Source: Bordetella parapertussis
Lineage (GTDB): Bacteria; Pseudomonadota; Gammaproteobacteria; Burkholderiales; Burkholderiaceae_C
Assembly: GCA_945888535.1 (NCBI GenBank)
Contig: CAMDAN010000005.1
Span: 1-50,206, forward strand
DNA length: 50,206 nucleotides
Direction: 5' to 3'
The notes under the pieces are model-generated. The model was not told the DNA's origin and searched no databases. It saw only the letters and a list, made by a program, of their open reading frames with translations. The stretch's first letter is position 1, and each line of letters opens with the position of its first letter. Of the stretch, positions 1 through 50,206 are shown piece by piece. A program made the position numbers and the translations under genes.

Positions 1-1079
1 AGGCCCTCGATGTTTTGGATGCACTCCTCAGCAAGAGATGCGCGTAAATAGCCATTGAACTTGAGCGTGGATAAGCCCATTGCGTTGGCGATCACCACGA
101 TGTCTGCGACGGCCAAAGTTTCGCCCTGAACGTCTAGCAATGTCCACGCACCATTCACGCGTTCCAGGGCAGCTACTTCTGCGTTGCCCTTAAATTCAAT
201 CAACGGGTGTTCCAGCCACGCACTCACCATTTTTTCGGGCTTGAGCCAGGCCGCGTTGGAATGAAAAATAGCGTCGGGAGATTGTTGTAAAACGCCACCG
301 TCATCAAAATCGTGCCCACGCACCAAGGCCGCTCGCAGGTGTTGCAACATCAGATGGCACGCCCGGCGCAAAATTTGTGAACTGGTGCTGTCGTCCACCG
401 TGGGTTGGGGAACAACCAAGCCGGCCGGCAAACCGGATGCGCCTGCTGATGGAGTGGGATGGCTATCAAGCACCTGAACCGTCCAGCCGCGCTTGGCTAA
501 GGCATTGGCAATACTCGCGCCACTGATACCCGCTCCAACCACGGCGCAGCGCTTGGGCGTGGTGTGAGCGAGGGTGATGTTTTTGAGGCTCCGAGTTCGG
601 GGCCTAAGTGCAATATGTTCCGAAGGAAGCGCCGTAGGTTTGCAGCATCGCCCTAAGGCTTCACGTTTTCGCGCGTCCCAATGCGCAAAGTTCGCACCAA
701 GACAGACCTGGTCTGCTTGAATGTTTTGGGCGTCTAACATCATAGTGAGGTCGCCAAGGCACAGCGTGAGTGAGAGTTGGCCGTGGTCTAAAAGAATCCG
801 GTGAATACCCGGTGTCAGATCCGCACAGGCATACCGCAGCGTTTTCAAAGCCTCTAGGCGAAAGGGCGTACCCATTGGATCTGACGCATCGCTAAGAAAG
901 CGGGTGTATTCCTCGAAACTTCCCGTGCCGACGTAATGGAGCATCAGTGGCCGCATTTCGGTATTGCGCCAAAACAGCCAAGTCTCTAAAAATGCGTCGA
1001 GCTGAAAAATCGCGGTGTCGAGAACCGTCCAAGCAGAACGCCCAGCCCAAGCCAAAGCTTTGTCTGGGGAGGAGCTCAT
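1..1079 (-). CDS. mnmC: MnmC-type tRNA U34 modification enzyme, partial, with decayed methyltransferase half
   Basis: The open frame runs from the ATG at 1079 off the left edge, so about 359 residues are visible and the C-terminus is missing. From about residue 178 it shows a Rossmann FAD-binding start (VVGAGISGASIANALAKRGW) followed by AGASGLPAGLVVPQ, typical of the MnmC oxidoreductase domain that removes the carboxymethyl group from cmnm5(s2)U34 of tRNA. Residues 1-150 still resemble the MnmC methyltransferase domain: the AWAGRSAWTVLDT stretch, LTPGIHRILLDHG, and RKREAL like the family's RKREML. However, the SAM glycine motif and the catalytic DGFAP segment are lost and about 50 residues are missing between them and RKREAL. 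The N-terminus is also short. It starts 11 bp after yggX on the same strand. The FAD half is probably active and the methyltransferase half probably dead (inference). Confidence 0.8.
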   Translation of the reverse strand, partial: MSSSPDKALAWAGRSAWTVLDTAIFQLDAFLETWLFWRNTEMRPLMLHYVGTGSFEEYTRFLSDASDPMGTPFRLEALKTLRYACADLTPGIHRILLDHGQLSLTLCLGDLTMMLDAQNIQADQVCLGANFAHWDARKREALGRCCKPTALPSEHIALRPRTRSLKNITLAHTTPKRCAVVGAGISGASIANALAKRGWTVQVLDSHPTPSAGASGLPAGLVVPQPTVDDSTSSQILRRACHLMLQHLRAALVRGHDFDDGGVLQQSPDAIFHSNAAWLKPEKMVSAWLEHPLIEFKGNAEVAALERVNGAWTLLDVQGETLAVADIVVIANAMGLSTLKFNGYLRASLAEECIQNIEG

Positions 1080-1090
1080 GGCATCCGTGT

Positions 1091-1363
1091 TTATGCGCTG
1101 GGAGGAACGTAGCCTTGGGCGGCGTCCGCGCCATCCCCGAAAAAGTGGTTCTCCATTTGGCGGGCTAAATATTGGCGGGCCCGCGCATCGCCTAAATTGA
1201 GCCGATTTTCGTTGACCAACATGGTCTGGTGTTTGAGCCAAGCCGCCCATGCTTCTTTGCTCACGCTTTCCCAAATGCGTTTACCCAAGTCGCCAGGGTA
1301 GGGCGCAAAGTCCAAACCTTCTGCCTCGGTGCCTAACTTGATACATTGAACGGTACGTGCCAT
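1091..1363 (-). CDS. yggX: Oxidative damage protection / Fe(II)-trafficking protein YggX
   Basis: The 90-residue product matches the YggX family over its whole length. It begins [19 protein letters not shown] with the conserved Cys7, followed by the [14 protein letters not shown] and [17 protein letters not shown] blocks and ends GYVPP. YggX proteins are small cytoplasmic proteins that protect iron-sulfur clusters from oxidative damage and are proposed to move ferrous iron. The gene is complete, starts with ATG, and lies 11 bp upstream of mnmC on the same strand, so the two are probably co-transcribed. Nothing unusual was seen in its length or motifs. Confidence 0.93.
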
Positions 1364-1486
1364 GCTTGCCTTAAAGTCATAAAAATCAGAAACCCGATCT
1401 TATTCGGTTTATGGTTAAAACGAAGGCTTAGACCTGTCTTGGGTGCAAAATGGCAAGGGGCATTGCGATTTTTTAAAAGGAAGCAT

Positions 1487-1996
1487 GTGAATTTTCTTTG
1501 GACTGTTTTGGATAGCTACCCTCGGCGCTTGTTTGCTTTGATGAGCGTAGCATGTGTCGGTTTGCTCGCCTTTGGATTTTATTTGCAGCATGGGCTGGGC
1601 TTAGAGCCATGCCCCATGTGCATCGTTCAGCGCTATGTGATGGTTTTGATTGCTGTGTTGGCGGCGGTTGCCAGTACGCAAAAAGCGCGATTCTTCCTGG
1701 TGGGTTCCAGCTTACTCTTGCTGGTGCTCAGCGCCTTGGGCGCTTTTGTTGCAGCCCGTCAAAGTTGGCTCCAGTGGTATCCGCCAGAGGTGGTGAGTTG
1801 CGGCCGCGATCTGTACGGAATGATTGAAAACTTCCCCTTGCAGCGGGTGATCCCTATGTTGTTTAAAGGCAGCGGCGACTGCTCTGCGGTCGACTGGACT
1901 TTTTTAGGTGGCTCGATTGCAAATTGGTCGTTCGTCTGTTTTTGTGCGATTGGTTTGGCGTCTGCGCTTCTCGCCATTCGCCAGCTTCGCCGCTAA
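1487..1996 (+). CDS. dsbB: Disulfide bond formation protein DsbB
   Basis: DsbB is an inner-membrane quinone reductase that reoxidises the periplasmic thiol oxidase DsbA. From the GTG at 1487 the product has 169 residues, the normal size. It has four hydrophobic segments, the first periplasmic pair C42-P-M-C45 (EPCPMC) followed by the quinone-side QRY, and a second pair at C105 and C132. The frame is open further upstream to 1346, but that extension would overlap the yggX start. The GTG is preceded by AAAAGG at suitable spacing, so 1487 is preferred. The gene converges on argA with only 6 bp between stop codons. No dsbA is in the window. Confidence 0.88.
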   Translation: MNFLWTVLDSYPRRLFALMSVACVGLLAFGFYLQHGLGLEPCPMCIVQRYVMVLIAVLAAVASTQKARFFLVGSSLLLLVLSALGAFVAARQSWLQWYPPEVVSCGRDLYGMIENFPLQRVIPMLFKGSGDCSAVDWTFLGGSIANWSFVCFCAIGLASALLAIRQLRR

Positions 1997-2002
1997 ATCC
2001 TT

Positions 2003-3352
2003 TTAGGAGAGCTTTTTCACCAACACCTGGCTTTTTCGGTCCCAGTTGTATTTTCGCTTTCGCCCTTCGGGAAGCCAGTCGGCATCCACCAAAACAAAAC
2101 CGCGTTTTAAAAACCAGTGGGTGGTGCGCGTGGTGAGTACAAAAATGCTATCGAGGCCAGCGGCTTTGGCGCGGTGTTCGATGCGCTTGAGTACGCGCTC
2201 GCCGTCACCTTGCCCTTGAACATCGGGAGATACCGTTAACGCAGCCATCTCTGCGGTTTTAGATTCAGGGTAGGCGTACAACGCCGCACAGGCAAAGATC
2301 ACACCGTCGTGTTCAATGACCGTGTAATTGCCCGCGTCGCGTTCTATTTCTGTGCGGCTTCGTTTGACCAAGGTGCCGTCGCGCTCAAAGGGTTCAATCA
2401 GTTGCAATATTCCGCCGACATCTTCATCGGTGGCTTCCCGCAGGCTTTCTAGCTTTTCGTCAACAATCATGGTGCCGATTCCGTCATGAACGTAAACCTC
2501 AAGCAAGATGGCGCCATCGACTGCAAAGGGAATGATGTGGCTGCGCTCCACGCCCGATTTACACGCAGTCACGCAGTGTTGCAAGTAAAAGGGCACATCG
2601 GTGGGCTCATTCGCCGCAGGAAGTTCTGCCAGTAATTTTTCAGCCGCGGCCAGCGGGAGCTCGGTATCAATGGGGTTGTCTTCGCTTGCGGGTTCGGTCG
2701 GGCGCATGCGCAAGCCGGGAACCTCGGTTAAGAAAATCAATTTGTCCGCCTGCAGCGCGGTGGCAACCGAGGTCGCAACCTCCTCCATGGTGAGGTTAAA
2801 GGCTTCACCAGTCGGTGAAAAACCAAAAGGGGAAAGCAGCAACATTGCGCCCATGTCGAGTACGCGGCTTATGCCCGCGGTATCTACTTTTCGAACCACG
2901 CCGGAGTGTTGAAAATCAACGCCGTCAACAATGCCAACCGGCCGCGCGGTAATAAAGTTGCCCGAAATAACCCGCACCGTGGAGTCTGCCATGGGGGTGT
3001 TGGGCAGCCCTTGGCTGAATGCAGCTTCGATTTCATAGCGCAGTTGGCCGGCCGCTTCTTGGGCGCAATCGAGAGCCACTTCATCGGTAATACGAAGACC
3101 TTGCGCGTATTTGGGCGTGTGCCCCTTGGCTTGTAACTGTTCATTCACTTGAGGACGAAAGCCGTGCACCAAAACCACTTTAACGCCCATGCTTTGAATC
3201 ATGGCCAGGTCTTGGGCGAGATGGGGCAGCTTTCCCGCCGCGATCGCTTCCCCCGCAATGCCAACGACAAAAGTTTGGTCGCGAAACTTGTGAATGTAGG
3301 GTGCGACCGAGCGAAACCAAGGCACAAAGGTAAAGTTAAATACAGAGGTCAT
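2003..3352 (-). CDS. argA: Amino-acid N-acetyltransferase (N-acetylglutamate synthase) ArgA
   Basis: The enzyme acetylates glutamate with acetyl-CoA, the first step of arginine synthesis, in the cytoplasm. The 449-residue product has an N-terminal amino-acid-kinase-like domain (about residues 20-290; FVVGIAGEAIA, VLVHGFRPQVNEQL), which carries the arginine-feedback site in the family, and a C-terminal GNAT domain (about 300-449; AALTVSPDVQGQGDGERVLKRI is the acetyl-CoA loop). This two-domain layout and length are normal for ArgA. An upstream TTG at 3358 is in frame, but the ATG at 3352 giving MTSVFNF is preferred. It is divergent from hrpA. A hairpin followed by a T-run on this strand lies just upstream of the start (see findings). 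Confidence 0.93.
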   Translation of the reverse strand: MTSVFNFTFVPWFRSVAPYIHKFRDQTFVVGIAGEAIAAGKLPHLAQDLAMIQSMGVKVVLVHGFRPQVNEQLQAKGHTPKYAQGLRITDEVALDCAQEAAGQLRYEIEAAFSQGLPNTPMADSTVRVISGNFITARPVGIVDGVDFQHSGVVRKVDTAGISRVLDMGAMLLLSPFGFSPTGEAFNLTMEEVATSVATALQADKLIFLTEVPGLRMRPTEPASEDNPIDTELPLAAAEKLLAELPAANEPTDVPFYLQHCVTACKSGVERSHIIPFAVDGAILLEVYVHDGIGTMIVDEKLESLREATDEDVGGILQLIEPFERDGTLVKRSRTEIERDAGNYTVIEHDGVIFACAALYAYPESKTAEMAALTVSPDVQGQGDGERVLKRIEHRAKAAGLDSIFVLTTRTTHWFLKRGFVLVDADWLPEGRKRKYNWDRKSQVLVKKLS

Positions 3353-3400
3353 GGGCAAAGTCTGAGACGTGAAAGTGTGGCGTTGTCTCAGTGTATTGCA

Positions 3401-3422
3401 GAAAAAAGGCCGTGGGGGCCTT
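3401..3422 (-). terminator. Terminator-like hairpin with T-run in the argA leader region
   Basis: Read on the minus strand, AAGGCC (complement of 3417-3422) and GGCCTT (complement of 3406-3411) form a 6-bp stem with a 5-nt loop, followed by a run of T. It lies about 50 nt upstream of the argA ATG, in the gap between divergent argA and hrpA. It could attenuate argA or block transcription coming from the hrpA side. The stem is short, so it may be chance. Confidence 0.35.
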
Positions 3423-3434
3423 GTCTGGGTTCAC

Positions 3435-3443
3435 TGGGATAAT
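3435..3443 (+). promoter_or_regulatory. Candidate extended -10 promoter for hrpA
   Basis: TG-G-GATAAT at 3435-3443 fits an extended -10 element (TGn before a five-of-six match to TATAAT). No good -35 box is seen. Transcription would begin about 3450, only some 8 nt before the first in-frame start-type codon of hrpA. Confidence 0.3.
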
Positions 3444-3457
3444 GCGAATCCTTTATT

Positions 3458-6400
3458 TTGGTATTGCGCTTGTCCCTCGTTCCCGCTTCCCCGCTTGTGA
3501 TTGATTTTCCAGAAGACCTGCCTGTCTCGGCCAGGAGGGAAGAAATCATGGCAGCCCTTCAGGCCAACCAAGTCATCATTGTGTGTGGTGAAACAGGCTC
3601 AGGGAAAACCACGCAGCTTCCCAAAATCGCACTGGCTTTGGGTCGTGGCCGTCTTAACTATCCCAAAACCCATCCCAACGGTTCCCCCGCTCGCCCCGGC
3701 AAACTCATTGGCCACACCCAACCCAGGCGCATCGCCGCAAGCTCCGTGGCCAAGCGCATCGCGCAGGAATTAAATACACCTTTAGGTGACGTGGTCGGCT
3801 ACAAGGTCCGGTTTCAAGATCGATTAAGCCGAGATGCCTCGGTGAAGTTGATGACCGACGGTATTTTGTTGGCGGAGACGCAGACCGACCCCTTGCTCAA
3901 CGCCTACGACACCCTCATCATTGACGAGGCCCATGAGCGCAGCCTGAACATCGATTTTTTGCTGGGCTATTTACGCCAAATTTTGCCGCGCAGGCCCGAC
4001 CTGAAAGTAGTCATCACGTCGGCCACGATTGACGCCCAGCGATTTGCCAATCATTTTTCGAGTCTGCAGCCCGGACCTGCGGGCCGGGTGCTGACTCCCG
4101 CGCCCGTCATCATGGTCTCTGGGCGAATGTTCCCTGTCGAACAGCGCTACCGTCCTTTTGAAGAGAGCCGGGATTACGATGTAAACCACGCGATTGCCGA
4201 TGGGGTGGATGAATTGTGGCGAGCAGGCTCCGCCGGTGATATTTTGGTTTTCTTGCCGGGTGAGCGCGAAATTCGCGAGGCGGCAGACCATTTAAGAAAG
4301 CACTTGAGTCACCAGCCCGTGATGCGCAACAGCGAAGTGCTTCCTTTGTTTGCCCGCTTAAGCCAAGCCGAACAGGACCGTATTTTTGACGGCCATACCG
4401 GGCGGCGCATCGTGCTGGCAACCAACGTCGCTGAAACCTCCTTGACGGTGCCTGGAATTCGCTACGTGATTGATGCCGGAACGGCCCGTATCAAACGCTA
4501 CAGTTTTCGCAGCAAGGTAGAACAGCTTTTGGTAGAGCCCATCAGCCAAAGCGCCGCCAACCAACGCGCCGGGCGCTGTGGGCGCGTTGCCGATGGTATT
4601 TGCATTCGGCTTTACGAGCAAAAAGATTTTGAGGGCCGCGACCGGTTTACCGACCCCGAAATTTTGCGATCGTCTTTAGCTGGCGTTATTTTGCGAATGA
4701 AGTCGCTGCGTTTTGGTGTGGTGGAAGATTTTCCTTTTATTGAAAAACCGTCGGGGCGAGCCATTGCCGACGGCTATCAATTGCTTAATGAATTGGGCGC
4801 GGTCGATGAAGCCAATGAACTCACGCCCATGGGCGCCGAATTGGCCCGTTTGCCTTTAGACCCACGGGTAGGGCGGATGATTTTGGAGGCACGCAGTCGC
4901 CATGCCCTCGATGAGATTTTGGTCATCGCTTCGGCCTTGAGTGTGCAAGACGTTCGTGACCGACCGATGGAAGCCCAAGCCCAGGCCGACCAAGCGCATG
5001 CCAAGTTTGATGACGACCGCAGCGAATTTAGCGGCTACTTGAAGTTGTGGAAATGGATCATCCAAGCGCGGGGCGAAAAAGCGCAGGATGCGGCTACGGG
5101 AAGTGCCAGCCTCCACAAACTTTCCAACCGCCAGTACGAGCAACTCCTGCGGCAAAACTTTGTCAATATTCGCCGCGTTCGCGAATGGAAAGATATTCAC
5201 AGCCAATTGAACACGGTGGTTGCAGAGCACCAATGGCACATCAATACCAGCCCGGCCTCTTACGATCAGCTGCATTTGTCCATGCTGGCGGGCTTACTTG
5301 GAAATGTGGGTTGCAAGGTTGAAAATGATGGGCCCCAAGGCGAGTATTTGGGCGCGAGGAGCATCAAGTTTTTCGCCCATCCGGGAGCGCATTTAGCCAA
5401 AAAACCGGGGCGCTGGATTGTGGCCGCTGAGCTGGTGGAGACCACCCGTTTGTTTGGCCGAGGAATCGCATCCATCGATCCGCAGTGGCTTGAACAAGTC
5501 GGCGAACACTTGCTTAAAAAGCAACTGCTCGATCCGCATTGGGAGAAAAAAGCCGCTGAGGTTCTGGCGCTGGAGCGGGCTACGCTCTATGGCTTAGTGG
5601 TGTACAGCGGGCGGCGTGTCAATTACAGCAAGGTCGATTTGCCCGGGGCCAGAGATATTTTTATCCGAGAAGCGCTGGTGGATGGGCAATGGGAAACGCC
5701 TTTGCCTTTTTTAAGTGCGAACCTCAAGCTGATCAAACAAGTGCAAGACTTGGAGCACAAGGCCAGACGCCAAGACGTTTTGGTGGATGACGAACTGATC
5801 TTTGCTTTTTACGATCAGCAGTTACCGTCGGATGTCTGCAGCGGTTACAGCTTTGAGCGGTGGTACCGGGAAGAAGTTAAAAAACAGCCCCAACTCTTGA
5901 TGCTCACACGAGAAGAGTTGATGCGCCACGAGGCCGCAGGCATCACCACCACGATGTTTCCCAAAACGGTGCGATTGGGCGGGGTCGATTGTTTAGCAAC
6001 GTACCTCCACGAACCTGGCGATGTTTGGGATGGCTTAACCGTCACCGTTCCGCTTTTTGTTTTGAACCAATTGAGTGAAGAGCGCTGCGAGTGGTTGGTT
6101 CCGGGCATGCTCAAAGAAAAAATTCAGGCCTTGATCAAAACCTTGCACCAACGCCCGCGCTCGCGTTTGGTGCCTTTGCCAGAAACGGCAAGTCGCTGGG
6201 CGCTGAAGCTGAGCGATGAACGTTTTGGCGCTGGCAGTTTGGTCGATGCACTTCTCAAATTGATCCGCGATCAAACCGCGTTAGACATTGTTCGTGCAGA
6301 TATCAAAGCAGACATGTTGAGCACCCACTTTTTTATGAACTTTAAGGTCGTTGATGAGCACGGCCGCCAATTGGGGCAGGGCCGTAATTTGGGGGCGCTT

Positions 6401-7444
6401 AAAGCCGAATGGGGCAAGCAAGCGCGGGGAGCATTCCAAGCCTTGGCTTCTTTGAAACTTGGCAAACTCGAATCCGCTCCAGCCGAGACGGCTGCGCCAC
6501 TCGCATCTCCTAATTGCACCCCAAGTAAATCAGCGACTACAACGGCAAACAAAACGACGAGCAATACGAAAAGCAGTGCGGCAATCAACCCCGTTGGCCA
6601 ACGCTATACCGCCTGGACGTTTGGTGAGTTACCTGAGTTGCTCGAAATTCAAAAGGGGGGACAGACCTTGGTGGGTTTTCCTGCTTTGATCGATGCGGTT
6701 GATGCCGTCACGATGGAAGTTTTTGATGAGCCTGAGTTAGCCGCCGAGAAACACCGTGCGGGTTTGCGCCGCTTGTTTGCTTTGCAGCTCAAAGAGCCTT
6801 TGAAATACTTAGAGAAGAATGTTCCTGATTTGCAAAAAATGGCGGTGTCTTATATGCAAATTGGCGGCAGCATCGAGGAGTTGCGCGAGCAAATCATTGG
6901 TTTGGCGCTTGAGCGTGCATTTTTACTAACGCCTTTGCCCACGGATGCGTTCGCATTCAAACGACGACTCGAAGAAGGGCGGGGTCGGTTGACCTTGATT
7001 GCCAACGAAATTGCCCGCTTGGCTGCGCTTATTTTGCAAGAATGCGCGACAGCTAACCGAAAAATAAAAGACACCAAAACAGCGCCGGAGGCCTGTGCTG
7101 ATGCCGCGCAACAATTACAGCGCCTGGTGCCCAAGCGGTTTTTGATGGCTGCGCCGTGGGAGCGTTTACATCACTTAACGCGGTATCTCAAAGCGATTAC
7201 CTTGCGCCTAGAAAAAATACGTGCTGATCCCGCCCGAGATGCTGCCCGCCTTAGCGAGTTACGGCCCCAGGAGCAGCGCTATTGGCGCTTGGTTGCCGAA
7301 CGCAAAGGTGTCAGCGACGAGCGCATGACTGAATTTCGCTGGCTTTTGGAAGAGCTTAGAGTGAGTTTTTTTGCGCAAGAGTTGCGCACACCGCAACCCG
7401 TGAGCGTCAAGCGGCTCGATAAAGCCTGGTCGCAGTTGCTTTAA
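3458..7444 (+). CDS. hrpA: ATP-dependent RNA helicase HrpA (DEAH box)
   Basis: HrpA is a large DEAH-box RNA helicase linked in E. coli to mRNA processing and rescue of stalled ribosomes. The 1328-residue product has Walker A GETGSGKTTQ (about residue 45), QPRRIAASSVAKRI, DEAHERSLN, the SAT motif in VVITSATIDAQRF, and QRAGRCGRV, followed by the helicase-associated and DUF3418-type C-terminal regions. Residues about 1005-1046 form a Ser/Thr/Ala-rich linker. The start is uncertain: no ATG is available before the conserved core. TTG at 3458 gives the longest frame, TTG 3464 or 3470 or GTG 3497 are alternatives, and none has a good Shine-Dalgarno sequence. Its stop lies 1 bp from the convergent neighbour. 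Confidence 0.93.
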   Translation: MVLRLSLVPASPLVIDFPEDLPVSARREEIMAALQANQVIIVCGETGSGKTTQLPKIALALGRGRLNYPKTHPNGSPARPGKLIGHTQPRRIAASSVAKRIAQELNTPLGDVVGYKVRFQDRLSRDASVKLMTDGILLAETQTDPLLNAYDTLIIDEAHERSLNIDFLLGYLRQILPRRPDLKVVITSATIDAQRFANHFSSLQPGPAGRVLTPAPVIMVSGRMFPVEQRYRPFEESRDYDVNHAIADGVDELWRAGSAGDILVFLPGEREIREAADHLRKHLSHQPVMRNSEVLPLFARLSQAEQDRIFDGHTGRRIVLATNVAETSLTVPGIRYVIDAGTARIKRYSFRSKVEQLLVEPISQSAANQRAGRCGRVADGICIRLYEQKDFEGRDRFTDPEILRSSLAGVILRMKSLRFGVVEDFPFIEKPSGRAIADGYQLLNELGAVDEANELTPMGAELARLPLDPRVGRMILEARSRHALDEILVIASALSVQDVRDRPMEAQAQADQAHAKFDDDRSEFSGYLKLWKWIIQARGEKAQDAATGSASLHKLSNRQYEQLLRQNFVNIRRVREWKDIHSQLNTVVAEHQWHINTSPASYDQLHLSMLAGLLGNVGCKVENDGPQGEYLGARSIKFFAHPGAHLAKKPGRWIVAAELVETTRLFGRGIASIDPQWLEQVGEHLLKKQLLDPHWEKKAAEVLALERATLYGLVVYSGRRVNYSKVDLPGARDIFIREALVDGQWETPLPFLSANLKLIKQVQDLEHKARRQDVLVDDELIFAFYDQQLPSDVCSGYSFERWYREEVKKQPQLLMLTREELMRHEAAGITTTMFPKTVRLGGVDCLATYLHEPGDVWDGLTVTVPLFVLNQLSEERCEWLVPGMLKEKIQALIKTLHQRPRSRLVPLPETASRWALKLSDERFGAGSLVDALLKLIRDQTALDIVRADIKADMLSTHFFMNFKVVDEHGRQLGQGRNLGALKAEWGKQARGAFQALASLKLGKLESAPAETAAPLASPNCTPSKSATTTANKTTSNTKSSAAINPVGQRYTAWTFGELPELLEIQKGGQTLVGFPALIDAVDAVTMEVFDEPELAAEKHRAGLRRLFALQLKEPLKYLEKNVPDLQKMAVSYMQIGGSIEELREQIIGLALERAFLLTPLPTDAFAFKRRLEEGRGRLTLIANEIARLAALILQECATANRKIKDTKTAPEACADAAQQLQRLVPKRFLMAAPWERLHHLTRYLKAITLRLEKIRADPARDAARLSELRPQEQRYWRLVAERKGVSDERMTEFRWLLEELRVSFFAQELRTPQPVSVKRLDKAWSQLL

Positions 7445-7445
7445 G

Positions 7446-7781
7446 TTATTGGCCCATGCGCCACATATTGGTCGAGCGCGTACCGCTGCGACAAAACGCC
7501 AGCACCGGGCCGGGGGCTTGGGCCAGCGCCTGGGCAAAAGCTGTGACTTGTTCTTGCGTCACCTGACCGCTGATCACAGGGATGTAGTGGTACGCCAGAC
7601 CGTGGGCAAGGGCGGCTTGGGCCATGTCATGTGAACTGGGTTGCTCGGGGCCGCCTTCTCCATCGGGGCGGTTGTTAATCACCGTATGAAATCCGCTGGC
7701 TGCGATTGCCGCCATGTCATCACAGCTGATTTGCGGTGCGGTTGAAAAGTGAGATGTATGTTGTGTGATTTGAACGGTCAT
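7446..7781 (-). CDS. TIGR01244/DUF442-family rhodanese-like sulfurtransferase or phosphatase
   Basis: The 111-residue cytoplasmic protein shows the DUF442 pattern: QITQHTSHFSTAPQIS at the N-terminus, VINNRPDGEGGPEQPS in the middle (residues 34-50), and a Cys loop CRSGTR at C97-R102. The six-residue loop resembles rhodanese active sites; related domains occur fused to metallo-beta-lactamase-like sulfide-handling proteins. The natural substrate cannot be told from sequence. The start has AAGGGA upstream. It lies 32 bp downstream of the aminotransferase gene on the same strand and its stop nearly abuts that of hrpA, with no terminator hairpin in between. Confidence 0.8.
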   Translation of the reverse strand: MTVQITQHTSHFSTAPQISCDDMAAIAASGFHTVINNRPDGEGGPEQPSSHDMAQAALAHGLAYHYIPVISGQVTQEQVTAFAQALAQAPGPVLAFCRSGTRSTNMWRMGQ

Positions 7782-7813
7782 GGAGAATCCCTTTTGAAAA
7801 CGAGTTTATAAAT

Positions 7814-8974
7814 CTACAAAGTTTGTAAGCGCGATAGCGCTGCGAGCAGGGTCTCGTCTTTTTTTGCAAAACAAAAGCGTACCACGCGCTGGTCAAATCC
7901 GTTGCCATAAAACGCAGACAGCGGGATCGCTGCCACGCCAACTTCAGCGGTCAGCCACTTGCAGAAATCGGCCTCCGTGAGGTCCGACACCTCAGAGATG
8001 TCGACGCATTGAAAATACGTACCTTGGCTGTTTAAAACTTTGAATTTCGTTTTCTCTAAGCCATTTAAAAAAAGATCGCGCTTGCGTTGGTAGAAAGCAG
8101 CTAGGCCAAGGTAAGGCTCCGGATCGGCCATGTACGCATTCAGCGCGAACTGAACGGGCGTGTTGACCGTAAAAACGTTGAACTGGTGCACCTTTCTAAA
8201 TTCTGCCATCAGGCTTGCGGGGGCTGCTACGTAGCCCACTTTCCAACCGGTCACATGGTAGGTCTTGCCAAAACTGGAAACAATAAATGCGCGGGCGGCT
8301 AAGCCTGGGAAGCGAGCGACGCTTTCATGCTGTGCGCCGTCAAAAACCATGTGTTCATAGACCTCGTCACTAATCACCAAAACGTTGGTGGGTGCGAGCA
8401 AGGCTTGTAAAGCCAGCATGTCGGCTTGGCTCCACACGGTGGCGCTGGGGTTGTGCGGCGTGTTGATCACGATGGCACGGGTCTTGGAGGTTAATGCGGC
8501 TTTAATTTTTTCAAAATCGGGGCGAAAACTTCCAGGCTGTAACGGCACCCGAACCACCACCCCACCCGCAAGCGCAATGTTGGGAACGTAGCTGTCGTAA
8601 CAGGGTTCTAAAACAATGATTTCGTCGCCCGGATGAACGATGGCCAAAATAGCAGTGAGAATGGCTTGGGTTGCGCCGGCGGTGATGGTGATTTCATCTG
8701 CCGCTGAGTAGGTTTTGCCATGCAAGGCGCTGATTTTTTCAGAAATCGTTTGGCGCAAAGCAGGAATGCCTGCCATGGGGGGGTATTGGTTGTGACCGGC
8801 TTGCATCGCACGGGTCACTTCATCAACCAGTGTGGGGTCGCAAGCGAAGTCGGGGAAACCTTGGCCTAAATTGACCGCTTGGTGCTGCGCCGCCAGTGCC
8901 GACATCACCGTGAAAATGGTCGTACCGACTTTAGGAAGGCGGCTGCGAAGTTCTGGGGTTACGGGATGCGTCAT
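7814..8974 (-). CDS. PLP-dependent class I/II aminotransferase (methionine aminotransferase YbdL-like)
   Basis: The 386-residue product is a fold-type I aminotransferase. Visible are the NLGQGFPDF start, GHNQYPPMAGIPALR, ITAGATQAI, the NTPHNPSATVW loop, ISDEVYEHMVFD, and the Schiff-base lysine K237 in SSFGKTYHVTGWKVGY. This set is closest to YbdL/kynurenine-aminotransferase-like enzymes that prefer methionine or aromatic amino acids, but substrate assignment is an inference. The frame begins with TTG at 8980; the ATG at 8974 (MTHPVTPEL) is chosen. It sits 12 bp downstream of the CysB-type regulator, which fits a sulfur amino acid connection. Confidence 0.85.
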   Translation of the reverse strand: MTHPVTPELRSRLPKVGTTIFTVMSALAAQHQAVNLGQGFPDFACDPTLVDEVTRAMQAGHNQYPPMAGIPALRQTISEKISALHGKTYSAADEITITAGATQAILTAILAIVHPGDEIIVLEPCYDSYVPNIALAGGVVVRVPLQPGSFRPDFEKIKAALTSKTRAIVINTPHNPSATVWSQADMLALQALLAPTNVLVISDEVYEHMVFDGAQHESVARFPGLAARAFIVSSFGKTYHVTGWKVGYVAAPASLMAEFRKVHQFNVFTVNTPVQFALNAYMADPEPYLGLAAFYQRKRDLFLNGLEKTKFKVLNSQGTYFQCVDISEVSDLTEADFCKWLTAEVGVAAIPLSAFYGNGFDQRVVRFCFAKKDETLLAALSRLQTL

Positions 8975-8986
8975 TGCCAACGTGAA

Positions 8987-9940
8987 TTAAATATCGGAAT
9001 CGTTCAAATGCCCCGCCATGGCTCGGGCCACGATCTCGCGGTTCAAGCGGTTGCTCAAGAGTTGGGCAAAAGTAAATACAAAATTACGCAAATAGGCGCT
9101 GCGTTTAAAGGCCACGCGGGCCATGTTTTTACCAAAAAGATGGCCCGCTGGGCGAACGATCAGGCCTGACTTGGGCCCTTCTTCTTGGACATCGCGAACC
9201 GCCATTTCAGCGGCAATACCAACGCCAAGACCTAAGCGCACATAGGTTTTGATCACGTCTGAGTCAATCGCCTCAAGGGCAATCCGAGGTTCTAATTTGT
9301 GCTCGGCAAAAGCGCGGTCAATTTTGGTGCGGCCGGTAAAGGACGGGTGGTAGGTAATCAGGGGTTCTTGGGCTACGTCTTCCAAAGTAATACTTGTCTT
9401 GCCGGCCAAGGGATGATCGATTGGGAGAACAATCATGTGCTGCCATTCGTAGCAGGGCAGGGTAACCAGCTCAGCGTAATCCGCCAGTGATTCGGTAGCA
9501 ATACCAATTTCTGCCACTTCGTGAATCAACATGCGAGCGACCTGGTCGGGTGAGCCTTGGTGCAAGCTGATATTGACTTTAGGGAACGCGGTGCGAAGCG
9601 CCGCTACTTTTTCAGGCAATACATAGCGGGCTTGGGTGTGGGTTGTGGCAATGGACAAGGTGCCACTGTCTTCCATGCAGTATTGCTCGCCAATGCGTTT
9701 GAGGTTGCTGACTTCGCGCAAAATCAAATCAATACTTTTGAGAACATGCTCTCCGGGCTCGGTCACGCGCTTAAGCCGCTTTCCGTGCCTGGCAAAAATC
9801 TCAATCCCCAATTCATCTTCCAGCTCAATGATGGCCTTGGAGACGCCGGGCTGCGAAGTGTGCAGGGCTTTGGCGGCTTCGGTCAGGTTTAGGTTGCGGC
9901 GAACGGCTTCTTGAACAAAGCGAAATTGGTGGAGGTTCAT
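8987..9940 (-). CDS. cysB: LysR-family regulator, CysB/Cbl type
   Basis: The 317-residue protein has an N-terminal winged helix-turn-helix (about residues 1-60; LNLTEAAKALHTSQPGVSKAIIELEDELG) and a LysR substrate-binding domain. The sequence after the HTH (IEIFARHGKRLKRVTEPGE, GTLSIATTHTQARYVLP, PKVNISLHQGSPDQVA, ITYHPSFTGR) is characteristic of CysB and its paralogue Cbl, which sense N-acetylserine or sulfur starvation and activate sulfate assimilation genes. GGAGG precedes the ATG. It lies between cbiX and the aminotransferase on the same strand; the chelatase upstream can supply sirohaem for sulfite reductase, so the context supports a sulfur role. CysB versus Cbl cannot be settled here. 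Confidence 0.87.
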   Translation of the reverse strand: MNLHQFRFVQEAVRRNLNLTEAAKALHTSQPGVSKAIIELEDELGIEIFARHGKRLKRVTEPGEHVLKSIDLILREVSNLKRIGEQYCMEDSGTLSIATTHTQARYVLPEKVAALRTAFPKVNISLHQGSPDQVARMLIHEVAEIGIATESLADYAELVTLPCYEWQHMIVLPIDHPLAGKTSITLEDVAQEPLITYHPSFTGRTKIDRAFAEHKLEPRIALEAIDSDVIKTYVRLGLGVGIAAEMAVRDVQEEGPKSGLIVRPAGHLFGKNMARVAFKRSAYLRNFVFTFAQLLSNRLNREIVARAMAGHLNDSDI

Positions 9941-9975
9941 ATCGGATTGCGACTATAGATGAACTTCATTATGCT

Positions 9976-10353
9976 TTATTCGGGATGATTTAAAGCAATG
10001 CGAGCCAATACTTGAATCAGTCGATCGTCTTCACCTACCGCTTTTTGGAGCGTGAACTCCATCGTTGGATGGGCTTGCGAAAGAGCGGTGATAAGTAAGG
10101 GAAGGTCTTCTCGCGCATGCTTACCAACGCCTAGAAACATGGGAACGATCGTGATCAAGCGAACGCCCGTGTCAATCAACGTCTGGGCCGCCGTTGCAAG
10201 GTCTGGAGTACTTAATTCCAAATAGGCGCAGACCACGTGCATCTCATGGTTGGTGAGCTGAATTTGCTGGGCTACGGCTTCCATGGGCTTATGCCAAAGC
10301 GGGTCTCGCGATCCGTGGGCAAACAAAATAATGCCTTGTGTTGAAGTATTCAT
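9976..10353 (-). CDS. cbiX: Short sirohydrochlorin chelatase CbiX/SirB
   Basis: The 125-residue protein is a single-domain class II chelatase that inserts metal into sirohydrochlorin, giving sirohaem or cobalt precorrin. It shows the metal-site histidine H13 in ILFAHGSRDPLW and the second histidine H79 in PMFLGVGKHAREDLP. A longer frame reaches 10431 but would lie inside lptG. The ATG at 10353 overlaps the lptG TGA as ATGA, indicating coupled translation. Together with cysB just downstream, iron insertion for sirohaem in sulfite reduction is the likelier role; no cobalamin genes are in the window. Confidence 0.87.
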   Translation of the reverse strand: MNTSTQGIILFAHGSRDPLWHKPMEAVAQQIQLTNHEMHVVCAYLELSTPDLATAAQTLIDTGVRLITIVPMFLGVGKHAREDLPLLITALSQAHPTMEFTLQKAVGEDDRLIQVLARIALNHPE

Positions 10354-11456
10354 TGTCTGCGAACCAACCAAGTGAATGCTGAGAGTGAAATAAAGGAATA
10401 AATGAGGCCGGGGAGGGCGGCGGTAAACCACGGCTGCCAGCCTTGGAGATAGCCCAAATCTCCTAAGACGTTATTGAGTAAAACAAAGCTAATCCCGGCC
10501 ATGATTCCTCCAAACACGAACGGGGTGATTCCACCTGAACGAAAGTGAAGGTAGGCAAAGGGCAGCGCCAAGACCATCATGACAAGACAACTCAGGGGGT
10601 AAAACATTTTTTTCCAAAATTGGATTTCGTATTTTTGAGCCGATTGGCCGTTGGAGTGAAGGTGGCGGATGTACTGGAACAAATCCACGGTTCCCATGCG
10701 TTCCGGACGCAATACGGCCGCTGACACCATTTCATCGCTGACTTTATTGAGCCAGGTCAGTTGCTCTTGTCGGGTTGTGACTGCGTTGCTTGCGTCTGGA
10801 TTGGAGGTGTTGAATTCGGTGCGATCAACGCCTTGCAAAACCCAAGACTCTCCGGGGCCAAATACGCCGCTTTGTGCTTGGGTTAAGGAAACAATCTTCC
10901 CTCGGTTGTCGAATTCAAAAATACGTACGTCTTTCATGTGGGCATCCGAATCCAACGAGCCCACGTTCACAGCAAAGCTGCTGTAGGTTTGCTTTTCCTT
11001 GATCCACGCCCCTGTTTTCCCCACCGTAATGCGCCCGCCAAATTTGGCTTTTAAAAGCTGGGCTGTTTTGTCCGCTAGCGGCGCAACATAATCACCAACG
11101 GCGAAGGTGAAAACCACAAAAAATGAACCCAGAAACAACAAGGCCCGCAGCGCCTGCCACGGCCCCAAACCGCTGGTTCGCAAAATAGTGAACTCAGAGC
11201 TCTGCGCGAACCGCGCCATCACAAAAATACTCCCGATTAACACTGTAATCGGCATCAGCTCGTAAATGTGATTGGGGATCAGCAAGGCGACGTAGATCAG
11301 CGCTTGGGCTACGGAATATCCCAAGGCGGCATCCCGCCCAATCGCACGTAATTCGTCGACAAAGTCAAAAAAGAAAAAGAGGGCAATAAATGCCAAAGTG
11401 ATTGCCGCTACAGCAATGACCACTTCGGTATACAAAAGCCGGCGCAGGGTTTTCAT
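10350..11456 (-). CDS. lptG: LPS export ABC transporter permease LptG
   Basis: LptG is one of two inner-membrane permeases of the LptB2FG complex that extracts lipopolysaccharide and drives it along the LptA bridge. The 368-residue product has the family layout: three N-terminal membrane helices (residues about 12-120), a large periplasmic beta-jellyroll region with the VGKTGAWIKEKQTYSSF and VRIFEFDNRGKIV strands, and three C-terminal helices. ELMPITVLIGSIFVMARFAQSSEFTILRTSGLG is the usual coupling segment after helix 2. It overlaps lptF upstream and cbiX downstream, both by ATGA. Confidence 0.93.
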   Translation of the reverse strand: MKTLRRLLYTEVVIAVAAITLAFIALFFFFDFVDELRAIGRDAALGYSVAQALIYVALLIPNHIYELMPITVLIGSIFVMARFAQSSEFTILRTSGLGPWQALRALLFLGSFFVVFTFAVGDYVAPLADKTAQLLKAKFGGRITVGKTGAWIKEKQTYSSFAVNVGSLDSDAHMKDVRIFEFDNRGKIVSLTQAQSGVFGPGESWVLQGVDRTEFNTSNPDASNAVTTRQEQLTWLNKVSDEMVSAAVLRPERMGTVDLFQYIRHLHSNGQSAQKYEIQFWKKMFYPLSCLVMMVLALPFAYLHFRSGGITPFVFGGIMAGISFVLLNNVLGDLGYLQGWQPWFTAALPGLIYSFISLSAFTWLVRRQ

Positions 11457-12568
11457 GGGCGTGTCCCGGAAACCGTGGCAGCCTGCGGGGAGCGTTTAAA
11501 AAGTACATTGGCCCATTGGTTATGGCGGGCGGCCAACATCAGGAGCCCCAAGCCCAAGGCCCCACCGTGCAGAAGCAGTAAAAACAAGCCCACGGGAACC
11601 TTGCCCGATTCGACCCAGCTGCGCCCCAAAATAAGAAAATTGAAATACAACACAAACACCATGAACGCAAAGAATAAATTGCCGGTTCGACCAGCCCTTG
11701 GATTCGATCCCGCCGAAGCCAAGGCAATGAGCATGAGATTAAAGGCCGTCAAAATCAAGCCTGCCCGCCAAGAAAATTCGCCCATGCTGGCAAGGCTGGG
11801 TGTGACGAACAATTGCAGCGTCGTCATCGTACTGGTTGGGAGGTAACTGCGTGTGGTACTGTCATCGACGCCGATTTTTGTTACATAGCGGTCAAACGTT
11901 GTGATCGAGTAATCGGCTTTGCCTGCGCTTTTTTCTAAACGTTGGCCGTTTTCTAAAACCAAGAATTTATCTTGCCCGATGACCTCAATCTTTGCGCTTA
12001 AGGCCGAAGAAATAGTCTCCTTGCCTTGCTCGCGCGTCGCCATAAACACATTCGATCCTGCTGGTTTGTTATCGGGATCTTTCTCTAAGAAAAATACCCG
12101 GTTGCCGTTGGATGATTCTTGAAATTGTCCGGGTTCAACCCGGGCTAAGTCACTGCGTTTTTCATAGGTATCGCGAAGATCTTCAATGCGACTGAAAGCC
12201 CAGGGCAAGACCAAAAATGCGAGTAAAAATATCACCACAAAAATAGGCCAAGCAAAGCGTGAAATGGGTTTCAGCAAAGACAACAAGCCCCGCCCACTAC
12301 CAAACCAAATCACCATCTCGCTGTCGCGGTACATCCGGGTCAGGACGTTGATGATGGCGATAAACAAACACAAGGCAAGAATCGTAGGCAGGTCCGCTAA
12401 AACGGTATAGCCCATGATGACAATGACATCGGAGGGGTTAAAAACGCCACGCGATGCCTCTCCAAGGGTTCGAATCACGGTCATAGTCATCACCACAGTG
12501 ACCAATACGACCAAGGTAGCCCCAAAAGTACGGGCGAGTTCTTTGCGGATAGAGTTATGGAATAACAT
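11453..12568 (-). CDS. lptF: LPS export ABC transporter permease LptF
   Basis: LptF pairs with LptG in the lipopolysaccharide exporter. The 371-residue product starts MLFHNSIRKELARTFGATLVVLVTVVMT, has the three-helix plus jellyroll plus three-helix layout, and carries RMYRDSEMVIWFGSGRGL, the coupling-helix motif of LptF. The periplasmic stretch SNGNRVFFLEK is the matching beta strand. Its stop overlaps the lptG start as ATGA. It is divergent from pepA with only about 25 bp between start codons, so promoter elements of each gene must extend into the other gene. Confidence 0.93.
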   Translation of the reverse strand: MLFHNSIRKELARTFGATLVVLVTVVMTMTVIRTLGEASRGVFNPSDVIVIMGYTVLADLPTILALCLFIAIINVLTRMYRDSEMVIWFGSGRGLLSLLKPISRFAWPIFVVIFLLAFLVLPWAFSRIEDLRDTYEKRSDLARVEPGQFQESSNGNRVFFLEKDPDNKPAGSNVFMATREQGKETISSALSAKIEVIGQDKFLVLENGQRLEKSAGKADYSITTFDRYVTKIGVDDSTTRSYLPTSTMTTLQLFVTPSLASMGEFSWRAGLILTAFNLMLIALASAGSNPRAGRTGNLFFAFMVFVLYFNFLILGRSWVESGKVPVGLFLLLLHGGALGLGLLMLAARHNQWANVLFKRSPQAATVSGTRP

Positions 12569-12593
12569 TGGACGCGATATTAAAGGTTAAATG

Positions 12594-14039
12594 ATGAACT
12601 TTGAACTTCAAGAAATCGGATTGGTGGGCGCGGCCCGTGAAAAATGTGATGTTTTGGTGCTTTTGGTGCCTAAAAACTTCAAGGGAGCCAAAGACGCATT
12701 GTCTCAACTCGTGGCGCAAGCCCTGAAAGCGGGTGATTTGGAGGCTGGCGTTGGCAAGGTATTGCCGATGTATCGCCCCTCAGAAGTGCTTGCAACTCGC
12801 CTTGTTTTGGCAAGCGCTGGAGATGGAACCTTTGCTGAAGTTCGAAAAGCCATTGTGGCCGCGCTTGGGGCAAGCAAATCCCCAGGCATGAAAAAACTGA
12901 CGGTTTGCTTTGCGTCTCCCGCCAAAGAAGATGCGGTTCGCTCGGCCGTGTTGGCGGTGGCCGATGCAACCTATGTCTACAACACCACACACTCCAAACC
13001 CCCGTCAAGAAGCTTGCAACAGATCCGCCTCTTGGCAACCAACGCCACGCAACTAATCTCGATTTTTGACCGCGCGGTTGCGACCGTGAGTGGTGTTGAA
13101 CTGGCCAAAGAATGGGCCAACCGTCCGGCAAATTTCGCCACACCGAGCTTGCTTGGCAAAGCGGCCCAAGCCTTGGCGCAACATCCCAAAATCACTTGTG
13201 AGGTATTCGGCCCCAAAGAGGTTGAAAAGCTGGGCATGGGATCTTTTTTAGCAGTGGCCCAAGGCTCTGACGAGCCGCTGCGGTTTATCGTTTTGCGTTA
13301 CACGGGGGCTGCAAAAACCCAGGCCCCAACCGTAGTGATCGGCAAGGGCATCACGTTTGACAGTGGCGGGATATCGATCAAACCTGCCCCTGAGATGGAT
13401 GAAATGAAGTTCGATATGTCGGGCGCTGCCAGCGTATTGGGATTGTTCAAGTCCTTGTCCATACTCAAGCCCGCGGTGAATGTCGTCGGCTTGATTCCTG
13501 CCTGCGAAAACCTGATCAATGGCAAAGCGGTCAAACCCGGCGACGTGGTGACAAGCATGAGCGGCCAAACCATCGAAATATTGAATACGGACGCCGAAGG
13601 GCGCTTGGTTTTGTGCGATGCCCTGACCTATGCGGAACGCTTTAAGCCTGCGGCGGTGGTTGATATTGCGACCCTTACCGGTGCGTGTGTGATCGCCTTA
13701 GGCGCCGTGCGAAGCGGTATGTTTTCTAGCCACGACGGCTTGGCCCAGTCTTTAGAGAGCGCGTCTCAGCGCTCGCAAGACCTGTGCTGGCGCATGCCTT
13801 TGGACGACGAATACGCAGAAGGCTTAAAAACCAACTTTGCTGACGTTGCGAATGTAGCTGGGCGAGCGGGCGGGGCGATTACAGCTGCCAAATTTTTACA
13901 GCGCTTTACAGACAAATTCCCTTGGGCCCACCTCGACATCGCCGGCAGCGCTTGGAAAAGCGGCCCCCAAAAGGGAGCGACCGGCCGGCCGGTGGGACTG
14001 TTGCTTGAATTTATCTTGCCCCCATCCAAAGCCAAGTGA
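12594..14039 (+). CDS. pepA: Leucyl aminopeptidase PepA (M17)
   Basis: The 481-residue product is an M17 dimetal aminopeptidase that trims N-terminal residues from peptides in the cytoplasm; in E. coli PepA also binds DNA. Seen are the metal and catalytic segments GKGITFDSGGISIKPAPEMDEMKFDMSGA (Lys at about 251) and NTDAEGRL (about 331-338), plus IATLTGACVIALG. Two ATG codons are adjacent (12591 and 12594); AAAGG at 12582-12586 gives the better 7-nt spacing to the second, so MNFELQEIG is chosen. Its TGA overlaps the GTG start of holC. Confidence 0.94.
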   Translation: MNFELQEIGLVGAAREKCDVLVLLVPKNFKGAKDALSQLVAQALKAGDLEAGVGKVLPMYRPSEVLATRLVLASAGDGTFAEVRKAIVAALGASKSPGMKKLTVCFASPAKEDAVRSAVLAVADATYVYNTTHSKPPSRSLQQIRLLATNATQLISIFDRAVATVSGVELAKEWANRPANFATPSLLGKAAQALAQHPKITCEVFGPKEVEKLGMGSFLAVAQGSDEPLRFIVLRYTGAAKTQAPTVVIGKGITFDSGGISIKPAPEMDEMKFDMSGAASVLGLFKSLSILKPAVNVVGLIPACENLINGKAVKPGDVVTSMSGQTIEILNTDAEGRLVLCDALTYAERFKPAAVVDIATLTGACVIALGAVRSGMFSSHDGLAQSLESASQRSQDLCWRMPLDDEYAEGLKTNFADVANVAGRAGGAITAAKFLQRFTDKFPWAHLDIAGSAWKSGPQKGATGRPVGLLLEFILPPSKAK

Positions 14040-14470
14040 CCGAGATTGCGTTCCACTTTGGTGCCCCCGACAAACGGGGCTACGCCCTGCGTTTGATTCG
14101 CAAAGCCGTGGGATCGGGCGCCAAGTTATGGGTGCTGGGCGACGGCCCTTTGTTACAAGAACTCGACAGTGCGCTTTGGTCTCTCACTGAAACCGAGTTT
14201 TTAACCCATTGTCTTTTCGATGCCCCCGAAGACATTCTCTTGCGCAGCAGCGTGGTGTTGGTCCCCGCACACGTACAGCAAAGCCATCCTGAATTCCCCA
14301 TTTTGGTGAATCTAAGTACCCAAATGCCTTCCGGTTTTGAGGTGTACACGCGAGTGATTGAAGTCGTTAGCACGGAAGACGACGACAAGGATTCGGCTCG
14401 CAACCGCTGGAAGGCCTACACGCAATTGGGCTATGCGATTTCCCGTCATGACTTGAATTTACGCTCTTAA
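14036..14470 (+). CDS. holC: DNA polymerase III chi subunit HolC
   Basis: The 144-residue protein matches the chi subunit, which links the clamp loader to single-strand DNA-binding protein. Visible family blocks are the TEIAFHFGAPDKRGYALRLIRKAV start, VLGDGPLLQELDSALW, FLTHCLF and LVNLSTQMPSGFEVYTRVIEVVS. The gene starts with GTG at 14036, which overlaps the pepA stop (GTGA), so it is translated with pepA. The pepA-holC order is common in Betaproteobacteria. It ends 128 bp before the amino-acid-binding lipoprotein gene. Confidence 0.9.
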   Translation: MTEIAFHFGAPDKRGYALRLIRKAVGSGAKLWVLGDGPLLQELDSALWSLTETEFLTHCLFDAPEDILLRSSVVLVPAHVQQSHPEFPILVNLSTQMPSGFEVYTRVIEVVSTEDDDKDSARNRWKAYTQLGYAISRHDLNLRS

Positions 14471-14598
14471 ATTTTTCTAGAAATTTTGAGGTTATCAGTG
14501 ACTTCCCTCTATTAGCTTGGCAAAATTTAGGGTATGGTTATGCCCGTGGAATATAAATTCACGATTTTTGTTAGTCTTTTCAATTTTTTGGAGTTCTT

Positions 14599-15771
14599 AT
14601 GCAATTCAAAGTTAAAAGTGCTTTGACAGTCTTGGCTGTTGCAGCCCTGTTGGTCGCTTGCGGTAAAAAAGAAGCTGCTGCGCCTGCCGCTGCTGCTGAT
14701 CCGGTCGTAAAAATTGGCCACGTTGGCCCAACCAGCGGTGCCATTGCCCACTTGGGTAAAGACAACGAAAACGGCGCCATCATGGCGATTGAAGAACTCA
14801 ACGCCGCTGGCGTGATGATTGACGGTAAAAAAGTCAAGCTCGAGTTGATGGCTGAAGACGACGCAGCTGATCCTAAGCAAGGCACGGCCGTTGCTCAGAA
14901 ATTGGCCGATGCCAAAGTTGCCGGCGTGATCGGTCACTTGAATTCTGGAACTTCCATTCCTGCATCCAAAATCTACAGCGATGCTGGAATCCCTCAAATT
15001 TCTCCTTCTGCTACCAATCCTAAGTACACACGCCAAGGTTTCAAAACCACTTTCCGCGTTGTGGCTGACGACGTGCATCTCGGTGGCACATTGGGTAAAT
15101 ACGCAGTGGGCACCCTCAAAGGCAAAGCAATCGCAGTGGTTGATGACCGCACCGCTTACGGCCAAGGAGTCGCTGAAGAGTTCGTTAAAGCAGTTGAAGC
15201 TGCTGGCGGCAAAGTGGTTGCTAAGGAATTCACTACCGACAAAGCAACCGATTTCAACTCCATCTTGACCACCATCAAAGGCAAAAAGCCTGATATCGTG
15301 TTCTTTGGCGGTATGGACGCTGTTGCGGGCCCAATGCTCAAGCAAATGAAATCCTTGGGCATCAAAGCCAAGTTCATGGGCGGCGACGGCATCTGCTCCA
15401 CTGAGTTGATCAAACTCGCTGGCGATGCAGCAGGCGAAGACCAACTGTTCTGCGCTGAAGCGGGTGGCGTTGAAGGCGAAGCCAAAGCTGGCATGGACGA
15501 CTTCAAAGCGAAGTTCAAAACCAAGTTCAACGCTGACGTTCAAGTCTACGCTCCTTACGTTTATGACTCCGTGAAGATCATGGTTGCTGCCATGGTTGCT
15601 GCTAACTCTTCTGACCCAGCGAAATACCTCCCCGTATTGGCTGCGACAAAAGACTTCAAAGGCGTCACTGGCCCCATCACGTTTGACGAAAAAGGCGACA
15701 TCAAAAATGGCGCACTGACTCTGAAAACCATTCGTGGTGGACAGTTGGTAACTTTGGCTGTGATTCGCTAA
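14599..15771 (+). CDS. Branched-chain amino acid ABC transporter substrate-binding lipoprotein (LivJ/LivK family)
   Basis: The 390-residue protein has a lipoprotein signal with lipobox LVAC at about residues 18-21, then an Ala-rich linker and a Peripla_BP_6 domain starting VVKIGHVGPTSGAIAHLG. NDENGAIMAIEELNAAG-like text and the GHLNSGTSIPASKIYSDAGIPQISPSATNP block are typical of branched-chain amino acid receptors. TTGGAG precedes the ATG. It is monocistronic: no permease or ATPase gene is adjacent and a strong terminator follows, so it must work with a transporter encoded elsewhere. Its codon choice looks strongly biased, suggesting high expression; a 425-codon antisense frame opposite it follows from this and is not a gene. 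Confidence 0.9.
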   Translation: MQFKVKSALTVLAVAALLVACGKKEAAAPAAAADPVVKIGHVGPTSGAIAHLGKDNENGAIMAIEELNAAGVMIDGKKVKLELMAEDDAADPKQGTAVAQKLADAKVAGVIGHLNSGTSIPASKIYSDAGIPQISPSATNPKYTRQGFKTTFRVVADDVHLGGTLGKYAVGTLKGKAIAVVDDRTAYGQGVAEEFVKAVEAAGGKVVAKEFTTDKATDFNSILTTIKGKKPDIVFFGGMDAVAGPMLKQMKSLGIKAKFMGGDGICSTELIKLAGDAAGEDQLFCAEAGGVEGEAKAGMDDFKAKFKTKFNADVQVYAPYVYDSVKIMVAAMVAANSSDPAKYLPVLAATKDFKGVTGPITFDEKGDIKNGALTLKTIRGGQLVTLAVIR

Positions 15772-15813
15772 TTGATGCGAAAAGCACGCTAAATTTTTAG
15801 CCAAGCTTCAAAG

Positions 15814-15845
15814 AGGGAGTGCCTGAATAGGCGCTCCCTTTTTTT
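15814..15845 (+). terminator. Rho-independent terminator after the amino-acid-binding lipoprotein gene
   Basis: An 11-bp stem (AGGGAGTGCCT with AGGCGCTCCCT, one G-T pair) with loop GAAT is followed by seven T. It lies 43 bp after the stop codon and closes the single-gene transcript. Confidence 0.9.
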
Positions 15846-15890
15846 ATGCTTTCGGGCTTTGTGCCTCCGAGTGAAGCGTCAAAGTCAGGT

Positions 15891-15896
15891 TAGAAT
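15891..15896 (+). promoter_or_regulatory. Candidate -10 box for tRNA-Ser
   Basis: TAGAAT lies 10 bp before the mature 5' end of the tRNA and matches TATAAT at five of six positions. No clear -35 box was found at 16-18 bp. Confidence 0.3.
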
Positions 15897-15906
15897 CGAT
15901 CGTTCT

Positions 15907-15996
15907 GGAGAGGTGGATGAGCGGTTTAAGTCACACGCCTGGAAAGCGTGCGAGGGGTCAAACCCTCCGCGGGTTCGAATCCCGCCTTCTCCGCCA
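15907..15996 (+). tRNA. tRNA-Ser (anticodon GGA)
   Basis: The 90-nt gene includes an encoded CCA (15994-15996). The acceptor stem pairs GGAGAGG with CTTCTCC (one G-T pair) and the discriminator is G. The anticodon stem is CACGC/GCGTG around loop CTGGAAA, giving anticodon GGA, which reads UCC and UCU. A long variable arm (about GCGAGGGGTCAAACCCTCCGC region) is typical of serine tRNAs, and the T arm reads GCGGGTTCGAATCCCGC. Its own terminator follows. Confidence 0.97.
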
Positions 15997-16010
15997 GAAA
16001 TAGCAAATAA

Positions 16011-16036
16011 AACGGGCCCTTGTGGCCCGTTTTTTT
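16011..16036 (+). terminator. Rho-independent terminator after tRNA-Ser
   Basis: AACGGGCC and GGCCCGTT form an 8-bp GC-rich stem around a 5-nt loop, followed by a T-run of at least six. It starts 15 bp after the tRNA CCA end. Confidence 0.9.
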
Positions 16037-16160
16037 CGTTTGCGTCACCTCAACGCCACAATTCGCGGCAAAAAATGATGCATCGCAGCAGTAGACAGGC
16101 ATTTAGTCCTTACACTTCGCGCTCACTGCGTATTTTTTGGCTTTCCGTTGGAGTTCCCTG

Positions 16161-18446
16161 ATGAAGTTTCGCTTTCCCATCATCATCATCGATGAAGATT
16201 TTCGCTCCGAGAACACCTCGGGTTTGGGTATCCGCGCTTTGGCTGATGCCATTGAATCGGAAGGGTTCGAGGTCTTGGGCGTGACGAGTTATGGCGACTT
16301 GAGTCAATTTGCGCAACAACAAAGCCGTGCGAGTGCGTTTATTTTGTCGATTGATGACGAAGAATTCACGCCTGGCCCTGACTTAGACCCTGCCGTTTTA
16401 AATTTGCGTCACTTCATTGCGGAGGTGCGCAGAAAAAACTTAGACGTTCCGATCTATGTTTACGGCGAAACCAAAACCTCGCGCCATATTCCCAACGACA
16501 TTTTGCGGGAGTTGCATGGGTTTATTCATATGTTTGAAGACACCCCTGAGTTTGTCGCACGCCACATTATTCGCGAAGCTAAGAGTTACCTCGAAGGCGT
16601 TCAGCCGCCGTTTTTCAAAGCGCTGTTGGACTACGCAGAGGACGGTTCTTACTCTTGGCATTGTCCAGGGCCTTCGGGTGGCGTTGCCTTTCTTAAAAGC
16701 CCAGTGGGGCAAATGTTTCACCAATTTTTTGGTGAAAATATGTTGCGGGCAGACGTCTGTAATGCGGTAGAAGAACTGGGGCAGTTACTTGACCATACCG
16801 GTCCGGTTGCGGCTTCCGAGCGCAATGCGGCTCGGATATTTAATGCGGACCACTGCTTTTTCGTAACCAACGGAACCAGTACCAGCAACAAAATGGTGTG
16901 GCACCACACGGTGGCTCCAAACGATGTGGTGGTGGTGGACCGCAATTGCCACAAGTCGATTCTTCACGCCATCATCATGACCGGGGCGATCCCCGTTTTC
17001 TTAAAGCCCACGCGCAACCACTTTGGCATCATCGGCCCGATTCCTAAAAGTGAGTTTGAACCCGCCACGATCAAAGCCAAAATCAAGTCCAACCCGCTGG
17101 TTAAAGAGCACTTGGCCGATGTGGATATCAACAAGATCAAGCCCCGCGTTTTGACGCTTACGCAGTCCACCTATGACGGCGTTTTGTACAACACCGAGAC
17201 GGTCAAAGGCTTGCTCGATGGCTATGTCGAAAACATCCATTTTGATGAAGCTTGGCTGCCTCACGCTGCATTCCACCCGTTTTACGGAACCTATCACTCG
17301 ATGGGTAAAAACCGTGCGCGTCCTAAAGAGGCCATGGTGTACGCAACGCAATCGATTCACAAACTGTTGGCTGGTATCAGCCAAGCGAGCCATGTGTTGG
17401 TTCAAGACTCGCAAACCGTCAAGCTAGATAAGCATTTGTTTAACGAAGCCTATTTGATGCACACCTCGACCAGCCCGCAGTACAGCATCATTGCCAGCTG
17501 TGACGTGGCGGCGGCCATGATGGAGCCTCCCGGCGGGACGGCTTTGGTAGAAGAAAGCATTGCCGAGGCTTTAGACTTTCGCCGTGCGATGCGCAAGGTC
17601 GATGAAGAATACGGAGATGACTGGTGGTTCAAGGTTTGGGGCCCCGACAAACTCGTGGACGAAGGCATTGGGCGGGCGGATGACTGGATCATCAAAGGCG
17701 AATCCGCAAAAGCCAAGGCGGGTGTCAATTGGCACGGCTTTGGAAAGATGGCGACGGGCTTTAACATGCTCGACCCGATTAAATCGACCATCGTTACGCC
17801 CGGCATGGACCTGAACGGTAAGTTTGCCAAAACCGGTATTCCCGCCAGCATCGTGACCAAGTTTTTAGCGGAACACGGCGTGGTGGTTGAAAAAACCGGG
17901 CTTTACAGCTTTTTCATTATGTTCACTATCGGCATTACCAAAGGCCGTTGGAACAGCATGTTGACTGCCCTGCAACAGTTCAAAGATGACTACGCAAAAA
18001 ATCAGCCGATGTGGCGCGTGCTCCCCGAGTTCTGCCAGAAATACCCCAAGTACGAAAAGATGGGCCTGGCGGACTTGTGCCAGCATGTGCATCAGCTTTA
18101 TGCCAAGTACGACATCGCGCGCTTAACGACGGACATGTATTTAAGCGACCTCACCCCCGCGATGAAGCCCAGTGATGCCTATGCCCACATTGCCCTTCGC
18201 AAAACGGAGCGCGTTGAAATTGATCACTTGGAAGGCCGAATCACGGTGGGGCTTGTCACGCCGTATCCACCGGGAATTCCTTTGTTGATTCCTGGCGAAG
18301 TTTTCAACAAGAAAATTGTGGATTACTTAAAGTTCGCTCGCGAATTTAACGCCCAGTGCCCCGGGTTTGAGACCGACATCCACGGCCTGGTGGAAGAAGA
18401 GGGCGCAGACGGCAAAAAGCATTATTTTGCGGACTGCGTTCGTTAA
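16161..18446 (+). CDS. Biodegradative arginine/lysine/ornithine decarboxylase
   Basis: The 761-residue product is a fold-type I PLP decarboxylase of the large inducible type, similar in length to AdiA, CadA and SpeC/SpeF. It has an N-terminal wing domain (FRFPIIIIDEDFRSENTSGLGIRALADAIES), the PLP core with FFVTNGTSTSNKMVWHHTV and HFDEAWLPHAAFHPFYGTYHSMG, the Schiff-base lysine at about K401 in YATQSIHKLLAG, and the C-terminal domain (TPYPPGIPLLIPGE). Such enzymes make polyamines or consume protons in acid resistance; which amino acid is used cannot be read safely, though AdiA-like arginine use is likely. The ATG at 16161 has GGAG 7 nt upstream; an in-frame TTG at 16137 is less likely. It converges on fabI. 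Confidence 0.88.
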   Translation: MKFRFPIIIIDEDFRSENTSGLGIRALADAIESEGFEVLGVTSYGDLSQFAQQQSRASAFILSIDDEEFTPGPDLDPAVLNLRHFIAEVRRKNLDVPIYVYGETKTSRHIPNDILRELHGFIHMFEDTPEFVARHIIREAKSYLEGVQPPFFKALLDYAEDGSYSWHCPGPSGGVAFLKSPVGQMFHQFFGENMLRADVCNAVEELGQLLDHTGPVAASERNAARIFNADHCFFVTNGTSTSNKMVWHHTVAPNDVVVVDRNCHKSILHAIIMTGAIPVFLKPTRNHFGIIGPIPKSEFEPATIKAKIKSNPLVKEHLADVDINKIKPRVLTLTQSTYDGVLYNTETVKGLLDGYVENIHFDEAWLPHAAFHPFYGTYHSMGKNRARPKEAMVYATQSIHKLLAGISQASHVLVQDSQTVKLDKHLFNEAYLMHTSTSPQYSIIASCDVAAAMMEPPGGTALVEESIAEALDFRRAMRKVDEEYGDDWWFKVWGPDKLVDEGIGRADDWIIKGESAKAKAGVNWHGFGKMATGFNMLDPIKSTIVTPGMDLNGKFAKTGIPASIVTKFLAEHGVVVEKTGLYSFFIMFTIGITKGRWNSMLTALQQFKDDYAKNQPMWRVLPEFCQKYPKYEKMGLADLCQHVHQLYAKYDIARLTTDMYLSDLTPAMKPSDAYAHIALRKTERVEIDHLEGRITVGLVTPYPPGIPLLIPGEVFNKKIVDYLKFAREFNAQCPGFETDIHGLVEEEGADGKKHYFADCVR

Positions 18447-18458
18447 GAAGAGAACGAT

Positions 18459-18485
18459 GGAGGGAACTAACGCGGTTAGCCCTCC
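18459..18485. repeat. Inverted repeat in the convergent gap before fabI stop
   Basis: GGAGGG-AA-CTAAC-GCG-GTTAG-CCCTCC can fold into an 11-bp stem with a 2-nt bulge. It spans the end of fabI (stop at 18476-18478) and lies 12 bp after the decarboxylase stop. There is no T-run on either strand, so it is at most a weak bidirectional end signal. Confidence 0.5.
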
Positions 18486-19261
18486 GCCATCACGCCCATA
18501 GTTTTGCTGAACCCGCCATCCACATAGGTAATTTCAGCCGTCACGCCCGCGGCGAGGTCGCTCATTAAAAACGCGGCGACGTTGCCGACATCTTCGGTTG
18601 TCACATTGCGCCGAATCGGTGAGGCATTCGCCACCACGCCCATCAGTCGACCAAAGTCTTTGATTCCGCTGGCTGCCAGGGTTTTGATGGGGCCTGCGCT
18701 GATGCCGTTGACCCGAATTCCTTTGGCTCCAACGGCCTCCGCTAAATAACGAACCGAGGACTCCAGCGAGGCTTTGGCCAAGCCCATGGTGTTGTAGTTT
18801 GGGATGATGCGCTCTGCGCCAAGGTAGGTGAGGGTGAGCAAGGCCGCCTTCGGGCTTAGAAACGGAAGGGCCGCTTTGGCCATGGCAGGAAAGCTGTAAG
18901 CGCTGATGTCGTGGGCAATTTTGAAACCCTCGCGGCTTAAGCCTTCTAAGAAATTCCCGGCAATGGCTTCGCGCGGAGCAAACCCAATGCTGTGGACAAA
19001 GCCATCAAATTGGGGCCAATGGGCGGACAAATCAGCAAAGAGTTTGTCAATTTGGGCATCGTCACCGACATCGCAATCAAAGATCAATGTGGAGTTAAAG
19101 TCTGCCGCAAATTCTGTAATGCGGTCTTTAAAGCGATCGCCCACGTAGCTAAAAGCCAGTTCGGCGCCTTGTTCATGGCATGCTTTGGCAATCCCATAGG
19201 CAATAGAGCGGTTAGACAACACGCCAGTGATTAACAATTTCTTACCTGCTAAAAAGCCCAT
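18476..19261 (-). CDS. fabI: Enoyl-ACP reductase (NADH) FabI
   Basis: FabI reduces trans-2-enoyl-ACP in the last step of each fatty acid elongation round. The 261-residue protein is a short-chain dehydrogenase-like enzyme with the nucleotide-binding start [19 protein letters not shown] and the FabI active site Y146 (LTYLGA), Y156 and K163 ([10 protein letters not shown]), in the same numbering as E. coli FabI. G93 and M159, residues contacted by triclosan in E. coli FabI, are present, so a sensitive type is expected (inference). It is divergent from yejA with a 45-bp gap. Confidence 0.95.
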
Positions 19262-19306
19262 TTCTTTTTCCTCAAAAAATACCTCGGTCTGAGGCAGAAT
19301 TGTCGC

Positions 19307-21103
19307 ATGCGTTTACTGGCTAGCCTCCTGCTGTTTCTACTGAGCCTTCCGGCTTGGGCCGCGCATGGCTATTCTTTGTGGGGCGATCTTCAATACCCGG
19401 TGGGGTTTGCTCATTTTTCCTATGTCAACCCTCAAGCCCCCAAGGGGGGAGAGTTGCGTTTAGTCAGCAACCAACGCACCTCCACCTTTGACAAGTACAA
19501 CCCCTTTACCGTCAAAGGCTCGGCTCCGGCGTATCTCAGTAGCCTGCTTTTTGATACCTTGCTTTCTGGGGCGCTTGATGAAACCGCTGCAGCCTATGGT
19601 TTGCTGGCGCAAGAGGTCCAGGTCTCCGCTGACGGGTTGTCTGCCACCTTCGTCATTCGAGAGGCGGCCCGATTTCACAATGGCGACCCGGTGTTGGCCT
19701 TGGACGTAAAGCATAGCTTTGACACCCTCAACAGCGCTATGGCAGCGCCGGGGTACCGAACCGCTTTGGAAGATGTTGCGGGGGCAGACGTGATCGGCTT
19801 ACGCACCATTCGGTTTCGCTTTAAACACCCCAACCGCGAGTTGCCGTTAACGGTGGGCGGATTACCTGTTTTTAGCCACCAATGGGGCAAGGTGGGTGGC
19901 GTTGCCAAACCGTTTGATCAAGTCGTAATGGATATTCCCATAGGCAGCGGTCCCTACAAAATTGGCCCCGTTAATTTTGGGAAAGACATCAGCTATGTAC
20001 GAGACCCAAAGTACTGGGCCAAAGACCTCCCGGTGCGCGTGGGGAGTGCCAATTTTGACCGTATCACCGTCAAAATTTACAAAGACAACACCGCGCGGCT
20101 TGAGGCTTTGAAAGCCGGCGAGTTTGATTTGATGCGGTTTTTTTCTGCGGGCGACTGGGCCCGTCGCGTGACGGGTAAAAAGTTTGATTCGGGTGAGTTG
20201 GTTAAAGCCGAATTAACCCACCGCTTGCCTACCGGTTTTCAAAGTTATGTGTTGAATACCCGCAGAGCGAAACTCCAAGATGTACGGGTTCGACAAGCTT
20301 TGGGCTTAGCGATTGACTTTGAGTGGATGAACCGCCAAATGTTTTACGGCGCTTACCAACGCGTGCAAGGCCTTTTTGGCAACACCCAATGCCAAGCGCA
20401 AGGCGAGCCCGATGCCAGTGAGAAATCACTCATGGAGCCATTGAAAGCCCATATTCCCAGCGCAGCGTGGGGGCCGATGGTGGCAGCACCGCGAACCGAT
20501 GGTGAAAACAGTTTGCGCAGCAACTTGCGACAAGCGCAGGCCTTGCTTAAAGAAGCGGGGTGGACGTACCGCGAGGGCGCTTTGCGCAACGTCAAAGGCG
20601 AGCCATTGGAGCTGGAGTACCTCGATAGTAATGAAGCTGGAGCGCGAGTGGTAACGCCGTGGGCGCGAAATTTAGAAAAAATTGGCGTGAAATTGGTTTT
20701 CCGCCCAGTGGATTTCGCCTTGTACCAACAACGCTTGCAAAAGTTTGAGTTTGATATCACCTCGATGGCTTACCAAGGTACCCATAACCCAGGCCAAGAG
20801 TTTGCTGATTTGTTTGGCAGCAAGGCCGCAGATACCGAAGACTCAGGCAACCATACCGGAATTAAAAACCCAGCGGTCGATGCCTTGATTGTCAAAATGA
20901 CAGGCGCAAAAACCAAATTGCAATTGATCAGTGCTTGCAAAGCCCTAGACCGGGTGATTGGCCACAGCTACCTTCTCTTGCCCCAGTGGTCTGCTGCGAG
21001 CCATCGATTGGCCTACAACGCTTGGAAATTGCAGCAGCCGCCCCGCATGCCGCCTTACGCACAAGGCGAAACCTGGGCGATAGACACTTGGTGGGCTCAA
21101 TAA
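19307..21103 (+). CDS. yejA: Peptide ABC transporter substrate-binding protein, YejA-like
   Basis: The 598-residue protein is a family 5 extracellular solute-binding protein with a Sec signal peptide (residues 1-18, ending PAWA). [36 protein letters not shown] and GPYKIG motifs are typical of YejA, the receptor of the YejABEF oligopeptide importer (which takes up microcin C in E. coli). No good Shine-Dalgarno sequence precedes the ATG; CAGAAT ends 6 bp before it. Its stop overlaps the yejB start by 1 nt (TAATG). It heads a four-gene operon. Confidence 0.9.
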
Positions 21104-22134
21104 TGCTTTTGTATATTTTTAAACGCCTCGCGCTCATGGTGCCCACCTTGTTTGGCGTTTTGCTGCTGACCTTCGTGGTGATTCAGTTTGTTCCTGGCGG
21201 GCCGGTGGAGCAATATTTAGCTGAAGCCAAGTCGGGTGCGGGGGGCGGGAGTGCGGAGGGCGCAGGCCTAAGCTACCGTGGCGCTCAGGGAGTGGACCCC
21301 AAACGCATTGCCCAAGCCAAAGCCTTGTATGGTTTTGACAAGCCGGCGCCCGAACGATTTTGGCAAATGTTGGTGCAGTTTGCGCACTTTGATTTAGGCA
21401 AGAGTTTTTTCCAAAACCGCGATGTGTCTGAGCTGTTGTGGGAAAAATTACCCGTGTCGATGAGTTTAGGGCTCTGGACTTTTTTTATCAGCTATCTCAT
21501 CGCTGTTCCCTTGGGTGTAGCCAAAGCCGTTCGCGCCGGTTCGCGTTTTGACTTCGTTACCACGCTAATTATTTTGGTGGGGTACGCCATTCCGGGTTTT
21601 GTTTTAGGCGTGGCGCTTTTGGTTATTTTTGGCGGACAACTGCAGTGGTTTCCGCTGCGAGGATTGACGTCTGGGCAATGGGAGCAAATGGCTTGGGGCG
21701 CACGCATTGTGGATTACTTGTGGCATATCGCTTTGCCCGTGACTGCCATGGTGATGGGCAGCTTTGCGGTGACGGCCATGCTCACTAAAAATGCGTTTTT
21801 AGAAGAGATTCGAAAACAGTATGTGTTAACGGCCCGCGCCAAAGGCCTGTCTGAACGCACCGTTCTTTGGAAACACGTGATGCGCAACGCCTTGATACCG
21901 ATTATTACGGGCTTCCCAGCAGCTTTTGTGGGAGCTTTTTTTACAGGTTCCCTGTTGATTGAAACCCTTTTCTCTTTGGATGGTTTGGGGCTCTTGAGTT
22001 ACGAGAGCGTGATTCGGCGGGATTACCCGGTGGTCATGGGAACGCTATTTTTCTTCACTCTGATTGGATTGGCAACCAAATTGGTGTCTGATCTTTGCTA
22101 CGTCTGGGCCGATCCCCGTGTCAAATTCGATTAA
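21103..22134 (+). CDS. yejB: Peptide ABC transporter permease YejB
   Basis: The 343-residue inner-membrane permease starts [34 protein letters not shown], the typical first helix of DppB/OppB-type permeases, and has the EAA loop in LTARAKGLSERTVLWKHVMRNALIPI. The insertion after helix 1 (about residues 38-60, rich in Gly and Ala) is a feature of YejB proteins. The frame is open upstream to 20935, but the ATG at 21103 follows directly on the yejA stop. It couples to yejE downstream by a 17-bp overlap. Confidence 0.92.
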   Translation: MLLYIFKRLALMVPTLFGVLLLTFVVIQFVPGGPVEQYLAEAKSGAGGGSAEGAGLSYRGAQGVDPKRIAQAKALYGFDKPAPERFWQMLVQFAHFDLGKSFFQNRDVSELLWEKLPVSMSLGLWTFFISYLIAVPLGVAKAVRAGSRFDFVTTLIILVGYAIPGFVLGVALLVIFGGQLQWFPLRGLTSGQWEQMAWGARIVDYLWHIALPVTAMVMGSFAVTAMLTKNAFLEEIRKQYVLTARAKGLSERTVLWKHVMRNALIPIITGFPAAFVGAFFTGSLLIETLFSLDGLGLLSYESVIRRDYPVVMGTLFFFTLIGLATKLVSDLCYVWADPRVKFD

Positions 22135-23164
22135 CGCCCCCTCGTTAAGTCCAGGTCGCCGAGCGTGGTTACGCTTTAAGCGCAACCGCTTGGGGTTTTA
22201 TAGCCTGTGGGGCATGGTGTTTTTATTGTTGGTCAGCCTGGCTGCCGAACTGGTCTCTAACGATCGGCCTTTGGTCGTCAAGTACCAGGGTGAATTCTTG
22301 TTCCCGATGCTGCAAGACTACCCCGAGACCCGTTTCGGTGGTGACTTTGCTACCCCGACCGACTACCTCGATCCCTTTATCACCCAACGCTTGGCAGAGC
22401 CCGGGAATTGGGCGGTTTTCGCGCCTAACCGATACGGCCCTAAAACGCTCAATTACTTTGCCCAAGCGCCCAACCCCGCGCCGCCCAGTGCGGCCAATCT
22501 TTTGGGAACCGATGACCGGGGGCGAGATTTGTTGGCGCAGTTGATTTATGGATTTCGGGTGAGCGTTTTTTTTGCCTTGGCTCTGACATTGAGTGGGGTC
22601 GTGCTCGGCGTGGTGTTAGGCGCGATACAAGGCTTTTATGGGGGGCGAACTGATTTGTGGTTTCAACGGGCGATAGAGATTTGGAGCGCCATGCCGGAGC
22701 TGTATTTGCTGATCATTTTTAGCGCCATTTTTTCTCCCAGCATCACCTTGCTCTTGGTTTTATTGAGTTTATTTGGCTGGATGGGTTTGAGTGATTACGT
22801 TCGTGCTGAGTTTTTGCGCAATCGACAGATGGATTACGTACGGGCAGCCCGCGCGATGGGCTTAAGTAACGCCCATATTATTTGGCGGCATATTCTTCCC
22901 AACAGCTTAACGCCCGTGGTGACTTTTCTGCCTTTTCGGATGAGCGGGGCGATTTTGGCGCTGACGTCTTTGGATTTTTTAGGCTTGGGTGTGCCTCCCG
23001 GAACCCCGTCTTTGGGCGAACTTCTTTCTCAAGGCAAAAATAATATCGATGCGTGGTGGATCTCGCTGTCTACCTTTGCCGTGCTGGTGGTGACTTTGTT
23101 GCTTTTAACGCTGATGGGCGATGCCTTGCGCGATGCGCTCGATCCTAGAAAGCAGTCACTATGA
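22118..23164 (+). CDS. yejE: Peptide ABC transporter permease YejE
   Basis: The 348-residue permease is the DppC/OppC-type partner of YejB. It has the N-terminal segment RRAWLRFKRNRLGFYSLWGMVFLLLVSL, a large periplasmic loop, NLLGTDDRGRDLLAQLIYGFRVSVFFAL, the EAA loop ARAMGLSNAHIIWRHILPNS, and LDFLGLGVPPGTPSLGEL. The best start is GTG at 22118, which lies inside the last codons of yejB; a further upstream frame would overlap yejB more deeply. Its TGA overlaps the yejF ATG (ATGA). Confidence 0.9.
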   Translation: MSNSINAPSLSPGRRAWLRFKRNRLGFYSLWGMVFLLLVSLAAELVSNDRPLVVKYQGEFLFPMLQDYPETRFGGDFATPTDYLDPFITQRLAEPGNWAVFAPNRYGPKTLNYFAQAPNPAPPSAANLLGTDDRGRDLLAQLIYGFRVSVFFALALTLSGVVLGVVLGAIQGFYGGRTDLWFQRAIEIWSAMPELYLLIIFSAIFSPSITLLLVLLSLFGWMGLSDYVRAEFLRNRQMDYVRAARAMGLSNAHIIWRHILPNSLTPVVTFLPFRMSGAILALTSLDFLGLGVPPGTPSLGELLSQGKNNIDAWWISLSTFAVLVVTLLLLTLMGDALRDALDPRKQSL

Positions 23165-24753
23165 GCCTCTTAGACATTCAAGGTCTCACCCTTGCTTTTG
23201 ATGGCACAGAAGTAGTCAGCGGCTTGGACCTGCGGATGGAGCCCGGCCAACGTTGGGCCTTGGTGGGCGAGTCGGGATCTGGAAAAACAGTGACAGCTCT
23301 TAGCCTTTTGGGCTTGGCGCAAGATGCCCAGACGTTAGGCCACGCTTGGTTTGAAAGTTCTGAAGGCCGGGTCGATTTAGTCAACCTGCCGGCGCCTGCA
23401 TTACAAGCCCTGCGCGGGCGCGATATCGCCATGGTGTTTCAAGAGCCGATGACCGCGCTTAACCCTGTGTTTACGATAGGCGAGCAAATTACGGAAGTTT
23501 TACAAACCAAAATAGGCATGCCGTTAAAGCAAGCCCACGCTGCGGCGGTGCAGTTGCTGTCAGACACTGGAATCGACGAGCCCGAGCGACGCGCGAATTC
23601 TTATCCCCACCAGCTCTCCGGCGGACAGCGCCAACGCGCCATGATTGCCATGGCCTTGGCCTGCCGCCCCAAGCTCTTATTGGCCGATGAGCCGACGACG
23701 GCCTTGGACGTAACGGTGCGTAAGCAAATTTTGGATTTGCTGGGCGAGCTTCAAACGCGGTATGCGATGGCCGTGCTTTTGATTACCCATGATCTCAATT
23801 TGGTTCGGCAATTTGCCGACCATGTCGCCATCATGCAAACCGGCGTTTTGGTGGAGCAAGGCCCTGTTCAAACGATTTTCAATGCGCCAAAACATGCTTA
23901 CACCCAAAAATTACTTGCTAGCGCCCCTATGCGCTGCGTGGTGGGCACTAGTCTGTCGGCAAAGACCGCCATCGCCGTCGACAACCTAAAGGTCTCATAC
24001 CCAGTGGCGGGAAAAGGGTGGCGGTCGTGGTTTCGAAAAAATCTTTTTGTAGCGGTTGAAAAAGCCAGTTTTTCGCTTGGCGAGGGACAAACGCTGGGTA
24101 TTGTGGGGGAGTCTGGGTCCGGAAAGTCGTCTCTCTCTTTGGCCGTTTTGGGCTTAACGCCTTTTTCAGGAAAGGTGTCTATTTTTGGGCAATCTTTTGG
24201 CGTATCCCATCGGCAAGACCGCGCTTTGCGCAAAGAAATTCAAGTGGTTTTTCAAGATCCTTATGCGTCGCTTTCGCCGCGCATGACGGTGCAGGACATC
24301 GTTGGCGAGGGTTTGCGGCTGCACCAATCTCAGCTGAGCGAGCAGGAAATGCAAGCCAAGCTCATTTCCGTATTAGAAGAGGTGGGCTTGTCTGACAAGC
24401 AGTTTCCCGGCCTGTTACAGCGCTACCCGCACCAGTTTTCAGGCGGACAACGCCAGCGTTTGGCGATTGCGCGTGCTTTGGTGGTCGGGCCGCGGGTGCT
24501 TGTCTTGGATGAGCCGACCAGCGCCTTGGATATCAGCCTGGCGCAGCAAGTGTTGGCCTTGTTGGCCCAGTTGCAAAGGGATCGGGGCCTGAGCTATGTT
24601 TTGATTACCCACGATATTGCGGTGATCCGAGCGATGGCCCACCAGGTGATGGTTCTGAAAAATGGCACGGTGGTCGAAATGGGCGAACACGCCGAGATTC
24701 TTGACCATCCACAGCATCCTTATACCCAAACCTTGCTTGCCGCTTCGGTATAA
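23161..24753 (+). CDS. yejF: Peptide ABC transporter ATP-binding protein YejF (two fused ATPase domains)
   Basis: The 530-residue protein carries two complete ABC ATPase domains, so it replaces the DppD/DppF pair. Domain 1 has Walker A GESGSGKT (36-43), signature LSGGQRQR and Walker B LLLADEPTTALD; domain 2 has Walker A GESGSGKS (about 316-323), FSGGQRQR and VLVLDEPTSALD. This double layout is the normal YejF form. It is the last gene of yejABEF and is followed after 58 bp by a strong terminator. Confidence 0.94.
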   Translation: MSLLDIQGLTLAFDGTEVVSGLDLRMEPGQRWALVGESGSGKTVTALSLLGLAQDAQTLGHAWFESSEGRVDLVNLPAPALQALRGRDIAMVFQEPMTALNPVFTIGEQITEVLQTKIGMPLKQAHAAAVQLLSDTGIDEPERRANSYPHQLSGGQRQRAMIAMALACRPKLLLADEPTTALDVTVRKQILDLLGELQTRYAMAVLLITHDLNLVRQFADHVAIMQTGVLVEQGPVQTIFNAPKHAYTQKLLASAPMRCVVGTSLSAKTAIAVDNLKVSYPVAGKGWRSWFRKNLFVAVEKASFSLGEGQTLGIVGESGSGKSSLSLAVLGLTPFSGKVSIFGQSFGVSHRQDRALRKEIQVVFQDPYASLSPRMTVQDIVGEGLRLHQSQLSEQEMQAKLISVLEEVGLSDKQFPGLLQRYPHQFSGGQRQRLAIARALVVGPRVLVLDEPTSALDISLAQQVLALLAQLQRDRGLSYVLITHDIAVIRAMAHQVMVLKNGTVVEMGEHAEILDHPQHPYTQTLLAASV

Positions 24754-24811
24754 ATCCTTAGAAATCAAGGCTCTATTGCTGTTTTTGCAGTACAATCCAA
24801 GCTTCACGACC

Positions 24812-24843
24812 AAACGGGCGGGTATTTACCGCCCGTTTTTTTT
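24812..24843 (+). terminator. Strong rho-independent terminator between yejF and rimP
   Basis: AAACGGGCGG and CCGCCCGTTT form a 10-bp stem with loop GTATTTA, followed by a run of eight T (24836-24843). It ends the yej operon, but a TACAAT -10-like box at 24791-24796 lies upstream, so it may instead or also be a leader terminator of the rimP operon. Confidence 0.85.
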
Positions 24844-24911
24844 GGTCGATTGTTTTTCGATGTTGCGGAAAGTTTTTGCAGCATCTTTTGTTTAAAGCGG
24901 AACTTCGTAGC

Positions 24912-25529
24912 GTGGCATTGCAAGAAATCGTAGCGCAAATCGTCACCGGCCTGGGCTATGACTTGGTCGAGATTGAGCGTTCAGCGGGTGGTTTGCTTCG
25001 CATCACGATTGATTTGCCTTGGGTCAAGGCCGCCGAGGGGCAAGAGCAGATTGAGCAGTTTGTGAATGTGGAAGATTGTGAAAAAGTCACGCGCCAGTTG
25101 CAATTTGCTCTCGAAGTCGATGCGATTGAGTACCGCCGGTTGGAGGTGTCTTCACCGGGCATAGACCGCCCGCTTCGCCATGTGGCGGATTTTGAGCGGT
25201 TTGTCGGGCAGATGGTGGATGTGAATTTGAAGGCAGCTATTGGCGCTGCAGCGACAGGACAGGTCAGCGCGACCCGAAAGAAGTTTCGGGGAACGCTAGA
25301 GCGAACGGTGGATGCGCAGGGTGTGGTGGGTTGGCAAATCGTCTGGAGCGACGCGCCACCGGTCAAGCCAGGCCAACGGGTGAGCAAGAAGCGGGTATTG
25401 CCGCCCTTGCAAGCTTTGGGTTTTACGTTGGATGAATTGCGTGAAGCGCGGTTAGCACCGATTGTGAGTTTTAAGGGGCGACAAGGGTTGCCAGGTTTGG
25501 GTTCTCAGGATCCAGATTCCATTTCGTAG
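24912..25529 (+). CDS. rimP: Ribosome maturation factor RimP
   Basis: RimP assists 30S subunit assembly. From GTG 24912 the product has 205 residues: an N-terminal alpha/beta domain with TGLGYDLVEIERSAGGLLRITIDLP and VEDCEKVTRQLQFALEVD, then RLEVSSPGIDRPLRHVADFERFVG, and a C-terminal SH3-like domain. The inserted stretch around GQVSATRKKFRGTLERT and the end LGFTLDELREARLAPIVSFKGR match Comamonadaceae-type RimP. A TTG 36 nt further upstream is in frame; the GTG start fits the family. It is the first gene of the rimP-nusA-infB operon. Confidence 0.92.
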   Translation: MALQEIVAQIVTGLGYDLVEIERSAGGLLRITIDLPWVKAAEGQEQIEQFVNVEDCEKVTRQLQFALEVDAIEYRRLEVSSPGIDRPLRHVADFERFVGQMVDVNLKAAIGAAATGQVSATRKKFRGTLERTVDAQGVVGWQIVWSDAPPVKPGQRVSKKRVLPPLQALGFTLDELREARLAPIVSFKGRQGLPGLGSQDPDSIS

Positions 25530-25561
25530 TCATTGAATAGAGTGTTCAGGAGAGTCAAGGC

Positions 25562-27058
25562 ATGAATCGCGAATTGTTAATGTTGGTGGAAGCTATTTCA
25601 CGTGAAAAAAATGTAGAGCGTGACGTGGTGTTGGGCGCTGTTGAGGCTGCTTTGGCGCAAGCCACAAAAAAACTGTATGCCGGTGATGTAGATATTCGTG
25701 TTGCGCTTGACCGTGACAGCGGCAACTACGAAACCTTCCGTCGTTGGCACGTCGTACCCGATGAGGCCGGTTTGCAATTGCCTGACCAAGAAATTTTGCA
25801 TTTCGAAGCCAAAGAGCAAATTGCAGACATTGAGGTGGACGAATACATTGAAGAAGCGATTGAATCGGTTCCCATTGGCCGCATCGGCGCTATGGCAGCC
25901 AAGCAAGTCATTTTGCAAAAAATTCGCGACGCTGAGCGTGAAATGCTGCTCAATGAATTTATGTCCCGGGGCGACAACATCTTTGTCGGTACCGTTAAGC
26001 GCATGGACAAAGGCGACATCATTGTCGAAAGCGGCCGCGTAGAAGGCAGACTGCGCCGCACAGAAATGATTCCCAAAGAAAATCTGCGCGTGGGCGACCG
26101 GGTTCGCGCGATGATCATGGAAGTCGATTTGACTCTGCGCGGAGCGCCGATTATTTTGTCTCGCTCAGCCCCTGAGTTCATGATTGAGTTGTTCCGCCAA
26201 GAAGTGCCTGAAATTGAGCAAGGCTTACTGGAAATTAAATCTTGCGCCCGTGACCCAGGTTCTCGCGCCAAGATTGCGGTTCTTTCCCACGACAAGCGGG
26301 TCGATCCGATTGGAACCTGCGTTGGCGTGCGTGGTACCCGTGTTAACGGCGTGACCAATGAGCTCGCAGGTGAGCGCGTTGATATTGTTTTGTGGAGCGA
26401 AGACCCAGCCCAGTTTGTGATCGGCGCACTGGCTCCTGCCAACGTGTCATCGATTGTTGTCGATGAAGAGCGCCACGGCATGGATGTGGTGGTTGACGAA
26501 GAAAACTTGGCCATTGCGATTGGCCGTGGCGGACAAAATGTGCGCTTGGCCTCTGAGTTGACGGGTTGGAAAATCAACATCATGGACGCTGCCGAGTCAG
26601 CCCAAAAGATTGCCGTTGAAACCGACTCCGGTCGCAAACTGTTCATGGAGAAATTGGATGTTGACGAAGAAATCGCTGACATCTTGATCGCCGAAGGCTT
26701 TACCAGCCTTGAAGAAGTGGCCTATGTTCCGCTACAAGAAATGCTGGAAATCGAAAGCTTTGACGAAGATACGGTGAACGAGTTGCGCAACCGTGCGAAA
26801 GACGCGCTTTTAACCATGGAAATCGCCCACGAAGAAAATGTGGACGGAGTGTCTCAAGATCTTCGTGACTTGGGCGGACTCACTCCAGAACAAATTGGCA
26901 AATTAGCAGACAGCGGCGTTCACACCCGCGATGATCTTGCAGACCTTGCCACCGACGAACTTACAGAAATTACAGGCCAGTCTACGGATGAAGCCACGAT
27001 CCTGATCATGAAGGCGCGCGAACATTGGTTTACCAATGACGCCGCTTCTCAAGAGTAA
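25562..27058 (+). CDS. nusA: Transcription termination/antitermination factor NusA
   Basis: NusA binds RNA polymerase and controls pausing, termination and antitermination. The 498-residue product has the N-terminal polymerase-binding domain ([18 protein letters not shown]), an S1 domain (about 135-200; [14 protein letters not shown]), two KH domains ([16 protein letters not shown] and [19 protein letters not shown]), and two C-terminal acidic repeats, as in E. coli. AGGAGA precedes the ATG. It lies 32 bp after rimP and 24 bp before infB. Confidence 0.96.
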
Positions 27059-27082
27059 TGGTCATGAAAGGTTACAAAATAA

Positions 27083-29959
27083 ATGTCAAGTACGACCGTC
27101 GCCGAGTTTGCTAATGAGCTCAAGAAATCCACCGAAACCTTGTTGGATCAATTGAAGTCAGCAGGGGTTTCTAAAACGTCTGCTACCGATGTCCTAACGG
27201 ATGCCGACAAGCACAGCTTGTTAAATTTTTTGCAAAGTAGCCACGGCACAGCCGGTGCGGAACGCAAAAAAATCACCTTAGTCAAAAAACAGACCACTGA
27301 AATCAAGCAGGCCGATGCTACGGGCAAGGCCCGTACCATTCAGGTTGAAGTCCGTAAAAAGCGAACCTTCGTCCGCCGTGAAGATGGCTCAGACGCATCT
27401 GCCGACAGCATCGAACCCTCCGTGGTTGACATGCCTGCGGCTTCGGTGATTGACGATGCAGAACTGCTTCGCCGCGAAGAAGAGGCGCGTAAGCAGGCTG
27501 AGTTCCTGCGTCGCCAAGAAGAAGAGTTAACGGCAAGACGCCAAGAACGCGAATCGCAAGAAGCCAGCGCCCGCGCTGCTGCGGAAAAAGCGGCAGCCAA
27601 AGCCCAAGAGGTCTTGGTAAAAAGCGCTGCGAAGAAAACCAAGGCTAAAACCCCTGAAGAACTAGAAGCCCAAGCTGCCGCTGAGGCCTTGGCCATTGAG
27701 GCGGCAAAGCGCGCTCTTGAAGAGGTCAAGGCTGCCGCTGAAGTGGCGTCTCAAGCGGCTGCCAAAGAGGAAACTGCCCGCGCGGTTGATCTCGGTACTC
27801 GCCGGCGTAAAGCCGAAGACGAGGCCGCTGCGATTCGCTCGATGATGTCCACCCCTAACAAGGTTGTTACCGCTAAGAAGCCAGAAGTGGTCAAGGCTGT
27901 GGTTGACCCTAAAGCGGCCATTAAAGGTACGTTGCATAAACCAGCGGCTGGTTCCACCGTTGCCAAAGCGAAACCGGGTGCAACCGGAGCGGCTGGCGCC
28001 CCTGGTGCGGGTAAAGAAGTTAAATCTTCCAAGTTGTCTAGCAGCTGGGCGGGGGACCCTGCGAAAAAGAAAGAACTCAAAACCCGTGGTGACACCGGTG
28101 CCGGAGCCGGCCGTTCAACCAATTGGCGCAGCGGCCCGCGCGGCAAACGTGGCAGTGACCGCGATCGTGATGACCACGTGCAAGCAGCCCCTGTTGAAGC
28201 ACGAATTATTGAAGTGCACGTTCCTGAAACCATCACCGTGGCCGAATTGGCACACAAGATGGCGATCAAGGCGTCTGAAGTGATCAAGCAGCTGATGAAA
28301 CTCGGTCAGATGGTCACTATCAACCAGCCTTTAGACCAAGACACGGCCATGATTGTGGTTGAAGAGTTAGGTCACACCGCTGTGATTGCCGCCCTGGATG
28401 ACCCAGAGGCATTCACCGACGATGACGTCACCCAAGCCCAGTATGAGTCCGTGTCACGCGCCCCTGTGGTGACCGTGATGGGCCACGTTGACCACGGAAA
28501 AACGTCGCTGCTGGATTACATCCGCCGTGCCAAAGTCGCATCGGGCGAGGCTGGTGGAATTACGCAGCACATTGGTGCCTACCATGTGGAAACTCCACGC
28601 GGAATGATTTCATTCTTGGATACTCCTGGACACGAAGCGTTTACCGCCATGCGTGCCCGTGGTGCCAAAGCCACTGACATTGTGATTTTGGTGGTGGCGG
28701 CCGACGATGGCGTGATGCCGCAAACCAAAGAAGCGATCAAACACGCGAAAGCAGCCGGTGTTCCGATTGTGGTGGCGATCAACAAAATAGATAAGCCGGA
28801 CTCCAACCCCGAACGCGTTAAAAACGAGTTGGTGGTGGAAGAGGTGGTTCCTGAAGAGTTTGGTGGTGATTCACCCTTCGTTTCCGTCTCCGCCAAAACA
28901 GGCCAAGGCATTGACGCCTTGTTAGAACAGGTTTTGCTACAGGCTGAAATTTTGGAACTCAAAGCGCCTATCGATGCCATGGCCAAAGGCTTGGTGATTG
29001 AGGCGCGTTTGGACAAAGGGCGCGGCCCCGTGGCGACGGTGTTAGTTCAGTCTGGAACGCTCAAAGCGGGTGATGTGGTTCTTGCGGGTCAAACCTTTGG
29101 CCGTGTTCGTGCCATGTTGGATGAAAACGGCAAGCCGATCAAAGAGGCGGGCCCATCGATCCCAGTCGAGATTCAAGGTTTGACGGAAGTTCCTCAAGCC
29201 GGTGACGAGTTCATGGTGATGTCCGATGAGCGCCGTGCCCGTGAAATTGCAACCTACCGCGCTGGTAAGTTTCGCAATACCAAACTGGCCAAACAACAAG
29301 CGGCCAAGCTTGAGAATATGTTCAGCGATCTGTCTTCCGGCGACGTCAAAATGCTGCCTATCATCGTTAAAGCCGATGTGCAGGGTTCGCAAGAAGCCTT
29401 GGCCTCGTCCTTGCTCAAGCTGTCGACCGAAGAAGTCAAAGTTCAAATGGTTTACACCGCTGTGGGCGGTATCAGTGAATCCGACATCAACTTGGCGATA
29501 GCGAGTAAAGCGATTGTGATTGGCTTTAACGTGCGTGCCGATGCAGGTGCACGTAAGTTGGCGGAACACAACGGCGTCGACATTCATTACTACAACATCA
29601 TTTATGACGCTGTTGATGAATTGAAGGCCGCGATGTCGGGCATGCTGGCTCCAGAAAAACGCGAAGAAATTATCGGTATGGCCGAAATTCGCACGGTGTT
29701 TGTCGCATCGAAGATTGGAACCGTTGCGGGTTGTATGGTCACGGGTGGCTTTGTCAACCGGTCCGCGCACTTCCGTTTGCTGCGCGAGAACGTGGTGATT
29801 TACACCGGCGAGTTGGATTCCTTGAAGCGCATGAAAGACGATGTTCGCGAAGTCAAAGAAGGGTTTGAGTGCGGTATCAAGCTTAAAAACTACAACGACA
29901 TTGCCGTGGGCGACCAGTTGGAGTTCTTTGAGATCAAGGAAATTGCGCGCTCGATTTAA
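27083..29959 (+). CDS. infB: Translation initiation factor IF-2
   Basis: IF-2 is the GTPase that brings initiator tRNA to the ribosome. The 958-residue product has an N-terminal IF2N domain, a long Lys/Glu/Ala-rich coiled region (about 130-250), a second IF2N-type domain (about 375-425, [21 protein letters not shown]), then the G domain with P-loop GHVDHGKT (about 467-474), DTPGHEAF and NKIDKPDSN, and domains II-IV. Full length and all G motifs are present. Internal starts giving shorter IF-2 forms, as in E. coli, are possible but not resolved. It is 15 bp before rbfA. Confidence 0.97.
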
Positions 29960-29974
29960 GCGAAGTGCCAAGGT

Positions 29975-30343
29975 ATGCGTAAAAAGTCATCAACACCCAA
30001 CCGTGGTTTTCGCGTAGCCGATCAGATTCAACGGGACCTGACCGAACTGATCGCTCGCGAGCTCAAAGACCCTCGGGTGGGGATGGTCACGATCCAATCG
30101 GTGGAAGTGACGCCTGACTACGCCCACGCCAAGGTGTATTTCAGCTTGCTGGTGGGTGACCCCGCGCAGTGTGCTGAAGGGCTGAATCAGGCGGCAGGAT
30201 TTTTACGCGCCGGTTTGTTCAAGCGTTTGCACATTCATACCGTTCCGACGCTGCATTTTTTGTTCGACCAAACGACTGAGCGTGCTGCAGATATGAATGC
30301 ATTGATCGCTCGCGCCGTTGCTTCTCGCGCTCAGGAGGTCTAA
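29975..30343 (+). CDS. rbfA: Ribosome-binding factor A
   Basis: The 122-residue KH-like protein helps mature the 16S rRNA 5' end. Its sequence shows [48 protein letters not shown] and the C-terminal [24 protein letters not shown], all family signatures. It is followed after 4 bp by truB, whose Shine-Dalgarno AGGAGG lies inside the last codons of rbfA. Confidence 0.95.
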
Positions 30344-30347
30344 ACGT

Positions 30348-31310
30348 ATGAATGCGCCACGTGCACGGGTTGCAAGGCGCCCTGTGCATGGGGTGCTTTT
30401 GCTTGACAAGCCTTTAGGTTTATCCAGTAACCAAGCTTTACAAAAAGCCAAGTGGCTTTTTCGTGCTGAAAAAGTAGGTCACACCGGAACGTTGGACCCC
30501 TTAGCGACAGGCGTTTTGCCTCTTTGTTTTGGGGCAGCCACGAAATTCAGCCAAATGCATTTGGATGCAAACAAGGTGTACGAAGCGGTTTTACACCTGG
30601 GCGTCAAGACAATAACAGCGGATGCTGAAGGCGAGGTGCTGGTAACCCGGCCTGTCCATGTCAGCAAAGAAGATATTGAGAGGGTGGTGAAGCAGTTCAC
30701 CGGGCCTATCAGCCAGGTGCCACCGATGCATAGCGCCTTAAAGAAGGATGGCAAAGCGTTGTATGAATATGCCAGAGCGGGCATAGAGGTTGAACGCCAA
30801 GCGCGTTCGGTAACGATTTTTGAGTTGAAGGTTTTGGAGGGGCCCACTGTGGAGGTTCCCCATTTGCTAAAAATTGAAGTGAGTTGCAGCAAGGGAACCT
30901 ACATCCGCACCCTGGGTGAAGACATGGGTGAGGCTTTGGGTTGTGGGGCGCATCTGAGCTTTTTGCGCCGGATTCGGACCGGGGACTTTGCCCAAGACCG
31001 ATGCATCTCGTTGGAAGCGCTCGAAGCAATGGACGATGACGGCCGCATGAAGGAATTGTTAGAAGTGGACTCCTTGCTTGAAGGTCACATCGCGGTAACG
31101 CTTGACAGTGACAATGCGGCGAGGTTTCTGAGTGGGGTACGCAGGCGTGGCGCTTGGGCAGATGCCGCTAGTGTGGCCGTGTATGCAGACCAACCACGCG
31201 CTTTGTTAGGAACAGCCCATGTGCTCTCTGGGGAACTTATCCCCGGGCGGCTTTTGAGCCCGATAGATATCCGTGAGGTGCAGGCCCAACAGGGCGTGCC
31301 CAGCCATTAA
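30348..31310 (+). CDS. truB: tRNA pseudouridine(55) synthase TruB
   Basis: TruB makes pseudouridine 55 in the T loop of tRNAs. The 320-residue product has [20 protein letters not shown], the catalytic aspartate D50 in [56 protein letters not shown] and a C-terminal PUA-like domain. AGGAGG at 30333-30338 marks the ATG at 30348; an in-frame codon at 30318 is inside rbfA and less likely. It closes the rimP operon; typA starts 43 bp later. Confidence 0.95.
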
Positions 31311-31352
31311 AAGACCTTGAATTGAAATTTGAATTTAGATAGAAAGTGAACC

Positions 31353-33176
31353 ATGACAAGTAAGCAAATCAGAAACATTGCGATCATCGCCCACGTTGAC
31401 CATGGAAAAACCACCATGGTTGACCAACTTTTGCGTCAGTCCGGAACCTTTGCCGAACACGAAAAAGTGGTTGACACCGTCATGGACAACAACGCGATTG
31501 AAAAAGAACGTGGCATCACGATCTTGGCCAAAAATTGTGCGGTGACTTGGGAAGGTACCCACATCAATATCGTAGATACCCCAGGACACGCGGACTTCGG
31601 CGGTGAAGTAGAGCGTGCTCTGTCGATGGTCGACGGCGTGGTGTTGCTGATTGATGCCCAAGAAGGCCCGATGCCACAAACCCGATTCGTAACGAAGAAA
31701 GCCTTGGCTTTGGGTTTGAAGCCGATTTTGGTTGTCAATAAAGTGGACAAACCCGGTGCGCGTCCTGACTTCGTTGTCAACGCTGCGTTTGATTTGTTTG
31801 ACAAACTCGGCGCTACCGATGAGCAACTCGATTTCCCCGTGGTGTACGCCTCCGGTATCAACGGTTGGTCTTCTATGGTGGAAGGCGCTCCCGGTGAGCA
31901 GTGGGGCCCTGACATGTCGGCCTTGTTCAATACCGTGCTTAACCACGTTCCTTCACAAAAAGGAGACCCTGCCGCTCCTTTGCAGTTGCAAATTTCTGCT
32001 CTCGATTTCTCCACCTTTGTGGGTCGCATCGGTGTAGGCCGCATCAGCCAAGGAACCATCAAACCGATGATGGACGTGGTTGTGATGGAAGGTACCGATG
32101 GCAAGGCTGTCAAAGGCCGTATCAATCAGGTTTTGACATTCCAAGGCTTAGAGCGGGTTCAGGCCACAGAAGCCGGCCCTGGTGAAATCGTTTTGATCAA
32201 CGGTATTACCGAAATCGGCATTGGTGTCACGATCACTGACCCGATCAACCCAGCGCCCCTTCCCATGCTCAAGGTCGACGAGCCGACCTTGACCATGAAT
32301 TTCTGCGTCAATACCAGTCCCTTGGCCGGACGCGAAGGCAAGTACGTTACCAGCCGTCAAATCTGGGACCGCCTGCAAAAAGAGTTACAACACAACGTGG
32401 CTTTGCGGGTTAAAGAAACCGATGAAGAGGGTATTTTCGAAGTGATGGGTCGGGGTGAGTTGCACCTCACGATCTTGCTTGAGAACATGCGCCGTGAAGG
32501 CTACGAGTTAGCGGTTTCAAAACCACGCGTGGTGTTCCGTGATGTCAACGGTGAAAAGCACGAGCCTATTGAGTTGGTGACTGCGGATATCGAAGAGCAA
32601 CACCAAGGCGGTGTCATGCAGGCTTTGGGCGAGCGCAAAGGTGAACTCGTGAATATGGAGCCCGATGGACGGGGCCGTGTTCGCTTGGAATACCGAATTC
32701 CTGCGCGTGGACTGATTGGTTTTACCAATGAGTTTTTGAACTTGACGCGTGGATCGGGGTTGATCTCCAATATCTTTGACAGCTATGAAGCGCACAAAGG
32801 CGATATTGGCGGCCGTAAAAATGGCGTTTTGATCTCAATGGACGCGGGTGAAATTTTCACGTACGCACTAGGCAAGCTCGATGACCGCGGACGTATGTTC
32901 GTCAAAGCGAATGATCCGGTGTATGAGGGCATGATCGTCGGTATCCACAGCCGTGATAACGATTTGGTGGTGAACGCCACCCGCACCAAGCAATTGACCA
33001 ACTTCCGAGTCAGCGGCAAAGAAGACGCGATCAAAATCACCCCGCCGATTGACTGTACTTTGGAATACGGCGTGGAGTTTATTGAGGACGATGAGTTGGT
33101 GGAAATCACACCCAAATCTATCCGTTTGCGTAAGCGTCATCTGACCGAAGGCGAGCGTAAACGCGCTGGACGTTAA
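31353..33176 (+). CDS. typA: Ribosome-associated GTPase TypA/BipA
   Basis: The 607-residue translational GTPase assists 50S assembly, notably at low temperature. It has P-loop AHVDHGKT (residues 13-20), [35 protein letters not shown], and the C-terminal TypA-specific region ending [27 protein letters not shown]. Length is normal. The Shine-Dalgarno is weak (AGAAAGTGAACC before the ATG). It lies on the same strand as truB. Confidence 0.96.
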
Positions 33177-33194
33177 GCCATTCGCAGACCGCAC

Positions 33195-34286
33195 ATGTCT
33201 GAGTTTTTGATCATAGAAGTCAAAGGGTCAGTGGGTTTAATCACCCTGAATCGCCCCAAGGCGCTCAACGCTTTGAATTTAGACATGGTGCGCGGCCTCA
33301 CCCAGGTGCTTTTGCAATGGAAGGATGACCCCCAAGTTCATGCCGTTGCAATTCGGGGCAGTGACAAAACCGGTGTATTCGGCGGCTTTTGTGCTGGCGG
33401 CGATATCCGATTTTTTCACCAAGCTGCGCTCTCAGGTGACCCCGCGCTAGAAGATTTCTTCACTGAAGAATACCGCCTCAACCATCTGATTCACAGCTAC
33501 CCCAAGCCCTACATTGCGTTCTTAGACGGCATCGTGATGGGCGGTGGAATGGGGATCAGCCAAGGCTCGTGCTACCGGATGGTCACAGGCAAAACCAAAA
33601 TGGCTATGCCCGAGACGCACATCGGTTTGTTCCCTGATGTAGGCGGCGGTTATTTCTTAAGTCGCTGCCCGGGGCACAGCGGCGAGTGGTTGGGCCTAAC
33701 AGGCCATGCCTTGGGTGCAGCTGAGGCGATCGCGCTCGGATTGGCAGATTATTATTTAGATTCGACACGGCTTCACGAAGCATGGGATGCCTTGTCATTG
33801 GCCTCAGTAAGCCAAGCCGATCCCAGTCAGTGGCTCAAAAAGTTTGCGGTCACGCCTCCAGCTTCCCCAGAGCTAGACCTCACGCGCATTGACCATTTCT
33901 TTGGTTTACCCAGCGCTCAAGCTATTGTTCACGCTCTTGAGGCCGACAGCAGTGAATGGGCCCAAAAAACCGCATCCACCTTGCGCCATCGCTCACCCAT
34001 GATGTTGGAAGTGGTTTTGCAGCAGATTCGCCGCGCCCGCACGATGACTTTGGCAGAGGATTTGCGGATGGAGCGTGACATGGTTCGCCATTGTTTTTAT
34101 ACCGCCCACTTAAACCGCAGCAGTACCAACAGCGAAACGGTAGAAGGTATCCGCGCATTGGCCGTTGATAAAGACCACAGCCCGCGCTGGAACCCGCAAC
34201 GCATTGAAGACGTTAGCACCGAGATGGTGGCTCCGTTTTTCGAAAGTCCTTGGCCGGCCCACGCACATCCCCTCAGGGACCTTTAA
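33195..34286 (+). CDS. Enoyl-CoA hydratase/isomerase family, 3-hydroxyisobutyryl-CoA hydrolase-like
   Basis: The 363-residue protein is a crotonase-fold enzyme. GGFCAGGDIRFF and the MAMPETHIGLFPDVGGGYFLSR segment (around residues 135-155) with its Glu and Asp are the signature of 3-hydroxyisobutyryl-CoA hydrolases of valine breakdown, and the C-terminal half (TMTLAEDLRMERDMVRHCF, EGIRALAVDKDHSPRWNP) also fits that group. No other valine catabolism gene is near, so the substrate is inferred from sequence only. It starts 18 bp after typA and converges on smpB. Confidence 0.85.
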   Translation: MSEFLIIEVKGSVGLITLNRPKALNALNLDMVRGLTQVLLQWKDDPQVHAVAIRGSDKTGVFGGFCAGGDIRFFHQAALSGDPALEDFFTEEYRLNHLIHSYPKPYIAFLDGIVMGGGMGISQGSCYRMVTGKTKMAMPETHIGLFPDVGGGYFLSRCPGHSGEWLGLTGHALGAAEAIALGLADYYLDSTRLHEAWDALSLASVSQADPSQWLKKFAVTPPASPELDLTRIDHFFGLPSAQAIVHALEADSSEWAQKTASTLRHRSPMMLEVVLQQIRRARTMTLAEDLRMERDMVRHCFYTAHLNRSSTNSETVEGIRALAVDKDHSPRWNPQRIEDVSTEMVAPFFESPWPAHAHPLRDL

Positions 34287-34310
34287 CAAAAGGGAAGGGA
34301 AGGGCGCCGC

Positions 34311-34784
34311 TTAACGGTGGTGGGTTTTCATGGCCCGCTCTACCTCGCGCTTGCCTTCGCGGTCTTTGATGGTGTCGCGTTTGTCGTGTTCCGCTTTGCC
34401 TTTGGCTAAAGCGATCTCACACTTAATTTTTCCCGCCTTCCAATGCAGGTTAATCGGTACCAGCGTGTAACCTTTTTGTTCGACCTTGCCAATGAGCCGC
34501 TCAATTTCAGCTTTGTGCATGAGCAACTTTTTGGTGCGAACTTTGTCAGGGCTGATATGGCTTGAAGCGGTGTTGAGGGGGCTGATTTGCAAACCGATCA
34601 AAAACAACTCTTTGTTTCTTATCACCACATAGCCGTCGGTAAGCTGTACTTTGCCTTCGCGCAGAGACTTAACCTCCCAGCCTTCCAGCACCAAACCCGC
34701 TTCAAAGCGCTCTTCAAAAAAATAGTTGTAGGCTGCTTTTTTATTGTCAGCAATGCGGGACGCGGTTTCGGGTTTTTTAGCCAT
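34311..34784 (-). CDS. smpB: SsrA-binding protein SmpB
   Basis: SmpB binds tmRNA and brings it to stalled ribosomes for trans-translation. The 157-residue product starts [25 protein letters not shown] and has [58 protein letters not shown] and the basic tail [20 protein letters not shown] longer frame to 34835 lacks family support, so the ATG at 34784 is chosen. It is divergent from ratA (80-bp gap), the arrangement also known in E. coli. No tmRNA gene was seen in the window. Confidence 0.95.
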
Positions 34785-34864
34785 GAACAAAAGATGGGGG
34801 CGAGAAGAAAAATTGAAAGTCAACCAAAGCAGCATGACTACAATCTCGCCCAGACCCCCATTCT

Positions 34865-35308
34865 ATGAAAACCGTTCACAAGTCCGTTCTTATTTGGTAC
34901 ACGCCGCAAGAAATGTACGATTTGGTGACTGATGTCGCAAAGTACCCCGCTTTCTTGCCGTGGTGTGACCGTGCCAATGTTCTGGCCCATGACGCACAAG
35001 GCATGACCGCTGAGATCGGGATTTCTTTTAGCGGTATCCGTCAAACCTTCACCACCCAAAACACGCATACCTCCCCCCGCTGTGTGGCCATGAAACTGGT
35101 CAAAGGGCCCTTTTCAAAGCTGGATGGTCAGTGGAATTTTTCAGACGTGGGTGATGGCAGCCAACGCGCTTGCAAGGTGGAGTTGTCCTTGCAATACGGC
35201 TTTGACAGTCCCACGCTGGGAAAACTTATCGGCCCCGTGTTTGACAAAATCGCATCTACCATGGTCGAGGCCTTTGTCAAACGCGCCCAACAGGTCTATG
35301 GCGAATAA
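34865..35308 (+). CDS. ratA: RatA-like START-domain protein (coenzyme Q-binding)
   Basis: The 147-residue protein belongs to the polyketide cyclase/START group related to Coq10 and E. coli RatA. It begins KTVHKSVLIWYTPQEMYDLVTDVAKYPAFLPWC, followed by KLVKGPFSKLDGQWNF and ends GPVFDKIASTMVEAFVKRAQQVYG. E. coli RatA was reported to block 70S association, while Coq10 relatives bind ubiquinone; which applies here is open. TACAAT lies 20 bp before the ATG. It overlaps rnfH by 11 bp. Confidence 0.9.
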   Translation: MKTVHKSVLIWYTPQEMYDLVTDVAKYPAFLPWCDRANVLAHDAQGMTAEIGISFSGIRQTFTTQNTHTSPRCVAMKLVKGPFSKLDGQWNFSDVGDGSQRACKVELSLQYGFDSPTLGKLIGPVFDKIASTMVEAFVKRAQQVYGE

Positions 35309-35663
35309 GCTCTCTAAAGAAAATAACCTGCCGCTGCGGCTGACCGTGGTGTATTCGCCTGCGCCGCGTGAAGTCACTGAATGCACCATCGAGCTTCCCT
35401 TTGCGTGTACTGCCAGCCAGTCTTTGCCTTGGCTTGCTCAAGCCCTAGGATTGTCACTCAAGCAGTTGCAACAATTGGATTTTGGTGTTTGGGCCAAACG
35501 CGTGAGTGCCAATTACGTTTTACAAACCACCGACCGAATTGAAATTTACCGGCCCCTGACCGTTGACCCCAAAGTAGCGCGCCGCGAACGTTTTGTTCGC
35601 CAAGGAGCTAAAACGGCGGGCTTGTTTTCCAAGCTTCGCGAAGGCGCTAAAGCGGGGTATTGA
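35298..35663 (+). CDS. rnfH: RnfH-family protein (UPF0125, RatB-like)
   Basis: The 121-residue protein has a ubiquitin-like beta-grasp fold typical of RnfH: LRLTVVYSPAPREVTECTIELP, then AQALGLSL, FGVWAKRVSANYVLQTTDRIEIYRPLTVDPKVARRERF. Its biochemical role is not established. The family is usually paired with ratA, as here. The ATG at 35298 lies inside the ratA end; a longer frame starting at 35124 would be entirely within ratA and is rejected. It is followed by guaB after 72 bp. Confidence 0.88.
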   Translation: MANKLSKENNLPLRLTVVYSPAPREVTECTIELPFACTASQSLPWLAQALGLSLKQLQQLDFGVWAKRVSANYVLQTTDRIEIYRPLTVDPKVARRERFVRQGAKTAGLFSKLREGAKAGY

Positions 35664-35687
35664 GTCGCTTATTTCATGCCAATATGA

Positions 35688-37205
<1,518 letters not shown>

Positions 37206-37229
37206 CCGAGCCCTGTAAAAACTCATGGT

Positions 37230-37250
37230 AAAGTAAGGATTCCTTACTTT
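37230..37250. promoter_or_regulatory. Perfect inverted repeat in front of the AbrB/PIN pair (candidate operator)
   Basis: AAAGTAAGGA and TCCTTACTTT are perfect 10-bp arms around a single T. The repeat directly abuts the Shine-Dalgarno GGGAG (37251-37255) of the antitoxin gene. AbrB-type antitoxins usually repress their own operon by binding such palindromes; in RNA the hairpin could also shade the ribosome site. TTGACC at 37202-37207 is a possible -35 box, without a good -10 partner. Confidence 0.55.
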
Positions 37251-37261
37251 GGGAGATATTC

Positions 37262-37480
37262 ATGCTTACCAAAATCACCGCTAAAAACCAAATCACGCTG
37301 CCTAAGGCGGTTCTTTCGTTGTGCTCGCCTGCAGAATATTACGAGGTTACGGCAGAAGCGGGGCGTATTGTGTTGACACCAGTACAAGTAACTCGCATGG
37401 ACGAGGTATGGGACAAGCTTGAATCATTGGGTATCAAGGAGCAAGACGTAGTTGATGCGGTTAAGTGGGCCCGCGAGTAA
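37262..37480 (+). CDS. AbrB/MazE-like antitoxin (SpoVT-AbrB domain)
   Basis: The 72-residue protein starts MLTKITAKNQITLPKAVLSL, the swapped-hairpin DNA-binding core of SpoVT/AbrB and MazE/VapB antitoxins, followed by YYEVTAEAGRIVLTPV. The C-terminal tail (MDEVWDKLESLGIKEQDVVDAVKWARE) is the expected toxin-binding part. It lies 3 bp before a PIN-domain gene, the standard antitoxin-first order. A perfect palindrome precedes it. Confidence 0.87.
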   Translation: MLTKITAKNQITLPKAVLSLCSPAEYYEVTAEAGRIVLTPVQVTRMDEVWDKLESLGIKEQDVVDAVKWARE

Positions 37481-37483
37481 ACA

Positions 37484-37930
37484 ATGCCGCTCCTTCGCGT
37501 GGTGTTGGACACCAATGTCGTTCTCTCCTCTTTGCTTTTCCGTTCTGGGCGCTTGAGTCAGCTCAGGCACAGTTGGCAAGACAAGCGCTTTGTGCCTGTT
37601 GTTTGTCACCAAACCATGACCGAATTAGTTCGCGTCTTGGGGTACAAAAAATTCAAACTCAGTCAAGCCGACGCAAATAATATCTTGGCTTTGTATATGC
37701 CCTATGTCGAAGCACACACGCTTAAATCATCTGCCAACATAGTCCATGTGCCCCGGTGCCGCGATCCCAAAGATCAAATTTTTCTTGATTTAGCGGACAG
37801 CGCAATGGTGGACTACTTGGTCACTGGCGATGAGGATTTACTTGTCTTAAATGAACCATTGCAAAAAAAAACCGCTTTCAAAATCTGTACTCCATTAAAT
37901 TTTTTGGCGAGCTTGAATACACGTGCGTGA
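37484..37930 (+). CDS. PIN-domain toxin (COG1569 family, VapC-like)
   Basis: The 148-residue protein is a PIN-domain RNase. It starts LLRVVLDTNVVLSSLLF with acidic D9, has E47 in TMTELVRVL, and the second acidic cluster RDPKDQIFLDLADSAMVDYLVTGDEDLL (D97, D116 and D118). All expected metal-binding acids are present, so it is probably active. PIN toxins of type II systems cut tRNA or rRNA; the target here is unknown. It follows the antitoxin by 3 bp and ends 45 bp before guaA, so the pair separates guaB from guaA. Confidence 0.87.
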   Translation: MPLLRVVLDTNVVLSSLLFRSGRLSQLRHSWQDKRFVPVVCHQTMTELVRVLGYKKFKLSQADANNILALYMPYVEAHTLKSSANIVHVPRCRDPKDQIFLDLADSAMVDYLVTGDEDLLVLNEPLQKKTAFKICTPLNFLASLNTRA

Positions 37931-37975
37931 TGAATCGTTTTATGTTTTGACTTAGTAACAGATTTAATTTTTTTT

Positions 37976-39589
37976 ATGTCCCACCAAAAAATCCTCATTC
38001 TCGATTTCGGCTCCCAAGTTACCCAACTGATTGCACGTCGCATTCGCGAGGCCCACGTTTTTTGTGAAGTCCATCCCTGTGACGTATCAGACGAATGGAT
38101 TCGCGACTACGCCAAAGACGGCCTGCTCAAAGGCATCATTCTTTCCGGTAGCCACGCCAGCACCTACGAAGAGCACGACCTTCGCGCCCCTAAAGTGGTT
38201 TACGAACTCGGCATTCCTGTTTTGGGAATTTGCTACGGGATGTTCACCATGGCGGTTCAACTCGGCGGCGTGGTCGCGCCTAGTGAAAAGCGCGAGTTCG
38301 GTCATGCCGACGTTCGCGCCCACGGGCACACCGCCTTACTAGACGGAATTCAAGACTACACCACCCCCATGGGACACGGCATGCTCAAGGTCTGGATGAG
38401 CCACGGCGATAAGGTCACCGAACTCCCCCCCGGTTTTTCTTTGATGGCCAGCACCGACAGTTGCCCCATTGCCGGCATGACCGATGAATCGCGGCGTTTT
38501 TATGCGCTTCAGTTTCACCCTGAAGTCACTCACACCCAGCGCGGCGCAGCCATCTTGGAGCGTTTCGCATTAGAGATTTGTGGCGCCAAAGCCGATTGGG
38601 TCATGGGCGACTACATCAGTGAAGCCGTTGAAAAAATTCGGGCCCAGGTTGGCAAAGAAGAAGTGATTTTGGGCTTGTCTGGGGGCGTAGATTCTTCAGT
38701 GGCTGCAGCCCTCATTCACCGCGCTATTGGTGATCAATTGACCTGCGTTTTTGTCGACCACGGTTTGCTTCGGCTTAACGAAGGCGACATGGTGATGGAC
38801 ATGTTCGTTGGCAAATTACACGCCAAAGTGATTCGCGTGGACGCGGCAGACCAATTCTTAGGCCAACTTGCCGGCGTTAACGAACCCGAGGCGAAGCGCA
38901 AAATCATTGGCCGTGAATTTGTTGAAGTCTTTAAGTCAGAGGCCGCCAAGCTCAAAGGCGAGGGCGCTCAAGGTGCCAAGTGGCTAGCCCAAGGAACGAT
39001 TTACCCTGACGTGATTGAGTCCGGCGGCGCAAAAACCAAAAAAGCCGTGGTTATTAAAAGCCACCACAACGTTGGCGGCCTGCCCGAACAGTTGGGCCTC
39101 CAGCTGCTGGAGCCCTTGAGAGAGTTATTCAAAGACGAAGTCCGAGAACTCGGCGTGGCCTTAGGCCTGCCTTTTCACATGGTCTACCGCCATCCTTTTC
39201 CTGGCCCAGGCTTGGGAGTGCGCATTTTGGGCGAAGTCAAAAAAGAATACGCAGACCTCTTGCGCCGCGCCGACGCCATCTTCATTGAAGAGTTGCGTAA
39301 CTTTATCGACGAAGCAACTGGAAAAAGCTGGTATGACCTCACCAGCCAAGCCTTTGCAGTTTTTTTGCCGGTCAAGAGCGTAGGCGTTATGGGCGACGGC
39401 CGCACCTATGACTACGTTGTCGCACTCCGCGCTGTACAAACCAGCGACTTTATGACCGCCGATTGGGCTGAGCTGCCCTACGCTTTGCTTAAAAAAGTAT
39501 CAGGCCGAATCATCAACGAAGTGCGCGGAATCAACCGCGTAACCTACGATGTTTCTAGCAAGCCGCCGGCTACTATTGAGTGGGAGTAG
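37976..39589 (+). CDS. guaA: GMP synthase (glutamine-hydrolysing) GuaA
   Basis: GuaA converts XMP to GMP using glutamine and ATP. The 537-residue product has the class I glutamine amidotransferase domain with nucleophile C86 ([10 protein letters not shown]) and the His/Glu in [11 protein letters not shown], the ATP pyrophosphatase P-loop [10 protein letters not shown] (about 232-241), and the C-terminal dimerisation domain ending [18 protein letters not shown]. No Shine-Dalgarno is obvious in the T-rich stretch before the ATG. No clear terminator directly follows it. Confidence 0.96.
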
Positions 39590-39627
39590 TAACAATATTG
39601 GCAAGTTTTTTGGCGTCAGTCCATCCA

Positions 39628-39647
39628 TTTTTGTGCCTCGATAGCAC
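39628..39647 (+). repeat. Left copy of a 20-bp direct repeat flanking phoX
   Basis: TTTTTGTGCCTCGATAGCAC occurs here and again, identical and in the same orientation, at 42140-42159. Similarity extends loosely upstream (a GTCAGT shortly before each copy). The end GTGC...GCAC can form a 4-bp stem. This copy lies 38 bp after guaA. Confidence 0.9.
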
Positions 39648-39684
39648 CGCCTGTATGGGCTGAGCTTAGCGAGAGTCGTTTGGC

Positions 39685-39704
39685 CCCAATGGATGTTAAT
39701 TGGG
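39685..39704. repeat. Small inverted repeat upstream of phoX
   Basis: CCCAAT and ATTGGG are perfect 6-bp arms around an 8-nt spacer. No T-run follows, so a terminator role is weak; a protein-binding site or chance are equally possible. Confidence 0.35.
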
Positions 39705-39727
39705 TGAAAAAACTATTTTCCTCTTGG

Positions 39728-39761
39728 GTGACATCACATTGTCATACGACTCCGTTTAAAT
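39728..39761 (+). promoter_or_regulatory. Candidate Pho box and -10 of phoX
   Basis: GTGACAT (39728-39734) and TTGTCAT (39739-39745) match the Pho box half-site CTGTCAT at five and six of seven positions and are separated by the required 4 bp. TTAAAT at 39756-39761 lies about 10 bp downstream where a -10 box is expected in PhoB-dependent promoters. The match is by eye. Confidence 0.45.
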
Positions 39762-39836
39762 CAACAAGCTCTTAGAAGTAAGGCATCTCTGTGCCTGATT
39801 TTTTTATCGCTTGTTTTTTTATCATCTGGAGTTTTA

Positions 39837-42077
39837 ATGACACACAATTTCGACGACGACAACTGCAATCTATCTAACAATGAGCACTTTCAAAGTGTGC
39901 TCGGAAAAGCGCTTGAGAATCCATCGCGCCGCCGCCTGATCCAAGGCGGTTTCGGTTTGGCAGCGCTGTCAACCATGGCCATGCTGCCCGGTTGCGCCAG
40001 CATAAGCACTTCGGGTGAGGGCAAGAGCGCTTCGCTCGGTTTTGGCTCTATTGATAAGAGCGTGCTTGACAGCGTTATTTTGCCGCCTGGCTACAGCTAC
40101 AAGGTCTTGCATGCCGGTGGTGACCCACTCAACCGCAGCGTTGCAGCCTATTCCAACCAAGGCGCAGAGACCGATGACTGGTCCGCCCGCATTGGTGACC
40201 AGCATGACGGTATGGACATTTATTACGTTGACGCTGCCGGTAAATATTCTGACAAAGACACGGGACGCGCTGTATTAAGCGTTAACCACGAAAGCTCTGC
40301 CGAGGCACATTATCTGCACCCCAAGGGTCAGACCTCGAATGGCGTTTCCGGTCGTAAGTTTGACCAATTCGGCCAGTGGGATCTGGGCGCTCGCCCTGAG
40401 CTTGAAGTACTGAAAGAAATCAATTTGCACGGCGTCTCGGTGGTCGAACTCAGCAAGAACGCCTCCGGATGGAGCTACAAGCTCGACTCTCCGTTGAACC
40501 GCCGTGTGACACCCCAGACGCCCGTACGTATTTCTGGCCCGGCCGCACACATGGCTAATATTCGCACCATGATGAGCACCCGCTATGACCCCAGCGGCGC
40601 CACCAGCCGCGGTACGCTGAACAATTGCGGCCACGGTAAAACGCCATGGGGCACTTACTTGGCATGCGAAGAAAACTGGGCCATGTATTTCCAGATCCCC
40701 GTGGGAAGTAACCCCGGTGACGCCAAGACCTTGGCTTCGCACAAGCGTTATGGTGTCGCTAGCGTGGCCCTGACCAGCGCTAACAAAACCGAGCGCAGCC
40801 AAGGCTGGCACACAGTCTCGGCAAGCGATAACCGCTTCGCCCGCTGGAACATTGCCGCCGCCGGTAACTCAGCTGCAGAAGACTTCCGCAATGAGCCCAA
40901 CACCTTTGGCTACAACCTTGAAATTGATCCACTGGCACCCAACTCAGTGCCCGCCAAGCGGGTTGCCATGGGCCGTTTTGCCCATGAAGCTGCAGTTTGT
41001 GGTTTGCCCAAAGTAGGCGCTCCGCTGGCCTTTTACATGGGCTGCGATTCCCGTAACGAGTACATCTACAAATTTGTCTCTACGGCCAATTGGGATGCCA
41101 AAGACGTTGGCGGCGGTATGGCGGCCGGCGACAAGTATTTGTCAGAAGGCAAGCTCTACGTCGCTAAGTTCAATGCAGATGGCAAAGGCCAGTGGCTTGA
41201 GCTCTCGATCGCTGACCCGCGTATCGCCAACCACACGGCTTACCGCTTTGCCAACCAGGCTGATGTGTTGATCAATGCGCGTCATGCGTCTGATGCCGTG
41301 GGTGCCACCAAGATGGACCGCCCTGAGTGGGGTGCGGTCAACTATAAAAATGGCGAGATTTATTTCGCGCTGACCAATAACAATGCCAGCAACCGCACAC
41401 CGACCAAGGTCGATGCGGCCAACCCGCGTGCTTACATGGACCTGGACGGCAAAAAGGGCGCAGGTAACCCGAACGGCCACATCATCCGTTTCAAGGAAGA
41501 CGGTCAAAGCGCCACGGCGATGGGTTTTGCCTGGGATATTTTTGTGTTCGGCGCCGAAGAAGATGCTGGCGATGCCAATTTGTCCGGCTTGACGGCTAAG
41601 AATGCATTTTCTTCCCCGGATGGTTTGTGGTTTAGCAAAGCCACTGGCATTTGCTGGATTCAGACCGACGACGGCGCCATGACCGATGAGACCAACTGTA
41701 TGTTGCTGGCAGCTGTGCCCGGTCAAGTGGGTGATGGTGGCAAGGTCACGGTCAACAATGCAATGACAGTCAGCGGTGCCCAAGTCACTGGCAAGCAGGA
41801 CACCTTCATCGGTGCGGCGCTTGGTGAGACCCGTCTGCGCCGTTTTCTAGTTGCGCCCAAAGGCGCAGAGGTCACCGGTATCACCGAGACCGAAGACGGC
41901 AAGACACTGTTTGTCAACATCCAGCACCCGGGAGAGAACACGCCGGCCCTGGGCAATGCAGCGCAATACAACTTGGAAAGCACCTGGCCAGGTAACGCTG
42001 GCTATGGTCCAGTGGGTCGCCCCCGCTCAGCAACTCGTGTGATCACGCGCAATGACGGTGGTCTGATCGGAGTTTAA
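39837..42077 (+). CDS. phoX: PhoX-family alkaline phosphatase (DUF839), Tat-exported
   Basis: The 746-residue protein belongs to the PhoX family, calcium/iron-dependent phosphatases that release phosphate from organic esters outside the cytoplasm. It has a twin-arginine signal (S30-RRRLIQ-G, then a hydrophobic stretch to about residue 50) that also contains a lipobox-like LPGC ending at C53. Family blocks seen: SVNHESS, GTLNNCGHGKTPWGTYLACEENW (Cys about 277), FGYNLEIDP, VAMGRFAHEAA and FSSPDGLWFSKATGICWIQTDD. GGAG precedes the ATG. Strong terminator downstream; exact direct repeats flank the gene. Confidence 0.92.
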   Translation: MTHNFDDDNCNLSNNEHFQSVLGKALENPSRRRLIQGGFGLAALSTMAMLPGCASISTSGEGKSASLGFGSIDKSVLDSVILPPGYSYKVLHAGGDPLNRSVAAYSNQGAETDDWSARIGDQHDGMDIYYVDAAGKYSDKDTGRAVLSVNHESSAEAHYLHPKGQTSNGVSGRKFDQFGQWDLGARPELEVLKEINLHGVSVVELSKNASGWSYKLDSPLNRRVTPQTPVRISGPAAHMANIRTMMSTRYDPSGATSRGTLNNCGHGKTPWGTYLACEENWAMYFQIPVGSNPGDAKTLASHKRYGVASVALTSANKTERSQGWHTVSASDNRFARWNIAAAGNSAAEDFRNEPNTFGYNLEIDPLAPNSVPAKRVAMGRFAHEAAVCGLPKVGAPLAFYMGCDSRNEYIYKFVSTANWDAKDVGGGMAAGDKYLSEGKLYVAKFNADGKGQWLELSIADPRIANHTAYRFANQADVLINARHASDAVGATKMDRPEWGAVNYKNGEIYFALTNNNASNRTPTKVDAANPRAYMDLDGKKGAGNPNGHIIRFKEDGQSATAMGFAWDIFVFGAEEDAGDANLSGLTAKNAFSSPDGLWFSKATGICWIQTDDGAMTDETNCMLLAAVPGQVGDGGKVTVNNAMTVSGAQVTGKQDTFIGAALGETRLRRFLVAPKGAEVTGITETEDGKTLFVNIQHPGENTPALGNAAQYNLESTWPGNAGYGPVGRPRSATRVITRNDGGLIGV

Positions 42078-42092
42078 TCGGCTACCTTGGTA

Positions 42093-42128
42093 AAAAAGCC
42101 GCTGCTCCGAAAGGTGCAGCGGCTTTTT
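42093..42128 (+). terminator. Strong terminator after phoX
   Basis: AAAAAGCCGCTGC and GCAGCGGCTTTTT form a 13-bp stem with a 10-nt loop and a T-run. The A/T ends make it work on either strand, but it lies beyond the end of the minus-strand receptor gene and can also end that transcript. Confidence 0.9.
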
Positions 42129-42139
42129 GTCAGTGGTAC

Positions 42140-42159
42140 TTTTTGTGCCTCGATAGCAC
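42140..42159 (+). repeat. Right copy of the 20-bp direct repeat flanking phoX
   Basis: Identical and co-oriented with 39628-39647. It lies 11 bp after the phoX terminator and 68 bp before the end of the minus-strand receptor gene, so the repeats enclose phoX, its promoter region and its terminator. Confidence 0.9.
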
Positions 42160-42227
42160 TCTACCTAAAATTGATTCCTACTCAGCCACTTTCCTTGCGT
42201 CTGCAAACCACAGGGTTGGCGTATCCA

Positions 42228-43223
42228 TCATTCGATAATGAGCTTTTGCGTGCGAACCACGTCGCGCCAAGCTTGGAAATCAGCGTCAATAAACTTTGCC
42301 TGTGCTGCGGGTGTGCCTGGCATTGCATCGACAGCGTCCACTTTGAACCGAGCCAACACTTCCGGCATAGCCAAGACCTTGTTCAATGCAGTATTGAGTT
42401 TTTCAATCACGGCGGCTGGTGTACCGGCAGGAGCGGCAAGTGCAAAGAAGTTAAGTACGTCAAAGCCTTTGAATCCGGCTTCCGACATGCTTGGCACATC
42501 AGGCAAAGCTGGCGAACGTTTCGCGCTTGTCACAGCCAGTGGCTTAATTCGCTTGTCTTTGATAAGCGGGAGCAGGGCAGGTATGGTGCCTGTTATCAAT
42601 TGCACCTCACCCGCCACCATATCAACGGCTGCCGGTGCCACTCCGCGATAGGGAATATGGATGATAAATGTGCCAGTCTTAGTCTTAAGTAATTCAAGGA
42701 CCAAGTGGTTAACACCACCAGCACCCGCCGAGCCGTAATTCAGCACGCCTGGCTTTTGACGTGCAAGCGCGACCAGTTCCTGCATGGTGTTTGCCGGTAG
42801 CTGATTGTTAGCGGCCCATACCAAGGGACCGCTGGCAATCATTCCCACAGGTGTGAAGCTTTTTATCGGGTCATAGCCCGCAGAAGGCAGCGATGCCGCT
42901 ACCGTGGTGAATGGCGATGCAACAAGCAGTAGGGTGTACCCATCTGCAGCTTGTTGAGCCACGAACTGTGTGCCAATGGCGCCCGATGCACCGGTTCGGT
43001 TTTCGACCACAAAGCTAGCGCCCAAAACCTCACCCAACTTCTGCGCAACCAGTCGTCCCATGGCGTCAGTGCCTGCACCCGGGGCAAACGGGACAATAAT
43101 TTTGACAGGCCGATCAGGGAATGTAGTTGCTGCGCTCTGAGCAAAAACAGTTGCTTGCGAAAGCGCGCAAACGGCAAAGCCAGCGAGCAAGGTTCGACGA
43201 GACCAGGTTTGAAACGACTGCAT
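42228..43223 (-). CDS. Tripartite tricarboxylate transporter receptor (Bug family, TctC-like)
   Basis: The 331-residue periplasmic binding protein has the Bug signature: FPDRPVKIIVPFAPGAGTDAMGRLVAQKL, VENRTGASGAIGTQFVA, DGYTLLL, LNYGSAGAGGVNHL, HIPYRGVAPA and AGTPAAVIEKLN. The signal peptide carries SRRTLLAG, so export could be by Tat rather than Sec. Such receptors bind carboxylates, amino acids or aromatic acids; the ligand cannot be read. No TctA/TctB membrane genes are nearby, so it is an orphan receptor, which is common in Comamonadaceae. AAGGG precedes the ATG. Confidence 0.9.
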   Translation of the reverse strand: MQSFQTWSRRTLLAGFAVCALSQATVFAQSAATTFPDRPVKIIVPFAPGAGTDAMGRLVAQKLGEVLGASFVVENRTGASGAIGTQFVAQQAADGYTLLLVASPFTTVAASLPSAGYDPIKSFTPVGMIASGPLVWAANNQLPANTMQELVALARQKPGVLNYGSAGAGGVNHLVLELLKTKTGTFIIHIPYRGVAPAAVDMVAGEVQLITGTIPALLPLIKDKRIKPLAVTSAKRSPALPDVPSMSEAGFKGFDVLNFFALAAPAGTPAAVIEKLNTALNKVLAMPEVLARFKVDAVDAMPGTPAAQAKFIDADFQAWRDVVRTQKLIIE

Positions 43224-43391
43224 AAATACCCTTGCATTGATTTGATTTGAACTCTAATGAATATGCTGCAAAGATATGACAGTGCAATGACACTACGTCT
43301 GCAGTCAGGGCTTTTTCAGGCTTAAGCGAAAGAATCGCTACTGAAATTCGATCGACGCATTGACCTGATGCCACCTGGATAGAATTTAACT

Positions 43392-44015
43392 ATGTACATG
43401 CCCGCCCAATTCGACAGCAAAGACATCGCAGTAGCAGTGCAGGTGATGCGCAGCCATCCTTTTGCCAGTCTGATTTCGATTGACGATGCTGGTTTGCCTT
43501 TTGTGACCCATTTGCCCTTGCATTGGGAGGAAACGAAAGACGCTGAGCATGGTCGTTTGCTTGGGCACTGCGCCCGAGGCAATCCGCATTGGAAATTTCT
43601 TACAGCCCGGCCTAAGGCGGTCGTTACCTTTATGGGGCCCCATGCCTATATGTCGCCCAAGGTTTACCCCGACCTCGTGCGGGTGCCAACCTGGAACTAT
43701 GTAGCTGTGCACTGCACAGTAGAGGCAGAAATTTTGGACGGCCACGCAGCCAAGGATGCGCTGCTTAAGCAATTAATCGCCGACCACGAGCCCGCCTACG
43801 CTGACCAATGGCGAGCGCTTCCAGAAGATTACACGGGGAAAATGCTCAACGGTATTGTTGCTTTCTCATTGAAAATCATTGAGTTACAGTGTAAAGTTAA
43901 AGTGAATCAACACCGTCCTGAGGCTCACGGTCGCATGTTGGAGATCTATGACGCGGGCAGTCCGGATGAAAAAGCGCTGGGCCAATGGATGCGCCAAATG
44001 GGTTTGAATGCCTGA
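43392..44015 (+). CDS. FMN-binding PaiB-family protein
   Basis: The 207-residue protein matches PaiB, a split-barrel flavin-binding family annotated as negative transcriptional regulators in Bacillus. Family text: MYMPAQFDSKD, HPFASLISIDDAGLPFVTHLPL, GHCARGNPHWKFL, VTFMGPHAYMSPKVYP, VPTWNYVAVHC and the C-terminal LNGIVAFSLKIIELQCKVKVNQHRPEAHGRM. No DNA-binding domain is visible, so an enzymatic or redox role is equally possible. TAGAAT ends 6 bp before the ATG and no Shine-Dalgarno is present (possible leaderless mRNA). Its last 8 bp overlap the tadA fusion start. Confidence 0.87.
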   Translation: MYMPAQFDSKDIAVAVQVMRSHPFASLISIDDAGLPFVTHLPLHWEETKDAEHGRLLGHCARGNPHWKFLTARPKAVVTFMGPHAYMSPKVYPDLVRVPTWNYVAVHCTVEAEILDGHAAKDALLKQLIADHEPAYADQWRALPEDYTGKMLNGIVAFSLKIIELQCKVKVNQHRPEAHGRMLEIYDAGSPDEKALGQWMRQMGLNA

Positions 44016-45387
44016 AACTTCGCTGCCTGATACGCACTGGATGCGCCTGGCGTTAGCGCAAGCGGCTCTCGCAGCACAGGCCGGAGAAGTTCCCGTTGGG
44101 GCAGTCGTCGTTAAAAATGGCGCGCTAATTGCTGTGGGCCACAACGCGCCCATTGGTCGGCAAGACCCCACGGCCCACGCAGAAATTGCCGCGTTACGGG
44201 CGGCGGCAAAAGCATTGGGAAACTACCGCCTAGACGGCTGCGAATTGTTTGTAACTTTGGAGCCGTGTGCCATGTGCGCTGGCGCAATGCTCCATGCGCG
44301 GCTGAAGCGCGTGGTTTTTGGCGCTCCCGAACCCCGAACGGGCGCGGCAGGTTCCGTCTTGAATTTATTCACCCCATCGGATTTAAACCACCAAACCGAA
44401 GTCTTAGGCGGAGTTCTCGCGTCGGAGTGCGCTGCCGTTATGCATGATTTTTTTAAGCCGAAGAGGGTGACAGCGAACCCAGTGCGCGAAGACGCCTTGC
44501 GAACTCCCGAGGATTGCTTTGCCAACATGTCGGACTATCCTTGGCAACCCAATTACTTAAGTGACTTGCCCGCCTTGGATGGTTTGCGCATGCATTACCT
44601 GGATGAGGGCCCCCCTGACGCAGCGACAACTTACGTGTGTTTGCATGGCAACCCGGCGTGGAGTTACCTGTACCGCAAGATGATTCCTGTTTTTGCTGGG
44701 GCAGGGCAGCGCGTGATTGCGCCTGATCTGATCGGTTTTGGGAAAAGCGACAAGCCCAAAAAAGACAGCGCCCATACCTTTGCCTTTCACCGCCAGGTCT
44801 TGCTTGAGTTCATTGAACGATTGAACTTACGCAACATCGTTTTGGTGGCTCAAGACTGGGGCGGTATTTTGGGTTTGACCTTGCCCATGGCAGCGCCCGA
44901 GCGATTTTCTGGCTTGCTGGTAATGAATACCATGCTCGCTACGGGGGATGTGCCTTTGTCGCCCGGGTTTGTCGCGTGGCGCGGTTGGTGTGAGAAAAAC
45001 TCTGAGTTTGATGTGGGTCGTTTATTGGCGCGGGGTAATCCGCAAATGACTGAAGAAGAATGGCAAGCCTATAACGCGCCGTTTCCTGACCGAGGCCACC
45101 GGGCCGCTTTGCGTGCGTTTCCTAAGCTAGTCCCTGAAAATACGACTGACGACGGTGCGGCGCTTTCCCGCTCGGCCCGTGACTTTTGGCTTAATGACTG
45201 GACTGGAAAAAGCTTCATGGCGATTGGCCAACAAGATCCCGTTTTGGGTGAACCGGTCATGCGCCACTTGCAAAGTCAGATCAGGAGTTGTTCAGAGGTT
45301 CTTGTTTTGCCGCAGGCCGGTCACTTTGTTCAAGAGCATGGTGAGTCGATTGCAAAAGCGGCCTTGGATATTTTTAATCCAAGATAA
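44008..45387 (+). CDS. tadA: TadA tRNA adenosine deaminase fused to a haloalkane dehalogenase-like hydrolase
   Basis: The 459-residue product joins two complete proteins. Residues 1-155 are TadA, which deaminates A34 of tRNA-Arg(ACG) to inosine: zinc ligands H57-A-E59 and P86-C-A-M-C90 are present, with ARLKRVVFGAPEPRTGAAGS. Residues about 175-459 are an alpha/beta hydrolase of the haloalkane dehalogenase I type: HGNP (213-216), nucleophile D283 with halide Trp W284 (QDWGG), second Trp W324 (GFVAWRGW, aligning by eye with W175 of DhlA), acid D410 and base H439. No stop or frameshift is seen between them. A Met174 codon (ATG at 44527) with GAGGAT about 13 bp upstream could start the hydrolase alone. 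It overlaps paiB upstream and is 13 bp before ldcA. Confidence 0.88.
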   Translation: MPETSLPDTHWMRLALAQAALAAQAGEVPVGAVVVKNGALIAVGHNAPIGRQDPTAHAEIAALRAAAKALGNYRLDGCELFVTLEPCAMCAGAMLHARLKRVVFGAPEPRTGAAGSVLNLFTPSDLNHQTEVLGGVLASECAAVMHDFFKPKRVTANPVREDALRTPEDCFANMSDYPWQPNYLSDLPALDGLRMHYLDEGPPDAATTYVCLHGNPAWSYLYRKMIPVFAGAGQRVIAPDLIGFGKSDKPKKDSAHTFAFHRQVLLEFIERLNLRNIVLVAQDWGGILGLTLPMAAPERFSGLLVMNTMLATGDVPLSPGFVAWRGWCEKNSEFDVGRLLARGNPQMTEEEWQAYNAPFPDRGHRAALRAFPKLVPENTTDDGAALSRSARDFWLNDWTGKSFMAIGQQDPVLGEPVMRHLQSQIRSCSEVLVLPQAGHFVQEHGESIAKAALDIFNPR

Positions 45388-45400
45388 TAGAGCGATTGCT

Positions 45401-46309
45401 ATGAGTCACATCTACATTTACTCACCCTCCAGCGCCGTCCGAGACAAGCCTGCTTTTCGCCGTGGTATCCAAAGGCTTCGCGCTTTGGGTCACGAAGTGG
45501 AGGTAGATGCCGATGCTTTGACCTCTTCCCAGCGGTTTGCGGGCGACGATGCCACTCGGATTACTGCGATTTCCCGGGCCGCCAACAGCGGGGCCGACGT
45601 CTCGCTCATTTCCCGTGGGGGGTATGGCTTAACGCGATTGCTTCCTGCGTTGCCCTACACCCAGATTTCAAAAGCTATTGATCAAGGTATGCAATTTGTA
45701 GGATTGAGTGACTTTACGGCTTTTCAGTTGGCGGTTCTTGCCAAAACTGGCGCAATCACTTGGCAAGGTCCCGCCTTGGGTGAAGATTTTGGCTCGGTCG
45801 AACCGCCCGATGAGATTATGCAAGCCTGTTTTGACGATTTGCTGCAAGAGCAGGGCGAAGGCGCAGGGTGGCGTTTAAGTAAAGACCAGAGCGACCTGGA
45901 GCTGAACATCCTTAACGCTAAGTTGTGGGGTGGGAATTTATCGGTCTTGGTGTCGATGTTGGGAACACCGTATTTTCCGAAAATCAAAGGCGGTATCTTG
46001 TTTCTTGAAGATGTGGGTGAACACCCATATAGGATTGAGAGAATGCTGACGCATTTGCTTCACTCAGGCGTTTTAGCCCAGCAAAAAGCGATTGTCTTGG
46101 GCCAATTCACGAACTACAAATTGGTACCGCACGACAAAGGATTTAAGTTGTCGAGCGTCGTCGCTTGGCTTAGATCTCAGGTGAAAGTTCCTGTCCTAAC
46201 CGATTTACCCTTAGGCCATGTCGCAACCAAAGTGTTGCTGCCGGTGGGAGCGAAAGTGGACTTAGCCTGCCAAGATAGAGATGCGCTCTTGGTTTGGGGG
46301 CACATTTGA
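45401..46309 (+). CDS. ldcA: Muramoyltetrapeptide (LD-)carboxypeptidase LdcA, family S66
   Basis: LdcA removes the terminal D-Ala from recycled murein tetrapeptides in the cytoplasm. The 302-residue product shows the S66 family motifs: IYIYSPSSAVRDKPAF, ISRGGYGLTRLLPAL, the nucleophile S103 in FVGLSDFTAFQLAV, the Glu in GGILFLEDVGEHPYRIERML and the His in LPLGHVATKV. The frame is open to 45155, inside the upstream gene, but the ATG at 45401 fits the family. It has no signal peptide. It converges on the ankyrin gene. Confidence 0.9.
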   Translation: MSHIYIYSPSSAVRDKPAFRRGIQRLRALGHEVEVDADALTSSQRFAGDDATRITAISRAANSGADVSLISRGGYGLTRLLPALPYTQISKAIDQGMQFVGLSDFTAFQLAVLAKTGAITWQGPALGEDFGSVEPPDEIMQACFDDLLQEQGEGAGWRLSKDQSDLELNILNAKLWGGNLSVLVSMLGTPYFPKIKGGILFLEDVGEHPYRIERMLTHLLHSGVLAQQKAIVLGQFTNYKLVPHDKGFKLSSVVAWLRSQVKVPVLTDLPLGHVATKVLLPVGAKVDLACQDRDALLVWGHI

Positions 46310-46347
46310 GGGGGCGGTCTCTGGCTGAATTGGGTTTAACAAACTCG

Positions 46348-46377
46348 ATACGTCTATTAACATAATAAACATCGTAT
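46348..46377. repeat. Nested inverted repeats between ldcA and the ankyrin gene
   Basis: ATACG and CGTAT (outer) enclose TATTA and TAATA (inner) with a 3-nt centre. The AT-rich hairpin sits in the 76-bp convergent gap, 39 bp after ldcA, and may be a weak bidirectional end signal. No T-run follows. Confidence 0.35.
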
Positions 46378-46385
46378 GAAGTTAT

Positions 46386-47045
46386 CTACCATTTGCCTTT
46401 TGGGCGATTTGCCCGGATAGCTGCAGTAATCAGGTTGGCTGAATCCAAGCGCCCGGCCTGTTGGGCGAAGTCAAAGGCTGTTAAACCTAACGCATTTTTC
46501 AAGGTGAAGTCGGCACCCGCCTCAAGCAAGGTCTGAACCGTCTGGGCATTCCCATATTTTGCGGCCATCATGAGCGGCGTGGTTTGGTTGGGTGACTCCG
46601 CGTCAATGTAGGCAAAGTTATCTAGTAGCAAGCGCAAGGTATTTAAGTTAGCGCTGGTGGCCGCGTAATGCAAAGGTGCCCATCCGGTTTTGTTGACATC
46701 GGCGTTACGCGAAATCAACTGGCTGCACAAATCAGTCATTCCCGCCAATGCCGCCAGCATTAAGGGGCTTTCATCTTGGGCTGTTCGAAGCTCCACATTA
46801 AGCCGCGAATCTGCGAGTAAAGCCTCAATAGCCTTGGGCGATGGGCCTTTAATAGCCGCAAAAAGTCCAGAAAAGCCTGCTGGCCCGATCGTATTGGGGT
46901 CAAATCCTTGTAGAAGCAAGCGCTGGACGGTAACGCCGTCGTCTCGGTTGATGGCGATAAAAAAATCGTCATACGACCCTGCTTTAACAGAAGAAAATCC
47001 AATAAAAACAATAAGATATAAAAAATATCTAAAGTAATTTATCAT
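46386..47045 (-). CDS. Secreted ankyrin-repeat protein
   Basis: The 219-residue protein starts MINYFRYFLYLIVFIGFSSVKAG, a Sec-type signal with probable cleavage near residue 22, then at least four ankyrin repeats (for example DESPLMLAALAGMTDLCSQLISRNADVN, WAPLHYAATSANLNTLRLLLDNFAYID and TTPLMMAAKYGNAQTVQTLLEAGADFT). It is probably periplasmic; its partner and function are unknown. Similar small secreted ankyrin proteins occur next to tatD in Comamonadaceae (from memory). Its ATG overlaps the tatD TGA (ATGA), so it is translated with the replication operon. Confidence 0.85.
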   Translation of the reverse strand: MINYFRYFLYLIVFIGFSSVKAGSYDDFFIAINRDDGVTVQRLLLQGFDPNTIGPAGFSGLFAAIKGPSPKAIEALLADSRLNVELRTAQDESPLMLAALAGMTDLCSQLISRNADVNKTGWAPLHYAATSANLNTLRLLLDNFAYIDAESPNQTTPLMMAAKYGNAQTVQTLLEAGADFTLKNALGLTAFDFAQQAGRLDSANLITAAIRANRPKGKW

Positions 47046-47836
47046 GATTGAATTGCTGGAAAAAGGGTTGAGAAGTTATCGCTGGTAAGACGAGCGACCT
47101 CATCCACTGATCGGCCGGTCAGGGTTGCGATTTGTTGCGCTACAAACGAAACATACGACGGGTTATTGGTTTTTCCCCGATGCGGAACGGGGGCTAAATA
47201 CGGGCTGTCGGTTTCAATCAAGATGCGATCCAAGGGAACCAAAGAGACAACGTCGCGCAAGTCTTGGGCGGTTTTAAAAGTCAAAATTCCCGAAAAAGAG
47301 ATGTAAAAACCTAGGTCAAGCGCTGCTTTAGCGACTTCCCGAGTCTCGGTAAAACAGTGAAAAACACCGCCCGCAGCGCTTGCTCTTGCGTCTTCGCCCT
47401 CTTCTTTCAAAATCGCCAAAGTGTCTTCACTGGAACTTCGGGTGTGAATCACCAAGGGTTTTTTGAGCTTTTGGGCCGCTTGAATATGGGTCCGAAACCT
47501 TGCGCGTTGCCACCCCATATCGGCAACTGTTCGCCCATTCAAGCGGTAGTAGTCCAACCCAGTTTCCCCAACGGCAACCACCCGAGGGAGGTTTCCAAGT
47601 CGAACCAAATCATCAACCGAGGGCTCCGTCACGCCTTCGTTGTCAGGGTGGACGCCCACACTGGCCCAAAAATTATCGTAAGACAAGGCCAACTGGTGTA
47701 CCGAAGGAAACTCTTCTAAGGTAGTACAAATACACAAAGCGCGGGTGACTTGGGCCGTCACCATCGCCGCGCGAATATCCACCAAATCGTTGGAAAGATC
47801 AGGAAATGTGAGGTGGCAGTGGGAATCGGTAAACAT
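47042..47836 (-). CDS. tatD: TatD-family metal-dependent deoxyribonuclease
   Basis: The 264-residue TIM-barrel metallohydrolase shows FTDSHCHLTFPDL (metal His6 and His8), GVHPDNEG, VAVGETGLDYYRL, LVIHTRSSSEDTL, GVFHCFTE and the final ILIETDSPYLAP, the standard TatD ligand set. These proteins act as 3'-5' DNA exonucleases in repair or quality control. A TTG at 47839 is in frame; the ATG at 47836 overlaps the holB stop by one base (TGATG) and is chosen. It is part of the mltG-tmk-holB operon. Confidence 0.92.
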   Translation of the reverse strand: MFTDSHCHLTFPDLSNDLVDIRAAMVTAQVTRALCICTTLEEFPSVHQLALSYDNFWASVGVHPDNEGVTEPSVDDLVRLGNLPRVVAVGETGLDYYRLNGRTVADMGWQRARFRTHIQAAQKLKKPLVIHTRSSSEDTLAILKEEGEDARASAAGGVFHCFTETREVAKAALDLGFYISFSGILTFKTAQDLRDVVSLVPLDRILIETDSPYLAPVPHRGKTNNPSYVSFVAQQIATLTGRSVDEVARLTSDNFSTLFPAIQS

Positions 47837-48816
47837 CAATGAAGGGCGGTTTGGGCTTGGCTAACCAAGGCTTCTTGCATCAGCCCGGCGTTATAGGGAT
47901 GGTCTATGGTGCGTCTGCTTTGGGCTAGCGCCTGACTCCAATAAGAAGTTTTTTCAATGGTCGGAGCTTTTGGCAAATCGGTAGCCAAAAAGAAACGCGG
48001 TTCGGAACCCACCGACACCGCCATTACGTCATGGCAAAGTTTGTGCAAAGCATCAATCAGCTCAGGGCCCGTCCACTCTTTTACAAAAGACGTATCGCCT
48101 TTGGACATTGCTTTGGGAAACGCAGCCCAGACAGAAGGATCTCTGCCGGATTGGGAAAACTCCAGCGCATCTTGCGGACGTCCGCCCGTTGCTTTAAGAA
48201 GCTGCTGTGCGTGTGGGGCTGACAGCCCCTGATCGATCAGCCACTGCTCACTTTGAGAAACATCAGGCCAAACCATGGTGTGGGTCAGGCAGCGGCTTCG
48301 GATGGTGGGAAGCAACTGGTGGGCCGATTCGGTAGCGAGAACAAACTTCACATCGCCGGGCGGCTCCTCCAGCGTCTTTAGCAAGGCGTTGGCTGTAATG
48401 CCGTTCATGTCTTCGGCCGGAAAAATCAAAACCGCTTTGCCCCGCCCCCGCGCACTGGTTCGTTGGGTAAATTCAACCGCATCGCGCATCGCATCCACCC
48501 GAATCTCTTTGCTAGGCTTTCTCTTTTTATCGTCAATATCACTTTGGGCTTTTTCGCTTAAGGGCCAGCCGAGCTCCAGCATCTTGGTCTCGGGCATCAA
48601 GACGCACAAGTCGGCGTGGGTACGAACGTCAATCGCATGGCAACTCCCGCACGTCCCGCAGGCGCCATGGCTGTCGGGTTGCTCACACAGCCACGCCCTC
48701 ACCAAAGCCATCGCCAAACTGTATTGGCCCAAACCTGAAGGCCCCATGAGCAGCCAAGCGTGGCCGCGTTGGGCTAATAAGGCTTGGGTTTGTTGCGCAA
48801 TCCACGTGGCGATCAT
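47836..48816 (-). CDS. holB: DNA polymerase III delta' subunit HolB
   Basis: Delta' is the fixed part of the clamp loader. The 326-residue product (start ATG 48816) has an AAA+ core with a degenerate P-loop GPSGLGQYS lacking the usual Lys, as expected for the non-hydrolysing delta', the four-cysteine zinc module [16 protein letters not shown], the [21 protein letters not shown] segment and the SRC motif in [11 protein letters not shown]. The ATG overlaps the tmk TGA (ATGA). A frame extending to 48861 lies within tmk and is rejected. Confidence 0.92.
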
Positions 48817-49430
48817 GCTAAAAAGCCCCTTTCTTGTACCGCCGCTAAGACATCTTTCCAAACAGCATCTGGGCCTTGGTTTGCGTTAATTTGGGCAAAC
48901 CGATGCGGGTCGTGGGCTTGGCGGCGAGCGTAACCGCTGGCTACTTTTTCAAAAAATGCACCCGGCTGCGATTCGAATTTATCTGGAACGCGGGCATCGG
49001 CGAGGCGCACTGCGGCCACCGATGCAGGCAAATCAAACCATACCGTTAAGTCTGGCTGTAGTCCCTCTTGAACCCACTTCTCAAGCGTGAGCAATACGTC
49101 CCAGTCAAATTCACGCCCCGCGCCTTGGTAGGCAAACGTCGCATCCGAAAAACGGTCGCAAAGAACCACTTGCCCTTGGGCTAAAGCAGGCGCAATGACT
49201 TGTTGAATGTGGTCTCTCCGAGCTGCAAAAACCAACAAAGACTCGGTTAACGCATCCATGGGATCGTTAAGAACCAAGCGGCGCAGCGTTTCTGCCAAGG
49301 GCGTCCCCCCGGGTTCGCGGGTCTGGGTGACCGCCCTGCCCTGTGCCTTGAATGCTTGGGCCAATGCGGCAATGTGGGTGGACTTGCCAGCGCCGTCAAT
49401 TCCTTCAAAACTAATAAATAAACCGCTCAT
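48813..49430 (-). CDS. tmk: Thymidylate kinase Tmk
   Basis: Tmk phosphorylates dTMP to dTDP. The 205-residue product has P-loop GIDGAGKST (10-18), [22 protein letters not shown] [26 protein letters not shown] and the lid region. The length is typical. It lies 23 bp downstream of mltG and its stop overlaps holB. The mltG-tmk-holB-tatD order is widely conserved in Proteobacteria. Confidence 0.95.
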
Positions 49431-49453
49431 TTTTTTAGGTGCTTTTCAACTTT

Positions 49454-50206
49454 TTATTTGCCACGTTGGTATTTATTGACTGCACGGTTGTGTTCATCAA
49501 GGGTTTCGCTGAAGGCGCTGGTGCCATCGCCTCGGGCTACAAAGTACAAAGCTTTGGTAGCCGCTGGGTGGGTCGCAGCCCAGAGGGCTTGGCGACCGGG
49601 CATGGCAATCGGCGTTGGCGGTAATCCGGCCCGAGTGTAGGTGTTGTAAGGCGTGTCGCTTAGTAAATCATTTTTCCGTAAATTACCATCGAATGCCTCC
49701 CCCATCCCATAAATCACCGTGGGGTCGGTTTGCAAACGCATCCCTAAAAGTAAGCGATTATTAAAAACGGCTGAAATTTGCGGCTGGTCTGACGCGCGGC
49801 CTGTTTCCTTTTCAACAATACTGGCTAGCGTCAAGACTTGGTCAGGGGACTGCAGCGGCACGCTCGGATTTCTTTGACTCCAGGCCAATGCAAGTTTCGT
49901 ATCCATTGCCCGCATGGCGCGCTTGAGGACGGCCATATCGGATGAACCTTTGGAGTAGGTGTAGGTATCAGGGTAAAACCGGCCTTCAGGGTGAACGCCT
50001 TCGCGGCCTAGTTGAAGCATCAGCTCCGAGTTTCCTAATGGGGCTGATTCCGGTTTTAAGTGTTCGGCTTTCGCCAAGGCCACGCGCACTTGCTTAAAAG
50101 TCCAGCCTTCAACCAACGTCACGCTGCGAAGGGCTTCGTCTCCTTGAACCAACTTATTGAGCAAAGACCGTGGGCTTACCTCGCCTTCTAATTCGTAGCT
50201 GCCAGC
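49454..50206 (-). CDS. mltG: Endolytic murein transglycosylase MltG, partial
   Basis: The frame enters from the right edge, with AGSYELEGEVSPRS continuing into LLNKLVQGDEALRSVTLVEGWTFKQV, so the N-terminal membrane anchor and LysM-like start are missing. The visible 250 residues include EGRFYPDTYTYSKGSSD, the catalytic Glu in LASIVEKETG, QISAVFNNRLLLGMRLQTDPTVIYGMG, DTPYNTYTRAGLPPTPIAMPG and FVARGDGTSAFSETLDEHNRAV. MltG cuts nascent glycan strands to end their elongation. It is the first visible gene of the tmk-holB-tatD-ankyrin operon. Confidence 0.93.
   Translation of the reverse strand, partial: AGSYELEGEVSPRSLLNKLVQGDEALRSVTLVEGWTFKQVRVALAKAEHLKPESAPLGNSELMLQLGREGVHPEGRFYPDTYTYSKGSSDMAVLKRAMRAMDTKLALAWSQRNPSVPLQSPDQVLTLASIVEKETGRASDQPQISAVFNNRLLLGMRLQTDPTVIYGMGEAFDGNLRKNDLLSDTPYNTYTRAGLPPTPIAMPGRQALWAATHPAATKALYFVARGDGTSAFSETLDEHNRAVNKYQRGK

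Follow-up and report, generated by a model that had tools for sequence, protein, structure and literature searches.

The bacterial tRNA adenosine deaminase TadA (PDB 1z3a, 2b3j) carries HAE and PCxxC deaminase motifs and ordinarily stops near residue 150–210, as it did at the 27 unfused loci that we compared, with L237 as the sole exception. The protein described here has both motifs but, unlike an ordinary TadA, runs on in frame into a haloalkane dehalogenase (HLD). This second half resembles the dehalogenases DhlA, DppA, and DpaA (PDB 1b6g, 2xt0, and 7avr, respectively), with which it has ~50% identity and the nucleophile, the catalytic acid, the histidine, and the tryptophan pair in common. 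However, those enzymes are single-domain, whereas this one forms the tail of a TadA, has N215 in place of their glutamate, and bears K251/K252 and G363 as new residues.

Added parts have been described in other TadA-type deaminases. Eukaryotic ADAT2/ADAT3 likewise needs an extra, non-catalytic domain to handle tRNA, namely the N-terminal domain of ADAT3 (PMC8216470). That domain is unrelated, N-terminal, and located on an inactive sister subunit; the likeness is one of analogy only. Streptococcus pyogenes TadA, like the window protein, bears a C-terminal extension, which its authors suggest may help in tRNA binding (PMC11472039). Our searches of the open-license PMC literature turned up no description of a TadA–HLD fusion. 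The fusion itself is already present in databases; what is new here is the repeated erosion of the tail among fused proteins in which two stretches are still constrained.

The fused gene and its two halves

Within the window (the whole 50,206-nucleotide stretch of DNA that was analyzed), a single ATG-started open frame of 459 codons spans positions 44008..45387 on the plus strand and encodes a 459-aa fusion of TadA with a subfamily-I HLD. The TadA part takes up residues 1–153 (44008..44466, plus strand), the junction residues 154–163 (44467..44496, plus strand), and the HLD part residues 164–459 (44497..45384, plus strand), the last being a complete DhlA-type enzyme by family match, PDB alignment, and modeled fold. 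This one protein matched two NCBIfam families, each above its cut-off: PRK10860 for TadA (188.9 bits, cut-off 150) and PRK00870 for haloalkane dehalogenase (330.4 bits, cut-off 265). The initial annotation had described one uninterrupted 459-codon frame joining TadA to a complete dehalogenase, and the open frame, the family scores, and the PDB alignment bear this out. Each residue that it had named (H57, E59, C87, C90, D283, W284, W324, D410, and H439) is present.

In the TadA half, the zinc motif (HAE plus PCxxC) appears as H57, E59, C87, and C90, and it is intact in 188 of 188 aligned fused relatives. The fused protein was the sole TadA match in four of the five related genomes searched; a second, more distant deaminase was found in one of the five.

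The HLD half aligned with DppA (2xt0) and DhlA (1b6g) from query residues 162–164 to 456. Because this alignment begins at residue 3–4 of DppA and DhlA, the whole enzyme is present in the window protein. Nucleophile D283 and halide-site W284 (44854..44859, plus strand) align with DhlA D124 and W125 (DhlA numbers by offset), and W324 (44977..44979, plus strand), the second halide-site tryptophan, aligns with W175. The alignment also identifies the catalytic acid D410 (45235..45237, plus strand) and the catalytic H439 (45322..45324, plus strand). We take W125 and W175 to be the two halide-binding tryptophans of DhlA. With an Asp nucleophile, an Asp acid, and a His at the DhlA positions, both tryptophans, the fold, and the family score, the window HLD falls into subfamily I. 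The glutamate at the position of DhlA E56 is absent, with Asn215 there instead. Asparagine occupies this column in 111 of the 113 intact proteins of the main fused clade, and asparagine and glutamine each occur in 2 of 20 stand-alone sequences. Because N or Q is also found in some stand-alone HLDs, we did not treat Asn215 as ruling out subfamily I.

An AlphaFold2 model of the window protein (58 relatives in the alignment) had a mean pLDDT of 90.6. Each half is well predicted, but the relative placement of the two domains is unsure (pTM 0.67). The modeled HLD half matched 2xt0 with a TM score of 0.97 and an rmsd of 1.1, and TM scores ranged from 0.95 to 0.97 over 7avr and 2xt0. The window HLD is under constraint, with dN/dS of 0.14 and 0.09 against two relatives, L001 and L002. 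Both halves look functional, and we infer an activity for each: the TadA half would deaminate A34 of tRNA-Arg(ACG), and the tail would hydrolyze a halogenated (or similar small) substrate via D283, H439, and D410. The window protein would thus be a TadA to which a probably active dehalogenase is tethered, the two being linked by the tether and not by a shared pathway. Synonymous divergence between the window and L001 was unequal by half (dS 0.445 in TadA vs. 0.168 in HLD), a difference that recombination at the junction, among other causes, might explain.

Upstream, the end of a gene with an FMN_bind_2 domain (PF04299, 43392–44015) shares 8 nt with the beginning of the fused tadA, and the two may therefore be translationally coupled. 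A TctC-type solute receptor gene (PF03401, 42228–43223, minus strand) also adjoins the locus.

Spread and origin of the fusion

Whether the fusion was already in databases had been left as a question by the initial annotation; it is present there, filed under the name TadA. In the protein search, at least 7,994 of at least 7,999 scored candidates passed 1e-20, weaker relatives included, and the best 120 matches were nearly all full-length fusions at 71–95% identity. These matches and the recurrence of the fusion in many independent assemblies rule out chance or a sequencing or assembly artefact. The named relatives carry the label tRNA adenosine deaminase (TadA) only. Proteins named plain “TadA” can thus carry a second enzyme or its ruin, and annotation misses a set of dehalogenases along with a possible new TadA architecture.

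Genome searches gave a similar picture of wide occurrence. All of the best 80 of 214 genome loci encode the fused protein over most of its length, under record titles that include Limnohabitans, Hydrogenophaga, Polaromonas, Rhodoferax, Ramlibacter, and Caenimonas, and the closest relative among these 80 is a Burkholderiales MAG (93%). At 1e-70, 171 of 299 genomes of the family of a Polaromonas matched, some through stand-alone dehalogenases; our hand count of the best 150 of these 171 matches comprised 75 near-full-length fused proteins, 64 fused proteins matching over their first part only, and 11 stand-alone HLDs. In a phylum-wide sample, 13 of 299 genomes matched at 1e-75 (7 fused and 6 stand-alone HLDs), a threshold that can miss heavily eroded fusions; one such locus, L249, was missed even at 1e-70 and found by chance. 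All seven fused matches were also in the order sample. Among 30 genomes checked, about four of which told little, a TadA match at 1e-25 was absent in two (G310 and G350). Three loci titled Sulfuritalea, Akkermansia, and Gammaproteobacteria (L002, L053, and L076) yet encode a Comamonadaceae-type fusion, and their titles probably reflect mislabelled or mixed MAG bins.

Just downstream of the fused gene lies an ldcA-like gene (LD-carboxypeptidase, Pfam S66; 45401..46309, plus strand). At 174 of 188 fused and 16 of 27 unfused loci, such a gene starts no more than 600 nt downstream of the tadA frame and has the same orientation. At the other fused loci it was just outside these limits in 3 and was not seen in 11 (some at contig ends), and at the other unfused loci it was further off in 1 and not seen in 10. 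Because ldcA stands beside tadA in fused and unfused loci alike, the dehalogenase entered between the two genes. Long ago, TadA would have captured a DhlA-type dehalogenase inserted there. A dehalogenase gene ancestrally adjoining ldcA or tadA was also considered, but none was seen: the 27 unfused tadA loci had no HLD match beside tadA, and neither an LdcA match nor a TadA frame was found at 18 stand-alone HLD loci. At the unfused locus L237 (genome G200, 1033–2505), the TadA frame runs on into another kind of tail, GNAT acetyltransferase-like by eye, and the same genome also encodes L098, a stand-alone HLD that falls near the fused clade.

In a tree of TadA plus LdcA from loci with LdcA, the main-clade fusion formed one branch (SH-aLRT 96; 52 fused rows vs. 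19 others). The tree thus points to a single, old fusion event in a large clade of Comamonadaceae, and with that branch spanning many genera, the initial suggestion of a recent loss of the tadA stop did not hold. Two loci, L092 and L093, are fused but fell outside the main clade (p-AU 0.0005 in the HLD tree and 0.0145 in the TadA plus LdcA tree). A single fused clade in the HLD tree had p 0.257 once the stand-alone L098 and L109 were counted in. L092 and L093 probably represent a second, independent capture at the same spot, making two origins, and a single capture with later splits is a possible alternative origin of all fusions. When the tree was widened, one starred branch united the main clade with five unfused loci (L226, L227, L232, L235, and L238) without separating them further, so that complete tail loss is possible in these five.

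Erosion of the tail and internal starts

To follow the tail across relatives, we used an alignment of 188 distinct fused proteins from the best 80 genome loci and further genomes, into which low-scoring rows were picked deliberately and from which two genomes with a stop inside (G363 and G570) and ~24 near-full-length rows were left out. All five dehalogenase residues were kept in 115 of these proteins, three or more were lost in 65, and one or two in 8; as the sample was not random, 115 intact vs. 65 eroded is no population share. The eroded count varies with the criterion, being 71 by triad, 73 with W284 added, and 65 with at least three of five lost. Triad-intact proteins were 430–479 aa long, and the 71 without the triad had a median of 385 aa (range 335–535).

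Heavily eroded examples include Comamonas phosphati, C. suwonensis, C. kerstersii, C. terrigena, a Diaphorobacter sp., Alicycliphilus denitrificans (358 aa), and Acidovorax sp. JHL-9 (364 aa). W284 alone is missing from the proteins of Delftia and from that of Comamonas composti, which therefore stand outside this group; the tail of Acidovorax carolinensis lacks D283 and W284, and all five sites are intact in Acidovorax soli, Hydrogenophaga laconesensis, and a Curvibacter MAG. Tails that look active, tails with point damage, and dismantled tails thus co-exist among related species, and even within the set labelled Acidovorax. This coexistence opens to direct test how a domain gives up catalysis to become part of another enzyme, and whether function or a ratchet preserves it. 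The eroded relatives, though not the window protein, are candidate pseudoenzymes kept by a fusion partner, in that residues for catalysis are lost while the domain persists under uneven constraint.

On the TadA plus LdcA tree (108 rows), a quick tree with SH-aLRT support only, heavy erosion vs. intact took 13 state changes, 4 of them forced by starred (well-supported) branches; with all 73 eroded rows, there were again 13 changes, 5 of them forced. A TadA-alone tree gave 24 changes but was poorly supported and not relied on. Among the aligned eroded proteins, none had its tail cut back to TadA alone, the shortest of the 188 being 335 aa; the set had a lower length limit of 300 aa, and the two proteins dropped by it, L116 and L117, are TadA-only loci. 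Models of an eroded protein were less confident (pTM 0.56; pLDDT 75.4 to 47.2 over five models), with the tail still predicted as a compact hydrolase-like fold. The last part of one eroded fused frame, L149 (535 aa), continues beyond the point where these frames normally stop and enters the region of the next gene, as it would after a frameshift near the HLD end.

The initial annotation had also proposed that a free hydrolase starts at Met174 (44527..44529, plus strand). We judged this Met not to be a start, because it lies inside the DhlA-homologous stretch that begins at residue 162, where a start would cut the conserved HLD N-terminus, and because just 1 of 186 main-clade relatives has Met at the aligned position. 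An internal start as such fared better, although at another site and in other species. A junction Met (up to 8 residues before P158) was found in 57 of 112 intact vs. 0 of 73 eroded main-clade proteins and, after thinning at 75% identity, in 10 of 24 vs. 0 of 53, a contrast whose p-values are overstated since the rows are related and the eroded proteins Met-poorer overall (1.3% vs. 2.7%). At this Met content, a junction Met would be expected by chance in ~10% of the eroded proteins, and none was observed. A Shine-Dalgarno (SD) core stood upstream of 23 of 62 junction ATGs in intact genes vs. 99 of 1,293 other in-frame ATGs, with one of seven control windows for start-plus-SD also rich in matches (0.59 of intact). 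In L092 and L093, GAGGAG-type Shine-Dalgarno-like sites occur within the frame together with an ATG where the HLD begins. Many intact species would accordingly make a free dehalogenase as well. The window itself has no junction Met: codon 156 (44473–44475) is GCG in the window and L001 and ATG in several close relatives such as L003, L005–L007, and L009–L011. Therefore, the fused form is probably the main product in the window.

Role of the retained tail

Two stretches of the tail are kept under erosion. Residues 236–262 (PDLIGFGKSDKPKK; 44713..44793, plus strand), with K251 and K252, had a dN/dS of 0.24 in eroded pairs, and residues 355–375 (APFPDRGHRAALRA; 45070..45132, plus strand), with G363, had 0.28. 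In eroded proteins, constraint on these PDLxGFGxSDKPKK and APFPDxGHRA stretches was about equal to that on TadA, and the segments between them drift (dN/dS 0.52–0.73). Intact tails were strongly constrained throughout (0.04–0.17, 52 pairs). These pairs were chosen by TadA distance and not by tree, the triad grouping put L102 and L182 with the intact proteins, and the pairs numbered 5 for residues 313–354, 28 for 355–375, and 22 for 376–459. K251 and G363 were present in 65 of 65 heavily eroded proteins vs. 0 of 22 outside the main clade; together with K/R252, they are fusion-specific and arose before erosion. D240, G243, G245, S247, D248, and P250 of the first stretch are also invariant in stand-alone enzymes.

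Our preferred reading, which we hold to be somewhat probable, is that the window encodes TadA with a probably active tethered dehalogenase and that, in the clade, part of the tail became a non-catalytic accessory of TadA. We infer the accessory step and its nature from uneven constraint and repeated erosion: parts of the tail are kept in relatives after the dehalogenase chemistry was lost, which suggests a value to TadA. This lends indirect support to the earlier idea that the hydrolase is tethered to TadA for a new role, as part of the tail outlives catalysis in several lineages. The tail would serve TadA most likely as a scaffold or tRNA contact via the basic, fusion-specific KPKK stretch and the GHRA segment. 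Where the dehalogenase was no longer needed, the catalytic residues, the cap, and the junction Met would be lost, and a small cap-less remnant would stay. More tentatively, the captured hydrolase may have become a tRNA-binding or dimer-stabilizing module before its chemistry was lost, with the dehalogenase then dismantled, in several lineages, around a KPKK/GHRA surface contacting tRNA or TadA.

A ratchet without function, which we consider rather unlikely, would start from an accidental fusion; once the dehalogenase was no longer required, selection would hold on to the pieces that let a mini-hydrolase fold, for the sole reason that TadA would suffer from an unfolded tail. There is overlap between the kept residues and those that do not vary in stand-alone enzymes, which a plain need for folding could explain, the eroded model is still compact, and the drift between the kept stretches fits as well. 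However, K251, K/R252, and G363 are fusion-specific and older than the erosion, which leans us towards function, and early stop codons would be an easy escape, yet no aligned fused protein is shorter than 335 aa. Less probable again is that selection acts on the tail for its dehalogenase activity alone, fused and free via an internal start, and that eroded tails are decaying relics. Constraint throughout the intact tails agrees with this, as do the junction Met confined to intact proteins, the SD cores at their ATGs, and the starts of L092 and L093. Yet relics would not hold two stretches at TadA-like constraint, with K251 and G363 in every heavily eroded protein, and the window itself lacks the junction ATG. 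That this genome recently lost the stop or was misassembled here, Met174 giving a free hydrolase, seems to us vanishingly improbable: Met174 is present in the window, but the fusion recurs in many independent assemblies, and this Met is nearly unique among relatives and would truncate the conserved HLD start.

If the accessory-module reading is true, these proteins amount to a natural experiment, run repeatedly, in how one enzyme becomes a component of another that modifies RNA. The S. pyogenes extension, unlike the window tail, is presumably short and without an enzyme domain. A natural tail that altered RNA handling by TadA would also have practical interest, since TadA is the parent of adenine base editors; a base-editor entry, 6vpc, appeared in the PDB search with the window protein.
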